Shown here piece by piece: positions 1 to 64,000 of a DNA stretch of 64,000 nt. A model generated the notes under the pieces. The model saw only the letters and a program-made list of their open reading frames with translations, ran no database searches and was not told where the DNA came from. Position numbers and translations under genes: made by a program. Source of the stretch: Owenia fusiformis (taxonomy: Eukaryota; Annelida; Polychaeta; Sabellida; Oweniidae); NCBI GenBank assembly GCA_903813345.2, contig CAIIXF020000005.1, positions 17,053,375 to 17,117,374 on the forward strand, given 5' to 3'. Numbering within the stretch: position 1 is the stretch's first letter; each line of letters opens with the position of its first letter.

Positions 1-405
1 CACTGTCTATAAATAACCCATCCTTCTACTTTAAACATTATTTCATTTTCAAAAAAAAGTCATGAAGGAATGAAGGGAACGATCAGAATTGTGATATAAT
101 TCAGTTTTGATAATATTATTGTTAAAATTAATCTGAAGCAAAAGGAAAGATTCAGACTTCATCATAGAAAATATTCTAAACATGCAATTAACTCCAAGAA
201 ATCATAAAATATTGAATTGTTTGATAAATGCCAATCTGTCCCAGGGCATCTGTACTCACACAAGTACCATCCTTAAATGAACATTCTTTACTGGCCTGTT
301 GTTATATTGGTATGGTAAAACAGCAAATGGTACGGTAAAATGGTAAAACAATCAATTTTATATAAAATTATGAAAAAATCATAATTGACCTTTTTAACAA
401 CCAAT

Positions 406-848
406 TAGTGTTGTCGCGATGTGCCATAATCGTACATCGATGCATCGGCAATTTTCAGTAGTAAACATCGATGCACATCGCGATGTACATAGAGAAAAAG
501 TTCGAGAAAAGTGCACTGAAATACCGAACTCTAATGCACTAAAAAACCGAACAGAACGCGAACTTCTAGTAACGGTGAAATGAAAGTAAAGTAGATTTTT
601 TAAGATGAATGGTTCATTTCGACAACCTAAAACAGTTTTAAAGCGAAAGAATATCAGAAAACATTGGAAAATGAAATAAGACATGAAAAAAGGTAAGCAA
701 TTTGCGTCAAAATAAGATAAGAAAAGGCGATTTTTAGCAAATTAATTTTTTTTTAAAACATCGATGTTTTGTTTCAGACATCGATGCATCGCCAGAATCA
801 GCTTTGGCAATGTATATCGCGATGTAACGATTAATCGCAACAACACTA
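406..848. mobile_element. hAT-type non-autonomous element (MITE), 443 bp
   Basis: The ends TAGTGTTGTCGCGAT and ATCGCAACAACACTA are inverted copies with one mismatch. A perfect 8-bp duplication CAACCAAT flanks them (398-405 and 849-856), the length used by hAT transposases. The interior is rich in ACATCGATGCATCG palindromes and has no transposase. It lies in the downstream part of the FN3 gene. Confidence 0.88.
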
Positions 849-856
849 CAACCAAT

Positions 857-2101
857 GGATAGAAACTGACCACTAAAAAAAATCCACACATAGCTAAGCA
901 AGGTGTGTCTGATTCCAGCCAATCAGCACAGAGTGTTCACATAATGAACAGTGTGTGAAGACTCCATGCATTGTAGGTGCTTCATTCCACTCAGGCGATC
1001 TTTCCTAAACTTTGCATTCCTGCTGCGCGGTCATGCAAATGTTTGGAAACAACACCTGAGTGGTATGATTCGGCAAACAATGCACCGAGTACAGGGCTTA
1101 AATCCTTAAGTATTTTCCATCACAGAGAGCACTTATGCTATAACAGTATTGTTAGAAAACTTTACCTTGAAACAATGTGCCTGAATTCATTTTCTCAGTG
1201 ACTGCATGACAAATCTCAATTATTTCCAACTTGTGCTATTAGATATTTTATTCATTATCATTATACTTGACATCTCAATTACTTTTATGTTATTCTTTGC
1301 ATTGTACTCTGGGTTATTAATCACCAATAATCCCACAATAATTGTCTGACTTTGAATGGTATTGCCATATTTTTTCAAAGGCCATTCTTATACTGATCGG
1401 CTCTTATAGGGAGCATCGGGAAAATGCCTCAGATGATACAAGCAATATTTCTTTTATTAAACAATTAACTATTGTAATTTTATCACATATAATGTGATAT
1501 GTATCACTCAGTATTATTGGTTGTTATATAATATGTCTCTAAATATTTTGAATGGAACAATAAACTTAACTTACTAAGTACTAGTTTCCAATATGTTCCA
1601 ATGTGGAGGTTATTACAAGAGCAGTTCAAAAAGTGATGTGCATTTTGAGCCAATTCCAACTGTTTCAGAATCAAGAATTTAATTTTTATTCAACTTTAAT
1701 AATTGTTAAGACAATAGTTCTTCGAAATTATGACCATGCAGTTATAGATGGTTCCCAAACATTCCTGGACTTCCTATGCATTAGGCTGGTTGTTCATTAT
1801 CTATAAACTTCAGCTCTTTCTTTGGGTTCATTTTTAGAATACTGTTTACAAAATGATCCCTCGGCTAAACTTTTCTCTCAATTACAATCAAACACCAATG
1901 GGACTGGCCATTTAAATGATTCACATTGACATGTGTTCATATTTTAAGTTTTTTCAACAAAATATGGTAGTCTCTGGCAGATTCCAAAATGGGACTGCAA
2001 AAATTGATATTCAGAGGTGCAGATTAGAGATGTGTTAATTGATATGTGTTGATATAAGGATTCAATATATCCATGTTTCAATAAAAAAAAGCTTCAATTA
2101 C
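857..2101. other. Presumed FN3-gene intron, no feature recognised
   Basis: AT-rich sequence with no convincing exon on either strand. The largest frames lack domain character and splice borders. It could hide a short exon I failed to see. Confidence 0.4.
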
Positions 2102-2152
2102 CTGATAAAGTTTCTGTGGGAAGTTTCAGTGCACCCAGACCAGCTGAATCAT
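2102..2152 (-). CDS. FN3 gene exon 10: short linker exon
   Basis: Acceptor GCTATCTTTTCAG and donor TTATCAG|GTAATT enclose 51 nt, phase 1 in and out. It encodes HDSAGLGALKLPTETLS. There is no domain signature. It could be the linker before a transmembrane segment or another FN3. I found no convincing further exon between 1 and 2101, so the gene is taken to run off the left edge. Confidence 0.65.
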
Positions 2153-5100
2153 CTGAAAAGATAGCAGTACATAGAGGTACAATTATTAAAGCTCCTTTTC
2201 TTTTCTAATGTTGCCCCTTGTGCATGCTGATTGCATTGCATATAGTACAAGTATAGTTTAGTTATGCCAGAAATGATAAAAATTCTCCATTTTGTGTTGG
2301 TTACAATTATTTTTTCAATAATTATTCAACTTACGTGTGGTGTTGATGCGTAGAAAGACTGGATCACTGATCCCAGCACTCGACTTTGCATAGATTTCTA
2401 TCTCATATAGATTGTCCCAAGTCAGTTTTTCAAATAGCCATGTGCTTGTATTCTAAGCAAAGATATGCAATATATCATCTTTATGACAAATTGCTTTTTG
2501 TATCATGTTAATGACAATTTGCTTTTTATTTATATCATGTTAATGACAATTTGCTTTTTATTTATATCATGTTAATGATTCAATTCAATTCAATTTTATG
2601 CAATTTGCTCTTTATTTATATCATGTTCATGACAACTTGCTTTTTAGATCATGTTTATGACAACTTTCTTTTCATATCAAATTAATATAATGACAACTTG
2701 TATATGTTTAATAATATGATTGACTTTTCTACATACAAAGTTAAAAGTTACCTGCTGAAGATGGATGCTGTCCCCTTCAGGTTTTGCATTATTTCCAGCT
2801 TGAATGTGAAACAGAGGAACTTTACGCCATTTGATCTCGTAAGAATCAATGTTATTAGATGGTGAGGTCCCATTTGGCGGATCCCACTGAACATTCACAT
2901 TGTAAATAATATTTTGTTCCCCTGTCCGGTTGGTAACTTTATTCTCTTCATATTTCCATTGTGGGTTTTGTGGGGGCCCAGGAGCTTAAAAATTCAAAAC
3001 ATTGTGTGTCATTAAGTGGTTTTCTATTCAACTTGCTTTTTAGATCATGGTGATGACAACTTGCTTTAATATCATGTTTATGACACAACTTGCTTTTTAG
3101 ATCATATTTAGGACATTTTGCTTTTATATCATGTTTATGACACAACTTGCTTTTTATATCACATTTAGGACATTTTGCTTTTATATCATGTTGATGACAC
3201 AAGTTGCTTTTTAGATCATGTTAATAACAACATGCTTTTTAGATCATATCTAGGACAACTTGCTTTTATATGATGTTTATGACACATGTTGCTTTTTAGA
3301 TCGTGTTAATGATACTTGCTTTTTAGATCACTTGCTGTGTCAATTATGAATAGTAATACAATGTATAATGTGCATGTTTTGTTGGGTGTACATACAATTG
3401 ATTCACACTTCACCGAATTGGACTTTCAGTCAAAATAAACATTTTTGCTGTATATAAACTGATAATTTATCGTTTTAAAATATATACCTTATGAAATAGG
3501 TTACTAAGTCATCAATATAATTATTAACACAAATTAATATCAGAAACATATAAACAGAAAAATGTGAAAAATTGATCAAACACTTTATATATATCTGCCC
3601 ACACTTTAATAATGTTTTATGATGAAATTTCAACTTGAAAACTCATAACACTGAGTAGCAAACTCACTAAACAAAACATATTGTTTAATTTTCACGTTAG
3701 ATCATGGTTTGTTTTTTACTTATGTCTGGCATACTCCTAACTGTTTTCTTTTTCTTGCTGTGTTCTGTTATAATTTTTGGTCCTTTCCCTTTGGCACTTG
3801 TCCATACTATATACATACATACATATTTATATCAAGTCACTTGTAATTTACTTTGAACACTAAATTGATCCAAAATGAAGTTTCCTGGGTGAAATTTGTT
3901 AAATCCAAACAATTGGGGAATTCCTGATAGCTGACAATGTATTGATTAAATATGTTGGGAATATGTAATAAACTTATGGATCACTTTTCAATTATAAGTT
4001 GGTAGTGCTAATTGATTGGATGCTAAAATGGATGCAAAATTTAAAAAATACATCATTTAAAAGGCAATTCAGTGCACTCTAGTAGGTGGATATATAGGTG
4101 GCTCTGGCTTATCCAAATCATACTTTAAAAAATATGCCCCTGTGCATTATATAGGAAATAGTCCACACAGCCCATTTTGTACATTTGCTTAATTTTTGAT
4201 AGTTTGTTACATCATGTTACTTTCAACTTCTAACTGAAAGCCCATGGTTACATGTAAAATGTTTTTACATGGATACTAATTGTTACTTTTTGGATAGTAT
4301 ATGACATGTTAAAGTGAATTCATCATTCAGCCCCCCCCCTGAAAAATATTACTTTTCAAAATATTACTTTGACATTAGTTTTCAGCAAAAACATACTCCC
4401 TGAAAATGAAAAATAGCTGATATTGTGAGAATCTTGTCTCCCCAAAAATGTTGTTAATTTAAGTTTTGATTGTATTATTTAATCATGACCCTTTTTTGAC
4501 ATACGGGTACTTAAGTTATATTAAAACACTGATTGGTTGGTTGTTGGAAAGAACTGCATAGAAATCATACATCCACTACATATGCGCACTAATAAACTAA
4601 ATATTAGCTATTTGAGCAGTCTGAGCAATAAAATGACAAGGGTTGACTGAACCAAACTGTACATAGTTTTTTTTATTTATAAGGGTAATGGGAAGTCATA
4701 GAAGCAAAGAATAATAAAGTTGCACAGCTGATTTTAATTACAACAATCCAGTAACTGGAAATACTGTAGGTCTATTATATACATAGTCTGTACATGTATA
4801 CTGTAAATGATTGATGGCTTTTGTGCTGCGAGAGTTCTTTGATGTGTAAATTAAGTAGATAGGTACACAAAGGTTACGCTTCATAAGCTCCCAATAATCT
4901 CACTTATGTATAATTCAAAACCTTCTCTTCAATATCTTCCGCCTGGCATCACGCTCATAAACAAAAAAGGTAGAAAGAATGAACACTTGATACTCATCGA
5001 CTTACCTATGATCAACCAATGAAAACCATGTGATTGACTATGTTATTTGAAGATTAACAATTTGTGAGCTTGCATCAATCAGCATATGTTTCAATGGATG

Positions 5101-8100
5101 GAGCACTGAGCCACAAATTAATCTTTTTAAGAGAAAGTGTGCATGAGGATATAATATTTAGACCCATAGGGATTACTGTCCCGCTCTCAATTCACTTTTC
5201 CAGGGATCTAGTTACAATATACCTTCATACACTATAAATGGGAGAGCTAATCCATAGAGGACCATAATCCTACATCATCACGTACAAGTTTTTTTTAAAA
5301 ATTGTGTAGCTAACCCGTCTATTATCCTTTCAATAAGCAAAACTACCATTTGTGAATATTTCAACTCAGTCACTCATAATATCAATACAACAGCAACTCT
5401 GTTATTCTCATTCTATTACTTCATTTCCTATTGGAGACATGGAAAGTTTTTAAGAGATCATGTGGAAAACACTTTACAAATAAATCAATTTACGAGGGAG
5501 GTGATGAGGTCTTGAGGTAAACAAACTCCTCAAGCGACATTTTCAATCAAGGTTCATTAACTTTTACATCACATCCTGTGAAAGTCTCTAAGATTGATTG
5601 ATATCACCAGTTTGTGTAATTTATAGTTATCGCAAGTGCTATGTTGTTCCTTAGTGAAAACTAGGGTCAAGTACGAGGGGTGATCAATAAGTAATGGATG
5701 CTTTTTTACACAGATACTTTTTATAGACCAATCCCTTTTATTTTCCTACCAGTGATACGTCATTCAATTATCTATTAATTCTGAAGATTTGAAGACAAAA
5801 TATATAATATATGTTGATATATCCTTATTTCCGTGAAGGAGGTACAGGTACCCTGGGACCGACATTTACGTCACATATTCAGTTTTTAGCCAGTTTGGCA
5901 AATTTCAGTTAGATTTGAACTTTTTATATGCAACAAGTGTTGTGTTGTTTGACATTTTTGCTGACTGGTAACACATAAACAGAAAGTATTGTGATGTCAG
6001 AGTGTTGTATGGAAGGGGTTTTCAGGTCAATTTGAGAAAGCATTGTGGAAGAAAGGGGTGGTGAGAGAAGGGAACACCCTACTCCATATGGACAATGCAC
6101 CTGCCCACAGATCTCAAAATGTTCAGAAAACAATATCCCTGGACCTCAAAATTGAGCTCTTGGCCAATGCACCATATTGTGCAGATCTGCTCACATGTGA
6201 CTTATTTATTTCTATACTACTTATTTCTATAGAGAAAGGATGCAGGTTTATTGCCATTGATGAAATAAAACAACCCGTGCAACTGCATCTTGCTACCATG
6301 TCAGAGAATGGATTCAGCCTTGTCTCACAATCTTGAGTTAAGAGGATGAGTAATTGTGTACATGTAGCGTTTGATGGAACCTATGTAGAGGGACCTGTGG
6401 AATGAATGTGGCATGAATACCACATAGTGATGATAAAATATTCAAAATCAACTATGACATAACAAAATGGGGTAATTCATTACCATAATGGTTTGTTTTG
6501 TTCAGCCTGCATTCAACTGCATTGCATGTTAAACAAGCTAAAATAGCTTTAGAATGTTTGACGTAAATGTCGGTCCCGGGGTACCTACACATCCTTCACG
6601 GAAATAAAGATATATCAAAATATATTACATGTTTTGTTTTCAAATCTTCAGAGTTGATAGATAATTGAATGATGCATCACTGGTAAGAAAATCAAAGGGA
6701 TTGGTCCATAAAAAGCATCTGTGTAAAAAAGCGTCCATTACTTATTGATCACCCCTCGTAATTGACCTAATCTACACTAAGTTTCCAATTCACCGTTGGA
6801 AAGCTGAGAGTGTCAACTTTAAGAATAATATTTCCATTCAAATTTTTATATTGGAAATCCCTTTTTGAGCACAAGTCCTAAGCTCACTAGGTATCAGCCT
6901 ACATGTATAAGATTTGAACCAAAATCTGTCAATCTGTACTGTATTTGAGTAATTGCCTGGACATATGTATGGATTGATGAACAGACCGATGGATGGCTTC
7001 TCTATATCCCTTCGTTCTTTGTGATAATTATGTGAGATAGAAAGCATTTCATTTAACAAGCATTTAAGGTTAGGTAATTCTAACTTACCACATTTTTTGA
7101 AGCTACCAGCATATGCCTGAAGACAACTCATTGAGATGAATGAGAAAGTTGTTGCATTGGATTCTCTTTGAAATGCACCATCAGTTGCTCTCACTTTCAC
7201 TGTGTAGTTGGTAGAAAACATCAAGTTTTTAAATCTATGCAGTGTCTTTGGCAACTGAAATGAAATACAATTTTGATCCAATTCATTTGATAATTGTTAG
7301 AAACTTGTGAATGTATAAGTATAAGGAATTAGTATAAAGAAACACAAAACAAGCCTACCAAATTTGTGACAGTTTTCACAAAATGTTTTATGATGGTCTC
7401 AGATAGATGCTAGAATTAAATATAAAAGACCACCTCTGAACTAAGGTTCCAATACACCATTGGAAAACTGAAAGGGTCAGCTTTTGGAATCTGAACTTTT
7501 TGATCTAGAAGTTTACTTATCAATGATGAAATAATTCCAAAGGAACTACATTAGTGGAATCCATCAAGCCAAATATTTGACCTTTGACCTCTAGTGTCAC
7601 CTATTTACTAGTACAGCATATATTTATTCACTCTAATGTAGAATTCCATCTCAAGCATGCATGTCTAATATCAAGTGATTCCATTGAATAGTTTCTCAGA
7701 CATAACCAGTCCATACAGACATTCCATATGTTTTCACATACAACCACCCTCACACCCTCATGTAAACTGGGGAGAGAAGTAAATGCACATGATCACTGAT
7801 CACGCAGAGTGACACAAATATATTCTTTATGCAATAAAGTATAATTTCCTGTTTTATATGAAAAATCAATGAAAAATTATGATAATAAAAAAAGATACTT
7901 GGCATTGCTTTCATGGATAGTTGGGTGGTAATTTCAAAGAGAAAATGTAATCCTAACCACAAAGTGTAAACATCATAATTATATACTATTGTCTTGCCTA
8001 GACCACACACTTTGTTGTTATGGACATTTTTATTGACAATAGAAACCAATTATCAAAATATATTTGATTGGAAAAGCACGATTGATTTCTTAATTTTACC

Positions 8101-11100
8101 CCTTGGAGATGAAAGGGTTAAGTATTTAATTTTGCATTCAGCAAAAATTAGAATGCAGGTTAGATTCTGAAAGCTGACACTCATACATCTTAGTGGAGAA
8201 GAGGTAATTTAAAAAACACTAAGGAGCGCACTTGGAGGCTCTATCTTGCTCAAGTAATATGTCATAATGACTGGTCATTAATTCTTACTTCTGTAGTACT
8301 AGTGTACTGTTAGGCTGGATGAATAATATATGTATGCTACGTGATTCATTTTCGTTCACACGGCTCCCATCGGTCGCAGAACGCAGTGAAGGTCGAGCGT
8401 GCGAAGATGGCGTGATTATAACTATAAAATCTGACTTAACACAATGATGAATGTGATAATGATTAATTTATAATATTCAAAAAGCCTATTTATTATCCCA
8501 TTGAACAAAGTTTAGGGGATATAGAGAGAACAGCTTATTTAAGATTACAATTATGTGGAAAATATAAATAAAAGTATTAAAAAACATGGTGGTCAAATGG
8601 CCATCTTGATAAATGTTGGCCATTACATATTATTTTACAATTTTTGCTATAACTAAAAAGTTGTGGAGAAAGGTTCTCACATTTTATATGTGAATACTGG
8701 CCCCTTTTTACTTTTACTTAGAAAGTGGTGGAGTGATTTTGTTATGATATGTACCTTATTTGAAGCATACTACACTTTTTATGACAATTTGGCTTGTGAA
8801 TGGCCCTCTTTAAAAATGGTGGCCATTTTTATGTGTTATATAACGATTTTTGCTTTAACTGAAAAAGTAGTAGAGGAAATTTGTATACTATAAAAATGGC
8901 ACCCATGGCTGTCCAGTGGGATTTGTTACGCCTTGCCATTGCTGTTATCTAGTTCATCTGTATACAACATTAAGGTTCGATTAACAAGATATTGCCCTTT
9001 GATGATTTTTATTTTTTATAATTAACTAGAAAACAGCAACTCCAACATTATTGCAGATCACATTGAACCGAATAAATTGTTTCCCAAATTGTAAACAATA
9101 TCATACATGTATTGCGGTATTTTCTGGAATAGCTTCCATAAGAAAGAGCAGGCTTGCCCCTTATGTTTACCTCTATGAGGCTTTGTATAAAAAATCTCCT
9201 ACCTCATAAATCTTAGTTTATGATGAATTATAGATGCATTTGTAATGACCCTTGATAGCAAGTTGCTACTACATCCCAGCTGGGTTCGATTCCCACTCGG
9301 GGCATCGAATTTAGCACACTTTCTTTCAATTTCTTTATCTGGTTTGTTGGACCTATGCTCGCGGTTGTTAGTTATTTATTCCCCTGGGGCGCCCTGGGGT
9401 CATTACACATTAAAATGCATCCATATGCCTTTATTTATGGATCTGTCATCTGTCTAGTCATAAAATAAAGCCGGTATTGTAGAAATGTTAAAAAACGTGA
9501 GCTATTTTGAGATTTAATAATCTTTAAAATTGAACCCTTCAATGACTGTATCATGTTCCACATAGGTGGGTAGGTGGGTATGAGGTAGGAGGTTTTTTAT
9601 ACAAAGCCCCTCTATGGAAATAAATTGTTCCCCTGAGTCTCATATAGTTCAACCATAATTATTGGGTGTGAAATAATCAATAGATTCTTACCATTTCTTT
9701 CTCCTGTGTGATATAACCTGCTTCTCCATTGGAAAACAAATGTATTCTGTATTGGCAGCCAGCATCTGAAAAGAAAACAAATAGTAAATTGAACTTGAAT
9801 TTGCTAATAATGCAAATATCACGTCTTTGTTATTTTTGATAAAAAAAGAAGAAAAAATTAGCTATTGAATAATATGGCATGCTTTGAAGTAAACCTAAAG
9901 CAAATATTGTCATATTGTAGTGATAATTGGTGTGTCAAGCTTATATTGAATATTTTAAAAGAACATGACATGAGACCAATTACTGAAAGGATAATGGATG
10001 TGTCTTAATTAGCCAAGTAGGGCCTTTAAAAAAACTTATCTTGTGTTTGAACTGGATTTCTGCCATTAATTGTCTTCGAATATTATTGTTTTGTAACAAA
10101 ACTAACAAAAAATCACCTTTAAAATGCCAATATTTTGTCCCCAGTAGACACTGGCTAGACAGAGATCTAAAGTGATTAATCCAAAGATGTTGGTGATGTT
10201 TCAGACAATTGATCTCAGCAGATTTCATTTGAAGCAATTACTTAATTGATATTCTAGGAAGACAGCCAATTTAGAATAAATGCAATAGAAAATGGCTTTG
10301 GGGTAAGGGAAATCAAGACTGCCAAATCAGTATTGTAACCTATCATTTCACCATTCTCCTGATAAATTAATATATAACTTATATAATGATTTTTTATTCA
10401 ATGTTTTTTTGTGCAAAAGGTATTGATTTGGTAGAGAATCAAAGCGGAGGAATTGGCTGGATGAAAATTTGGAATCTAATTGTCAACCTGAGATACGCCA
10501 CATTGCATTGAATATGATTGAATGAGGAATCTACTCCTTCTTTGTGGCTGCATAATGGAATGTTGGTTTCACATATTTATTATTCTGATTTGATGCTATA
10601 TCACAATCATGACAAACCATGACATCTCATTTCTGCTAGAAACAGAAAGATGAGCATCAGCGTGCTCTATAGCACAATTATGTAAAGAGTGTTGGGGACT
10701 TGAAATCCAATGCTTTGGAAATCCAATATTTTACCTGCTGATGGTATCCACCCAATAGTTGCTTGTATCTTGTTGTGTTCCTCATGCTGCTCTACAAGGT
10801 AAACCTTTAGAGGCTGCTTGGGTACCCAACCAACTGAAATAAAATTAGAAAACAATTGTTGTATTCATGGGCTCAGTTTTGAAGGAAGTTTCATCAATTT
10901 TATAAAATTCAAGATAAATCTTATTTTCTTGGATTGTTTATACCACAATTGCACCCCCCCCCCCCCGACTGAAAACCAAAAAGTCTTTGGCAATCGCACC
11001 CCCCCCCCATGACTGTAAGCTGGCTACGCCCCTGGTGTTACTTAAATGACATCTGACTGAGTCAGTAAAAGAAAATATAGTATATATTAAAGGAACCAAT

Positions 11101-14100
11101 TTTAAAATAAAATGAGGCATTGAGATACAGGCTTGCCAATCACATACAATTGTATCCAGCCTTCACAATTTTAACCAATTCCTAAACCCAAACCAACCAA
11201 AAATTTGAGTTATCATCTGACAAACAAATGTAGATGTATGGAGGGATATACAGACAGGTGGATCATCACCTTAACCCTTTATTATTTAATCTGTATAAAT
11301 GTTTGTGTTTTATGCAGTTACAAATAACAATTGCTAAGTGAATAACTTACACCAGTTATTTACAAACAAACATAAATGTTTCAAAGCATTCTTTTATGAA
11401 CAATTTTTTTTTTATTTATTATATCAAGATTTACTTGTCTAAAAATAAAGTAATAACAAGTTACAATGCAATTTTAATTGAGTTATATTCTTGTTTAACT
11501 ATTAATAAGTTAATATATAACCCAACAATATGCACTCTCGCATGTAGCTAGTCTCCAACAATTAACCCCTTTGTGAATACAGTCACATGTACTTTAAAAA
11601 AATTGTAAGAAAAATTTCATGCAGAATGGTAATTAAAAAGCCTGGAAAGGAATAATTTGATTGAATGATTTCATCAGGGAGGGTGCAAATTTCCCAATTG
11701 TTTAATGCCTGATCTCCTAACATATAGTTATTGCAAACTTATTTCTGAATTTTATATAAAATGTACAGATTGGGGATCTGCTTGTGTGATGAATGCTACT
11801 ATCTATGTCTGACTAATTACGTAATTATATAATGCCCATTATGGTTATCTAAAATTGATATGAAAGCTTTACCATAATTTGTTTGAATTTTGGGTTTGTC
11901 ATAGTTAACCCTATTTCGGGTGTTGTAAACATGTCTCTCTTGAATGGTACTGAAAAGGTTTGGAAAAATTGTATGATAATTATAGAGTTTATTAATCCAT
12001 TTGTACATGAAAAGGCATTTCAACTGCTTATTAATATCAAATATATTCAAACTGTTCAGTTGTTTAAATAGGGGAAGGGAAGAGAATGTGCTCTGTAGTT
12101 ACTGTTTGTTGCAATACGTGTAAATTTTTTCTGCAAAATATGAAGGGAGTTTAATAAACCACTACCTGCTTCACCCGAGATAAATTTGCTATATATCAAA
12201 TAAGAGTCAATAAGGGAATAATAGATGCTCAAGAATGCTTTATCATTTAACAGTTGATTGAACCTATAAAGAATACCAATGGTTCTAGAGATTTTAGCAT
12301 TAACAGACATAACATGACGTTTCAAGTTTAAGTTTTGATCAATTGTAATACCATAAGAAAATTAATGTAATCAACCTGCTGAAGCTTCTTTTTATTCAGA
12401 TAGATGTTTATATTAGTTGCATTATATCTTTTTTGACTTGAGGTGAAAATAATATATTTTGTTTTATCCGCATTAAGGGATAATTTATTATTGATAAGCC
12501 ACTCCTCTATTAGTTTTAGTTCAGTATTGAGGATATCAGCAAGTTCAGTTTTACCTTTAATCAATAAATTGGTATCATTCGTGAATAAAACAAAAAACAA
12601 TCATGGAGAAGAAAGGTAAATGCCCTTCTCACACCGGAATAGCCTGACAACAGTAAAGTTAGATAATGTTGTCTCAAATGGCGGGCATAACCGTCGCTTC
12701 AACTGTTTAATCACTTGGTCCTCATTTCATGGGATTTTATCGTCGCTAATTCTGTGCATGTATTAAGCTCTTGTGATGATGTTTCATATGAAATCCCAAT
12801 TTCGATCAAATTGGGTCGTGAATCGCCACAATATTGCATCTTTGAGATCGTCAATGACAACGGAATCTGAATTTGAGTAATTTAGAAAGACCACAGCATA
12901 TGGTAATAATAATTACAGTGTCTGTTGTCTCGTATCTTATTTTGATCGGTTAAATTAAAGACTTTATTTCGATGGTAAAACATTATTAACCGTACAATGA
13001 GTATTAAGACACTTTGATTGATTGTTGTTCCAAAGGAATTTAGTCTAGGTGCTCTATTGAACATACAGTTCATAAAAATCTAATTGAAATGACAGTTATG
13101 TCCGCCATTTGTGACAACGGTATCTGACCTTACTGTTGTCAGGCTATTCCAGTGTGCTTCTGCATATTATTTGTACATACTACCCATGCCTCAAATCCTT
13201 TTTTACATAGCTTATTGTCAAAATGCTTCATGATGAAGTAATTTAACTCCTGTTGTAGAACAGTTACCATTATTGTCTCTCTATTTGACAAGACTTTTAA
13301 CTGACAAATAACACGAGGGAAATCTTCTAAACATTGTATACGATATTCTGTACAAAAGTTATTAATTCTTGTAAAAAATAAGTATTCATGTCTACTCATC
13401 ATGAATTTGCATGTACCTGTTAGATCCTTATAGTCTTTACTTATACAGGAAACATGAAAGCTTACAAAGAGAAAATAAATCCTTTTAATGGAATTTATTG
13501 AGGAAAGAAATTATAGAACAACGGATGCATGCTTGCCTATGAATCTTTTGAATGGGCATTTCCCATCGGATGTTTTTGAAATATTGTGAATTGAATAATA
13601 GATGGGGACTTCGTTAGCATTAAAAAACATCTCATACTTTTATATTTTATATGGGAACCCGTTAATGACACATTTTACTACCAGTAAACAAGTCTTGAAT
13701 AATATATTGAGTTAAATTACTCTAGGTCTAAATTAATACCAGGCTCTATCAGTTAATGTACAGTATGGGATAAATAATGTCACAGTCTAATCATGCATTA
13801 AACATTAATCAAAAAAGGTTAAAATCATTAAACAGCATTCAAGGTACATGTATCTTGTTAATAACTTACTTGGTAATGTACTGAATGGCTTGGCAGTTGC
13901 TGGTGTTGATGCTACTCCCTCTGATGTAACAACTGTCACTCTTAACTGCCACATGGCGTCTGGATTAAGCTGACCATTTTTGAAATTGTTCGTGAGGTTT
14001 ACAAAGTCATTCTGCACCTTAAAATTCACATGACTAAGAAGTTATTCATTGCCATTTAACAAGATTCCATTAAAGGATTGGTATTGGTATGGAGAACTGA

Positions 14101-17100
14101 ATTCAACAATATTTTTCTCTTAAACCAGTCATTGAAAACATTCTGTAAAAAACACGGTATTTTATGTAATGTTGACTGACTGTACAATTACAATTTTGAG
14201 AGACTTAAACATGTCGTTTTGTTCCAATGATGTTCGGAAAGATGTTTCATTTCACTCTGGAAACATGATACCAAGACCAAAACAAGTGTTTGATGTGTTT
14301 TCTAAAACAATATAGATGTTAGTATATAAATACATTTAAATTATATTGTTACCATTCAAAAGATGACCATTTAATTTACGATATGTTAAATTTTTAGATT
14401 TTTTATGACTGGTTTTAGAGAAACGTGTGTTCAAAAATTTCTCTATATCGATACCACTCCTTTATGAGGAATCTTCATAATGATTTCTCATACACTGCAC
14501 TTATTGGTCTTTTATCTTTTAGCCATCTCTGTGCAATGCTAATGACATTTTTCGAAAAGAAATGGGAAAAGGGAATTATAAATGTCATAATCAATGTGGT
14601 TTTTGACCTTTTTCAAATTGATCAGATGTCTTTGAAGTCTACGAAGATTGCATGATCAAGATATCAACATGTCTGTTTCAGAAATTTCAAAGACAGGGGA
14701 GAATCTCCTTACCAGGCAAAATAAGTTATTTGAAAAACAACTATATTGATTGAACATGAACAGATTAGAGTAGGTTTTATAATCAAAGTCCTTGGTGATG
14801 GCTTATTAGTGTTTGTTGGACTTCATGATGTTGCCATGGGAATGCAAATATATCCATCAACAATTTATTGTTGTTCAGTACAGTCACCCGAGGTCTGTTA
14901 ACATATCATGATTAGATTCAGTTGATTGGATATTTTCTCAGTCAGTTCTATTAAGTTACCTCATGATAGATTTGATAATTTTATTGTTTAGCAGTCAAGC
15001 CCCTCTGCTGGTGGTCATTGTGCACCCCAAATCCTAAATCAAGTCAAACCCAATAAGCTGATTTATCCCCATCCAATCAATAATCAGAAAGATACACCTT
15101 TACATATATTGACTGTCTTATAATGTCAGATTGCAATGCCATTCTTTATAATTAACATTTAACAAGAAATACTTGTTCTGTTTTGCTGTTAACGATGATT
15201 CCAAACATATCCAAACCATCCTGATTTTTCGTGCTCTGTATAGTCAAACATTTTTACATCATTTCAATTATTAAAGTTTTATTCTTTATAGAAAAAGATG
15301 CTGACCAATAACCAGACTACAATAGTATCTTTTAGAAATTTCACAAATTTAAAAAAACACAAAATACATATTTAATGGTGCCTTAACCCAGTTACACAGT
15401 GATTGATTGATTTTGTTATTTTATTATTCATTTATTATTAAGTCTCATTACAAATACATTTACAACAATCACAATTTGTATCATCAATTATAAATGAATA
15501 AACCAAAAAGATTGTTTTGTTATTTGATCTGACAAAAGGCAGCAGATGTTAATGCTCAAACACACCAGTGGAAGCACAACAAACATTTTCTACACACACA
15601 TATTGCCCAATGTGCCCTTAAAATGGTTTCACAAATCAAAAAATCACATTTTTTTATACATGTACATGTAGTTATTCTTGTCCTTGGAGAGTGTAAAATA
15701 AAATCTACACTGCTGTCATTAATTTGTCCAATGAAGAGGGGGAGAAACCCCAAGGTTCAAAGATAACATACACTTGTAATGTAAATCTGTATTGAGATGA
15801 CATCGTCGCTGATTGATTTAGCGAGTCCATCATTGATTGGTTTAAAACTAGGTCAATTTGAAAACTTTGAAAACCAAGATGGAGGGTAAGTTTTCGACAA
15901 AAGGAGGAAATCGTATGTCATCAATTGAATCATGGGGTTTTCCCTCCTCTTTTGTCCAATGTATTCTTTATATATTGTAGAAGTAATGACACTGGTGAAG
16001 TTATTTAGAAAAGTGATTGATTTATGATCTTTTGATTTATTTCAGTTAATGCATTGTGTTGGATATTTTCAATAGCTCATTTCACACTTCATTTGCACTG
16101 AATAAATCTGCAATAGCAAATCAAAGATAGATACTGCATCAGCAGGCCTGTCAACTGTCCCGCAATTTGTGTATTTGTCACGCATTTGCTGAAGAATTTG
16201 AAGTCACGCCAGTTATTTTTGCGTGACAGAAAATGTCACCCAAATACGCATTTTACCTGGTAATTGTCAAGCAATACGAACGCCAAAAAAAAACGTACGC
16301 ATTTCGTTCGGACTTTTCACGCGAATTACGTATATGCCACGCATTCTGTTCGAAATTTTTCGTACCTACATTTTGAGGGGAGGTGTTCAACATTTCCAAG
16401 TCACTCATGTTAGGTGTTCCCAAGTTGACAGGCCTGCATCAGTGTGTTAGAGATCTTAGAGGCATTGTCCCCAGGCATTGTCTCATAGGAACGCAATGAG
16501 AGTACCCCTTAATATTATTTTTGCATTGGGAGATTTCAAATATGCAGTGTCAAACATTACAGCTTCATAAATAAAACCAACTTACCCGCCCTAGAACTTT
16601 CCATTCTGATGATTTATTGCCAATGGTTACTCTCTTCTCTAGTATTGTCATGAGTGGAATTTGGCTTACTTGACCATTTTTGTCAACAGTATCCCACTTC
16701 CAACATATGACCCCTGGGTTTTGTTGTGTGCTGTACCTGCATGCAGGTCTAATGCTGACTGATACGATGCGTCTGTCTTTTGGTGCATCTGGAATAAAAT
16801 AACAAATAAATTTACAAAATTTGCCATTGTCCTGGGTCCCTCTCAAAATAAAATAACAAAACAAGGCGTGTGTTTAGATGGTATAAGCTTGTCTGCTAGA
16901 CCATGATGGGCTTTCAATAGAAGGTTTAAGTTAATAAGTGAAGTTCGTAAAACGCAGTGTTTCAGGCAGGCATGTGAAGTTTGAAACATGCAGTAGTGTT
17001 TCAGACTGGCATGTGAAGTTTGAAACATGCAGCAATGTTTCAGGCAGGCATGTGAAATTTGTAATATGCACCAGTGTTTCAGGCAGGCATGTGGGCTGTG

Positions 17101-20100
17101 CAGACAACAAGAAGGCACCCTTTTTGGGTGTTTTAACATGAAAATCCATGCCCCCCCCCATTGAAGGGCAGGAACGTGGGTAACCAAATGGAGGCAAAAA
17201 TGGGATGAATAAGGCTGATGGTGCAACAAAAAAATAAAATAAAAAAACTTTTTGAAAAACAAGAAAATTATAGGAAAAAAGGAGAAGGTGGGTAGGTGAA
17301 AATCACCATACAGTGAAGAAAACTTGAAATGAACAGTTTTGTATAAAGTTAAGACGCTTGTATGTTTTGTGTTGACTGGCAGATCGAAATCATAAACTAT
17401 ACAATACATGTTGAAGAAAAATTGAAAAAATTGATAGCCAATACTCATAACATCAAAAATATGGCCAGGAGAGGGTTCGGTGGTGCGATCGCCCCCCCAT
17501 TAACCAATGAAAATATGACCATGATGATAGAGGAAGAAAAGAACCTTAAAATGCTTTTTATTTGAAGCTTCTAGCTCAATTTTGAAGGAAGTTACATACA
17601 TTTTTGTGAATTCAAAACAAATCTTACACGTTTTCTAATGATCCAATTATGTTATATATTCGTATTTTTCATTTTTTTTGAGTACCCGTTTTTTTCGACC
17701 GGGTACCAAGTTTGAACCCAGCATGGAGGATTTACTATCCGGTACCCGGATGTTTCTACAAACCCAAAATATAAAAACTAATGAGTTTGAAATAGACGAT
17801 CCAAATACATTAAGTAAAAACAAAAATGAGTAAGTGTCAAAATAAAGGGCCCTCGGGCCTTGATTGTGATCATGAATGTCAGGTAAGTAATGTCTGATAA
17901 ACTGCTATGAAAGTAGAAAACATGGAAGGTGCAGATGTTAAAACTGATTTGGGACCCGGAGTGTCTGAATATAAATTGCCTTTCTGATATTATTACATTT
18001 TTTGTTCATATTGATGCCTTAAGGCAGGATTATTTATTGGTTTACTTAGGCAGGATTTTAAAAGGGTTGTTATAAACTCACATGGTGAGCTATTGCAATC
18101 ACTCACTTGTCCGTCTGTCTCTCTGTCTGTCAACAATTGGCCCATTTTAAAACCTCTGTCAATAGGATATCCGTTTTAAGTTATTTTTGTTCAACATCAA
18201 TATAGGAAAAAAACTATGACTCCTGGTTCAAAAGCTCGCCTATTTTCAAAATGGCCACCATTTTTTCACTTTTGTCCTATTTCCTAGCTTTACAAATAAT
18301 TTCAGGTGTCCTGCATTGTAAAAAGCCATGTCACTGTAAAAAGTAGTTGTATGATATAATTTTGTTTCAAAAAATTGGCAAAATATTGTATCCGTTTTTT
18401 ATTTAATTAACATTGATATGTCTATCTGTCTTCCGAAATTCACTTTTGGATCATTTGCCTTAAAACCTCTGTCGATAGGATTTCCGTTTCAAGTTATTTT
18501 TGTTCAACATCAATACAGAAAACTCCCCTAAGACCCCTGATTCAAAAACTCTCTTATTTTCAAAATGGTCGCCATTTTTGCCTTGCGAAATTCACTTTTG
18601 GCCCACAGAGCTGTCAAGTGTCCCGCGAATGGCGGGATTATCCCGCGAATTTGATCAAAATTAGGCTAATTCGCGTGTCCCGCATTGTCCCGCGAAGTCC
18701 CGCAAATGTGGCTTTGACCTCCGCGAATTTTCGAAATTGTTGTAGTCCCCTATATTTTGATTATCTTATCTTATATAAGAAGCTAAGTTTTTGCACTTTT
18801 GAGGAGTAAAGTTTACCTAATTTTAAGTACCTAGCATGCTGTTGTTTGGTATCAAAATAAAGGGGAAGGGTTCAACTTTCATTTTAATTACGAAAATAGG
18901 GATGTAGGTCACAAATAGTTCCAACGTTGGCCTTTTTACTACCCGTGTGGCCTTCATCTCAGAACTGAGCAAATGTTAGCAAACGCGAGTTACAATAAAT
19001 GTACGCTGATATCTAGAAAGGGTTTGTATAAAAAACCGGGTACCGGGTAGTAAATCCTCCATGCTGGGTTCAAACTTGGTACCCGGTACCCGGTCAAAAA
19101 AAACGGGTACCCAAAAAACGAAAAATACGAATATATAACATAATTAGATTATGAGAAAACGTGTAAGATTTGTTTTGAATTTGCAAAAATGTATGTAACA
19201 TGATTCAAAATTGAGCTAGAAGCTTCAAATAAAAAGCATATTTTAAGGCACTTTTCTTCCTCTATCGTTATGGCCATATTTTCATTGGTTATGGGGGGGG
19301 GGGTGCGATCGCACCATCGCACCCTCTCCTGGCTACGCCTATGACATTGTAAGACATAACAATTTACAATTCAGTGGACATTTTGTCATAAATTGGGATA
19401 ACTTAAATTATGATTAATAATCAAAATCTTACACGTTGCATCATGCAAATTAACACACGTCACCTCTCTGCTAAAGCAACGATAGCTATTTACAGATTTA
19501 AATCATAATCAAAACAATTCACGTACCAACATACGAACTATTGAAAATAGAGTAAGATTGATTTGTCTTGTTTTTCAAATCGTCTTACAATGTCATTGGC
19601 GTAGCCAGGAGGGGGTGCGATCGCACCCCCCCCCCTTCATTACCAATGGAAATATGACCAAGATGATAGAGGAAGAAAAGAGCCTTTAAATGCTTTTTAT
19701 TTGAAGCTTCTAGCTCAATTTTGAAGGAAGTTGCATACATTTTTGTAAATTCAAAACAAATCTTACACGTTTTCTAATGATCTAATTATGTTGTGTATTC
19801 GTATATTTCGTTTTTTGGTTTTTTTCGACCGGGTACCAAGTTTGAACCCAGCATGGAGGATTTACTACCCGGTACCCGGTTTTTTATACAAACCCTATCT
19901 AGAAAATTAACCTCATTCCCTATAATTTGATGTAGATTAATCGAACCCCTATATCATGGGCTTTCAATTGAAAGCCCATGCCTACAGTATATGAATAGGT
20001 ACATTTTAATATATAACATTATGGGTAAGCGTTTCATAGTTGGTCACGACGCCAGAAGTGCAAAGTATTGTTCCGAATTTTTGAATTTCGTGTTAGATTA

Positions 20101-23100
20101 CGGTAATCACACCTGAAGCATGGTTTTTGTTTTTGATAAATTACAATAAAGTTTAATAATATTCCTATGCGTATTTTGTGAAATTGTGTTGACGTTTATT
20201 TAAGTTACAATGTAACGGTGCATTATATTTGATTAATCAGTATCTGAAAGTTTGATTTAAAGAGAGAATCAGATATAGCGAGCAGGCTAAACAAAAAATT
20301 GTTTCAATTTTAGAATATTTTTGGCTCATGTCATTTCTTGTCATGTCTATTTTCTAAAAATCATAGAAGTGCACACTTTAGTCCAGGAAAACTAAAGCTT
20401 TTAACAATAATGCATTATTTTTCTATAAGAATGGTAACCATTCTTATTATTTGGGAGAATTTAAACATCTTTCACTCATTTTTGCACTTTGAATCATGAA
20501 TAACTTCACCAATTTATAACATATTGCGAATCTTTTGGGAGATATTGTATTTGATATTGTAAGGAATAGATTGGAAGGTCAATTATACATGTTGCTTGTA
20601 ATTCTGTCTCCCCCTATAGATCAGATTCTGCCTTTAAGTACTTCTACACGCTTTAACATTACGCAAATCCCTTGAATGTCCCGGGACATCCTGCAAATTT
20701 AGGTGGATGTCCCGCGAAATCCCGCAAATTTAGGGCACTTTGTCTAAAAAATCTGTCCCTCTATGAAGTTTTTGGTGGTACACCTGTTAACTGTCCCGCA
20801 ATTAGGGTGTTTGTCCCTCGAATGGTCCCGCGAAATCCCGCGAATTTGATAAAAAAATCTCCTATTAGCGCAATCACGCAAATCTCTTAAATGTCCCGCA
20901 AAATCCCGCGAATTTAGTAGATGTCCCGCAAAATCCCGCGAATTTTGGGCACTGGGTCTAAAAAATCTGTCCCGCGAGAAAATCTTTAGGGGTTGACAGT
21001 ACTGGGCCCATGTCTAGCTTTACAAATAATTTTAGGTGTCCTGCATTGTAAAAAGCCATGTAAAGAGTAGTTGTACAAAAAAATTATATCGGTTTTTTAT
21101 TTTCAGCCATTTTAGTTAACATTGATTTGTTCATCTGTCTTACAAAATCCAAACTCCCCTATAACTCTTGGTTCAAAAGCTCGCCTCTTTTCAACATGGT
21201 CGCCATTTTTGTCTCGGGAAATTCACTTTTGGACCATTTGCTAGCTTTACAAATAATTTCAGGTGTCCTACATTGTAAAAAGTCATGTCACTGTAAAGAC
21301 CAGTTGTATGAAATAATTTTGTTACAAAAAATAGGCAAAAAATTATATCCATTTTTTATTTTCTGCCATTTTAGCCATCATTCATTTTTGAGCAACACCA
21401 TGTGAGCCCAGTACCCAAGGTACTATTTATAAAAACCAGGCATTTAAAAAGGAAATAAAAAACAACTAACATCTGACATTTTGGTCTTCCTTTCTTTTTT
21501 TCATTTGTTCTGCAAGATATATTTTAATGCCTTTTGATAAATGGAATGTCTGAGATAAATGTTTTGGTTGCTGTGGATTTGTTCCCTCTTGATTAGTAAA
21601 TCTTCCTGCTTTTAGTTCTTCCACTTAAAGCTGATTGTGATAGGTTTGTGAACAATATTTCTTATCCCCATTGACTTCTGCCAACAATTGTATCATGAAA
21701 CATTTTATGGTATCTATGGAATGAATTGAAAACCCTTGGATCAAGGATCCTATAGATAGAATAAACTTGATTTTATGTGTGATAGATATATAGAATTGTT
21801 ACATTTGGTTGGATCAAGAATGCTATAAACTTGATTTAATAACAATGCTACATTTTTCTACATTTAAGTAGTGCAACATTTTATGGTATCTATGGAATGA
21901 ATTGTAAACCCTTGGATCAAGGATTCTATAGATAGAATAAACTTGATTTTATCGTGTGATAGAATAGCAATAGCTCTACGCGCGATTTCAAGAAGTCTTG
22001 GCTAAAATGTTTTAGAAAAAGTATGTTGAAGCTTTGAGGAAAATCAAGACGTCTTACGAAATATGATTGAGTTTACACCTGTTTTTCTAAAACGTCTTAG
22101 AGATATGTAGGTATATATGTAAAATGAAAAAAGCAGTCCTGTACTGGTTGAAGGACGGTTCAATCAATATAGCTATTCCTTTCCAGCTTCTATACTTTGT
22201 ACTAAAGAATGCATTGGTTTCACAAAAAAATTTCTTAAACGTTTTAGCCAAGACGTTTTGGAGTGTCACATGTAGTGTTAGGCAGGCCTGTCAACTGTCC
22301 CGCAATTTGCGTATTTGCCACGCATTTGCTGAAGAATTTGAAGTCACGCCAGTTATTTTTGCGTGACAGAAAATGTCACACAAATACGCATTTTACCTGG
22401 TAATTGTCAAGCAAAAATATTTCTGAAGAAAAATTTCTAAAAAAGATCGTCTACACAGCAAAAATACGAACGCCGGTAAAAAATGTACGCATTTTGTTCG
22501 GACTTTTCACGCGAATTATGTATATGTCACGCATTCTGTTCGAAATTTTTCGTACCTCCCCCCCCCCTTTGATGGATGTTTGAAACGCGAGCGCAGGTGT
22601 TCAAAATTTAGCAAGATGTAATAAAATTTAAACCAAGGTGTTCAAAATTTGGATCAAGGTGTTCAGATTTGGACCAATATGTCCACATTTTGAGGGGAGG
22701 TGTTCAACATTTCCAAGTCACTCATGTTAGGTGTTCCCAAGTTGACAGGCCTGTGTTAGGGCTAAAGTCACTTTATTTGCTTCCCTCCGATCTAAGTCTA
22801 ATTTATTGAATTCGAGTGAGTTCTGAAGGTCAACAAACTAATAACTCATTTACAGTGTTTATAGAGAGTTACACTGATCCTTGGTTTTCTAGATAATTAC
22901 ATAATCTAATTTCCCTCATGTTCAATGACTTCCTACATGGATAAGCCATCAACTACATTAAGAAACATAGATAGCGTGCCATTATTTTAGCTGTTACTAT
23001 AATCATTAGACATGATTTGAAATCCCCCAGGGAGTAGTCTAGTCTAGCTGCAAGCCTCTGTGCCCCACCCCCTCTACTTGACTACGCACTGTCACGCTTG

Positions 23101-26100
23101 TTGTAGTTGTTTGGGTTAAAGGGTTTGTAGGTAGACTAGGAGTAGTCTCTTGGGAACTGTTGGCCACTCTGAGAGTGATGAAGGTGACATTCATGGGAAG
23201 GGTAGATATTGCAGGGCTCAAATGTTTTTCTATAGCCCTGTAAATATTAATGATGTACATGTACCTAACGGAAAACTTAATCAGAGTTTGTGGGGGACAC
23301 AGTTATGCTTTGCTATATTGCAGCTAGGCAGGGTCAGATATTATGCCAAATTAAATAAGATTTTGAAAGTGTTCTCCGATACTGCAAATCTGCAAAAAAC
23401 AAATTGGATAAGTACATAAAATACATAAGTTATTGAATGATTTGAAGTGCAATACAGGATATATTCTGCTCGAGAATTCCGTATTAGAACGAGACAATGT
23501 CGAGTGCCAATACAGAATATCGAGACAGAATATATCTTCAAATCATTCAATAACATTTTTATCGTGTGATCCTCTGTATTGCTACTGAGATTGTCCCCTC
23601 CGTACCAATATTTTCTGTATTGCGAAGGAGATGATCAATGGGGACAATCTCAGTAGCAATACAGGTTGGTACAGCACAAGAACTGACCAATCAGAGGGCT
23701 TCATTTTACAGATCATACTAGAAAATAAAATATTTCAGGGTGGAGTTCATCCATAGGTACATAAAGTTTATAAGTGCAGCCTATCATGTAATGGGTTAAC
23801 AGCCGTTTGATCCCTCTTCTCTCAAAATACAAATTCATGCCTGGAACTATGTTTCGAAACAATTAATTAAATTTACTATTATTTAATTTTCCTTCAACAT
23901 TTTGTGTCCAAATCGATTGAAATGAAATTCTGATGGTTATTGTTGACTCTTCTGATAGAATATTATTTTCCAGGAGGAGGCCAATCTGTTTAAAATATTA
24001 AAAGATGTCCCTTCAATTCACCAATCATGTTGAAATATAATGTAATCACAATTTCATTTTCTAAATATGAGTCTGTTTCCCAGAACACCAATGATATATG
24101 TGGTTTGTCGCTTGAGTAGTTTTTGTTGATTATGCAATCCCTCACCTCTGACATGTTCCTTATTCCATCCTATTAAATGTGTTTAATCAGTTTGTGTCTA
24201 ATAGACTACGGCCCACTCTGATAATTGTAACTCCTTCCTTACATGAAAGGTTACACATTCCAACCTATTTCAAACCATCTGTATGATGATACTAGACACT
24301 TTCTGGGTAGTTGGACTTTCTATAGGGGTGGCAGACGGCCCTCAGACCAATTTATACCCCTACCCCAGAAAAACCATGGGGGTACTTCAATACCACCCCA
24401 TAAAAAGAATACTAATGCATGTCAGATATTCATTGTTTTATATTGTTTTATATTGGGTAGGGCATGTTATGGTTAGTTAGTGCCAGAAATTTCCAATCTC
24501 TAACTTATATGGTTACCATAGAAACAGTATTTATATCTCGAAATATTCTCAATTTGACCCCCTCCCAAATGTGTCCCTTTGTTCTCAAAGTGAATTATTT
24601 GCAAATCTGTTTGGATTTTATGGCTGCTACTTTGTCAAAAATTGTATCAATATGTATATTTTAACATTTAAACACTGAAAAGTGTTCATAATGATCCTAT
24701 AAATCAATAATATTTATCAAATATAGTCACACATAGCTGCTTTTAGGGAAAAGTGGGCGTGGCACTTTTTGGTACGTGTGTACTTGTTGCAGCATTAAAT
24801 GAAAAATACATATTATACTAACAACAATTTACATTTTATTAGCATCTACTTATGTTGTGTAACATTGTAATATGTTCATTATCATTATTAGACACTTTAA
24901 ATATTTTATATAAGTGTTATCCTTCCCTTTATCCCTACACCCTTCAAGGTGGGCATTACCAATCGTGTCAAGTTAACATTTCTGTTTGATTTATTTTTAC
25001 CATAGACAAGGTTCAAAAGCTTTACCATGAGTACTGACCTTATTAGGTGCTAAACTGATGAATGGATAGGTAGATGGCAGCACTTGTGCTGGTTGGACTA
25101 CACGCTAGCATCTACCATAGACACATATTAATTTACCATATTTGTTATTTTGGATTAAAGTAAAACTGCTTTCGCATCAAACTTAATGAGATTCATATTG
25201 TGTTTGAAACTAGATGATCTTCAGATTTTGTGTGAACCTTAAATTCATGACAATCAAAAGAATTCAACATTTAGGAAGTCAACATTAAGATTTTTAACAT
25301 TGTCTCAATGAGAATTTAGCACGACCTTTTTCAGAAAGTTAAAGATCATAGAAAATTTAACATAATCAAAGTTCCACAGTAGAACATATAATCTCCTAAA
25401 ATCACATTAAAACTATATCAGCAATATTTCCAAGCTAAATAGTATAAAAACTTCTATCACATCATTTGCAACGTTTTCATTATTCAATAGTTCAACCCTA
25501 TATGAATTATTGATGATTTTAAAAGTGCAAGGAATCTAAATGAATCAGGGAAGTCAGTGATATGTATTTGCCTTATTAATTGTTGACTTATACAATGAAA
25601 TAGACTTAGATGCAAGTAGAAATAATCTTGCTTTACATCATAAAAAATTCAAAATTCAGTCAAATAAGTGATATCATATTTGAAATCTTCATGAAGAATT
25701 ACATTTCTTCATGCAATAAGTTAACCTTTTAGTGAGTAGTTGTGACTAATGTAATCATGCACTTATATAATTTGTCAGTAAAAGTTATTTATCCTATACT
25801 TAGTGTTATAGGTAAATAAAATGCATGAATATAATTGATACCTTAGGTGAGTGGGGATATACATGTACTGCATATCCCGCTTTATCCCATACTTGGTCGT
25901 GTTTCAGGTACATAAAGCAGGTTTGTAAAAACTTATATTTTCATCAGCGGGCAGATATAGCTTTACGTTCTGTTGCGAGCGGGCAGATATAGTATATCTG
26001 CCCCCTCCGTCATAATCGCCCTTTCAGGATAGTTCCAATATCCTGAACCTCATATAGGATAATCTCTATGTATCGCCAGGTTTATCACCCGCTCAGTAAT

Positions 26101-29100
26101 CCCCTGCAAGAATTTCATTCTGTGCAATTTCTCATATTTTCGTATATTAGTATATGATAAATAATTTTGGGTACAAGATATAACCCTTGGGAAATACAAT
26201 ATTCTACCCTCAACCCCTCGGGGAGGTATATTGTATTTCCCTCAGATATATTGTATTAATCCCTGTATTAAAAATTTCCCATTAATTAAACCTCATATAT
26301 AATGCACACCATTTCATATTAGTGATATCCATGTTTCTAACGAAAGCATGAATTTGAAAGAAACAAACATTCTACTCATATGGTATAAAGATATTACCAG
26401 TTGTGTCCATTTTAGATTTGATTGAAGAACTTCATTAGAGGCAATTTTGAAATTACAATATATTAAAAGAGGCTCTGTTGCTTAGATGGGAGAATCAATT
26501 AGCTGCATTGTTCAGTTTATGACAAAATTGATGTTTAGTGTTACTTTCATGAACACCCATCCTGTAAAATAGCATTTGGAATCTAGTAGTTTGTATATAG
26601 ATGAATTAGATAAGGCATTGTCGAGGAAAAATATCCAACAAGATTACTAGTTTGCTCATGAAATTAGGCATACTTTAACTTGAAACAATTTGTAACACTC
26701 AATTTTTGGGGTTTGGAGATCGAAGTAATAATGATGAAAAACAAGCAATTTTAAAATATTTATGTTTTACCCAAATTTTTAAAGATTTTTGTTAGCCTTT
26801 GTTTCGTCTGTCTTATTCTCAAATAAATCATGCTCACCAATTTTAAAATTAAATATTACTGGTTAGAGAATGTGATTTCTTACTTTAGGTTATATTTATA
26901 TCCCGATTTATATGTATAATAATAATTGATGAAGACGAATAGAGATTATCCTCTATGAGGTTCAGGGTATTGGAATTATCTTGAGGCCAATATAATATAT
27001 CTGGTCGAGGGTCGTAGGTCCCGAGGGAAGATATTTTCTATTGGCCAAAGGCCTTAGGTCCTGAGGGAAGATATATTATATTTGCCAAGGGATAATCCTA
27101 ATAGCATGAACTGACTATAGGATTATCTGTTTATCCCATATCAATCTTTCTTATCTGGTTCACATTGTTCAATTGGCCAGAGGTAGAAAGAATACAACCA
27201 CATGAATGTATTCATGACTAATTTTGTTTTCTTGGCCTTAGGAGGATTCTCCTGTTTTTTAAGTATTCATCCACATATTCTCGAATCATTGATTATTAAC
27301 ATATGTATTAAGTATGCTACTTCCCTCATTGCTAATCATACACAAATGATGATTATGACTTAGTGGGCAGGTGTAATATATCTGCCCTCTAGTCTCAGGC
27401 AGGGACATTAGCTATATCTGCCCGCTGATGAAAATATAAGTATTTCATACACTAAACTGATTTGTTTAGGAATTATATGAAGTATTTCAAAAACATATAC
27501 CGAACCACTATTGAAGGAATCATTGAAAATACAGCATATCAGAAACATGTGTAAATTGTTCATCTTGCAATTATTTTGCTAAATACTAATAGAAATTATA
27601 CTGTACCTTCCAGAGAATAGCTTTTTTGTTAACTATGAGCCAATGAATGCATTTTATTATAACTGCAAAATGATGCTCTATGCAATTCATACGAAAAATT
27701 AATTTTGCCATATTAGAATCAAGTATAATCTTTAATCCATTGGATAGATCATGCATTGCCTGATGTTGAGGTATTGATAAAAGAATCAGCAAGTGTCTGA
27801 CAAAATAGATTTTAGTGTTGTGTATAAGGCAAAATATAAGGAAGGGTATAAATGGTCTCCAATCTTTCTAGTTTTGAGTATTACGTCTTCTTGCTTTGAT
27901 TCAAATTATCCTCGGTCACTATTTGTAACCCCTCCCTCCTTCCCCATTTAGGCCATGGATATGAAGATGATTTAGAGGTTATGTGAAGGATACTAGGGAA
28001 GGGTTAATAGCCAGAGTTAAATTAGTTCATTTAATCATAAATGTTATGCAATTCACACTAGCATCAAATATCATACCAAAAGGATTGAACTGTTCAATTG
28101 CAGTAAACATGGTAAAATGGTTCTTAATACTGAACATTGTTGAACAAGCATAGATGACTTGAATAGCTCTAGATGACTTGAACTTATCCATTCATATTCT
28201 AGGAACAAGTCAATGAATAAGTAAGACTTGACTCTTGACAGGCTTAAAAGACCGAGGACCCTATAAGACTTAAACTAAAAGTTCATTTGACCATTGATGA
28301 CCTATGATAGGGAAGGGTCAGGATAACACTTATATAAAATATTTAAAGTGTCTAATAATGATAATGAACATATTACAATGTTACACAACATTAGTAGATG
28401 CTAATTAAATGTCAATTATTGTTAGTGTAATCTGCATTTTTCATTTAATGCTGCAACAAGCGCACAAGTACCAAAAAGTGCCACGCCCACTTTTCCCTGA
28501 AAGCAGCTATGTGTGACTATATTTGATAAATATTATTGATTTATAGGATCATTATATCAACTTTTAAGTGTTTTAGTGTTAATATAGACATAATATTACA
28601 AATTTTGACAAAGTAGCAGCCATAAAATCCAAACAGATTTTGAAATATTTCACTTAGAGAACAAAGGGACACATTTGGGAGGGGGTCAAATTGAGAATAT
28701 TTCGAGATATAAATACTGTTTCTATGGTAACCATATAAGTTAGAGATTGGAAATTTCTGGCACTTATTAACCATAACATGCCCTACCCAATATAAAACAA
28801 TGAATATCTGACATGCATTAGTATTCTTTTTATTGGGTGGTATTAAAGTACCCCCATGGTTTTTTGGGGGTAGGGGTATTAATTGGTCTGAGGGCCGTCT
28901 GCCACCCCTATAGAAAGTCCAACTACCTAGAAAGTGTCCAGTATAATCATACAGATGGTTTGAAATAGGTTGGAATGTGTAACCTTTCATGTAAGGAAGG
29001 TTGCATTTCTAGAGCACTTCTACAGAATGGCTTACAGTCTATAAGTTGGCATTTACACAATACACATAGTTGTCTTCTAAACCAAATGTTTAAATACTTG

Positions 29101-32100
29101 TACATCTTCTCGACCCAGTGTTGTTCTTTTTTTTAAATGTATGATCTGAAGATCAGCATTTTCCTCAAAGCTTCGAAAAAAGAATTTCTGAAAGCCAGCA
29201 GCAAAATATATATTGAGGAAAATTGGTCCTATCAACATGATCAAACATTGCCTAAATTGATGCATTTACCTTATGGATTGCAACTAGACTCAACTGAAAT
29301 TGTGGTGTATTTTAGAAAAGAAATGAATGTTCTGGACAGAATTTACATATGTTCTAATTTCTTGGACCACACTATATTGTCATGAGGAATGGCCTCGGGA
29401 ATATATATTGCAAAATTAGTAAAATTTCCTGGGGTGTTTACATAGTATTTCTTCAAGCAATTTAGCAATGAGACCTGTTCCTCAAAAAGTAATGATGTAC
29501 TTGTAGTTTAATCAATATTTTTCAGACAAAGGACTAGTATCGATATGGTGAACTGAATTGAACACATGTTTCTCTTAAACCAGTCATCAAAAAGGTTTTT
29601 CACATCATCAATGTAATGATCATCTTTGGAATGGTTACAATTTAGTTTGAAAAAATAGATATACCTCTCTCTCTATTTTTTTTTAGAAAACACATCGGAC
29701 ACTTCTTTTGTTCTTGGTTTCACATGTTTGGAACAAAATGACATATACACAACATGTTTAGGTCTCAAAATATTGTGATTGTACAAAGTTTGGTTGATTT
29801 ACAAAAAGTATGTTGTGAATGAAACAAATAGTTTACTTTGATTTTTATCTATTTTGGGGGTTTTTGTTCTAATTTTTGAATACTTTTTGTTAAATCAACC
29901 TAACTCTCCTTTGTATACTAACTATATTATTAAAAGGTGTAAGAAAATGTTCTATATGCTATACTTTTTGTTAGAATTTCCTTTGTAAACTATAATATTG
30001 AGAGGTCTAAGAAAATGTTGTATATGCTATTGGTTTCAACCAGGTTTGAAAAGATATTTTATTTCATTCTCAAGAATTGGTAGAAGGGAACAAAAAACAA
30101 TTGCACTAAAAACAAACAAAAAAATTAACAAAAACAGTTATATAAAATATATATAAATAATTTTCGCATTAAATTGTTGTTAATCAGCAAGCATTACATA
30201 AAGGACCCTGATTTTTGCATGTCTTCAATAATGTTGAATTCAGTTCGCCATATCGATACCAATCCTTTATTTTATATATTTTTAGTGATCTAATGACAAC
30301 TGATAGCAGTTATTTTTGTAAATTACTGCCATTATATAATGCAAGTTGTTTGCTGAAATGTTAAATATATTTACTTTGTCCATGGAGGGTAGATGGCTAC
30401 AGTTAAAGCTTGAATCTGATACAAGCATCACACCAATTACACACACAGCCACCAAACTGATTGTAGAATTTTTTCCTTGAGAGTGGGGAGGGTGGATTCT
30501 ACCATCTGTTGAGGTGCTTGGGAATACACCTATTAAACATTATTAAGTTACACCCATGTTTTTGGTTTATTTCAATTACATGTTTTCAAGAAAGTTGATC
30601 AATTATTAAAATTTCTGTCACTAATTAAATCAATCATAATTCATCTTATAGAGAGCCTAGGAATGAAATAAAAGTATTTCATTTTTGATGAGAAAATCAA
30701 GAACGTGTTTAATTTTGGGTTGAATGATATTGGTGGAGGAATGATTAGTCACTATTTTGGTTGTTGAAGTTTGTATTGTTATGATAGATTCTAATTTTCA
30801 ATATTTTCTGTGGTATTTTTCCTTTTAGGGCTCTTGTGCCTCCCAATTTCATTGATTTTTGTTCAAATAACAATGATATATGAAAAACAAGATTGTAGTC
30901 GTTATAATGGCAGTAATTATCATGTCAGTTTTTTTATATAATTGTTCATGGTCCAAATTAATATGATCAATCTAGATTATCTTATTTCATGTTATTCTTT
31001 ATATGGTTTAGTTATAGGCCCCATACAAAGTTTAACCAAACTTAACTTATATTATACTACCCAATGCCATTAAAATGTTCTATGTGAAACTTTTCAATTA
31101 ATTGTTTCAAAAACTTTATTTTGAACGGCAGTTCTTGAAAAACCTGACAGTGACATTTCCGGGAAATTCAAATATTACAAAAGTCATATCAATGTGATGA
31201 AAAGTGATATTTGTATGATTTAACTTGTATTTTCAAACTTTGCCCAGGGCCTTTAAAAACCGAAAGATGTGATGAGATATAGACAATAGAGATTATATTC
31301 TACTGCCTCAGTCGGGTATTAGATGTGATGAATAATAGATAATAGAGATTATCACATAACCACAGGCTTGTAATAGCATTTAAATCACTTTGACCTGTAC
31401 TCTTATTTTACTCCAATGTAATTCAAGATGTGATGTGTGAAACTTTTATTTTAAAGGATAGGTATCGATATGGTGAACTGAATTCAACATTGTTTTTCTC
31501 TTAATAAACCAATTATTGAAAACATTCTGTAAAAAAACATGGTATTTATGTTATGTTGACTGATTGACAACAATTTAATGCAAAAATTGTTTAAATATAT
31601 TTTATAACTGTTTTTGTTAATATTTTTTTGTTTTTTAGTGCAATTGTTTTTTGTTCCTTTCTACCAATTTTTGAGAATGCAATAAAATTTCTTTCCATAC
31701 CTTGTGGGAACAAAATAGCATATACAACATTTTCTTAGACCTCTCAATATTATAGTTATACAAAGGAAATTTTGCTTGATTTAACAAAAGTTTCTAAAAC
31801 CGTATGTAAACATTTAATCAGGAGAGATGATAAAAATATTTTCAGAACTTTTTCAAATGACCTTTAAAAACATTTGCCATTATGTTAATTATAACAAAAT
31901 TACTATATACACACGGTGTTCAACCCAAACGCTCTTACATGCACGATGGGGTGTTTCATTTAGGCGGAAACACTGCGGAGCGAAATAAAATGGCGGCTAA
32001 TGAAGATCCCATTATGACGGTAAGTATTGTTTCACTCTTCTTACATATCATACGTTATGATGACATATTAAGTGCCATTCAATGAACTACCATGTTTAAA

Positions 32101-35100
32101 CGTTAACCATGATACCATGGTATACCATGGTTTACCATGGTCTATCATGATCGGCCATGAAATTACCATCAACTCTGACCATGGTGGCAATGATGTTTTT
32201 TGGTCAATTTTTGACCATGGTATACCATGGTATATCATGTTATACCATGTTTCATGGTATTTCATGTTCAAAGTTAACCATCAAATGCCATGGTATTATC
32301 ATGGTATTTCATTGCCATGTTCCTGACCATCATTTACCATGGTATACAGTATATCATGGTTGATTGCATTTCATGGCATTTCATTGTAAGGGTTGACAAT
32401 CAAATACCATGGTATTTCAATGCCATGTTCCTGACTATAATTTACCATGGTATATCATGGTTGATGGCATTTCATTATAAGATGTGACAATCAAATACCA
32501 TGGTCATACAATGGTATTTCATTGCCATGTTCCTGACCATCATTTACCATGGTATTACCATTGTATATCATGGTTGATGGTATTTCATTGTACGATGTGA
32601 CAATCAAATGCCATGGTCATACCATGATATTTTATTGTTATGTACCTGACCATCATTCACCATGGTATTACCATGGTATATCATGGTTGATGACATTCCA
32701 TGGCATTTCATTGTACCGTGTGACAATCAATAACCATGGTCATACCATGTCATTTCATTGCCAAAATCATAACTCTCACTTATCATGGTTTTATCCTTGC
32801 ATTTCATGGTTGGTGGTATTTCATGGCATTTTATTGTCAAACCTGACCATCAAATACTATGGTCATACCATGGTATTTCATTGCCAAAATCATAACTATC
32901 ATTTATCATGGCATATCATTGCATTTTGTCGTTGATTGTATTTCATAGCATTTCATTGTCAAACCTGACCATCAAATACCATGGTATTTCATTGCCAAAA
33001 AGAACTCTAAGAAGAGTGTCAAGTCTAAAATTGGTCAGAGTTGAAATTGATCATGAAATGCAATGAAATACCACGTTTAACCATGAAATGCAATGAAATA
33101 CAATGATTGATCATGATATGCAATGAAATGCAATGGTCTTTCTTGCAATGCAGTGAAATACAATGAAAGTCCATGTTCAAAAAGTATTTTTACATGAAAT
33201 ATCTTTATTAATAAATGTTAATTAGATAACCAAATTATTATAATTAGTGATTCTGATATTCATCAAAATCACAACCTTATATACTTTTGTTCATTTATTT
33301 AATAAATTAATTTCTATGATGAACAATTAAGTTAACATGAGTTAATAACCCTAGAAACAAAAATTTTTTGGTAAACAAATATGCTTTACTTCTATTTGAC
33401 TTTTGTCTGTAAAAAAGGAGATAAACTTAATATTTTGTAAGTCCAACCTCCAGTCTTCGATTAAACATCTTGACTGTACTTCAGTGCATTTGATGGTTTG
33501 CAACCATCTTTGCATTTGATGGTTTGCGTCCATCATTGCATTTGATGGTTTGCAACCATGAAATACTGCTAAATAACAGTATTTTTAAATGCAAAATTTT
33601 AAGTATAGTGACCATGGTATACCATGGTAGATCATGGTAATTAAATGACTCCACTGCATATCATGGTTGAATGTCTAGACCATGATATCACTGCATTTGA
33701 TGGTATTTGACCAATACTGTGAAATGGTGGTATTTTTTAGATACAAAATTACATGTTAATTGACCATGGTATATCATGATCGTTAAATGGCACCATTGCA
33801 TTTCATGGTCGGGAGCGCTTTTTTAACCTGGAGTTTCCCATTGAAAAAATACTGTCGTTTCACAGTATTTCATGGTCAGAAACCTGTAAAGCTCTGTAGT
33901 GTAGATCGAAAAAATCTGAAGTTGACAAATTGACCACAAATTGACCACAAATTACGAATTAAACTAGTATTTACATGAAAACATCAATGTTTCTGTCAAG
34001 GTAGTAGATCACAAACTCATATGTTCTCATTTGCTAAAATCCCAGTCCAAATACATTACTTGCTCTCAAGAAATCGCTTTTTTTCCTCGAAACGCTCTGT
34101 CAATTTTGGACACAATTTTAGAAACGTTCTTACCATTTTGTTTTGATATTATTTTCAGACTATAAGAGAAGAGTTCGGAGTTGAATCCATCTCTCAAAAA
34201 CTTGTACTTGTTAGGCAAATTGAAACTTCCCAACCTGGGGGTGCTACACGTGCAACAAGCCGACTTAGCCTACATTAGATGATGTTATACCTACATGTGT
34301 GCTATAACATAAAGCTAAACAAAAAGTTTATATGTGAATTAATCTTTCTTATTTTGATACCAAGGGATATAATAGATCTTTTCTTTCTCTTTCTGAAAAG
34401 GAAAGTCAAGCTAATTTCTAAACACATTTTGACTAGTACCACAGTGTCTCCAGTTCACTGTGTTAACCAGATCGCAGCGTTTCATGAATATGAGAATGTC
34501 ATCATTTTTAAGACTGGATTTCCGGTTATCAAATCACCATTATGACAATTTATGGTATGTTGAAGCTTTGGAATTTGACCAAAATATACTCTGATGCTCT
34601 GATCTTGACTTAACTAATCACATGTCTCGACAAAAGGTTTTTGACCAGTAGAATGACAAATACGTTTTTGAATTTTGATAACTATACTGGTTCGTACAGC
34701 TCTTCCTAATTGCTTCAAACGTCAACAGCCACCCATCGAATGCTATCCTCGAAATAGGTGACTCTTATTTCCATTATTTGGGAAATCGTCTGACGGCTCA
34801 TTATTCCCGCCCGCCATTTTTCCTACAAAGGAGCATTTCTTTGTCTAGTTTCAGTAATGAAACGCTCCGTCGTGCACGTAAGAGCATTTGGGTTGGACAC
34901 CGTGATACACGTTAAAGAAAATCAGTCAAATGACAAATCCCCGTGGCACTCCAAATATGATTACATCCTGCTTAAATGCAACATCTAATATTGTTACCCG
35001 TCAATCATTTTCTGTCCTCAAATGATTTGTTATATTAAAGTAATTAGAATTAACCTCCGTTGTTCATTGTTGCACCTTATAGATTAGAACAGTAATATAG

Positions 35101-38100
35101 TATAGAAACTTAAAAAAAAGTTAATTAATTAGCTTTAGCATATTAAGTTCCTTATAGTCATATTATTGTTGAAATACACACGTTTTAACACTAACAGAGA
35201 AACTCCTTATAATGATTCTACATGTATATAGGGGAACATGGGGTAAAACGGCCATAGGGGCAAAACGGCCACCCTTTAAACTATGGCCGTTTTGCCCCAT
35301 GTTCCCTTACGAGTGTGGAAATTATTACCTTGGCCTGACAGCATTCGTTGCCTTATATTTGAAATGTAGCTGCACGCCTCTTTGCACAAAATATCAACCT
35401 GCAATAATCCAATTACAATTAACATTTGCTCCAAAATTGACAATTTTGGAATGGGCAATAATTGCATGACATGGGAACATTTATCAAAATATCAATTTAT
35501 GAGACAAATATTTTGGAATTGCTTACATTTGCCTGGTGTAAATTGATTTCCAAAAATGACACTTAAATTATAAATATGAGATGTTCAGAGAATGATTGTG
35601 AGCAATACAGAGAGTTTCTGGTGATGGATATAGGAGTTAAAGATGTTCGACATTTTGAGCGGTAATTAAATATTAGTGGCAATTTGTGAGACAGTGGGAT
35701 GTATACCACACTGTCGAGGATTAAAGTTCAGTCAGCCTTAGAATAATAAACGTTTTTCATATCTTTGTGTATTCTTTGTTTTCAAACAAAAGGTCCATGT
35801 GCAGTATAGCAAGTGATTTTAGACAGTCATATCTTTCACCGTGAGTATTTTCTGGGCATAAATATTGTGTTTTTTATTAAAACAATTTGTAACAATTTGT
35901 TTTGTTTCAAGTGAAGTCACCCATGATGATAAAAATATCAATCGAACATTTCGAAAAATTATGAATAGGGACCCATGTCAACATTTTTTTGAAAATGTTA
36001 TACCTATTTACTAAAACGAGGATCTTCTTTTTCTGATTTTCATTGCATGAAAAGATTATTCAAAAGTAGAATGGTATTGAAAGTCTAGTTTTGAAGATAT
36101 CAATTTTCGATGACCAAAATTATGCTGAAAACAATGAATAGCACGCATTTCAATACCCATACCCTTTTCAGAAGTTGTAAGAAACCTTCAATATGGTTAA
36201 ATCGAGAAAAACAAGATCCTCTTTTTAGAAAATAAGCCTAATCTTTTTAAAAAAAGTACCCGGATGGGGTCCTAAACCATAATTTTTCAGAGAGTTGGAT
36301 TGATATTTTACTATCCCGGGAACTTCACTTGAAAGAAAATATATTGTTTTTATAATAACCACTGTATTTATGGCCAGAAAGTACTCATGGTGAAAGATAT
36401 GACCGTCTAAAATCACTTGCCATACCGCACATGGACCTTTGGAATATGTTCACATAGTAAACTCGATGCAATATGTCATCCGAGTCGAGGAAAAATATAA
36501 CATAAAATAATTTTTCTAAAACGTTTAATGTCTTGGAATGTCAGTGTAAATAGGGCTACTATAAAACTATAATTGTTAAATTCGACATTGGAATCAATTT
36601 GAAATTCTCACATACAGACAGTCACCTTCACTGCATGGTTTCAACTTGAAATATTTTAATTTCTAGCCTCATAAATTGTCTTTCCTTTGAACTTAAAGAT
36701 TTTACATCTTATCCATCGTACTTTGTGGGTTTGTACAACCCTCCGCAAACAAGAACCTCATACCCTTAAACACATGTGTCTGATGGTTTGAAGTTATTTT
36801 GATTGTTATGTCACCACCAAAAAGTGGTGGTTTTCAGAAGTTCAAATCTGACTTTATATTTAAGATTTTACTTTCAATGAGCTTTTCAAGGTCAAAAAAG
36901 GTCAAAAGGCAGGTCTTCTTTAATTTGCTTTAAATTGACCATTTTTTCAGAATCATCTACAAGTTATCAGAAGTTCAAATCTGAATTTAGATTTGAAATG
37001 ACTTTAATTTAGATTTGAACTTCAATGACCTTGTGAAGGTCTGAAAAGATCAAAAGGATATTTTTAAACTTGCTTCAAATTGACCAGTTTCTTCTCTAAA
37101 TTCTCTCTAAGTTCAAATCTGGCTATAGATTTGCAATTGACCTTCAATGATATTCTCAAGGTCAAAATGTTTTAGCTCCAATAACCTTGTCAATGTCAAA
37201 AAGGTATTTTTCATCTTGCTTCAAATTGACCATTTTTTCAAAATCATCTACAAGTTCTCAAAATTTAAATCTGGCTATAGATTTGACCTTCAATGACATT
37301 CTCAAGGTCAAAAAAGATTTGACTTACAATGACCTATTCAAGGTCAAAAAGGTCTTTTTTCATCTTTCCTCAAATTGACTAAATTTTTTTCAAAATCATC
37401 TACAAGTTCTGAGAAGTTCAAATCTGACGTTAGATTTGAGATTTCACCTTTAATGACATTCTCAGGATCAAAAAAGGTATTTGACCAATTCATTTTTTCA
37501 AAATCATCTACAAATTCTCAGAAATTCAGAAATTCATATCTTACTTGAGATTGAACTCATAATATTGTGAGCAACTAGGTGATAACATTTTGTCATGTTA
37601 ATGCCTTGTTTGAGGTTATTTTATCGTATACCAGTTCCAGAAGTGTAGCTTTATAAGTGTAGGATAGATGGTGCTGACTGTGATCTTCGAGGATATCTTG
37701 ATCAATTTTCAGAAGGTTGAAACATTGCACTAAACGAGACTGTACTAAAAGAAAAAACAAACTGTTTGAAGGCCAGGAAATATATTTTAATCATTCCTTT
37801 AAATCATCCTCATGGCATTAGTTCACGAAAACAATTATATGTCAATAGCCCACTGCAAAAGGGAATGATTGATCAAGTTATGGTATTGTTAAAAAGCTCC
37901 CTCGTGGCACTTAAAAACACAAGATTTGGTTCTTGTTCAATTTTTATTGTTAAATCCAATGTTTTCTTTTAACCCTAGGAATGTAAACAAAGTAAAACAA
38001 AGAATGAACTACGTCAAACAATCATAGCCTAAACTTTTGTTACAATAATATAGTTTCCAGGGTTAATGTTTATGCTTTAAAGCGCAAATGTAGCTGTATT

Positions 38101-41100
38101 ATTATCTTTTTACAAAAACCATGTCTATAAAATTCTGATTGATATTACATCGGATGATAGCAATTCCTTTAATATTTTATTTCCTCTTATGAATGATTAA
38201 AACAAATATTTGTTCAGAGATACGAAACTGTTTTTTTTCACTCATGAGGAAAATAAAGATTATTAAAATATAGTTTTTAGAAAAAGAAAAAAGTAAGAAT
38301 ATACAGGGTGGGCCAATAAACAATACCCACGTTTAAAGATGAATGATTCCTATGATATATGTTAAACCATGCCATAATGTATTATACATTATTTTAAAGA
38401 TAAATCATTTCCTAACAAATGACACAATTCAAGTGAAAAACCTTTGTTTACTCGTGGAGTTAGACACTAAGATCGACACCAGGGGTGCCATGATCGACCA
38501 AAAATCAAAAAATGGAAATTCCCAAATTTCCTTCTATATTGCAATCACAGTTGCACTCAATATGCTTGACTGAATCATCATAAATTTATTTAAGAGTAGT
38601 ACACAATTGACAATTAATCAAAAATTTATAAGTATTATTGTTGAATATTGCACTATACTTGTATAAATGCACCTCTTTTGAAGGTGCCAAAGTTCAAACT
38701 TCCCTCCATTTTCCACAATTTGGAAATCCATAGTGAGTAACTTTTTTGGTCGCCCATGGCACCCCTGTTTTTTTAATCAGATGGTCTCATATTGTTAGGA
38801 AATGATTTTTCTTTAAAATTATATATAATACGTGACATGGTTTAACGTTATATCATATGATATTCATTTTTAAACGTGGGTATTTTTTGGCCCACCCTCG
38901 TATAAAAGGGAAAACTTGTACCTGGCATTTTTTATGACATTCTGCTTTTGTTAGATTTGAATATCTAACAGCCATTGTACACTGAAAGCAAAAATATTTA
39001 CAATATTACACAAGGGAGGTTCGGCTATACGTTTCAGGAGAACTTGCACGCGATCCTGTAATAGAACCCCTATCCCCTCATAATTGTTTTTTCCAGTGAC
39101 CTAAATACAACTTTTTTCCTTACTTTTCCTTATATAAATGGGAGAACTTATACATATAGCTAGATGGCCATAGTTCTACACGTCCACTTACAAGTTCTCT
39201 TTAAAACGTGTAGCTATTCTCCCTATCTTCAAGAGAGCTTCCACGTGGGCGTGTAGAATGATGGTCCCCTCTGGATATGTTTCCCTTTCGTAGGATTTAC
39301 TTGCCTGATTGACTATAAGCTGTAAGTCGTGTTTAGATTCTCGGAAAACGTTTAAAGGGGGCAGTAATTCTTAGAGGTCATAATTAATACGTTTACGTAC
39401 AAATTCTCTTTAAAACGTGTAGCTTAACTTCGCTATTTATATTATACATGTAGATGTATGCTTCCCATCTCACCTTACACGGTTCAATAGCTCATAACAA
39501 CAACAACTTTACCGAGTTCTTTGTCCTTTCAAAACATTTTTTGCTCAATGTTTATTGATTGACAGAACTTTAAGTCCAACTCTATTGTCTTAGCGTTAAT
39601 GTTTGAATAATTGAATTATTTCTTGCTTGTTGATTAATGTTGTCATTTTTAGTAATAATCCTTAATGATTAATTCAACATCTAATTTCCATATACTGTAT
39701 GCTGTGTATGGTAATGGTTCATTGAAATTGAAACAGTATCGGATATGCATGAATTGATATGTATTGAAAGTATAACGAGATGCCGTGATGTCCGCTCAAA
39801 ATTTGGTCATGTTTTGGACTTAATATGTGTCATGCCCAAAATAGTTCATGTAAAATTAGTATTAAATGTATTAGTTACGATAGTTTATGACTATTTTGAA
39901 GGGGAGGGGGAATTAGACACATCAGACACTGTTTCTTTTCACGTTGGATTGTGATTTGGGATAATTAATTTTCTTATCAAAAGCCAGAAATTAGCATGTT
40001 ATTTCCAGAGACACTACTGCATTCAGTACTAAAGGAAGAAGGAAATAAATATTCGTTGAAATTCTTAACGTATAAAAATCGCTTTACTTACATTATAACA
40101 CTTTGGTGAGGTTTCGTTATTACAACTAAATGGAATGTACAGCTTGTAAATGTTGTCTACATTTCTATTTCTCACACCGTACTGAAACAAAGTACAAGGT
40201 TTTTTTTATATTCAAACCATCAAAATGAATGGCAAGCCAATAATAGGGAGTTTAAGCTTGCATAAGAAATATGGCAAGCCAATAATAGGGAGTTTAAGCT
40301 TGCATAAAAATCGAAACTCCAACCTGTACGTATGACCAATCGCCCATATAAATCCATCGTTTAAATATTTTCCGTTCACGTTTAGGTTGTGAAAACGCCT
40401 TGCAAGCTTAAACTCCCTATTACTTCGATCACGCCGCGACATTCCTTCTTTCACGTACTGCACCCCATGCAGACAGATCGCCCAAAATTACATTAATATG
40501 ATGCTAGACTCGACATTAAACAGGAAACAAGAAACATTTTGTCACCAACGCAGCAAATTATTTTGACTGCTTAATATATGGTGAATGACAGTCACATTTG
40601 TTCTACAAGTATGAGAATAGCATGACGTCCTGATATTTCAGGGTCTGAGGGTAACTCGTTCGAAAAATGATGGTGGTGATTGAAATTGCGATGAAAAGAT
40701 AAAACCGCAACGAAACATTTGTAGAAATATACATCACATATGGAATTTTTCAAAACAGAAAAAATATGTATAAATAGTAAATCCTGCAGGTCTAATTTCC
40801 CTGGTAGCATTAACATTGGTGTCGTATATGTCGTACAATTAATACTTGAAACACAACTATTATTCGGACTTTTAATCCGACGTATTTGTGATGTGTACTT
40901 CAAGGTTCAAACCGATTATCTTCATTCACGTTCTTTGACAAGGATGAATCCATTTGAAAACACGGATTTCTTGATTATTCTTCAAACCTACCCTTGAAAT
41001 ATAAGTATGTGGGATATAACAGTGTAAATTGACACGCCTTTTGTTTGCTCCGTATCATGAAAGGCATGAAAAAATAAGTACAGGTACCATCTGTAAGTCT

Positions 41101-44100
41101 GTCAATATTCGAAAACAGAAAGTTCATTCTATATTTTAACAAGAAAAAATACATTTTGGTTGGTTCATGATGAAAAATGACAAATAAAATACATCATTTG
41201 AAGTAGTGGTATACGGACATAGGGAAAATTCAGAAATACCTTGAATATGTAACCATGGACTTTAATTAAAAGCCCATGATGTAACAGAACATCAAAATTA
41301 TGATCATTTACACGTTTTCTGATACAGGTAGAGGTTTACTTCAATTGTGGCACCATTCTCAGTAAATATTGATGAATACACGAATTTCTTATTAAACCTG
41401 ACTGTTCTATGGGGATCTATCTATCTATTTTTACTGAAATTCAACGTAGGTCTATATTTAATGAAAATTACGTTTTTCTAACGAGAACGATTTGTCATTG
41501 TCATACTGATTACTGAACACGATGTAATGGTATGTGCGTTCTCTTGTCAGGATCAAAAGTGACTAACCATTTAAGCACACCATTGGAAAGCCTTTTTTTG
41601 TCATATCGAATGTAGTTTTCATTTTTACCAAATAGACGTTTAACAACTGAGAAATCAAACATTTCGAATTAATAAGTAAACAGATTTTTTATTTTTTATT
41701 CATTCAAAAGTAAAAGGATGACGCCGTGTTTTAGTTCCATAATGAACATAATGTTACGTGTGTTTTGTTATTACAAGCCAAAATGACCAACCTAAATGGA
41801 ATTGGTCTTCTTTCCATTGTGCTTTTTTCAATCGTGATCAACTAATATTAGCCATGTACATGGTAACAAAGTGGAAAAAATCCCGACAACGGGTTCGAGA
41901 TAAAGATATAGGTTTAGCCACATTGGTTTATACCTGTAGTCTTATCCAATGTTATCAAAATGTGGTATGGGAGACTTTTCAATTTAATTTCAAAAACTTG
42001 ATTTTGAAGGAAAATCGTGAATTTATTTCAAATAAAACTTAAAGGACAACTGGAATAGCTTTTCTCAACTTGAAGCTACAAAAATGCGGTTTTCTCCATT
42101 GTAAGCCCAATGTAGAGTTCTTGCAATAGTAATTTATTGCGAAGTAATAATGAACACAAACACATAAATTGGTTGAAAAATAAGCAAGAAATTAAATCAA
42201 GACAGCACAAAAGCTTACAAGTTTAGTCTGTTTGATATGAAATTCCGATTTTTTGTTCCTAAATTGGCGGGAAATTCAAATAATCGAAAATTATAAGATT
42301 TACAACTTCAAAAGTCTCATATAGTCATGACAAGAAATTTTCTGACTTTGCACAGAGCCTTTAAATTAATTTAGTTGTCATGGGAAATTGTTGAATAGAG
42401 AAGGGGATGTTGAATGCTAGATAGCATATTCATTGGTATGAATTGTGGCTAATTAAAAGATATGAGTGACCTCTAAAAGTTGGTTTTAAATAAATTCACA
42501 AATTTTGGAACAAAAAGTCTATCAAAAACCACTTTTTGAAATTAAAAAAAAGTTTCACATATCACACTTTGATAACATTGGGTAAGACTACAATATAAGC
42601 CAAAGTGGTTGAAACTTTACATGGGGCCTTTAATGAATTAAACAAGCATTGATGAATAAAAGACTTATAACCACAAGCTTACATATTTATGAGCGATATG
42701 TCTTAGAACTATCCACGAATGAATATCTATATATTTCGTGTGTTGCAACATACTATCGACATTACATACCACCCGAAGCATCAGATATCGTTCCGTATTT
42801 CACTATTCATGTGAAAACTTTGCCAATGATTTTTTCATCCTCTCTAAGAATTCCTTTTTTATTTTGATATCATATCCTGTGAATATCACAGTAACCATCA
42901 CAGGGTCTATTGGAAAAGGCTATTGTTAACATTGATTACAATGTTCGTGATACACATGAATGGCTTTCAAACCCATTTTCAGTAAAATAAACCAATGCAA
43001 ATTATTATTGTTTTACACGATTTAAAGCACAGTGATCAACACATAATCAATTAATGATTAAATCAGTACTAGCAGTGATACTAGAATAGTATTACTTTAT
43101 TACCTTGAAGTACACATCATACTTATGTCCGATCATAAGTTCGAATAATAGTTGTGTTTTAAATATTAATTGACATACACGAGACCAATGTTAATGCTAC
43201 CAGGGGGAATCGGACCTGCAGGTCTTACTATTTATACATGTTTTCTGTTTTGAAAAATTCGATATGTGATGTATATTTTTTAGTTTTTCAAAGAAATCTA
43301 CAAATATTTTGTTGCGGTTTTATCTTTACACCGTAATTTCAATCACCGCCATCACTATTCAAACGAGTTGCCTTGAAATATCAAATCGTGCAATGTGGCT
43401 GTCATTCGCCATTTATTAAGCAATAGAGAATTAATTTGCTTCATGGTTGGCAAAATGTTTTTAGTTTCCTGGTGAATGTCGATTCTCGCATCATACGAAT
43501 GTAATTCTAGGCGATCTGTCTGCATGGGGTGTATAACTAGACTCTGCGCGCAGGGTAAGCAACGTGAGTAAATCACCTATAAAATGTACAATCTTTTTTG
43601 TTAGGGTCGCTTATGGGGTGGATCACGAGATGGTCATCTTCCGAACACAGGCCTCTAGAAGTCGTTACCACTCGACCGGCCCCTTGAATCTATCCTACAG
43701 GGTGTCCAAAAAAACAGGACCGTAAGAATGTTGAATAACTCGGTTAATTTTGTATATTTTGCATTGAAATTTCAGAATTATTTAGTTCATTCAATGTGAA
43801 TTTTGTTGTGAAAGTTTGATAATAGTCCGCCAGTTGAGTCAAAATCTACAGTTCCTTACAAAACATGGCCCAAATGTGCACCTCTCCTCCCTATGCACAA
43901 TTCAAATTGGACTCATTGGATTCCTGGTTTTTAGTTTTATTTCTTCTTATTTTGCATCTATTCATCTTTATGTAAAAGACCGACAGTCATCAGATCGATG
44001 GTCGTTTTTTTCGTAAACCCACATTCCCATTTGCCCAAAAAGGCCCACTTATTTAGGCCCTGCAAAAGTTTGGGGTTTTCTGGTCCTACCAAAGGGGAGC

Positions 44101-45591
44101 ATGCTTAGCTTTGTTCGGTCGGATGATTTCTTTGGATTACAACTAATAATTCTCGACGACGTTAAAGTATTTTCATCGGCATTCAAATTAATTCTTGATG
44201 TTCAAATTGATACTTGACATCGACAGCGTCAAGGAGGATTGGCTCCCAGAGTGCAACATCGATATTCTGCCGTGATACAAAATTCGAACAGCCGCCATTT
44301 TGTTCACTTCAACATTTGAATCATGAATGCTGGTCTTATTTCCTCACGAACAATTCCAAAACTTACAAGAAATGATCGAGATACTTGTTCGGATTGCGAC
44401 AGCGTTAGAAATTATTTTGACATCGTTCAAAGTAATTCTTTATGTAGCTCAATGTTCATGGCGTTCAAACTAATTCTTGACGGCGTTCAAAGTTGACGTT
44501 ACAAGGACACGCCCTACTATATGTCTGTCAACGTAATGTTTCTCATTCAGCACTTTTGATACTTTAATTAAATGATCTTACTGTATGTAGCTAATTGGCC
44601 AAAGATCGGTCACTGGGGACCATTTAAATGATTTAACAGCGGCAGCATGTATCAGCTCCTCAAATAAAACAGACGTTTTACATTTCCTTTTTGTTGGGAA
44701 TTTGTTGCAACTAATTTTGGCTTTTTCTCAGTCATCCTAACCTATCATACAAGACTCAAGAAATGATAAATGTATTCTTAATGTTCCCGTAGCTATACCC
44801 ATCGAAAATGTTCGTTTACGACAACCAATCAAACATTTTAAAGGCATGTAAAGTTTAAACGACTGGCTTCCCAGTGTTAATAAGATGTGCATCTTGAAAC
44901 ATTGCATTTTGATAATTTAATTTCCAAAACATAATTTTGTACGACCTTTTCTTTAAAAAAAACTACATTTATTTCGTAATCATTTAGTGACGTCCGAGCC
45001 TAATTCGTGTAGAAAAAATTAGAACGTTGTGTCAAGTGTCAAATACCTTACGCGCAGTCTAGTTGAAGACGAATGTCTCTTGTCGAACGAATGCAACGGT
45101 TATCGTGACATCACATATTTTCAAAAATGTTTTAAAAGTTTTTATATGTATAAAATCAAAAATTTAATGGTTTGAATGATCTTCATGACTTTCGCCTGCA
45201 GCTGATCTATTCAATGAAGTAAAGAAAATGATATATTTACAGTGTTAAGTATCGTATTAAATGATCTATAACTATATTTTCAAACCTTACACGGGGTCTT
45301 TTAAATTAATTTTAATGCTATCGACGATCGTTACAACAGTATTGAAAATATAATTTATGTACATAAAAAATTGAATCCTCTTGAGACAAAACAAATTTAG
45401 TTGTGGCGCCTTTTCCCAATCAATATTCCAATCAAATATTTTCTTACCCGCTCCATACAATATGATCTAATCATCCCCTTCAGGAGCTGTTGTTTGTACC
45501 TGTAGTCCACAGTCAAATTCGTTGCGAGGGTTCCACATTGTATCATAATTAAACTTAGAATTAGCAATGGAGCTATGTCTACAGAGACCAT
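2102..45591 (-). CDS. FN3-repeat extracellular/receptor-like protein, 5' part of gene (10 exons seen)
   Basis: The predicted protein starts with a signal peptide. It continues with a short Cys-containing region, then three fibronectin type III domains (exons 3-4, 5-7 and 8-9) and a linker (exon 10). FN3 hallmarks include the W-x-W/W-x-P strand B motifs, NYTVKVRATD, DSYEIKW and YEIEIYAKSSAG. From exon 3 to exon 10 every junction is GT/AG and phases match, giving about 364 codons. Each FN3 module is bounded by phase-1 introns. Exon 2 ends in phase 0 while exon 3 needs phase 1, so an exon, probably Cys-rich, is missing in the 23-kb intron. The 3' end lies outside the window. A Cys-box followed by FN3 domains occurs in anosmin (KAL1) and at the N terminus of ROS-type receptor kinases. 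I cannot tell which applies, or whether the protein is secreted or membrane bound, so no symbol is given. Confidence 0.75.
2335..2452 (-). CDS. FN3 gene exon 9: second half of FN3 domain 3
   Basis: Acceptor ATCTTTGCTTAG and donor ACCACAC|GTAAGT. Phase 0 in, phase 1 out (118 nt). The peptide LYEIEIYAKSSAGISDP is the FN3 F-G region, and INTT ends the domain with a glycosylation sequon. Confidence 0.87.
2457..2702. repeat. Minisatellite block 1, about 30-bp unit
   Basis: Repeats of the theme ATCATGTTAATGACAATTTG followed by CTTTTTATTTAT. About seven degenerate units. It lies directly between FN3 exons 8 and 9. Confidence 0.85.
2752..2984 (-). CDS. FN3 gene exon 8: first half of FN3 domain 3
   Basis: Acceptor TGAATTTTTAAG and donor CAGCAG|GTAACT. 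Phase 1 in, phase 0 out (233 nt). It encodes APGPPQNPQW, then VNVQWDPPNG and IDSYEIKWRKVP, a textbook FN3 beginning. The exon is sandwiched between two blocks of the same minisatellite. Confidence 0.88.
3027..3345. repeat. Minisatellite block 2, same unit family
   Basis: The same ATCATGTTTATGACA / ACTTGCTTTTTAG theme as block 1, in about ten degenerate units, some alternating with a variant ATATTTAGGACATTTTGC. An 84-codon minus frame with a Cys/His/Lys pattern runs through it and is an artefact of the repeat. Confidence 0.85.
3346..5673. other. Intron sequence, few features
   Basis: AT-rich intron between FN3 exons 7 and 8. It contains an (ATAC)n-like stretch near 3817-3829, a C9 tract near 4331, and a segment at 5220-5330 (ACGTACAAGTTTT, TGTGTAGCTAA) resembling 39130-39430. 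No exon found. Confidence 0.4.
5674..6758 (+). mobile_element. Decayed mariner-type transposon, 1085 bp
   Basis: Termini CGAGGGGTGATCAATAAGTA and its inverse are flanked by TA on both sides (5672-5673, 6759-6760), as for Tc1/mariner. The inverted repeats extend about 200 bp inward, unusually long. A C-terminal transposase remnant lies inside. Confidence 0.88.
6043..6336 (+). pseudogene. Mariner transposase remnant (C-terminal catalytic part)
   Basis: The frame contains LLHMDNAPAHRS, the second catalytic Asp motif of mariner transposases (family H-D-N-A-P-x-H). It continues with LANAPYCADLLTCDLF, corresponding to the family PPYSPDLAPCDF, then an IEKGCRF segment. The DNA-binding domain and first Asp are missing, so it cannot be functional. 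Confidence 0.75.
7089..7254 (-). CDS. FN3 gene exon 7: end of FN3 domain 2 plus Cys linker
   Basis: Acceptor TATTTCATTTCAG and donor TGTG|GTAAGTTA. Phase 0 in, phase 1 out. FKNLMFSTNYTVKVRATDG is the strongest FN3 signature in the gene (E-F strands with the tyrosine corner). It is followed by SCLQAYAGSFKKC, a Cys pair that may form an inter-domain disulfide. Predicted N-glycosylation sites are NYT and NAT. Confidence 0.88.
7255..9177. other. Intron sequence between FN3 exons 6 and 7
   Basis: Mostly unremarkable AT-rich DNA. It holds the 63-bp MITE at 8347-8409 and, at 8580-8900, repeated AAATGGTGGCCATTTTT-like stretches related to the tandem units at 18140-21400. Confidence 0.4.
8347..8409 (-). 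mobile_element. Ultra-short MITE, 63 bp (reverse copy)
   Basis: Reverse complement of the CATCTTCGCACGC...GGGAGCCG...GATG family also at 45896, 52015 and 54874. An imperfect duplication flanks it (ACGTGATT left, GGCGTGATT right). Confidence 0.65.
9178..9608. mobile_element. TIR element, 431 bp, with 8-bp target duplication
   Basis: Left end AGGCTTTGTATAAAAAATCT and right end AGGTTTTTTATACAAAGCC are inverted copies of about 37 bp. The 8-bp sequence CCTCTATG flanks both sides (9170-9177, 9609-9616), pointing to a hAT-type transposase. A tRNA-like B box (GGTTCGATTCC, 9283-9293) lies inside. The ends resemble the GGGTTTGTATAAAAAACC elements at 19019 and 58544. Confidence 0.82.
9692..9765 (-). 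CDS. FN3 gene exon 6: middle of FN3 domain 2
   Basis: Acceptor GTTTTCTTTTCAG and donor GAAATG|GTAAGA. Phase 1 in, phase 0 out (74 nt). The peptide DAGCQYRIHLFSNGEAG is the strand C region, with the conserved Tyr. Too short to be found as an isolated ORF. Confidence 0.82.
10735..10833 (-). CDS. FN3 gene exon 5: start of FN3 domain 2
   Basis: Acceptor TAATTTTATTTCAG and donor CAGCAG|GTAAAA. Phase 1 in and out (99 nt). It encodes GWVPKQPLKVYLVEQH, then IQATIGWIPSA, which are the A and B strands of an FN3 domain with the conserved Trp. Confidence 0.85.
10860..11040 (+). repeat. Diverged fragment of the GGTACCC inverted-repeat element
   Basis: Contains TTTTGAAGGAAGTTTCAT, AAATTCAAGATAAATCTTA, two C-tracts (CAATTGCACCCC) and GGCTACGCCCCTGG. 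The order is the same as in the arms of the 19019-19896 element. No ends preserved. Confidence 0.6.
11817..12605 (-). pseudogene. Non-LTR retrotransposon (LINE) reverse transcriptase fragment
   Basis: Three adjacent frames read in order. The first has VLFTNDTNLLIKG, a degenerate form of the RT F-x-D-D motif, followed by EEWLINNKLSLNADKTKYIIF. The second has KISRTIGILYRFNQLL, YYSLIDSYLIY and LHILQKKFTRIA. The third has the C-terminal NLFSTIQERHVYNTR segment of jockey/CR1-type LINEs. The YxDD catalytic box reads TNDT and frames are broken, so it is dead. The 5' half is missing, and 11300-11816 may be its 3' UTR. Confidence 0.8.
12630..13156. mobile_element. TIR element, 527 bp, 5-bp target duplication
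   Basis: Left end CACACCGGAATAGCCTGACA and right end inverted CACACTGGAATAGCCTGACA. The arms match over about 60 bp. CTTCT flanks both sides (12625-12629, 13157-13161). It lies just beyond the 5' edge of the LINE remnant. The CAC terminus with a 5-bp duplication is the pattern of Transib elements, but no transposase is present. Confidence 0.85.
13162..13869. other. Unexplained stretch with an 80-codon minus frame
   Basis: Minus frame 13402-13162 encodes a non-repetitive peptide (e.g. CLEDFPRVICQLKVL and HFDNKLCKKGFEAWV) that I do not recognise. It may be the continuation of the mobile DNA on the far side of the TIR element. No splice borders suggest it belongs to the FN3 gene. Confidence 0.35.
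13870..14017 (-). CDS. FN3 gene exon 4: second half of FN3 domain 1
   Basis: Phase 0 in, phase 1 out. The peptide MWQLRVTVVTSEGVASTP followed by ATAKPFSTLP is the classic FN3 F-G strand region. The donor is CCAA|GTAAGT. Two acceptors are possible, TTTTAAG|GTGCAG (used here) and GGTGCAG|AATGAC six bases on. Both keep the frame and differ by two residues. Confidence 0.85.
14075..14460. mobile_element. TIR element of the GGTATCGATATGG family, 386 bp
   Basis: Left GGATTGGTATTGGTATGG... and right inverted GGAGTGGTATCGATATAG... form about 65-bp arms that both include TTTCTC(T)TAAACCAGTCAT. Related copies lie at 29531-30265 and from 31455. Confidence 0.75.
14461..16142. other. Intron sequence, nothing recognised
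   Basis: AT-rich DNA between FN3 exons 3 and 4, without clear repeats or exons. A weak ACCAAGATGGAGG|GTAAGT at about 15875 resembles a plus-strand first exon but has no support. Confidence 0.35.
16143..16436. mobile_element. CAGGCCTGTCAAC element, copy 1, 294 bp
   Basis: Starts CAGGCCTGTCAACTGTCCCG and ends AAGTTGACAGGCCTG. A 6-bp direct repeat CATCAG flanks it (16137-16142, 16437-16442). The interior matches the longer copy at 22283-22753 almost base for base in its first 120 bp. Confidence 0.85.
16586..16788 (-). CDS. FN3 gene exon 3: first half of FN3 domain 1
   Basis: Acceptor ATTTTATTCCAG and donor GGGCGG|GTAAGT. Phase 1 in, phase 0 out (203 nt). It encodes APKDRRIVSVSIRPACRY, then a WKWDTVD segment typical of FN3 strand B, and ends at WKVLGR. 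The preceding exon must end with one extra base, probably G, to make Asp. Confidence 0.8.
16928..17097. repeat. 39-bp minisatellite, about four units
   Basis: TGTTTCAGGCAGGCATGTG recurs at 16958, 16997, 17036 and 17075, exactly 39 bp apart. Since 39 is a multiple of 3, several frames stay open through it on both strands. One is the longest frame of the window (201 codons, minus, 17448-16843). Confidence 0.9.
17455..17770. repeat. Solo right arm of the GGTACCC inverted-repeat element
   Basis: Matches the right arm of the 19019-19896 element from GCCAGGAG...GGTGCGATCG through CTTGAAGC-type spacer to ACCCGG...TTTCTACAAACCC. The left arm is absent. Confidence 0.75.
18606..21004. mobile_element. 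2.4-kb element related to the CAGGCCTGTCAAC family
   Basis: The ends CAGAGCTGTCAAGTGTCCCG and inverted CAGTACTGTCAACCCCTAAA are flanked by GGCCCA (18600-18605, 21005-21010). Comparison with the intact tandem units shows the exact pre-insertion site (ACTTTTGGCCCATGTCTAGC). Subterminal DNA is packed with TGTCCCGCGAAT motifs. It contains no transposase frame and carries another element (19019-19896) inside. Confidence 0.82.
19019..19896. mobile_element. Nested long-inverted-repeat element, 878 bp
   Basis: Begins AGGGTTTGTATAAAAAACCG and ends with its inverse. The arms match for about 330 bp, including runs of ACCCGGTACCCGG and a GCGATCGC-plus-poly-C/G segment. The 8-bp ATCTAGAA (extendable to TATCTAGAAA) is duplicated at both sides. 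Unique spacer near 19330-19580. Confidence 0.88.
21698..21965. repeat. Direct duplication, period 176 bp
   Basis: CATTTTATGGTATCTATGGA starts at 21701 and again at 21877. About 85 bp after each start match, including GATCAAGGAT.CTATAGATAG. Confidence 0.8.
22283..22753. mobile_element. CAGGCCTGTCAAC element, copy 2, 471 bp
   Basis: Same ends as copy 1 (16143). The 7-bp TGTTAGG is duplicated on both sides (22276-22282, 22754-22760). It is about 175 bp longer than copy 1, so the two show different internal deletions of one parent. Confidence 0.87.
22761..24232. other. Intron sequence with two hairpins
   Basis: AT-rich. The hairpins at 23430-23553 and 23571-23665 are listed separately. A minus frame at 23039-23260 reads a Thr/Ser-rich peptide with a possible mucin-like look but no splice support. 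Confidence 0.4.
23430..23665. repeat. Two adjacent perfect-arm hairpins
   Basis: First: TTATTGAATGATTTGAAG at 23430 and its inverse ending at 23553. Second: CCTCTGTATTGCTACTGAG at 23571 and its inverse ending at 23665. Both include CTGTATTG-type motifs in the loops, suggesting one compact foldback MITE. Confidence 0.8.
24233..29000. mobile_element. Large inverted-repeat element, arms about 0.7 kb, span 4.8 kb
   Basis: 24233-24931 and 28309-29000 are inverted copies of about 690 bp, high identity, starting CCTTCCTTACATGAAAGG. The arms contain CAGACGGCCCTCAGACCAAT. The 3.4-kb interior has no transposase frame but has its own inverted repeats. Target duplication not evident. The long frames at 24243 (+) and 28541 (-) are the same arm read twice. 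Confidence 0.85.
25931..27441. repeat. Nested inverted repeat inside the 4.8-kb element
   Basis: ACTTATATTTTCATCAGCGG...GCAGATATAGCT at 25931 returns inverted at 27410-27441. Inner pairs around TATAGGATAATC / GATTATCCTCTATG and GGCAGATATAGTATATCTGCC form further hairpins. Confidence 0.75.
29001..29530. other. Intron stretch, frames on both strands, no function seen
   Basis: Overlapping frames at 29077-29265 (-) and 29137-29385 (+) have no recognisable domain or splice context and are probably chance. Confidence 0.4.
29531..30265. mobile_element. TIR element of the GGTATCGATATGG family, 735 bp
   Basis: GTATCGATATGGTGAACTGA near the left end is matched by inverted TTCAGTTCGCCATATCGATA at the right. 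The segment 29880-30265 is repeated in inverted orientation at about 31455-31800. Confidence 0.78.
31016..31257. mobile_element. Small MITE with GGCCCCATACAAAGTTT ends
   Basis: Left TAGGCCCCATACAAAGTTTA and right inverted AAGGCCCTGGGCAAAGTTTG. A related copy with the same ends lies at about 42345-42635, and single ends are near 44840 and 45280. Confidence 0.6.
31455..31840. repeat. Partial copy of the GGTATCGATATGG element
   Basis: Starts AAAGGATAGGTATCGATATG. The following 380 bp match 29880-30265 in reverse. The right terminus is missing, ending near the CACGGTG element. Confidence 0.7.
31990..34278 (+). CDS. Two-exon mini-ORF inside the CACGGTG element (exons 31990-32019 and 34159-34278)
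   Basis: Exon 1 (AAAATGGCGG start) encodes MAANEDPIMT and ends at a perfect donor ACG|GTAAGT. Exon 2 follows a good polypyrimidine acceptor (ATTATTTTCAG) and encodes TIREEFGVESISQKLVLV, then RQIETSQPGGATRATSR and a TAG. The spliced product would be 49 residues. No known family recognised. It may be the remains of a larger element protein whose middle was lost to the satellite, so coding potential is uncertain. Confidence 0.4.
32088..33180. repeat. CCATGG-rich satellite, units about 90-127 bp
   Basis: The phrase CAATCAAATACCATGG recurs at about 32280, 32398, 32488, 32601, 32724, 32851 and 32970. Each unit has ACCATGGTATATCATGGT and TTTCATTGCCA. CCATGGTATACCATGG (32115, 32215) is a perfect palindrome. 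After 33040 the theme appears in the opposite sense (CATGAAATGCAATGAAATA). Weak copies continue at 33480-33820. Plus and minus frames rich in His/Trp here are artefacts. Confidence 0.88.
34743..34817 (-). pseudogene. Mirror start codon at the right end of the CACGGTG element
   Basis: On the minus strand the right arm reads AAAAATGGCGGGCGG, giving MAGGNNEPSDDFPNNG, and stops after 24 codons. It parallels MAANEDP of the left arm, so the inverted repeat includes the start of the encoded protein. Confidence 0.4.
35229..35309. mobile_element. 81-bp hairpin MITE
   Basis: TAGGGGAACATGGGGTAAAA and its inverse enclose a second copy of CAAAACGGCCA. Arms of about 28 bp. No target duplication seen. Confidence 0.7.
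35788..36440. repeat. Foldback repeat, arms about 75 bp
   Basis: AAAGGTCCATGTGCAGTATA through TCATATCTTTCACC returns inverted at 36370-36440. Further inner pairing is CAAGTGAAGTCACC with GGAACTTCACTTG. Confidence 0.75.
36806..37612. repeat. GTCACCACC-family element with internal tandem units, copy 1
   Basis: Begins TTATGTCACCACCAAAAAGT and ends GGTGATAACATTTTGTCATG...GCCTTGTTT. The body is about five units of roughly 130 bp containing CAAAATCATCTACAAGTTCT, GACCTTCAATGACATTCTCA and AGGTCAAAAAGGT. The same structure is at 56763-57430, and the head alone at 53420-53565. Confidence 0.82.
38304..38900. mobile_element. Mariner-type MITE, 597 bp
   Basis: Left CAGGGTGGGCCAATAAACAA and right inverted CGAGGGTGGGCCAAAAAATA, with imperfect arms of about 130 bp and TA on both sides (38302-38303, 38901-38902). 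An inner pair AGGGGTGCCATGATCGACCA / inverse at 38481-38768 suggests a second MITE nested in it. Confidence 0.83.
39130..39430. repeat. Repeated GTACAAGTTCTCTTTAAAACG segments
   Basis: ACAAGTTCTCTTTAAAACGT followed by GTAGCT occurs at about 39190 and (ACAAATTCTC) at 39399, with a third weaker copy at 5282. Part of a dispersed repeat with unclear ends. Confidence 0.55.
40092..40181 (-). CDS. FN3 gene exon 2: Cys-containing N-terminal segment
   Basis: Acceptor TTTGTTTCAG and donor AAT|GTAAGT enclose 90 nt, or 30 codons, open only in phase 0. The peptide contains YKLYIPFSCNNETSPKCYN, with two Cys and an NET glycosylation sequon. This fits an extracellular disulfide-bonded region. It is assigned to this gene by strand, splice signals, phase match to exon 1 and character, not by clear homology. 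Phase 0 at the 3' end cannot join exon 3 directly. Confidence 0.55.
40229..40423. repeat. 42-bp tandem duplication plus inverted copy next to exon 2
   Basis: ATGGCAAGCCAATAATAGGG...TTAAGCTTGCAT occurs at 40229 and 40271. GCAAGCTTAAACTCCCTATT, its inverse, is at 40402-40421. It lies about 50 bp upstream of exon 2 on the gene strand. Confidence 0.85.
40461..43531. mobile_element. Foldback element with 455-bp terminal inverted repeats, 3.1 kb
   Basis: 40461-40920 and 43085-43531 are inverted copies starting CACCCCATGCAGACAGATCG and ending inward near GTGTACTTCAAGG. Both contain TAGCATTAACATTGGT and TAAT-rich motifs also found in the palindrome at 55073-56393. The interior (40920-43085) has no recognised gene. 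The flanks (TACTG / TATAA) do not form a duplication. Confidence 0.72.
43600..43692 (-). repeat. tRNA-like SINE head fragment
   Basis: On the minus strand, GGGGCCGGTCGAGTGGTAAC resembles a tRNA 5' end with A box, followed by TTCTAGAGGCCTGTGTTCGG. A near-identical TTCTGGAGGCCTGTGTTCGG occurs on the plus strand at about 49628. The cloverleaf cannot be completed, so it is not called a tRNA gene. Confidence 0.45.
43693..45447. other. Intron 1 of FN3 gene (part), nothing firm
   Basis: AT-rich with local repetition of GACGGCGTTCAAA/ATTAATTCTTGA at 44150-44510. At 45058-45115, CGCGCAGTCTAGTTGAAGAC and CGAATGCAACGG match the two ends of the promoter-like insert at 55315-55674, as an internally deleted short copy. 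Confidence 0.45.
45448..45591 (-). CDS. FN3 gene exon 1: start codon and signal peptide
   Basis: The ATG at 45591-45589 has a good context (CACAATGG). It opens a hydrophobic signal peptide (MVSVDIAPLLILSLIMIQCG) followed by a short hydrophilic stretch with one Cys. The strong donor CGG|GTAAGA gives 48 codons ending in phase 0, which matches exon 2. An earlier donor (ACTACAG|GTACAA, exon edge 45500) would also join exon 2 in phase 0, but in another frame, one that reads a Cys- and Trp-containing segment and lacks a good ATG. The first reading is preferred because of the start context and signal peptide. Confidence 0.55.
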
Positions 45592-45895
45592 TGTGAAATA
45601 TTTTCGGGTCCGTATTATTATCCAATATTTGTGTTGTTATTCCAATCGTACAGATTATCATGGGAATGAAGAAAACATAGCAATAGAATATTCTAGTCAA
45701 TCTATGGATCAGTAGTTTTTATTTAGAAGATTCCCTTTTGTGTCTATATAGTCTTTCCATTAGTAATATATTTTATGATTTAATCTACAATATATAGTGG
45801 CGTCCTCGCTTTTTATTACAAACAAATTGCGTGACATTGAAATTAACTGTATTTTCCGGCGTTTGCGAAGGCATCTTAATGATTCCTTTTGTATC

Positions 45896-45952
45896 CATCT
45901 TCGCACGCTAGTTCTTCAACTGCGTTCATCCGACGGGAGCCGAACGAAGATG
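45896..45952 (+). mobile_element. Ultra-short MITE, 57 bp
   Basis: CATCTTCGCACGC...GACGGGAGCCGAACGAAGATG, flanked by a 9-bp near-duplication TTTTGTATC / TCTTGTATC. It lies about 305 bp upstream of the FN3 gene start. Confidence 0.7.
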
Positions 45953-46864
45953 TCTTGTATCTGGATTTGCTTTCCGGAACTAAATAGAGGGTATATCCAA
46001 TATCTCGTCCTTAATTCACAATCGACTCCACATCTTCTACAAGTTTTTAAAATTACTAGTTTTCTTCCGACATCTAATCATTTGCTGCTCGCTAATCAAC
46101 CTTGAAATATCGAACCTCTTCTTCCACTTATAAAGCTGCGGAGAATTGCTAGTAAGTTATTAACGAGACAAACGCGTTGTAGAAGCAGCTACTGTGTGCC
46201 CAGAATATCACGATCGGACAAGATAAAGAAGACAGCTGAACCAAAAGGCATGCATTAATGTGTTTTTATAGTTGCGTTTACAAGGGATACCAGTTCATTT
46301 GTATCGATTTTAATTGTATTTATTAATAGGTTAAATTGTAACAATAATTGATTAACCTTTATTGGTGTTGCATTTATTGTTTTTTGTACCTGTTCGATAT
46401 TTTCAAGAAAAATAAAACGAGAATCTTGAAAAGTCATCATTAGCACCATCGGGATCTGATAAGTATCAAATCCTATTTGAAAACAAATGCGCTGAGGTCG
46501 TTTTCAATTAAGAGGAACAATTTAAGACAAATGCCTTATTGAATGTCAATCGTAGTTTACAAATTGAAATCTCTTAACTGCAAGTGTTAACGACAAAAAT
46601 ACCGTCCCACGTTAAAATTCTTTCTCCTTTATCATATTATGTAGAATACTAACTGGATTGACTTGAAATACTTGATTTACCCAGGGTCATGTATCAGGCT
46701 TATATTTTTGGGGTATAGAGATCAGTCTCTATTAATATGAGAAGCTGAATACTACATCACCATCGTTATAGAATGTGACAACACAGTCGTTATGGAATGC
46801 AGCAACTCGGGTGTAGGGTTCAACGAAGCAAAACTATCATTAGAGTAGCGTAGAGCTCAACAAA

Positions 46865-47530
46865 ACAACAACATGCATAGAGAGTTCAACAAAACAACAG
46901 CATGCATAGAGAGTTCAACAAAACAACAACATGCACAGAGAGTTCAACAAAACAACAGCATGCTCGTAGTTCGACAAAACAACACTATTGTTAAAGAATG
47001 CGACAACACGTGCGTCGAGTTAAAAAACAACAGTAACGTTGCAAAATGCAGAATGCGACACCATGCGTAGAGTTCTAACAAAACGACAACATGCGCACAG
47101 ATCAACAAAACAAGCGTATCGCTACAGAATGCGACAACATGCGTAGAGTTCCAACAAAACAACAACATGCGTGCAGATCAACAAAACAACTGTATCGCTA
47201 CAGAATGCGACAACATGCGTAGAGTTCCAACAAAACAACAACATGCGTACAAATCAACAAAACAACTGTATCGCTACAGAATGCGACAACATGCGTAGAG
47301 TTCCAACAAAACAACAACATGCGTACAGATGAACAAAACAACTGTATCGCTACAGAATGCGACAACATGCGTAGAGTTCCAACAAAACAACAACATGCGT
47401 ACAGATCAACAAAACAACTGTATCGCTACAGAATGCGACAACATGCGTAGAGTTCCAACAAAACAACAACATACGTACAGATCAACAAAACAACTGTATC
47501 GCAACAGAATGCGACAACATGCGTAGAGTT
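46865..47530. repeat. Tandem array: 29-bp units grading into six exact 76-bp units
   Basis: At 46875, 46904, 46933 and 46962 the 29-bp unit GCATAGAGAGTTCAACAAAA repeats. Then GAATGCGACAACATGCGTAG starts at 47051, 47127, 47203, 47279, 47355, 47431 and 47507, always 76 bp apart and nearly identical. The array lies 1.3 kb upstream of the FN3 gene start codon. Confidence 0.93.
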
Positions 47531-49690
47531 CAATGATTCATCGAAGTATCTTTTAGAATCAATATTTTACATTAAATAAGATTCATGTCAAAATGAAAAT
47601 CAATTTTTTTAATTATTTGTTTTTTTCAAATTCAAATCTCAAATAAAATAAGATTAGTGTCAGAATGAAATTGAATATATTTCACGATTTTAATAATTGT
47701 AACTTGACATTAAAAGTAATCTCGTAACATTGGCAAAACAAAAGCCACGTAGGTTATCGCAAATAATTTCAGACAGTTGTAGCTTAAAAACTATTTTCTG
47801 ACCATGAATGCAGGCATGTCTTTTAAAATTATGTAGCACATGTACATATGAGCTCATATGCCCATGGAAAAGGAAAAATAGAGCCCCACTTGACTTTATA
47901 AAGCATTGCTACAGGCCTGGATTATGTCATGTATAGATCAAACATCATTCATTAAACAGGTGACACCAACCATTTCTTATTCGATCTATATCACTATTAA
48001 TGCGATAAACGATGCCGATGTGGTGATGCATAAAATTGTTGAATTTACACATTTCCCATGGATTTTGCTTTTTGAAAATGTATGATATTAGTCATTTTCT
48101 CGTGGTTTAGATTGTTTGATTTCAGTCAATCTTGTCACTCTCATTTATGGATCATGCTCGGAAAACGTTCCGTTAAGTCACTGCCCCATTAGCAGCCCCC
48201 CTCCTTCTCATTACAGGCACACAATTCGTTGCTATGGTAACAAGTATTACCCTGAAAATAACAGTACTTGGTGGTAACTTGTCATCACTTTTTTATCTTA
48301 TGTATCATAAAATGTTGCATACGTTTAGAAATAACGTTTTATGTTAATCTTAAACTCATTTAACAAAGCGCATTACCTATACGTAACCGTAAGAAACATG
48401 CGGATAGGGATTTACATATCTTTTTACGCTCATCTTGAACGCCCTATTAAATGCCATATCATGAGTTTTATAATAAACATGTACATATTCATGTATGTTG
48501 GAAAAAATGGACCAAAATGGACCGAAACACTCATGAAACAAGAGTGGTTTAATTTGACACCAAAATCACACAAAAGGTCAATTAAGTGAGTTACAACCTT
48601 ACATTATTAATTATCATGTTGTTTATTTTGTAGCCAGTTTTTGGGAGGGAGAGGCTCTAATCCCCCGCCCACACATGTTTTTTCCATGCTTAACCAATTT
48701 CTTGCGTAATGTCAAGTGTCAAGACATCAGGGGCGGGCCCATCATGCTAAACCATGACATCTCAAATCTTCTCAGCCCTGAGGTGAAACAGAAAGATGCT
48801 ATGAGTATCATAATGGGGCCGGCCCGAAATCTAGAAGGGAGGAGGCCTCTAAATTTTTCGCGCCTGGGCCGGAAAATTTCCCTCCAAAATTTTGAAAAAT
48901 AATGCCCATATTTTAAAAAACAATTAATGTCAGATTGTTCTTTAAATTTCCCAGTTTATGTGGGTAGGAGTAGAGTTTGGACCCCAATTTTTTCGGAACC
49001 CACCTTAGGAGACACAATGTAAGATTTTGCACTTTACACACACACCATTCATTCAAAGAACTCTGGTTGCGATTGATTGTGGTTAATATCAGTTTAAAGC
49101 AGACTATAATATAAATCCCAATTTAATTTTCATAGTTTGACAATACAGGCAGTTTTTCCTAGTAAAATAGATGGTAGCACGTCATTGCTCTTGTTTCGTT
49201 TCTTTCTTTTAAAAGGAGCATCTCTTATTGAAAAGAATTAATAAAATAACTCGTTGAATTAAATAGGCTACATACTCTTGAAAATTGGACTCGCGCTAGA
49301 TGTCATTATGGTACAATTATGAGCCAGGATTGTTGCAGAGGTATTTCATTTGACTGAGCGAATACGCTTGTTAAAAGTATATCTTGTAACCCCAGTTGAA
49401 TTTGCGGTGTCAGCAAGAGGTACGGCGTGTACAATAAATCGTATTAACATATTAGGCGTTGGTAAAACTGTGACAAGACATAGCATCATGAGAACGTGCA
49501 CTTAAAATAGCCTAAATGAATCAAGCGTGCAAAATGCATCCTGTAAGCGCCGTGCTCCAGACATCATCCACTGGCAACGTTAACTACGTACATTCCGTCT
49601 TCCAAAAGGGAGAAAAGGAGATACGAGTTCTGGAGGCCTGTGTTCGGAGGATATCGATGGTGAACATGTTAAAGATTCTCGCAATCTTTA
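47531..49690. other. Intergenic sequence between the two genes
   Basis: No recognised gene or repeat boundaries. Frames of 75-82 codons at 48341 and 48675 lack any domain character. Confidence 0.4.
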
Positions 49691-49691
49691 T

Positions 49692-49731
49692 CCAATCAGC
49701 GTTTGCGAGTGTGTCGGCTCACGTATAAAAG
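49692..49731 (+). promoter_or_regulatory. CCAAT and TATA box cluster
   Basis: CCAATCAG at 49692-49699 and TATAAAAG at 49724-49731 have the spacing of a Pol II core promoter. A frame with ATG at 49751 runs 72 codons to 49969 (MQGCMRYSNMKELVK...), of unknown character. It could be a promoter for an upstream exon of MEST, for an unannotated short gene, or a chance match. Confidence 0.35.
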
Positions 49732-50244
49732 GCGAATCCAACTCAAATCCATGCAGGGGTGTATGAGGTACTCGAATATGAAAGAGCTCGTGAAATCTGA
49801 ATTTATATGCACATGGTCAATGTTTACACATGTTTGGAGTTATAGAAGAAAATGTGATATGGGTGTGGTTCCGGATTTGAAGTCATTGCTGGAAAATATG
49901 ATTTTAATACGTGAAATTATATCTATAAATACAGCACTAAAAATAACAGTACACTATATACATGTATGATTGTGTCCAGAAATGTTTGAAACCCTTACGG
50001 AAAATTCTGTCTACATGTTGTCACCATTGCTCTTTCTTCCCGCATTCTAGTGCTGTTTGAATGAATACTATATATTAATTAATGTATTTCTAACTAAAAT
50101 ATATCACTTTTTTTATAAACCAAAAACATTTAGATCATAAAAAATTATTCAATACTTGAATGAGCACGATATGCAAGGGTTACTAAATTGACACAGTAAA
50201 TGACCACTGATATTGTGTTAGTCCATGCACACAGCGTATTCTGC

Positions 50245-50680
50245 TAAGGCCATAAGAAGTAGATCCACTGTTTTGCGTCCCCTTGCTTGCACGATTTTGA
50301 GTAAATCAGAAAAAACACATCCAAATAGCAATCACAAGGGTCTGAAAGTACCATCGCATTTCAAAATCAGATGAAATGGCGGATAATTTGATGTGCGTCA
50401 AAATTGACAGTGTTATAATTATTTGACATACATTGTGTTTTTTCTTATTTTTTACCCTTGAATAATAGCTATATTTTTATATATTGTATAAAATGTATAG
50501 ATATGTGTTTGTAATCACTGCAAATTGGGATGTCATCCTTTTTTATGCCCCTAAAATGTATATATTTCTCAGCAAACAAGTTTGTGTTTTTTTCTTGAGT
50601 TTGTGTTTGTTTTCCTTGTACCCTTGCATGATTTGGATTTTGCCAGGACGCAAAACAAAGCATCTACTTCTTATGACCTA
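50245..50680. mobile_element. TIR element, about 436 bp
   Basis: TAAGGCCATAAGAAGTAGAT at the left and inverted TTAGGTCATAAGAAGTAGAT at the right. The arms extend into TGTTTTGCGTCC over about 38 bp. Target duplication unclear. Confidence 0.75.
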
Positions 50681-52014
50681 ATATACATTTGCTAACACCC
50701 CCACTTTCATAGTGAAGTGACTAATTGGTTTATGTTTACGTTTTAATGTGTTTTGGGTTCCTTGTTACAGCAAGGGGGGCCAGTAAAGTAGACTAACATG
50801 TTTGCATGGCAAATTTTGATCGAATATCACACTACTATACCTAACACTTAGAAATGCATAAGATACTTTGTTTGTCTAATTGTATTATTTAGTATATTTT
50901 TGAAAGTGCCTTAGTAACATCTAACATTCAACCGATAAACCATTAATAAGGAACAGACAAATAAAAACAAATACATAATCATTACTAATAAGCCAAATGG
51001 GTTCCTCATGAACACCAAATGCAAGGTATAGTAGAGTGAATATGTGAGACACTTTAATGCAATCTTTTCGAAAAGCATTCCTGTGTTTTTCCTAATTACA
51101 ATTCTAATTTTACTCTGAAAGGCAAAGAAATATCTGATCAAAAGTTAATGTACAAGCAATTGGAATGTCTGAATAGGACTGAAGAACACGATGTCCCCCG
51201 GGCGATGTCCCCTTTTTTAAAACCACTCCTTTCCCAGTTCATGATTCAATATTTACGACAATCATCATTTACAACTCAATAGTAGGCTAATCTAGTCCGT
51301 GATAAGATCTGTTATACGTAGATGTCAATATATAGAATGTCACTCCCCAGGGTCAAAAACTGGAACAACCAACAAAATTTTGAAACTTTAAAAGTCATGA
51401 AGGTTGTCTGTCATTAATCTCCCTGAGGCATTGGCTCGCTTTAAAATGCAGTAGTCAGTTTATAAAGAGTCTAATTAATTAGTTGGTGTATCACCAACTT
51501 GGATTGGAACCAGATTAAAACCCGGGGACTGAAATTTATTTAACAATCTAAGATCACGAGATTTCTTGGTTTGGGTGAGTTATTATACTGTATAATATTT
51601 TTATTTTTAAATGGCAGCAGATTATTGAAAACGGCTATACATTTGATTCAATTATCGGTATGAGTTACATGTACATATGCACATGCTCGGTCTTAAGGGG
51701 CAACAAGGACCGTGTAGAGGGAAAATTCTTTAACGTACCTATTTTCTTAAAATGTATGTATCAACTATTTTCAGCATTAAGAAGTGTAAATTCAGTTCAA
51801 AACTTTTATAAAGGAGGTCCCACTTATAGATTTTTAAGATGCACCACATTTTAAGAGGACTATCAGCTGAATAATAATGTTCATCTAAGGGGTTTCTTTG
51901 TAGATAATGAAAATATGTGTTAGTCTTGATGAAATATCCAAACTTAAATATATTTTGACACTGGTCGATGATCGTTGAATGACCCCTGCACTAATTGTTG
52001 CACCTTTAATTATT

Positions 52015-52056
52015 GCGTTCCGTCGGACTCGCGACCGACGGGAGCCGAGTGAACCA
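52015..52056 (+). repeat. Partial copy of the ultra-short MITE
   Basis: GCGTTCCGTCGGACTCGCGACCGACGGGAGCCGAGTGAACC matches the right two-thirds of the family. The terminal CATCTT is absent. Confidence 0.55.
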
Positions 52057-53419
52057 GGCCTTGGGTTGCCAGTTTCAGGGGGTTGTCACAGTGAGTTACG
52101 ATTTTGTCAGTCGGAAAAATCTGATGTCTTCATATTCAAAATATATTGCTCAACTGTCATGTACTTTATGTAGAAATATTGAAGTTAAAATGTCCGAAGA
52201 GGAAACCAAAATGTGCGTCTACCCCCCCCCCCCTACCCCAACTAAATTTATTTAGTTTCCTATCAGGCATTGATATTTTGATGCCGCCCCTCAACAGCCC
52301 CCCTTTGCTTTCAACTTATAAGGGTTCTTTATGGAAGCTGCCTGGAGTTAAATGGTTGAATGAGTACTGACATTCAAAGTGCGAACTCTAGTAAACATCG
52401 TCGTTCGCCAATTTGATGCAATTAACTTTTTTAACTCAAATGAGCTCCCAATATTTATCTACGTTTGCTTTACTAATTAAAGGTTAAAAGTACTATAAAC
52501 ACTTGTACAAACTGTGTGTAAGTATTTATTTTTATCGTGGCAGCTTTTTACTTCAATATATAGTCTTCAGATTAAAAAGAGAGCAAAGTTCAAAGTAAAT
52601 TCACCTATTATCGCCCAAACAAACTGCAAATATTTAGCCAGGGAGGGGGCGGACTCTCATGAATTGGAATCACGGAAAAAAGTCAACGATTTCCTGGGAA
52701 AGCAACCAGGGGAATTCACATGTCAGGGAAAACTTGACTAGTAGGCCTAGTATGAGAGCCCATGCTCCTTCCCTAGCCTTGTAGAAGGCTTTAGCATTTG
52801 TTGATTTTTAAAATTTGGATCCTCTGGGCCAGTGACTAATCTCAGATATATAAATAAAGGCCCAGAGGTGCACTAATGCACCTACCCCAAGCCCCCCCCC
52901 CCAAGATTGCACTGTCCGAGGCAGTCATTTCTTTACTTGGTGTATTTGACTCAATCTTTTTGGTACATGTTACCTAGTTCAACAAGTTAAACCCAATACC
53001 ACGTTTTTATTTATTAATCTGAATGTTCTTGTTGCCATGATTAGGTTTAACTTCCGTGCTACATGTATGCTTTCATTGGTTGCAAATTCTCACTATCCGT
53101 TATTAACAAGCCGTGCATGGAATTGCATGTGCTGCAATAGGCCACCATTAAATTTTTTGCATCAAGGGCCGAATACACTAGGCTCGGATGTTAAACCTAA
53201 GGTGGGCCACAAGATATGTCAGATAAGAAATAAGGCCCAGACTAGGTTTAACTTGTTGAACTACATGTTACTGTGCATATGGTCGGAGTTTTGACTTATA
53301 TCAGAGTCATAATCTAAGAAATGGAGCAATCCAATTGCCAGATTGATGCACAGAGGGCCCGGGGGGTTCACTGAATATAAACCTTGATGGGGATCCTCGA
53401 CTTACATGGGGTACCTTTT

Positions 53420-53565
53420 TATGTCACCATAAAAGATAATGTTATGGTCTCCATTTTTTTTTAGACGGCGGTTGGCGATCGGCGTCTGTAACAAATTCTT
53501 ACAACTTCCAATAACTTAACAAATACTGTTTAGACTGACACACATATTATACAATTAAACTACAT
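53420..53565 (+). repeat. Head of a GTCACCACC-family element
   Basis: TTATGTCACCATAAAAG, then GGCGGTTGGCGATCGGCGTC and TAACAAATACTGTTTAGACT, match the first part of the 56763 copy. The tandem body is missing. Confidence 0.65.
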
Positions 53566-53706
53566 AAAAAATCAACAAATATGTCCAGCCGTTGCCAACT
53601 TATGAGTGACAATAGGTAAAAGCATCCTCTACGCCACATTTTAAAAATACATTTAGTACTTGTCATTTCAGGTGGGTTGTTCTGGTTTCAGTAGGCGCTA
53701 TCCAAG

Positions 53707-53869
53707 ATGGCTTTTTTCTCTGGAACCAACATATTTGTAGGAACAGTTGCTGCTTTTATTGCTGCCGTGTATTTGAATTACCCAGCACCAGAATTATCAC
53801 CATCCCTGGCACGTTGGAAACAGAATGGGAATTACTTTGATTACAAAGAAATTAAGATATTTTATAGAG
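53707..53869 (+). CDS. MEST: MEST exon 1: start codon and membrane anchor
   Basis: The ATG in TCCAAGATGGC starts 54 codons plus one base. A hydrophobic stretch ([15 protein letters not shown]) is followed by [14 protein letters not shown] and [12 protein letters not shown], all in the places expected for MEST. Donor TAGAG|GTATAT. Possible 5'UTR acceptors (CATTTCAG at 53671, GGTTTCAG at 53691) lie just upstream, so a non-coding first exon may exist. Confidence 0.9.
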
Positions 53870-56800
53870 GTATATAATATTATTAGAGAGCTTTCGATAT
53901 AAGTTATTTAGAATATGTACACGCAAACCTGTACTTTGTACAAGTCATGTATAGCACTGGGGAGGAACTCTGGAAGCGAAAATAGGGTGCTTTCATCCTT
54001 CAAATCACAACAAAATATTCGGCAAGTATGTAGTTTGTGAGTTCCGGTTTCAAAATATGATTATTACTTGAAATCAATTCTTCTGCCGGGATATTCACAA
54101 ATCAATTCCCCTGATTAGGAAACAAGGAAATTTTTCTATTAAAATGTACATTTCTGGTTTCTAAATTCTCAGTTGGGTTATATTCGAGATCAATAACCCA
54201 GTTAATACGTGTAATGTGTGACGTCATAACGCTGGGTCGTAGTAATGGCGGACCATGATGAATTTGGTGAGTTTTCATGTTCTAATCGTAATATAGACCT
54301 CAGAGCAGGGGTAATATCGTCGAATACACCCCTTGGGGCTAGGCACAAAAGCTTTCGAACCCGAACGACCGAACGTTTGTGCCTAGCCCTGCGGGGTGTA
54401 TTCGACGATATAACCCCTGCTTTTCGGTCTATATTTCTTAAATAGACACCTATTTTGGCAAAAATAAAGAATAAAACATAATAATACAGCACTTTAGTCC
54501 ATGGTGCTATGGATTTGTGGGTTATGAGTTTGGTTAATTTATCGGTCATCCTTATATACTGCTTTGTTTCAAATATTTTTATATTGAACAAATTAAATCA
54601 TGAATTTTTAAAGAGATTTGAGGTGACATGCTATGGAGAACCAGTTAAGTTGATATAATTTGGCAGTTAATCTTTATGGTTTATCTTTATGGTGTTTGCT
54701 TTAAGATGCACAATCATGTACATTGTCATACATAAGAATTATCATCTATTTCTTCAGAAGAAACATCGCCAGTGACTAAGAATTTATCCCCACTTGTGTG
54801 TCTACACGGTTTTCCAACATCTGGCTATGATTGGCATAAGGTGAGGTTTTAATCATAGCTTTCAGGCAGCAGTCATCTTCGCACGCTCCGGTCTTCTCTA
54901 CGTTCGACCGACGGGAGTCGAGTGAACAAAGATGGGCAGCAGTAGTAGAATTATATAAATGGATTGATTGGTCTGTCAACTTTAGAGATCTAATCATCTT
55001 GTGTCATTACTTGTAACAGCTTGAGGCAAAGATTCTCATTCAGCTTTAGTGGCAAATTGAGTACAATCTAGGCACCCCATGCAGACAGATCGCCTAAAAT
55101 TACATTTGTATGATGCAAGACTCGACATTTACCCAGAAATTGAAAAAAAATTTCCACCCATGAAGCAAATTGATTTTTTACTGCTTTATAAATGGTGAAT
55201 GACAGTCACATTGAGTTCTATAAGTATGCAAATAGTTTGACGTCTTGATATTTCAAGGTAACTCGTTTCAATACTGATGGCGGTGATTGAAATTACGATG
55301 TAAAGATACCCTGCGTGCAGAGTCTAGTTAAACTACACTCTGCCTAGTAGAGACCATATTACAGTTAAGTAGCCCCGCCCCCAGGACGGGTACCGGTGAC
55401 AGTTTGGGTAGTAAATCACTTCTGACCTACGTGCTGACCTTTCTTCCACCAATCAGCGAGCTTGAAGAAACATACGCCAAATGCGTTCTAATTAAATATG
55501 CGTATGTCATTGGTCAATTCCGGGCTCAACGATGACGTCAGAAGGAATGCCCATATATAGAACGTCGGTCAAATTTGGCCGACGAACACTGATTGGCGCG
55601 GTGAGTTCACAGGTTTATTTTAGTTTGAAAGAGTGAAGACGAAGATCTATTTTAAGAAGTGAAGTCAAACGAATGCAAAGGGTAATGTAAAGATAAAACC
55701 TCAACGAAATATTTGTAAAATTCTTTGAAAAACTAAGAAATATACAACACATATCGAATTGTTCAAAACTGAAAAAAACATATATAAATAGTAAGGCCTG
55801 AAGGTCCGATTCCCCCTGGTAGCATTAACATTCATGGTCTTGTGTATGTCATACAATTAATATTTGAAACACAACTATTATTCGAACTTCTGATCGGACA
55901 CAAGTATGATGTGTACTTCAAGGTTATAAAGTAATACTAGTATCATACTAATGTCTGATCATAAGTTCGAATAAAAGTTGCGTTTCAAATATTAATTGTG
56001 TGACATATATGAGACCAATGTTAATGCTACCAGGGGGAATTGGACCTGCAGGCCTTACAATTTATTCATGTTTTTTTTGTGTTTCGGAAAATTCGATATG
56101 TGATGTATGTTTTTTAGTTCTTCAAAGAAATCTACAAATATTTTGTTGCGGGTTTATCTTAACATTGTTTTTTCAATCACTGCCATCACCTTTTTCAAAT
56201 GACGTTACCTTGAAATATCAAGACATCATGCTATTCTCATACTTATAAAACTTAATTTGGCTGTCATTCACCATTTATAAAGCACTAAAAAATTAATTTG
56301 CTTCACGGGTGACAAATTATTTCAATTTTCCTGGTGAATGCCGAGTATCACATCATACAAATGTAATTTCAGTTGATCTATCTGCATGGAGTGCTAGGGC
56401 TCGGTCAAAATAGCAATTGTTTTTCGTAGTGACTCAGGAGCCCCCCCCCCATTCCTCTTACAAAACAATCAATCTTGATTTTGTCAAGTAACAATTTAAC
56501 ATGAACGCCACCTGTATGTTTGTAGATGTTCCCAGAATTAACGGAAAAGTTTGGACGTGTTATAGCAATGGACTTCATAGGATATGGATTCAGTGATAAA
56601 CCAGTAAGAATGATTATACAGGGTGTTCATACATTTACAATTCAGAGGACACCCTATACTTTATAAATCTAGTTCTCCATATCCATCAACAATGTTGTAT
56701 TCATATTCTTGTTATTGTTACAATATCATTAACATTTTCAATTGCTGTACAGTATATTGTAATTATGTCACCACCAATAAGTGGTGACAAATTGTTATGG

Positions 56801-59800
56801 TCTCTGTTTTATTGTGGCAGCAATTGGCGGTTGGCAATCAGTGGTTGACGGTTGGCATCTGTAACAAATTCTTAAAACTTCCAATAACTAACAAATACTG
56901 TTTAGACTGACTTCAATTTTTTTCAAAATCATCTACAAGTTTTTAGCAGTTGACTGACTTGATATTTAAGATTTGACCTTCAATGACATTTTCAAGGCCA
57001 AAAAGGTTAAAGGTCAAAAAGGCATTTTTTCAACTTGCTTCAAATTGACCAAATTCTTTTTGCAAAATCACCTACAAGTTATCAGAAGTTCAAATGTGAC
57101 TTTAGACTTGATATTTGACCTTCAATGACCTTCTTAAGGTCAAAAAAGGTCAAAAAGGTATTTTTTAACTTGCTTTAAATTGACAATTTTTTCAAAATCA
57201 TCTACAAGTTCTCAAAAGTTAAAATCTGCCTTTAGATTTGAGATTTCACCTTCGATGACATTCTGAGGGTCTAAAAAGGTCTTTTTTCAACTTGCTTCAA
57301 ATTGACCAATTTTTATTTTTCAAAATCATCTACAAGTTCTCAGAAATTCAAATCTGACTTCAGATTGAAATTATAATATTGTGAGCAACTACAACTAGGT
57401 GGTGACATTTTGTCATGTTATGCCTTGTTTACAATATCACACATTACATAGACATGGAGCTTAAACGAATTGAAACATCTAGATTTCCAAAAAACATAAG
57501 TTATTTAAATTTCCCATCCCTCTAATTGTACCAAATCTCTGTGAGTTCAGTGGCCACACAAATTTTGAACACCCTTGTATTGTAGGTTGACCATGATTAC
57601 AGTATAATGGAGCAGGCTGATATCATTGAGGCTCTGCTAAATAAGCTTGGTGTAACTAAAGTTCATGTCTTAGCACATGATTATGGAGATACTGTGGCTC
57701 AAGAACTCCTTGCAAGGTGAGTGGAAAAACAATTAATTCTACATCTTGAAAAGCCAGAGTGAAAAATATATAAGTCAAAGAATTCCTTGCAGAAATGACT
57801 GTAACCCTATTAGTTATACATGTATGACTCTAACTGACTTTGTTCAGTTTATACTACAGTATATTAGTTATGTATTAAAATGTGTGTAATTGGTCTTTCT
57901 TTACTAATATCATCAAAATGACATCAAACATTGTATTGTATATTATATATTGTAAAGTGGCAAAAACAAGTAAAAAAACAAAAAATGCTCTGATATTCTA
58001 GGTAAAAAGAAATGTATAACATACTAGTTTTCTGATAAACAAACAAAGAATGCCTGCAGGCCCATAGTCAGCTTTTGTCAAAGGGGATTCACTTTTGACA
58101 ACTTTTGCTCAGAATCACTCGAAAAGTGCTCAGAATGGTTAAAATTTACCCATTTCTTGTTTTGATCATGTTAATATTGCACAACATGATACATCCATTA
58201 ATATTGTATAACCAATTTTTATTTTATTTTAATCCTATTAAAGGTTTGAGGATAGGAAGGCATCAGGCAGCTCCCAGGGACTACACATTGAAACAGTTTG
58301 CCTGCTTAATGGTGGTATGCATCCATATTCAATTATATTTAAAACATATACCTCGCTCTGGTCATATACACATTGAAGATCCTGCTAGAATAAAATCACA
58401 GGACTCTTGAATCTTCAATGTAAATTCAATGATTGCAGAATTCAATGATTGCAACCAGTCTGCATGAATCTGGCTTTATTTATGATTCAGTTATTTTACA
58501 AAAAAGAATAAATATTTTCTTGTTTAAATGTAAAACTATGTATTATAGGGTTTGTGTAAAAAACCGGGTGACCGGATACTTAACGTTCCTAGCAGGGTTA
58601 GGAATTTTTTTTTATTTATAACGTTGGATCTGGACGATACATGTTCGTTATTTTTGACGTCACGTTTTGAGGTTATTTCACATCGTAAGAACGTTTTGAC
58701 AACGTTAACTTTTAATGTTAGAATAACGTCGGTAATGAACCGATTTAGTGAGAACATATTTACATCTTTGTAACGTTTCCTTAACTCACAAATACGTCTG
58801 TCAAGTCAATTCGCTACTATATATCGAGGGAAATGTGGAACTTAGAAAGTTGGTAACCCTGCTAGGAACGTTAGGTACCCGGTCGACCGGGTACCCAGTT
58901 ACCCAGTCACCCGGTTTTTTACACAAACCCCTATGTATAGGTCAAGTTTGTAAATATTTATTGAATACATTGTAAACAGAGATTTGTAAATGTCTTCTTC
59001 AAAGGTATATTTCCTGAGACCAACTTTCCTAGAATAGGTCAAAAAGTAAGTCAATACTTGTTGAATTACATGGAATAAATACCTTAGTTCCAATAATAAA
59101 CAAAACTATGTCTACACTTTACATTGCTGAAATGTTACTGCTATATTACAGTATAGTCCCAAAATTGCTAAAAAAGTAGTTAGACTCCAGATTGAAAATC
59201 TGGAGTCTATTGCTTTTGCCAGTTTTCTTATTATTATTAGACTCCAGATGAAATCTGGAGTCTATTGTTTTCGTCAGTTTTCTTATTATTCTTTTTCTTC
59301 TTCTTCTTCTTATTATTATTATTCCGAGCAAGTTTTCTCAATAACCGTAAGGTTTTCAGTAAAGTCAGTCATTTGGTCAATTTAGGTCCAGAATCTAGTT
59401 CCTCGGAAATTGGGTCAAATTTTTATCTAGGTCAAAGGTCGAGAACTAGGTCAAATCCAGTACTTTGTCACTTTTTTCGATTTTCTCGGTCGTCCTTCAA
59501 TATTTTCGATCCGGGTTTTTTTCATTGTGTTCCTTATAAAAAAGTAGGAAAGCTAGGGTCGATTTAGTTTTTTGATATCTCAAACCGATTTCGAGATATC
59601 AGTGTCCGAAAAAAAGGTCCAAACAAAAGTTCTCCGAATCAAATGTCCAGGATATTAGTCTTATAGGAAATCTTCTCAGGATTCCAAATCTGAAAACAAA
59701 ATTTGGATCAGACTTCCGGTTCTGAAGTTATGGCGTTTTGAAAGCTCAAAAATCGCTAAATTTGGAGCCCATGTTAAGTCAATGGGAAAAAAGATTTTAT

Positions 59801-62800
59801 TGAAGTGAAAAATACGAAATATAGACTGAGTTCAGCTAAATATAATGAAAGCTTTTAAAAGAATGGGATCTCAAAAGCCATCTAGCTTTAAAATTTGGAC
59901 ACCAAAATGCCTAGGTCAAAATCTAGGTCAAATTCAAAGTTTTTCCTTATTTTTGCGATTCTGACACTACAGATTAATTATACTTTTCAAAATTTTGTAT
60001 ACATGTAGCCAAGAGTGTGCTAATAGTGTTAGCCTTTTGCCGTCAGAAAGTATTTTGCCCCACTTTTGAGATATGGTGTCCGAAAAGTAGGTCAAAATAA
60101 AAAATTCTCAAAATTTGACGTTTGAGTTATGAATTAAGAATAGAATTTTCTCAGGAATCCGAATCTGCAAACCAAATTTCGATTCGACTTCCGGTTCCGA
60201 AGTAATGGCGTGTCCGAAAAGTAGGTCAAAATAAAAATTCGCCAAATTTAACGTATGAGTTATGAATTAGGGGTAGAATTTTGTCAGGAATCCGAATCTG
60301 CAAATCAAATTTCGATCCGACTTCCGGTTCGGAAGTTATGGCGTTTTGAAATTTCAAGAAAAATTGATCTGATGGTATCCTGATAGAAAGTCAAGAGTAG
60401 AGAAGAAAATATTGAAAAATGCATCCATCCTTCCTTTCTGATCCTATCCTATCCTTCCTATCTACCCTTGCTTCGTATCCTCTCCTTCCTATCCTTCCTA
60501 TTCTATCCCTTCTTCCTATTCTATTCTATCCTTCTTTCCTAGTCTATCCTATCGTTCCTTCCTATTCTATCCTATCCTTCCTTCCTTTTTCATCCATCCA
60601 TCTTTTGCTGGATGACTTAGCTTATTTTGGATGACTTGGCTTATTCTGGATGACTCGGCTAAAAAAAAGTCTAGATCTGGAGTCTGAAATTGAACTCGTT
60701 CAATTTCCAAAATCTAGTTATTATTATTCTTTCTTTCCGCGTTTTCTCAGCAACTAGAGGGACTTACTTAAATCTGCTAACATAGTCAACTAGGTAATGA
60801 GTTCTAGTTTCTGGGAAATTAGGTCAAATGTTTATCTAGGTCAATGGTCAAGAACTGGGTCAAATCGTCACTTTTCGCTATTTTACAAGTTTTCTCAGTC
60901 GCCCTTGGGTATTTTCGCTCCGGGTTTTTTTCATCGTGTTCCTTAGAAAAAAAGCTAATTCCCTAAGGCAAATCGTTTTTTGATTACTCTTACCGATTTT
61001 GAGATATGGCGTCCGAAAAGTAGGTCAGAACATAAAAAGTTCTCCAAATTCAACGTGTGAATTATCAAATGAGTGTGGAATTATCTCAGGAATCCGAATC
61101 TGCAAACAAAATTTCGATCCGACTTCCGGTTCGGGAGTTATAGCGTTTTGAAATCTCAAAAATCGCTAAATTTGGTGCCTATGTTAAGTCAATGGGAAAA
61201 AAGGCTTTTTCGAAGTGTAAAATACAAGATATAGACTGGGCACAGCTTAACATAATGAATGCCTATAAAAGAAGGGGACCTCAAAAGCTACCTAGCTTCA
61301 AAATTTGGACACCAAAATGCCTAGGTCAAAATCTAGGTCAAATTCATAGTTTTTCCTTATTTTTACGATTCTGACACTACACTTTAATAATTTGCTTCAA
61401 AATTTTGTATACAGGTAGCAAAGAGTGTGCTTATAGTGTTAGCCTTTTGCCGTCAGAAAGTATTTTGACCCACTTTTGAGATATGGTGTCCGAAAAGTAG
61501 GTCAAAATAAAAAGTTCTCCAAATTTAGCATATGAGCTATGAATTAAGGGTAGAATTTTCTCAGGAATCCGAATCTGCAAACCAAATTTCAATCCAACTT
61601 TTCGTTGGGAAGTTATGGCGTTTTGAAAGCTCAAAAATCTCTAATTTTGGTGCCCCATGTTATGTCAATGAGAAAAAAGATTTTTTTGAAGTGTAAAATA
61701 CCAGATAAAGACTGAGTACAGCTTAAGATTCTGAAAGTCTATAAAAGAAGGGGACCTCGAAGGCTATCTAGCTTTAAAATTTGGACACCAAAATCCCTAG
61801 GTCAAAATCTAGGTCAAATACATAGTATTTCCTTATTTTTGTGATTCTGGCACTACACTTTTAGGATTTGCTTCAAAATTTTGTATAAAGGTAGCAAAAA
61901 GTGGGCTAATAGTGTTAGCCTTTTGCCGTCAGAGAGTATTTTGACCCACTTTTGAGATATGGTGTCCGAAAAGTAGGTCAAAATAAAAAATTCTCCAAAT
62001 TTTACATATGAGTTATGAATTAAGAGTAGAATTTTCTCAGGAATCCGAATCTGCAAACCAAATTTCGATCCGACTTCCGGTTCCAAAGTTATGGCGTGTC
62101 CAAAAAGTAGGTCAAATTAAAAAATCAGCCAAATTTAACGTATGAGTTATGAATAAGGGGTAGAATTTTGTCAGGAATCCGAATCTTTAAATCAAATTTA
62201 GATCCGACTTCCGGTTTGAAAGTTATGGCGTTTTGAAATTTCGAGAAAAATCGATCTGATGTTATCGATATGATGATATCCCCATGTTAAGCCAATGGAG
62301 TCGAAGATAAAAAATGGAGAGTTGTCTAAATGTCTAAATTCTAGCTGACTCGATCAGCTTATTCTGGATGACTCAGCTTACAAGTATTCTGGATGACTCA
62401 GCTTAAAAAAAGAATTAAATCTGGAGTCTTAAATTGAACTTGTTCAATTTACATGTCTAGTTATAATTTCTGTAATCAAACATCTTTGCACACTCTGTTC
62501 AGATGTCTGATGAGAGGTTAGGGGAGGCATCAAAAGTTCGATGTCAGATAGGAAACTAAATAAATCTAGTTAGGGGGGAGGGGGTTCAAACCCATTTCAG
62601 TTTGCTATCCGACAAATTTCAACATTTCAAATTTTTGGCATTTTCGACTCTGAATGCCTTGGAATGGTTTTAAAATAAAGATTTTACCTGATGCTTTCTT
62701 CATCAAGATCATTCCAATGGATTCTATTCTATCAATAGTTATTAACCCTTTCACGACGATAGGCTCCATATGGAGCCCTATTATGTAATACCTTTCAGGA

Positions 62801-63449
62801 CGATAGGCTCCTTTTGGCACCATTATTTTTATTTATATACATCAATGAAATGACAATATCTCCAGTTCTATTCAGTATTTTTACACCAAATTTTGACAAG
62901 TTGTTCTTATGTGATAATCCTTACTAAAAATTGTATATCAGTGATGAAATCCAAGGTATAGGTCCCAGGGCATAGGTATTTTACAGTTTTCCCCTAAAAA
63001 ACACTCTTACTTATCCGTCACTGGGGACAACATTTTCCTCTTATATTCACGTCGGGAAAGGGTTAAAAGCCGCAAATTATGATAGGAATTAACAAAAACT
63101 AAATCGTGTTTAGCAATAATTTTTCAAATTCTCGAACCGGAAGTCAGCGATCAACTTTCATTGTATTTAGTTTTTGGGGAGGGGGGGGGGGGTCAGAGTC
63201 AAAACTAGATTTATTTAGTTTCCGATCCGACATCGAACTTTTTATGCCACCCCTTAGTGAACAAAGATGAAACAAACATATAATACACAGTAACATTAAT
63301 AAAGATCACAATGCATAAAATAAATGCATTTTGTGATTGTACCAAATATTCTAACTTTCTAGCTTTCTTGGTTGTGTGTATTTGCTTTTTACTCTTTTTA
63401 CTCTGTAGGTATTTTTCCTGACACCCATCATCCCAGATTGATTCAAAAG
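53707..63449 (+). CDS. MEST: MEST-like alpha/beta hydrolase, exons 1-6 (3' end outside window)
   Basis: Six exons give 567 nt (189 codons) with every splice phase consistent. From recalled family sequences the product matches mesoderm-specific transcript protein (MEST/PEG1), an epoxide-hydrolase-like alpha/beta hydrolase of the endoplasmic reticulum with an unsettled substrate. Visible order: N-terminal membrane anchor (residues 9-22); LSPSLARWK (30-38); [10 protein letters not shown] (71-80), which holds the oxyanion HGxP motif; [11 protein letters not shown] (98-108); nucleophile elbow [13 protein letters not shown] (138-150) with Asp140 as predicted nucleophile; [14 protein letters not shown] (171-184). 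Vertebrate MEST is about 335 residues, so the second half, including the cap and the catalytic acid and His, should lie to the right. The introns carry many transposons, but the exons look intact. Confidence 0.92.
54290..54436. mobile_element. 147-bp hairpin MITE in MEST intron 1
   Basis: AATATAGACC...GCAGGGGTAATATCGTCGAA and GGGGCTAGGCACAAA are mirrored on the right by TTTGTGCCTAGCCC and TTCGACGATATAACCCCTGC...GGTCTATATT. Two frames (66 and 129 codons) pass through it on opposite strands and are artefacts of the palindrome. Confidence 0.8.
54758..54840 (+). CDS. MEST: MEST exon 2: HGxP motif
   Basis: Acceptor ATTTCTTCAG and donor CATAAG|GTGAGG. 83 nt, phase 1 in, phase 0 out. Contains [16 protein letters not shown], the oxyanion-hole loop of the hydrolase fold. 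Confidence 0.93.
54874..54934 (+). mobile_element. Ultra-short MITE, 61 bp, perfect 9-bp TSD
   Basis: CATCTTCGCACGCTC...GACGGGAGTCGAGTGAACAAAGATG with GGCAGCAGT exactly duplicated at 54865-54873 and 54935-54943. Best-preserved member of the family. It lies in MEST intron 2, just after the exon 2 donor. Confidence 0.85.
55315..55674 (+). mobile_element. Insert with promoter motifs inside the foldback arm
   Basis: The arm sequence breaks after ATGTAAAGATA (55301-55311 region), and the same 11 bp recur at about 55685 before the arm resumes, marking an insertion with an 11-bp direct repeat (9-11 bp usable). The insert begins CCCTGCGTGCAGAGTCTAGT and ends ACGAATGCAAAGGG. Its two ends reappear together at 45058-45115, and the left end near 43540, so it is a mobile or repeated unit. 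Confidence 0.65.
55373..55601 (+). promoter_or_regulatory. Dense core-promoter motif cluster
   Basis: In order: GC box CCCCGCCCCC (55373), CCAATCAG (55449), inverted CCAAT ATTGGTC (55509), a consensus CRE TGACGTCA (55533-55540), TATATAG (55554-55560), and about 40 bp later GGCGCG|GTGAGT, a good 5' splice site. The order and spacing fit a Pol II promoter with a short first exon on the plus strand, the same strand as MEST. Function is inferred from motifs only. Confidence 0.5.
56526..56603 (+). CDS. MEST: MEST exon 3: strand before nucleophile
   Basis: Acceptor GTTTGTAG and donor AAACCA|GTAAGA. 78 nt, phase 0 in and out. It encodes [20 protein letters not shown], matching the MEST/epoxide hydrolase D-x-x-G-x-G-x-S-D-K-P segment. 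Confidence 0.93.
56763..57430 (+). repeat. GTCACCACC-family element, copy 2, in MEST intron 3
   Basis: Starts TTATGTCACCACCAATAAGT and has the GGCGGTTGGC head lost from copy 1. It then has four tandem units with CAAAATCATCTACAAGTT and ACCTTCAATGACATT, and ends AGGTGGTGACATTTTGTCAT. Confidence 0.82.
57586..57716 (+). CDS. MEST: MEST exon 4: nucleophile elbow
   Basis: Acceptor TATTGTAG and donor GCAAG|GTGAGT. 131 nt, phase 0 in, phase 2 out. Contains [13 protein letters not shown] and the elbow [16 protein letters not shown], where Asp of HDYG is the predicted nucleophile. Confidence 0.94.
58244..58314 (+). CDS. MEST: MEST exon 5
   Basis: Acceptor CCTATTAAAG and donor GGTG|GTATGC. 71 nt, phase 2 in, phase 1 out. 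It encodes [11 protein letters not shown], then [12 protein letters not shown], corresponding to the family CLSNGG motif. An overlapping longer frame in this stretch is a shadow. Confidence 0.88.
58544..58930. mobile_element. hAT-like MITE, 387 bp, in MEST intron 5
   Basis: GGGTTTGTGTAAAAAACCGG near the left end and inverted at the right. The arms continue with AACGTTCCTAGCAGGGTTA. CTATGTAT is duplicated at 58536-58543 and 58931-58938. Termini are shared with the 19019 element. Confidence 0.85.
59165..62465. repeat. Composite Helitron-like repeat block with about 478-bp tandem units
   Basis: Starts with two copies of the hairpin AGACTCCAGAT...ATCTGGAGTCT (59179, 59239). Segments end with ATCTGGAGTCTGAAATTGAA, hairpin TTGAACTCGTTCAA and TCTAGTTAT at about 60725 and 62462. 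Bodies share GCCTTTTGCCGTCAGAAAGT (60031, 61441, 61918) and CCGACTTCCGGTT. CTTCCTATTC microsatellite at 60419-60600. The hairpin followed by CTAG|T fits a Helitron 3' end, as inference. Confidence 0.65.
62521..63253. mobile_element. PIF/Harbinger-like MITE, 733 bp
   Basis: Left GGGGAGGCATCAAAAGTTCG and right inverted GGGGTGGCATAAAAAGTTCG, with arms of about 55 bp including AACTAAATAAATCTAGTT. TTA flanks both sides (62518-62520, 63254-63256), the 3-bp target used by Harbinger elements. A second element sits inside. Confidence 0.8.
62746..63062. mobile_element. piggyBac-like MITE, 317 bp, nested
   Basis: CCCTTTCACGACG at the left and CGTCGGGAAAGGG at the right, with TTAA on both sides (62742-62745, 63063-63066), the hallmark of piggyBac insertion. 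Inside, TTTCA(C/G)GACGATAGGCTCC occurs twice. Confidence 0.82.
63409..63449 (+). CDS. MEST: MEST exon 6: 41-nt microexon
   Basis: Acceptor TTTTTACTCTGTAG and donor CAAAAG|GTGATT. Phase 1 in, phase 0 out. It encodes (G)[13 protein letters not shown], aligning with the family GIFPETHRP..LQK. It lies 5.1 kb after exon 5, behind a block of transposons, and was recognisable only from the expected peptide and phase. Confidence 0.85.
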
Positions 63450-64000
63450 GTGATTACATATTGTATAATCTGAATCAAGGAACCAATATAATATTCCTCT
63501 CTCATATCGATTCTTAGTACCTTCTATCATTTCCATCTTAAGTAACTTTGCTGTGGCTAGATTTGTGCTTCTGTACAGTATTCACCCTTGTGTACCCTTT
63601 GGCGATCTGGGGCATTTTGGTCAGGGTGTTCATGAAAAGGAACAAATTAACAGATCTTCATTTTTGGGTCGAGTTTTGATATTCTCGCTCTTTGTGGCAG
63701 GTAAGACCAGTATAATCTGACGAAGTTACAACACACATCCTAATTCAGAGCCAATCCCCTTGAACACCCTAAGACGGTAGAATTTGTTCCTTGAACACCC
63801 TGAACACAGTGCCTCAGATCCCCACTTGTATAGTTGTATGTATTAAGCCTTGAGAGTGTTGTGGCAGTACTGCTAGTGATTGTGCACTTAGTCTCTTACA
63901 TCTACTCTAACAGACAGTGCAGTATGTTGCTTTGGAAACAAAATATCAATTAGTACTTAATAAAAGGGACAAATTCACCCCAAAAAATCTGATTTATACA

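Follow-up and report, generated by a model that had tools for sequence, protein, structure and literature searches.

LTR-derived alternative promoters that come with a splice donor exist, and a solo LTR is recognizable by TG...CA ends and a duplication of 4–6 bp; SINEs derived from RNA genes carry a head resembling a tRNA, 5S RNA or snRNA. Among DNA transposons, target duplications of 9–11 bp are given for Mutator elements (PMC3310237) and of 8–11 bp for MULEs (PMC6446971), and the excerpts of both papers describe Mutator inverted ends as usually long. The excerpted text of a survey of 100 animal genomes counts 370 Pack-TIRs, mostly hAT or TcMariner (87.2%), and reports no Pack-MULE in the 100 reference genomes (PMC8277862). 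The same excerpt describes the frog element hAT-N8_XT, which spread a 291-bp 5'-UTR fragment from CAPSL, the Drosophila element Ssk-FB4 with its 9–10-bp duplications, and eight human Pack-TIR cases judged likely driven by host-gene promoters (PMC8277862).

We analyzed a stretch of 64,000 nucleotides from Owenia fusiformis (hereafter the window), in which a gene encoding an alpha/beta hydrolase closely resembling MEST harbors a short insert in sense orientation within intron 2 (54841–56525). The MEST exons were located with a human MEST peptide as query, which aligned at 53737–53868 (48% identity), 54793–54843 (71%), 56538–56603 (73%) and 57592–57717 (61%), and the joined exon 2–3 peptide matched Abhydrolase_1 in Pfam (E 2.7e-10). 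The features of the locus are collected in Table 1.

Table 1. Features of the insert, its flanks, the host repeat and the neighboring MEST exons (window positions; distances in bases from the assumed transcription start).
Feature	Position	Strand	Remark
Host foldback repeat CACCCC...GGAGTG, CTAGG/CTAGG flanks	55073–56393		MEST intron 2, interrupted by insert
Insert, putative non-autonomous TIR element	55307–55684	+	378 bp, TACCCT...AGGGTA; 9-bp duplication, inverted ends, uninterrupted sister arms
Left target-site duplication ATGTAAAGA	55298–55306		to 55308 (11 bp) if shared TA counted
Right target-site duplication ATGTAAAGA	55685–55693		to 55695 if 11 bp
Near-palindrome GCAGAGT...ACTCTGC	55317–55343		adjoins left end of insert
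GC- and CpG-rich promoter-like block	55369–55610	+	49.6% GC, 17 CpG, o/e 1.14; limits chosen by analyst
GC box CCCCGCCCC	55373–55381	+	−211
CCAAT	55449–55453	+	−135
Inverted CCAAT (ATTGG)	55509–55513	-	−75
Palindromic CRE TGACGTCA	55533–55540		−51
TATA box TATATAG	55554–55560	+	−30
Predicted first exon, 17 nt	55584–55600	+	inferred from assumed start
Splice donor GTGAGT (G/GTGAGT, first intron base 55601)	55601–55606	+	+17
MEST exon 2	54758–54840	+	encodes 12-residue stretch
MEST exon 3	56526–56603	+	first codon ATG, phase 0
Remnant of left end of insert (TACCCTGCGCGCAGAGTCTAGTTATA)	43532–43557	-	adjoins outer end of another foldback arm

It is near certain that the 378-bp insert is a mobile element that was inserted into an arm of the foldback. 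The target duplication is perfect (9 of 9 positions identical), as are the inverted ends over their 6 bp, with termini of the type TACCCTGCG...AGGGTA. Three sister arms, namely the right arm of the same foldback and half-copies at about 43087–43531 and 40460–40907, pass uninterrupted through the insertion point; they are diverged, with a few mismatches at the site itself, and it is these empty sites that bring a true insertion near certainty. Of 405 tested pairs of TACCC...GGGTA lying up to 12 kb apart in the window, the insert alone turned out to be flanked by a 9-bp repeat when two mismatches were allowed, and its own repeat contains none. The original prediction was right to describe a mobile insert that interrupts a foldback arm (here the left one) and is bounded by an 11-bp direct repeat: ATGTAAAGATA is found at 55298–55308 and 55685–55695, its only two occurrences in the window when both strands are considered. 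We nevertheless prefer the 9-bp duplication, since the 11-bp choice gives a 376-bp element with offset ends, and the limits first proposed for the insert, 55315–55674, are corrected to those in Table 1. As DNA, the whole insert folds only slightly better than its shuffles (z −1.24).

The host foldback is a repeat in its own right. In five blocks around the insert, its arms are 84–92% complementary. It is palindromic, its ends read CACCCC/GGAGTG, and CTAGG flanks it on both outer sides as a 5-bp repeat. We take the CAC-type ends and 5-bp duplications of the foldback to recall Transib-like elements. Exact patterns from a foldback arm, which reveal close copies only, gave 0 matches in viral contigs and genome contigs. 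An Rfam search of 54800–56550 at E up to 5 returned 13 matches, all under the gathering scores, of which 12 were to microRNA families at the foldback centre (55813–56035) and one to a snoRNA (55096–55207). Other repeats of the window include two tandem arrays, at 47049–47531 (period 76, 6.4 copies, 96% matches) and 60997–62097 (period 476, 2.3 copies, 88% matches). On the minus strand at 43600–43690, GGGGCCGGTCGAGTGGTAACGACTT...GTTCGGAAG looks by eye like the head of a tRNA-derived SINE, and ARAGORN calls no tRNA there.

The 9-bp duplication combined with inverted ends points to a Mutator-like element. With 9 bp, or 11 bp when the shared TA is counted, ATGTAAAGA lies inside the 8–11 bp of MULEs; MULE terminal inverted repeats are usually long and absent from some groups, and those of the insert are 6 bp and perfect, with no long repeat between both ends. 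We call the insert Mutator-like from its duplication and ends rather than a member of the Mutator group, for which a transposase, more than one copy and inverted ends of greater length would have to be shown. A Tc1/mariner-type TA duplication was rejected, as it would leave the 9-bp repeat unexplained. It is highly improbable that the promoter-like interior arrived by retroposition or within an LTR, be it as a solo LTR or as a derivative of a SINE, snRNA or spliced-leader gene. A promoter followed by a short exon and a donor does resemble the layout of an LTR or a spliced-leader gene. However, a solo LTR was rejected on the TACCCT/AGGGTA ends, found in place of TG/CA, and on the 9-bp length of the duplication. 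The folding of the putative transcript part of the insert does not surpass that of shuffles (z 0.19), and a spliced-leader origin was rejected as well. A SINE or other RNA-gene origin was rejected since ARAGORN found no tRNA gene in the window and none of the 13 Rfam matches touches the insert; at gathering scores Rfam returned nothing in the window. A scan for bacterial promoters and terminators had no bearing on the insert.

Between its ends, the insert carries a GC box, CCAAT, inverted CCAAT, CRE, TATATAG and a splice donor, all present and in the order originally claimed. All distances were measured from one assumed start (55584), placed 30 bases past the first T of TATATA, and from there the six motif distances correspond to textbook spacing. 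The predicted 17-nt first exon is unusually short, and the one Inr pattern used had 0 matches in the insert. By a rough score built on base frequencies, the insert donor ranks 5 among 3,521 GT sites on the plus strand and top within the intron; on the same score the MEST donors of exons 2, 3 and 1 rank 3, 127 and 265, so that of the insert falls between exon 2 and the others. Base composition sets the insert apart as well: it has 45% GC vs 33.9% for the window and a CpG o/e of 1.05 vs 0.61, and among 378-bp stretches of the window 1.8% match its CpG count and 0.2% its GC. The GC and CpG excess is concentrated in the block, the parts on either side of it having 42% (left) and 32% GC. It is plausible from this anatomy that the insert carries a working promoter, and the notion of a ready-made promoter plus first-exon donor holds as architecture only, that is, in motif order, spacing, CpG and donor rank.

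How far could such a motif cluster be due to chance? Dinucleotide shuffling of the insert, repeated 20,000 times, gave all six motif kinds together in no case and at least five in 0.03%, and every 378-bp stretch of the real window with at least five of the six overlaps the insert. The window holds 276 TATA-like sites on both strands; upstream of 2 of these a CRE lies within 60 bases, and 1 has a CRE, CCAAT and a GC box. The corresponding numbers of TATA sites with CRE, with CRE and CCAAT, and with CRE, CCAAT and GC box were 14, 6 and 0 in 300 shuffled windows and 9, 2 and 0 in 20,000 shuffled inserts. Both the six-motif and the TATA-arrangement tests are post hoc, framed once the motifs had been seen, and their chance probabilities overstate the case because the motifs were chosen before testing. 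A broader test, with a list of 21 generic motifs, found 6 kinds in the insert, a count reached by 21 of 2,545 stretches, 13 overlapping the insert and 8 not (starting at 56201–56351 and 59351), and in weighted score the stretch at 56351 reaches 5.64 vs 5.52 for the insert. By this count the insert ranks within the top 1% of stretches without being unique. An ordinary MITE, in which the motifs cluster by coincidence or as a relic devoid of promoter activity and the element lies inert in the intron, would fit the shortness of the motifs, the eight equal stretches and the one higher weighted score. We consider it rather unlikely, as order, TATA spacing and donor are jointly unmatched by the shuffles and CpG is high.

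Our first choice, held tentatively, is a non-autonomous Mutator-like element in MEST intron 2 with a Pack-TIR-like captured cellular promoter as its cargo. A 378-bp cut-and-paste element, itself non-autonomous, would have entered an arm of the older foldback in sense orientation, having captured, in Pack-TIR fashion, a cellular promoter together with the end of a first exon and a bit of intron. The block between the 42% and 32% GC ends would then represent a Pol II promoter anatomy and a transcript start with its 5' splice site. This capture is favored by the perfect duplication, the empty sister sites, the motif shuffles, the spacing, the donor rank and the GC/CpG excess, and the animal Pack-TIRs described in the survey excerpt offer a precedent (PMC8277862). 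It is weakened by the 6-bp inverted ends, the post hoc nature of the tests, the 21-motif count and the report, in the same excerpt, of no Pack-MULE among the 100 animal reference genomes (PMC8277862). It is further weakened by the left end, which at 42% GC is already above the window mean, by the 17-nt exon and by the missing Inr.

Capture may also be dispensed with, if the insert is an internally deleted DNA transposon in which the block was the promoter, and the donor the first-exon donor, of the element's transposase gene. MITEs as a rule originate through internal deletion, and the block does sit between both ends of one insertion. Mutator ends, moreover, are known to hold promoters, according to the excerpt of PMC3310237. 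The block is nonetheless unlike the end parts in GC and CpG, a comparison that depends on limits chosen by the analyst. Likewise, the Tc1/mariner promoters studied in the excerpt of PMC6446368 are AT-rich with weak motifs, although they belong to another superfamily and the hobo promoter is described there without that feature. We regard such an internal deletion as a serious if lesser possibility, close to the captured promoter.

Vertebrate MEST is known to use alternative promoters, and no paper on them was among the literature matches listed, as judged by titles. As originally noted, exon 3 opens with an in-frame ATG (start 56526, phase 0), and a junction from 55600 to 56526 could possibly place a 17-nt leader ahead of this codon. 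It is improbable, though, that MEST uses the insert as an alternative promoter that yields an N-terminally shortened protein from the exon 3 ATG. The sense orientation, the phase of exon 3 with ATG as its first codon and a donor that outscores those of exons 1 and 3 (below exon 2, by the rough score) would suit such a use. Against it, the first exon would have just 17 nt, and the product would have neither exon 1 nor exon 2, including the HGFPTS stretch that lies within the alpha/beta-hydrolase match. The product would lack part of the hydrolase core, so that an active enzyme is unlikely. The likeliest consequence at MEST would be none or minor, possibly occasional transcripts from near 55584 spliced from 55600 to 56526.

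Two further observations concern the MEST-like gene itself. Its likely start codon (about 53707) lies within CCAAGATGGC at 53698–53715, a sequence that we take to resemble a YY1-type site. Farther downstream, two homologous 41-bp candidate exons of 14 residues each, with AG directly before and GT directly after, are found at 59005–59045 and 63409–63449. Since 41 is no multiple of 3, both together would shift the frame, and the pair looks mutually exclusive; their peptide matches are weak (E 1.6 and 0.015).

The element was originally predicted to be a repeated one, with ends that also occur elsewhere in the window. For the left end this proved correct once: the first 26–27 bases recur at about 43531–43557 on the minus strand (92.6% identity, E 1.1e-5), and for a 19-base core of this end, with N at the sole differing position, 0.01 chance occurrences are expected at up to 3 mismatches. 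For the right end, the best second match in the window had E 0.87. The left-end remnant has no promoter motifs in it, and no matching duplication for it was found in 36000–43500. Beyond itself, its own palindromes and this remnant, nothing in the window matches the insert at an E below 0.87, and it is therefore no copy of the MEST upstream region; a duplicate of MEST's own promoter was rejected for want of any similarity. The window has one full copy and one remnant of about 26 bp lacking the promoter, which by themselves do not support the idea of a repeated element that spreads a promoter.

No relative came from other sequence collections, which were searched mostly with exact patterns. Phage records had no match to the insert, and exact patterns, by which only close copies are detectable, gave 0 matches in viral contigs for the left end and the CRE–TATA stretch and 0 in genome contigs for the sequence around the inverted CCAAT. 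A looser 17-base left-end pattern selected 22 viral-contig loci. By BLAST, 21 of these had short matches to the insert (17–26 bases) around the selected motif and one, L013, had none; L007 had an extra 19-base match away from the motif (E 0.69). The best locus, L006, was rejected as a relative: both of its matches sit in tandem repeats within an open frame of 1,038 aa, and the likeness was for that reason taken as a coincidence. No description of such an element was seen among the literature matches listed (titles and starts of abstracts), and the papers containing the terminal 9-mer look unrelated by the same text. It is doubtful, and on balance unlikely, that a Pack-MULE-like invertebrate element disperses a captured TATA/CRE/CCAAT promoter and donor as a 'first exon cassette' for new starts in the introns it enters. 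Should other copies keep the block and start transcripts, the locus would be a clean animal case in which a complete promoter with a CRE and a splice donor was moved by a DNA transposon. New starts would then arise along another route, through cargo that itself supplies promoter and first exon, given that the eight human Pack-TIR cases likely use host promoters, as stated in the survey excerpt (PMC8277862).

Overall, the locus presents a well-defined insertion with a cargo that is suggestive but unproven. Among known systems, it resembles the Mutator-like elements covered in the excerpt of PMC6446971 (Phantom, Rehavkus and mollusc groups) in its 9-bp duplication, within their 8–11 bp, and differs from them in having neither long TIRs nor a link to a named family. 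With LTR-derived alternative promoters it shares a mobile promoter and first-exon donor placed in sense within an intron, yet it differs in ends and duplication length. With promoter-supplying DNA transposons it would have in common a promoter sequence derived from a transposon, the insert being known by motif anatomy alone. Finally, compared with Pack-TIRs and Pack-MULEs such as Ssk-FB4 and hAT-N8_XT, as described in the survey excerpt (PMC8277862), its inverted ends are very short and the window has one full copy, but the likeness extends to small size, inverted ends, duplication and a GC-rich interior reminiscent of the 5' part of a gene. As in a Pack-TIR, this interior, presumably of non-transposon nature, lies between transposon ends inside one duplication.
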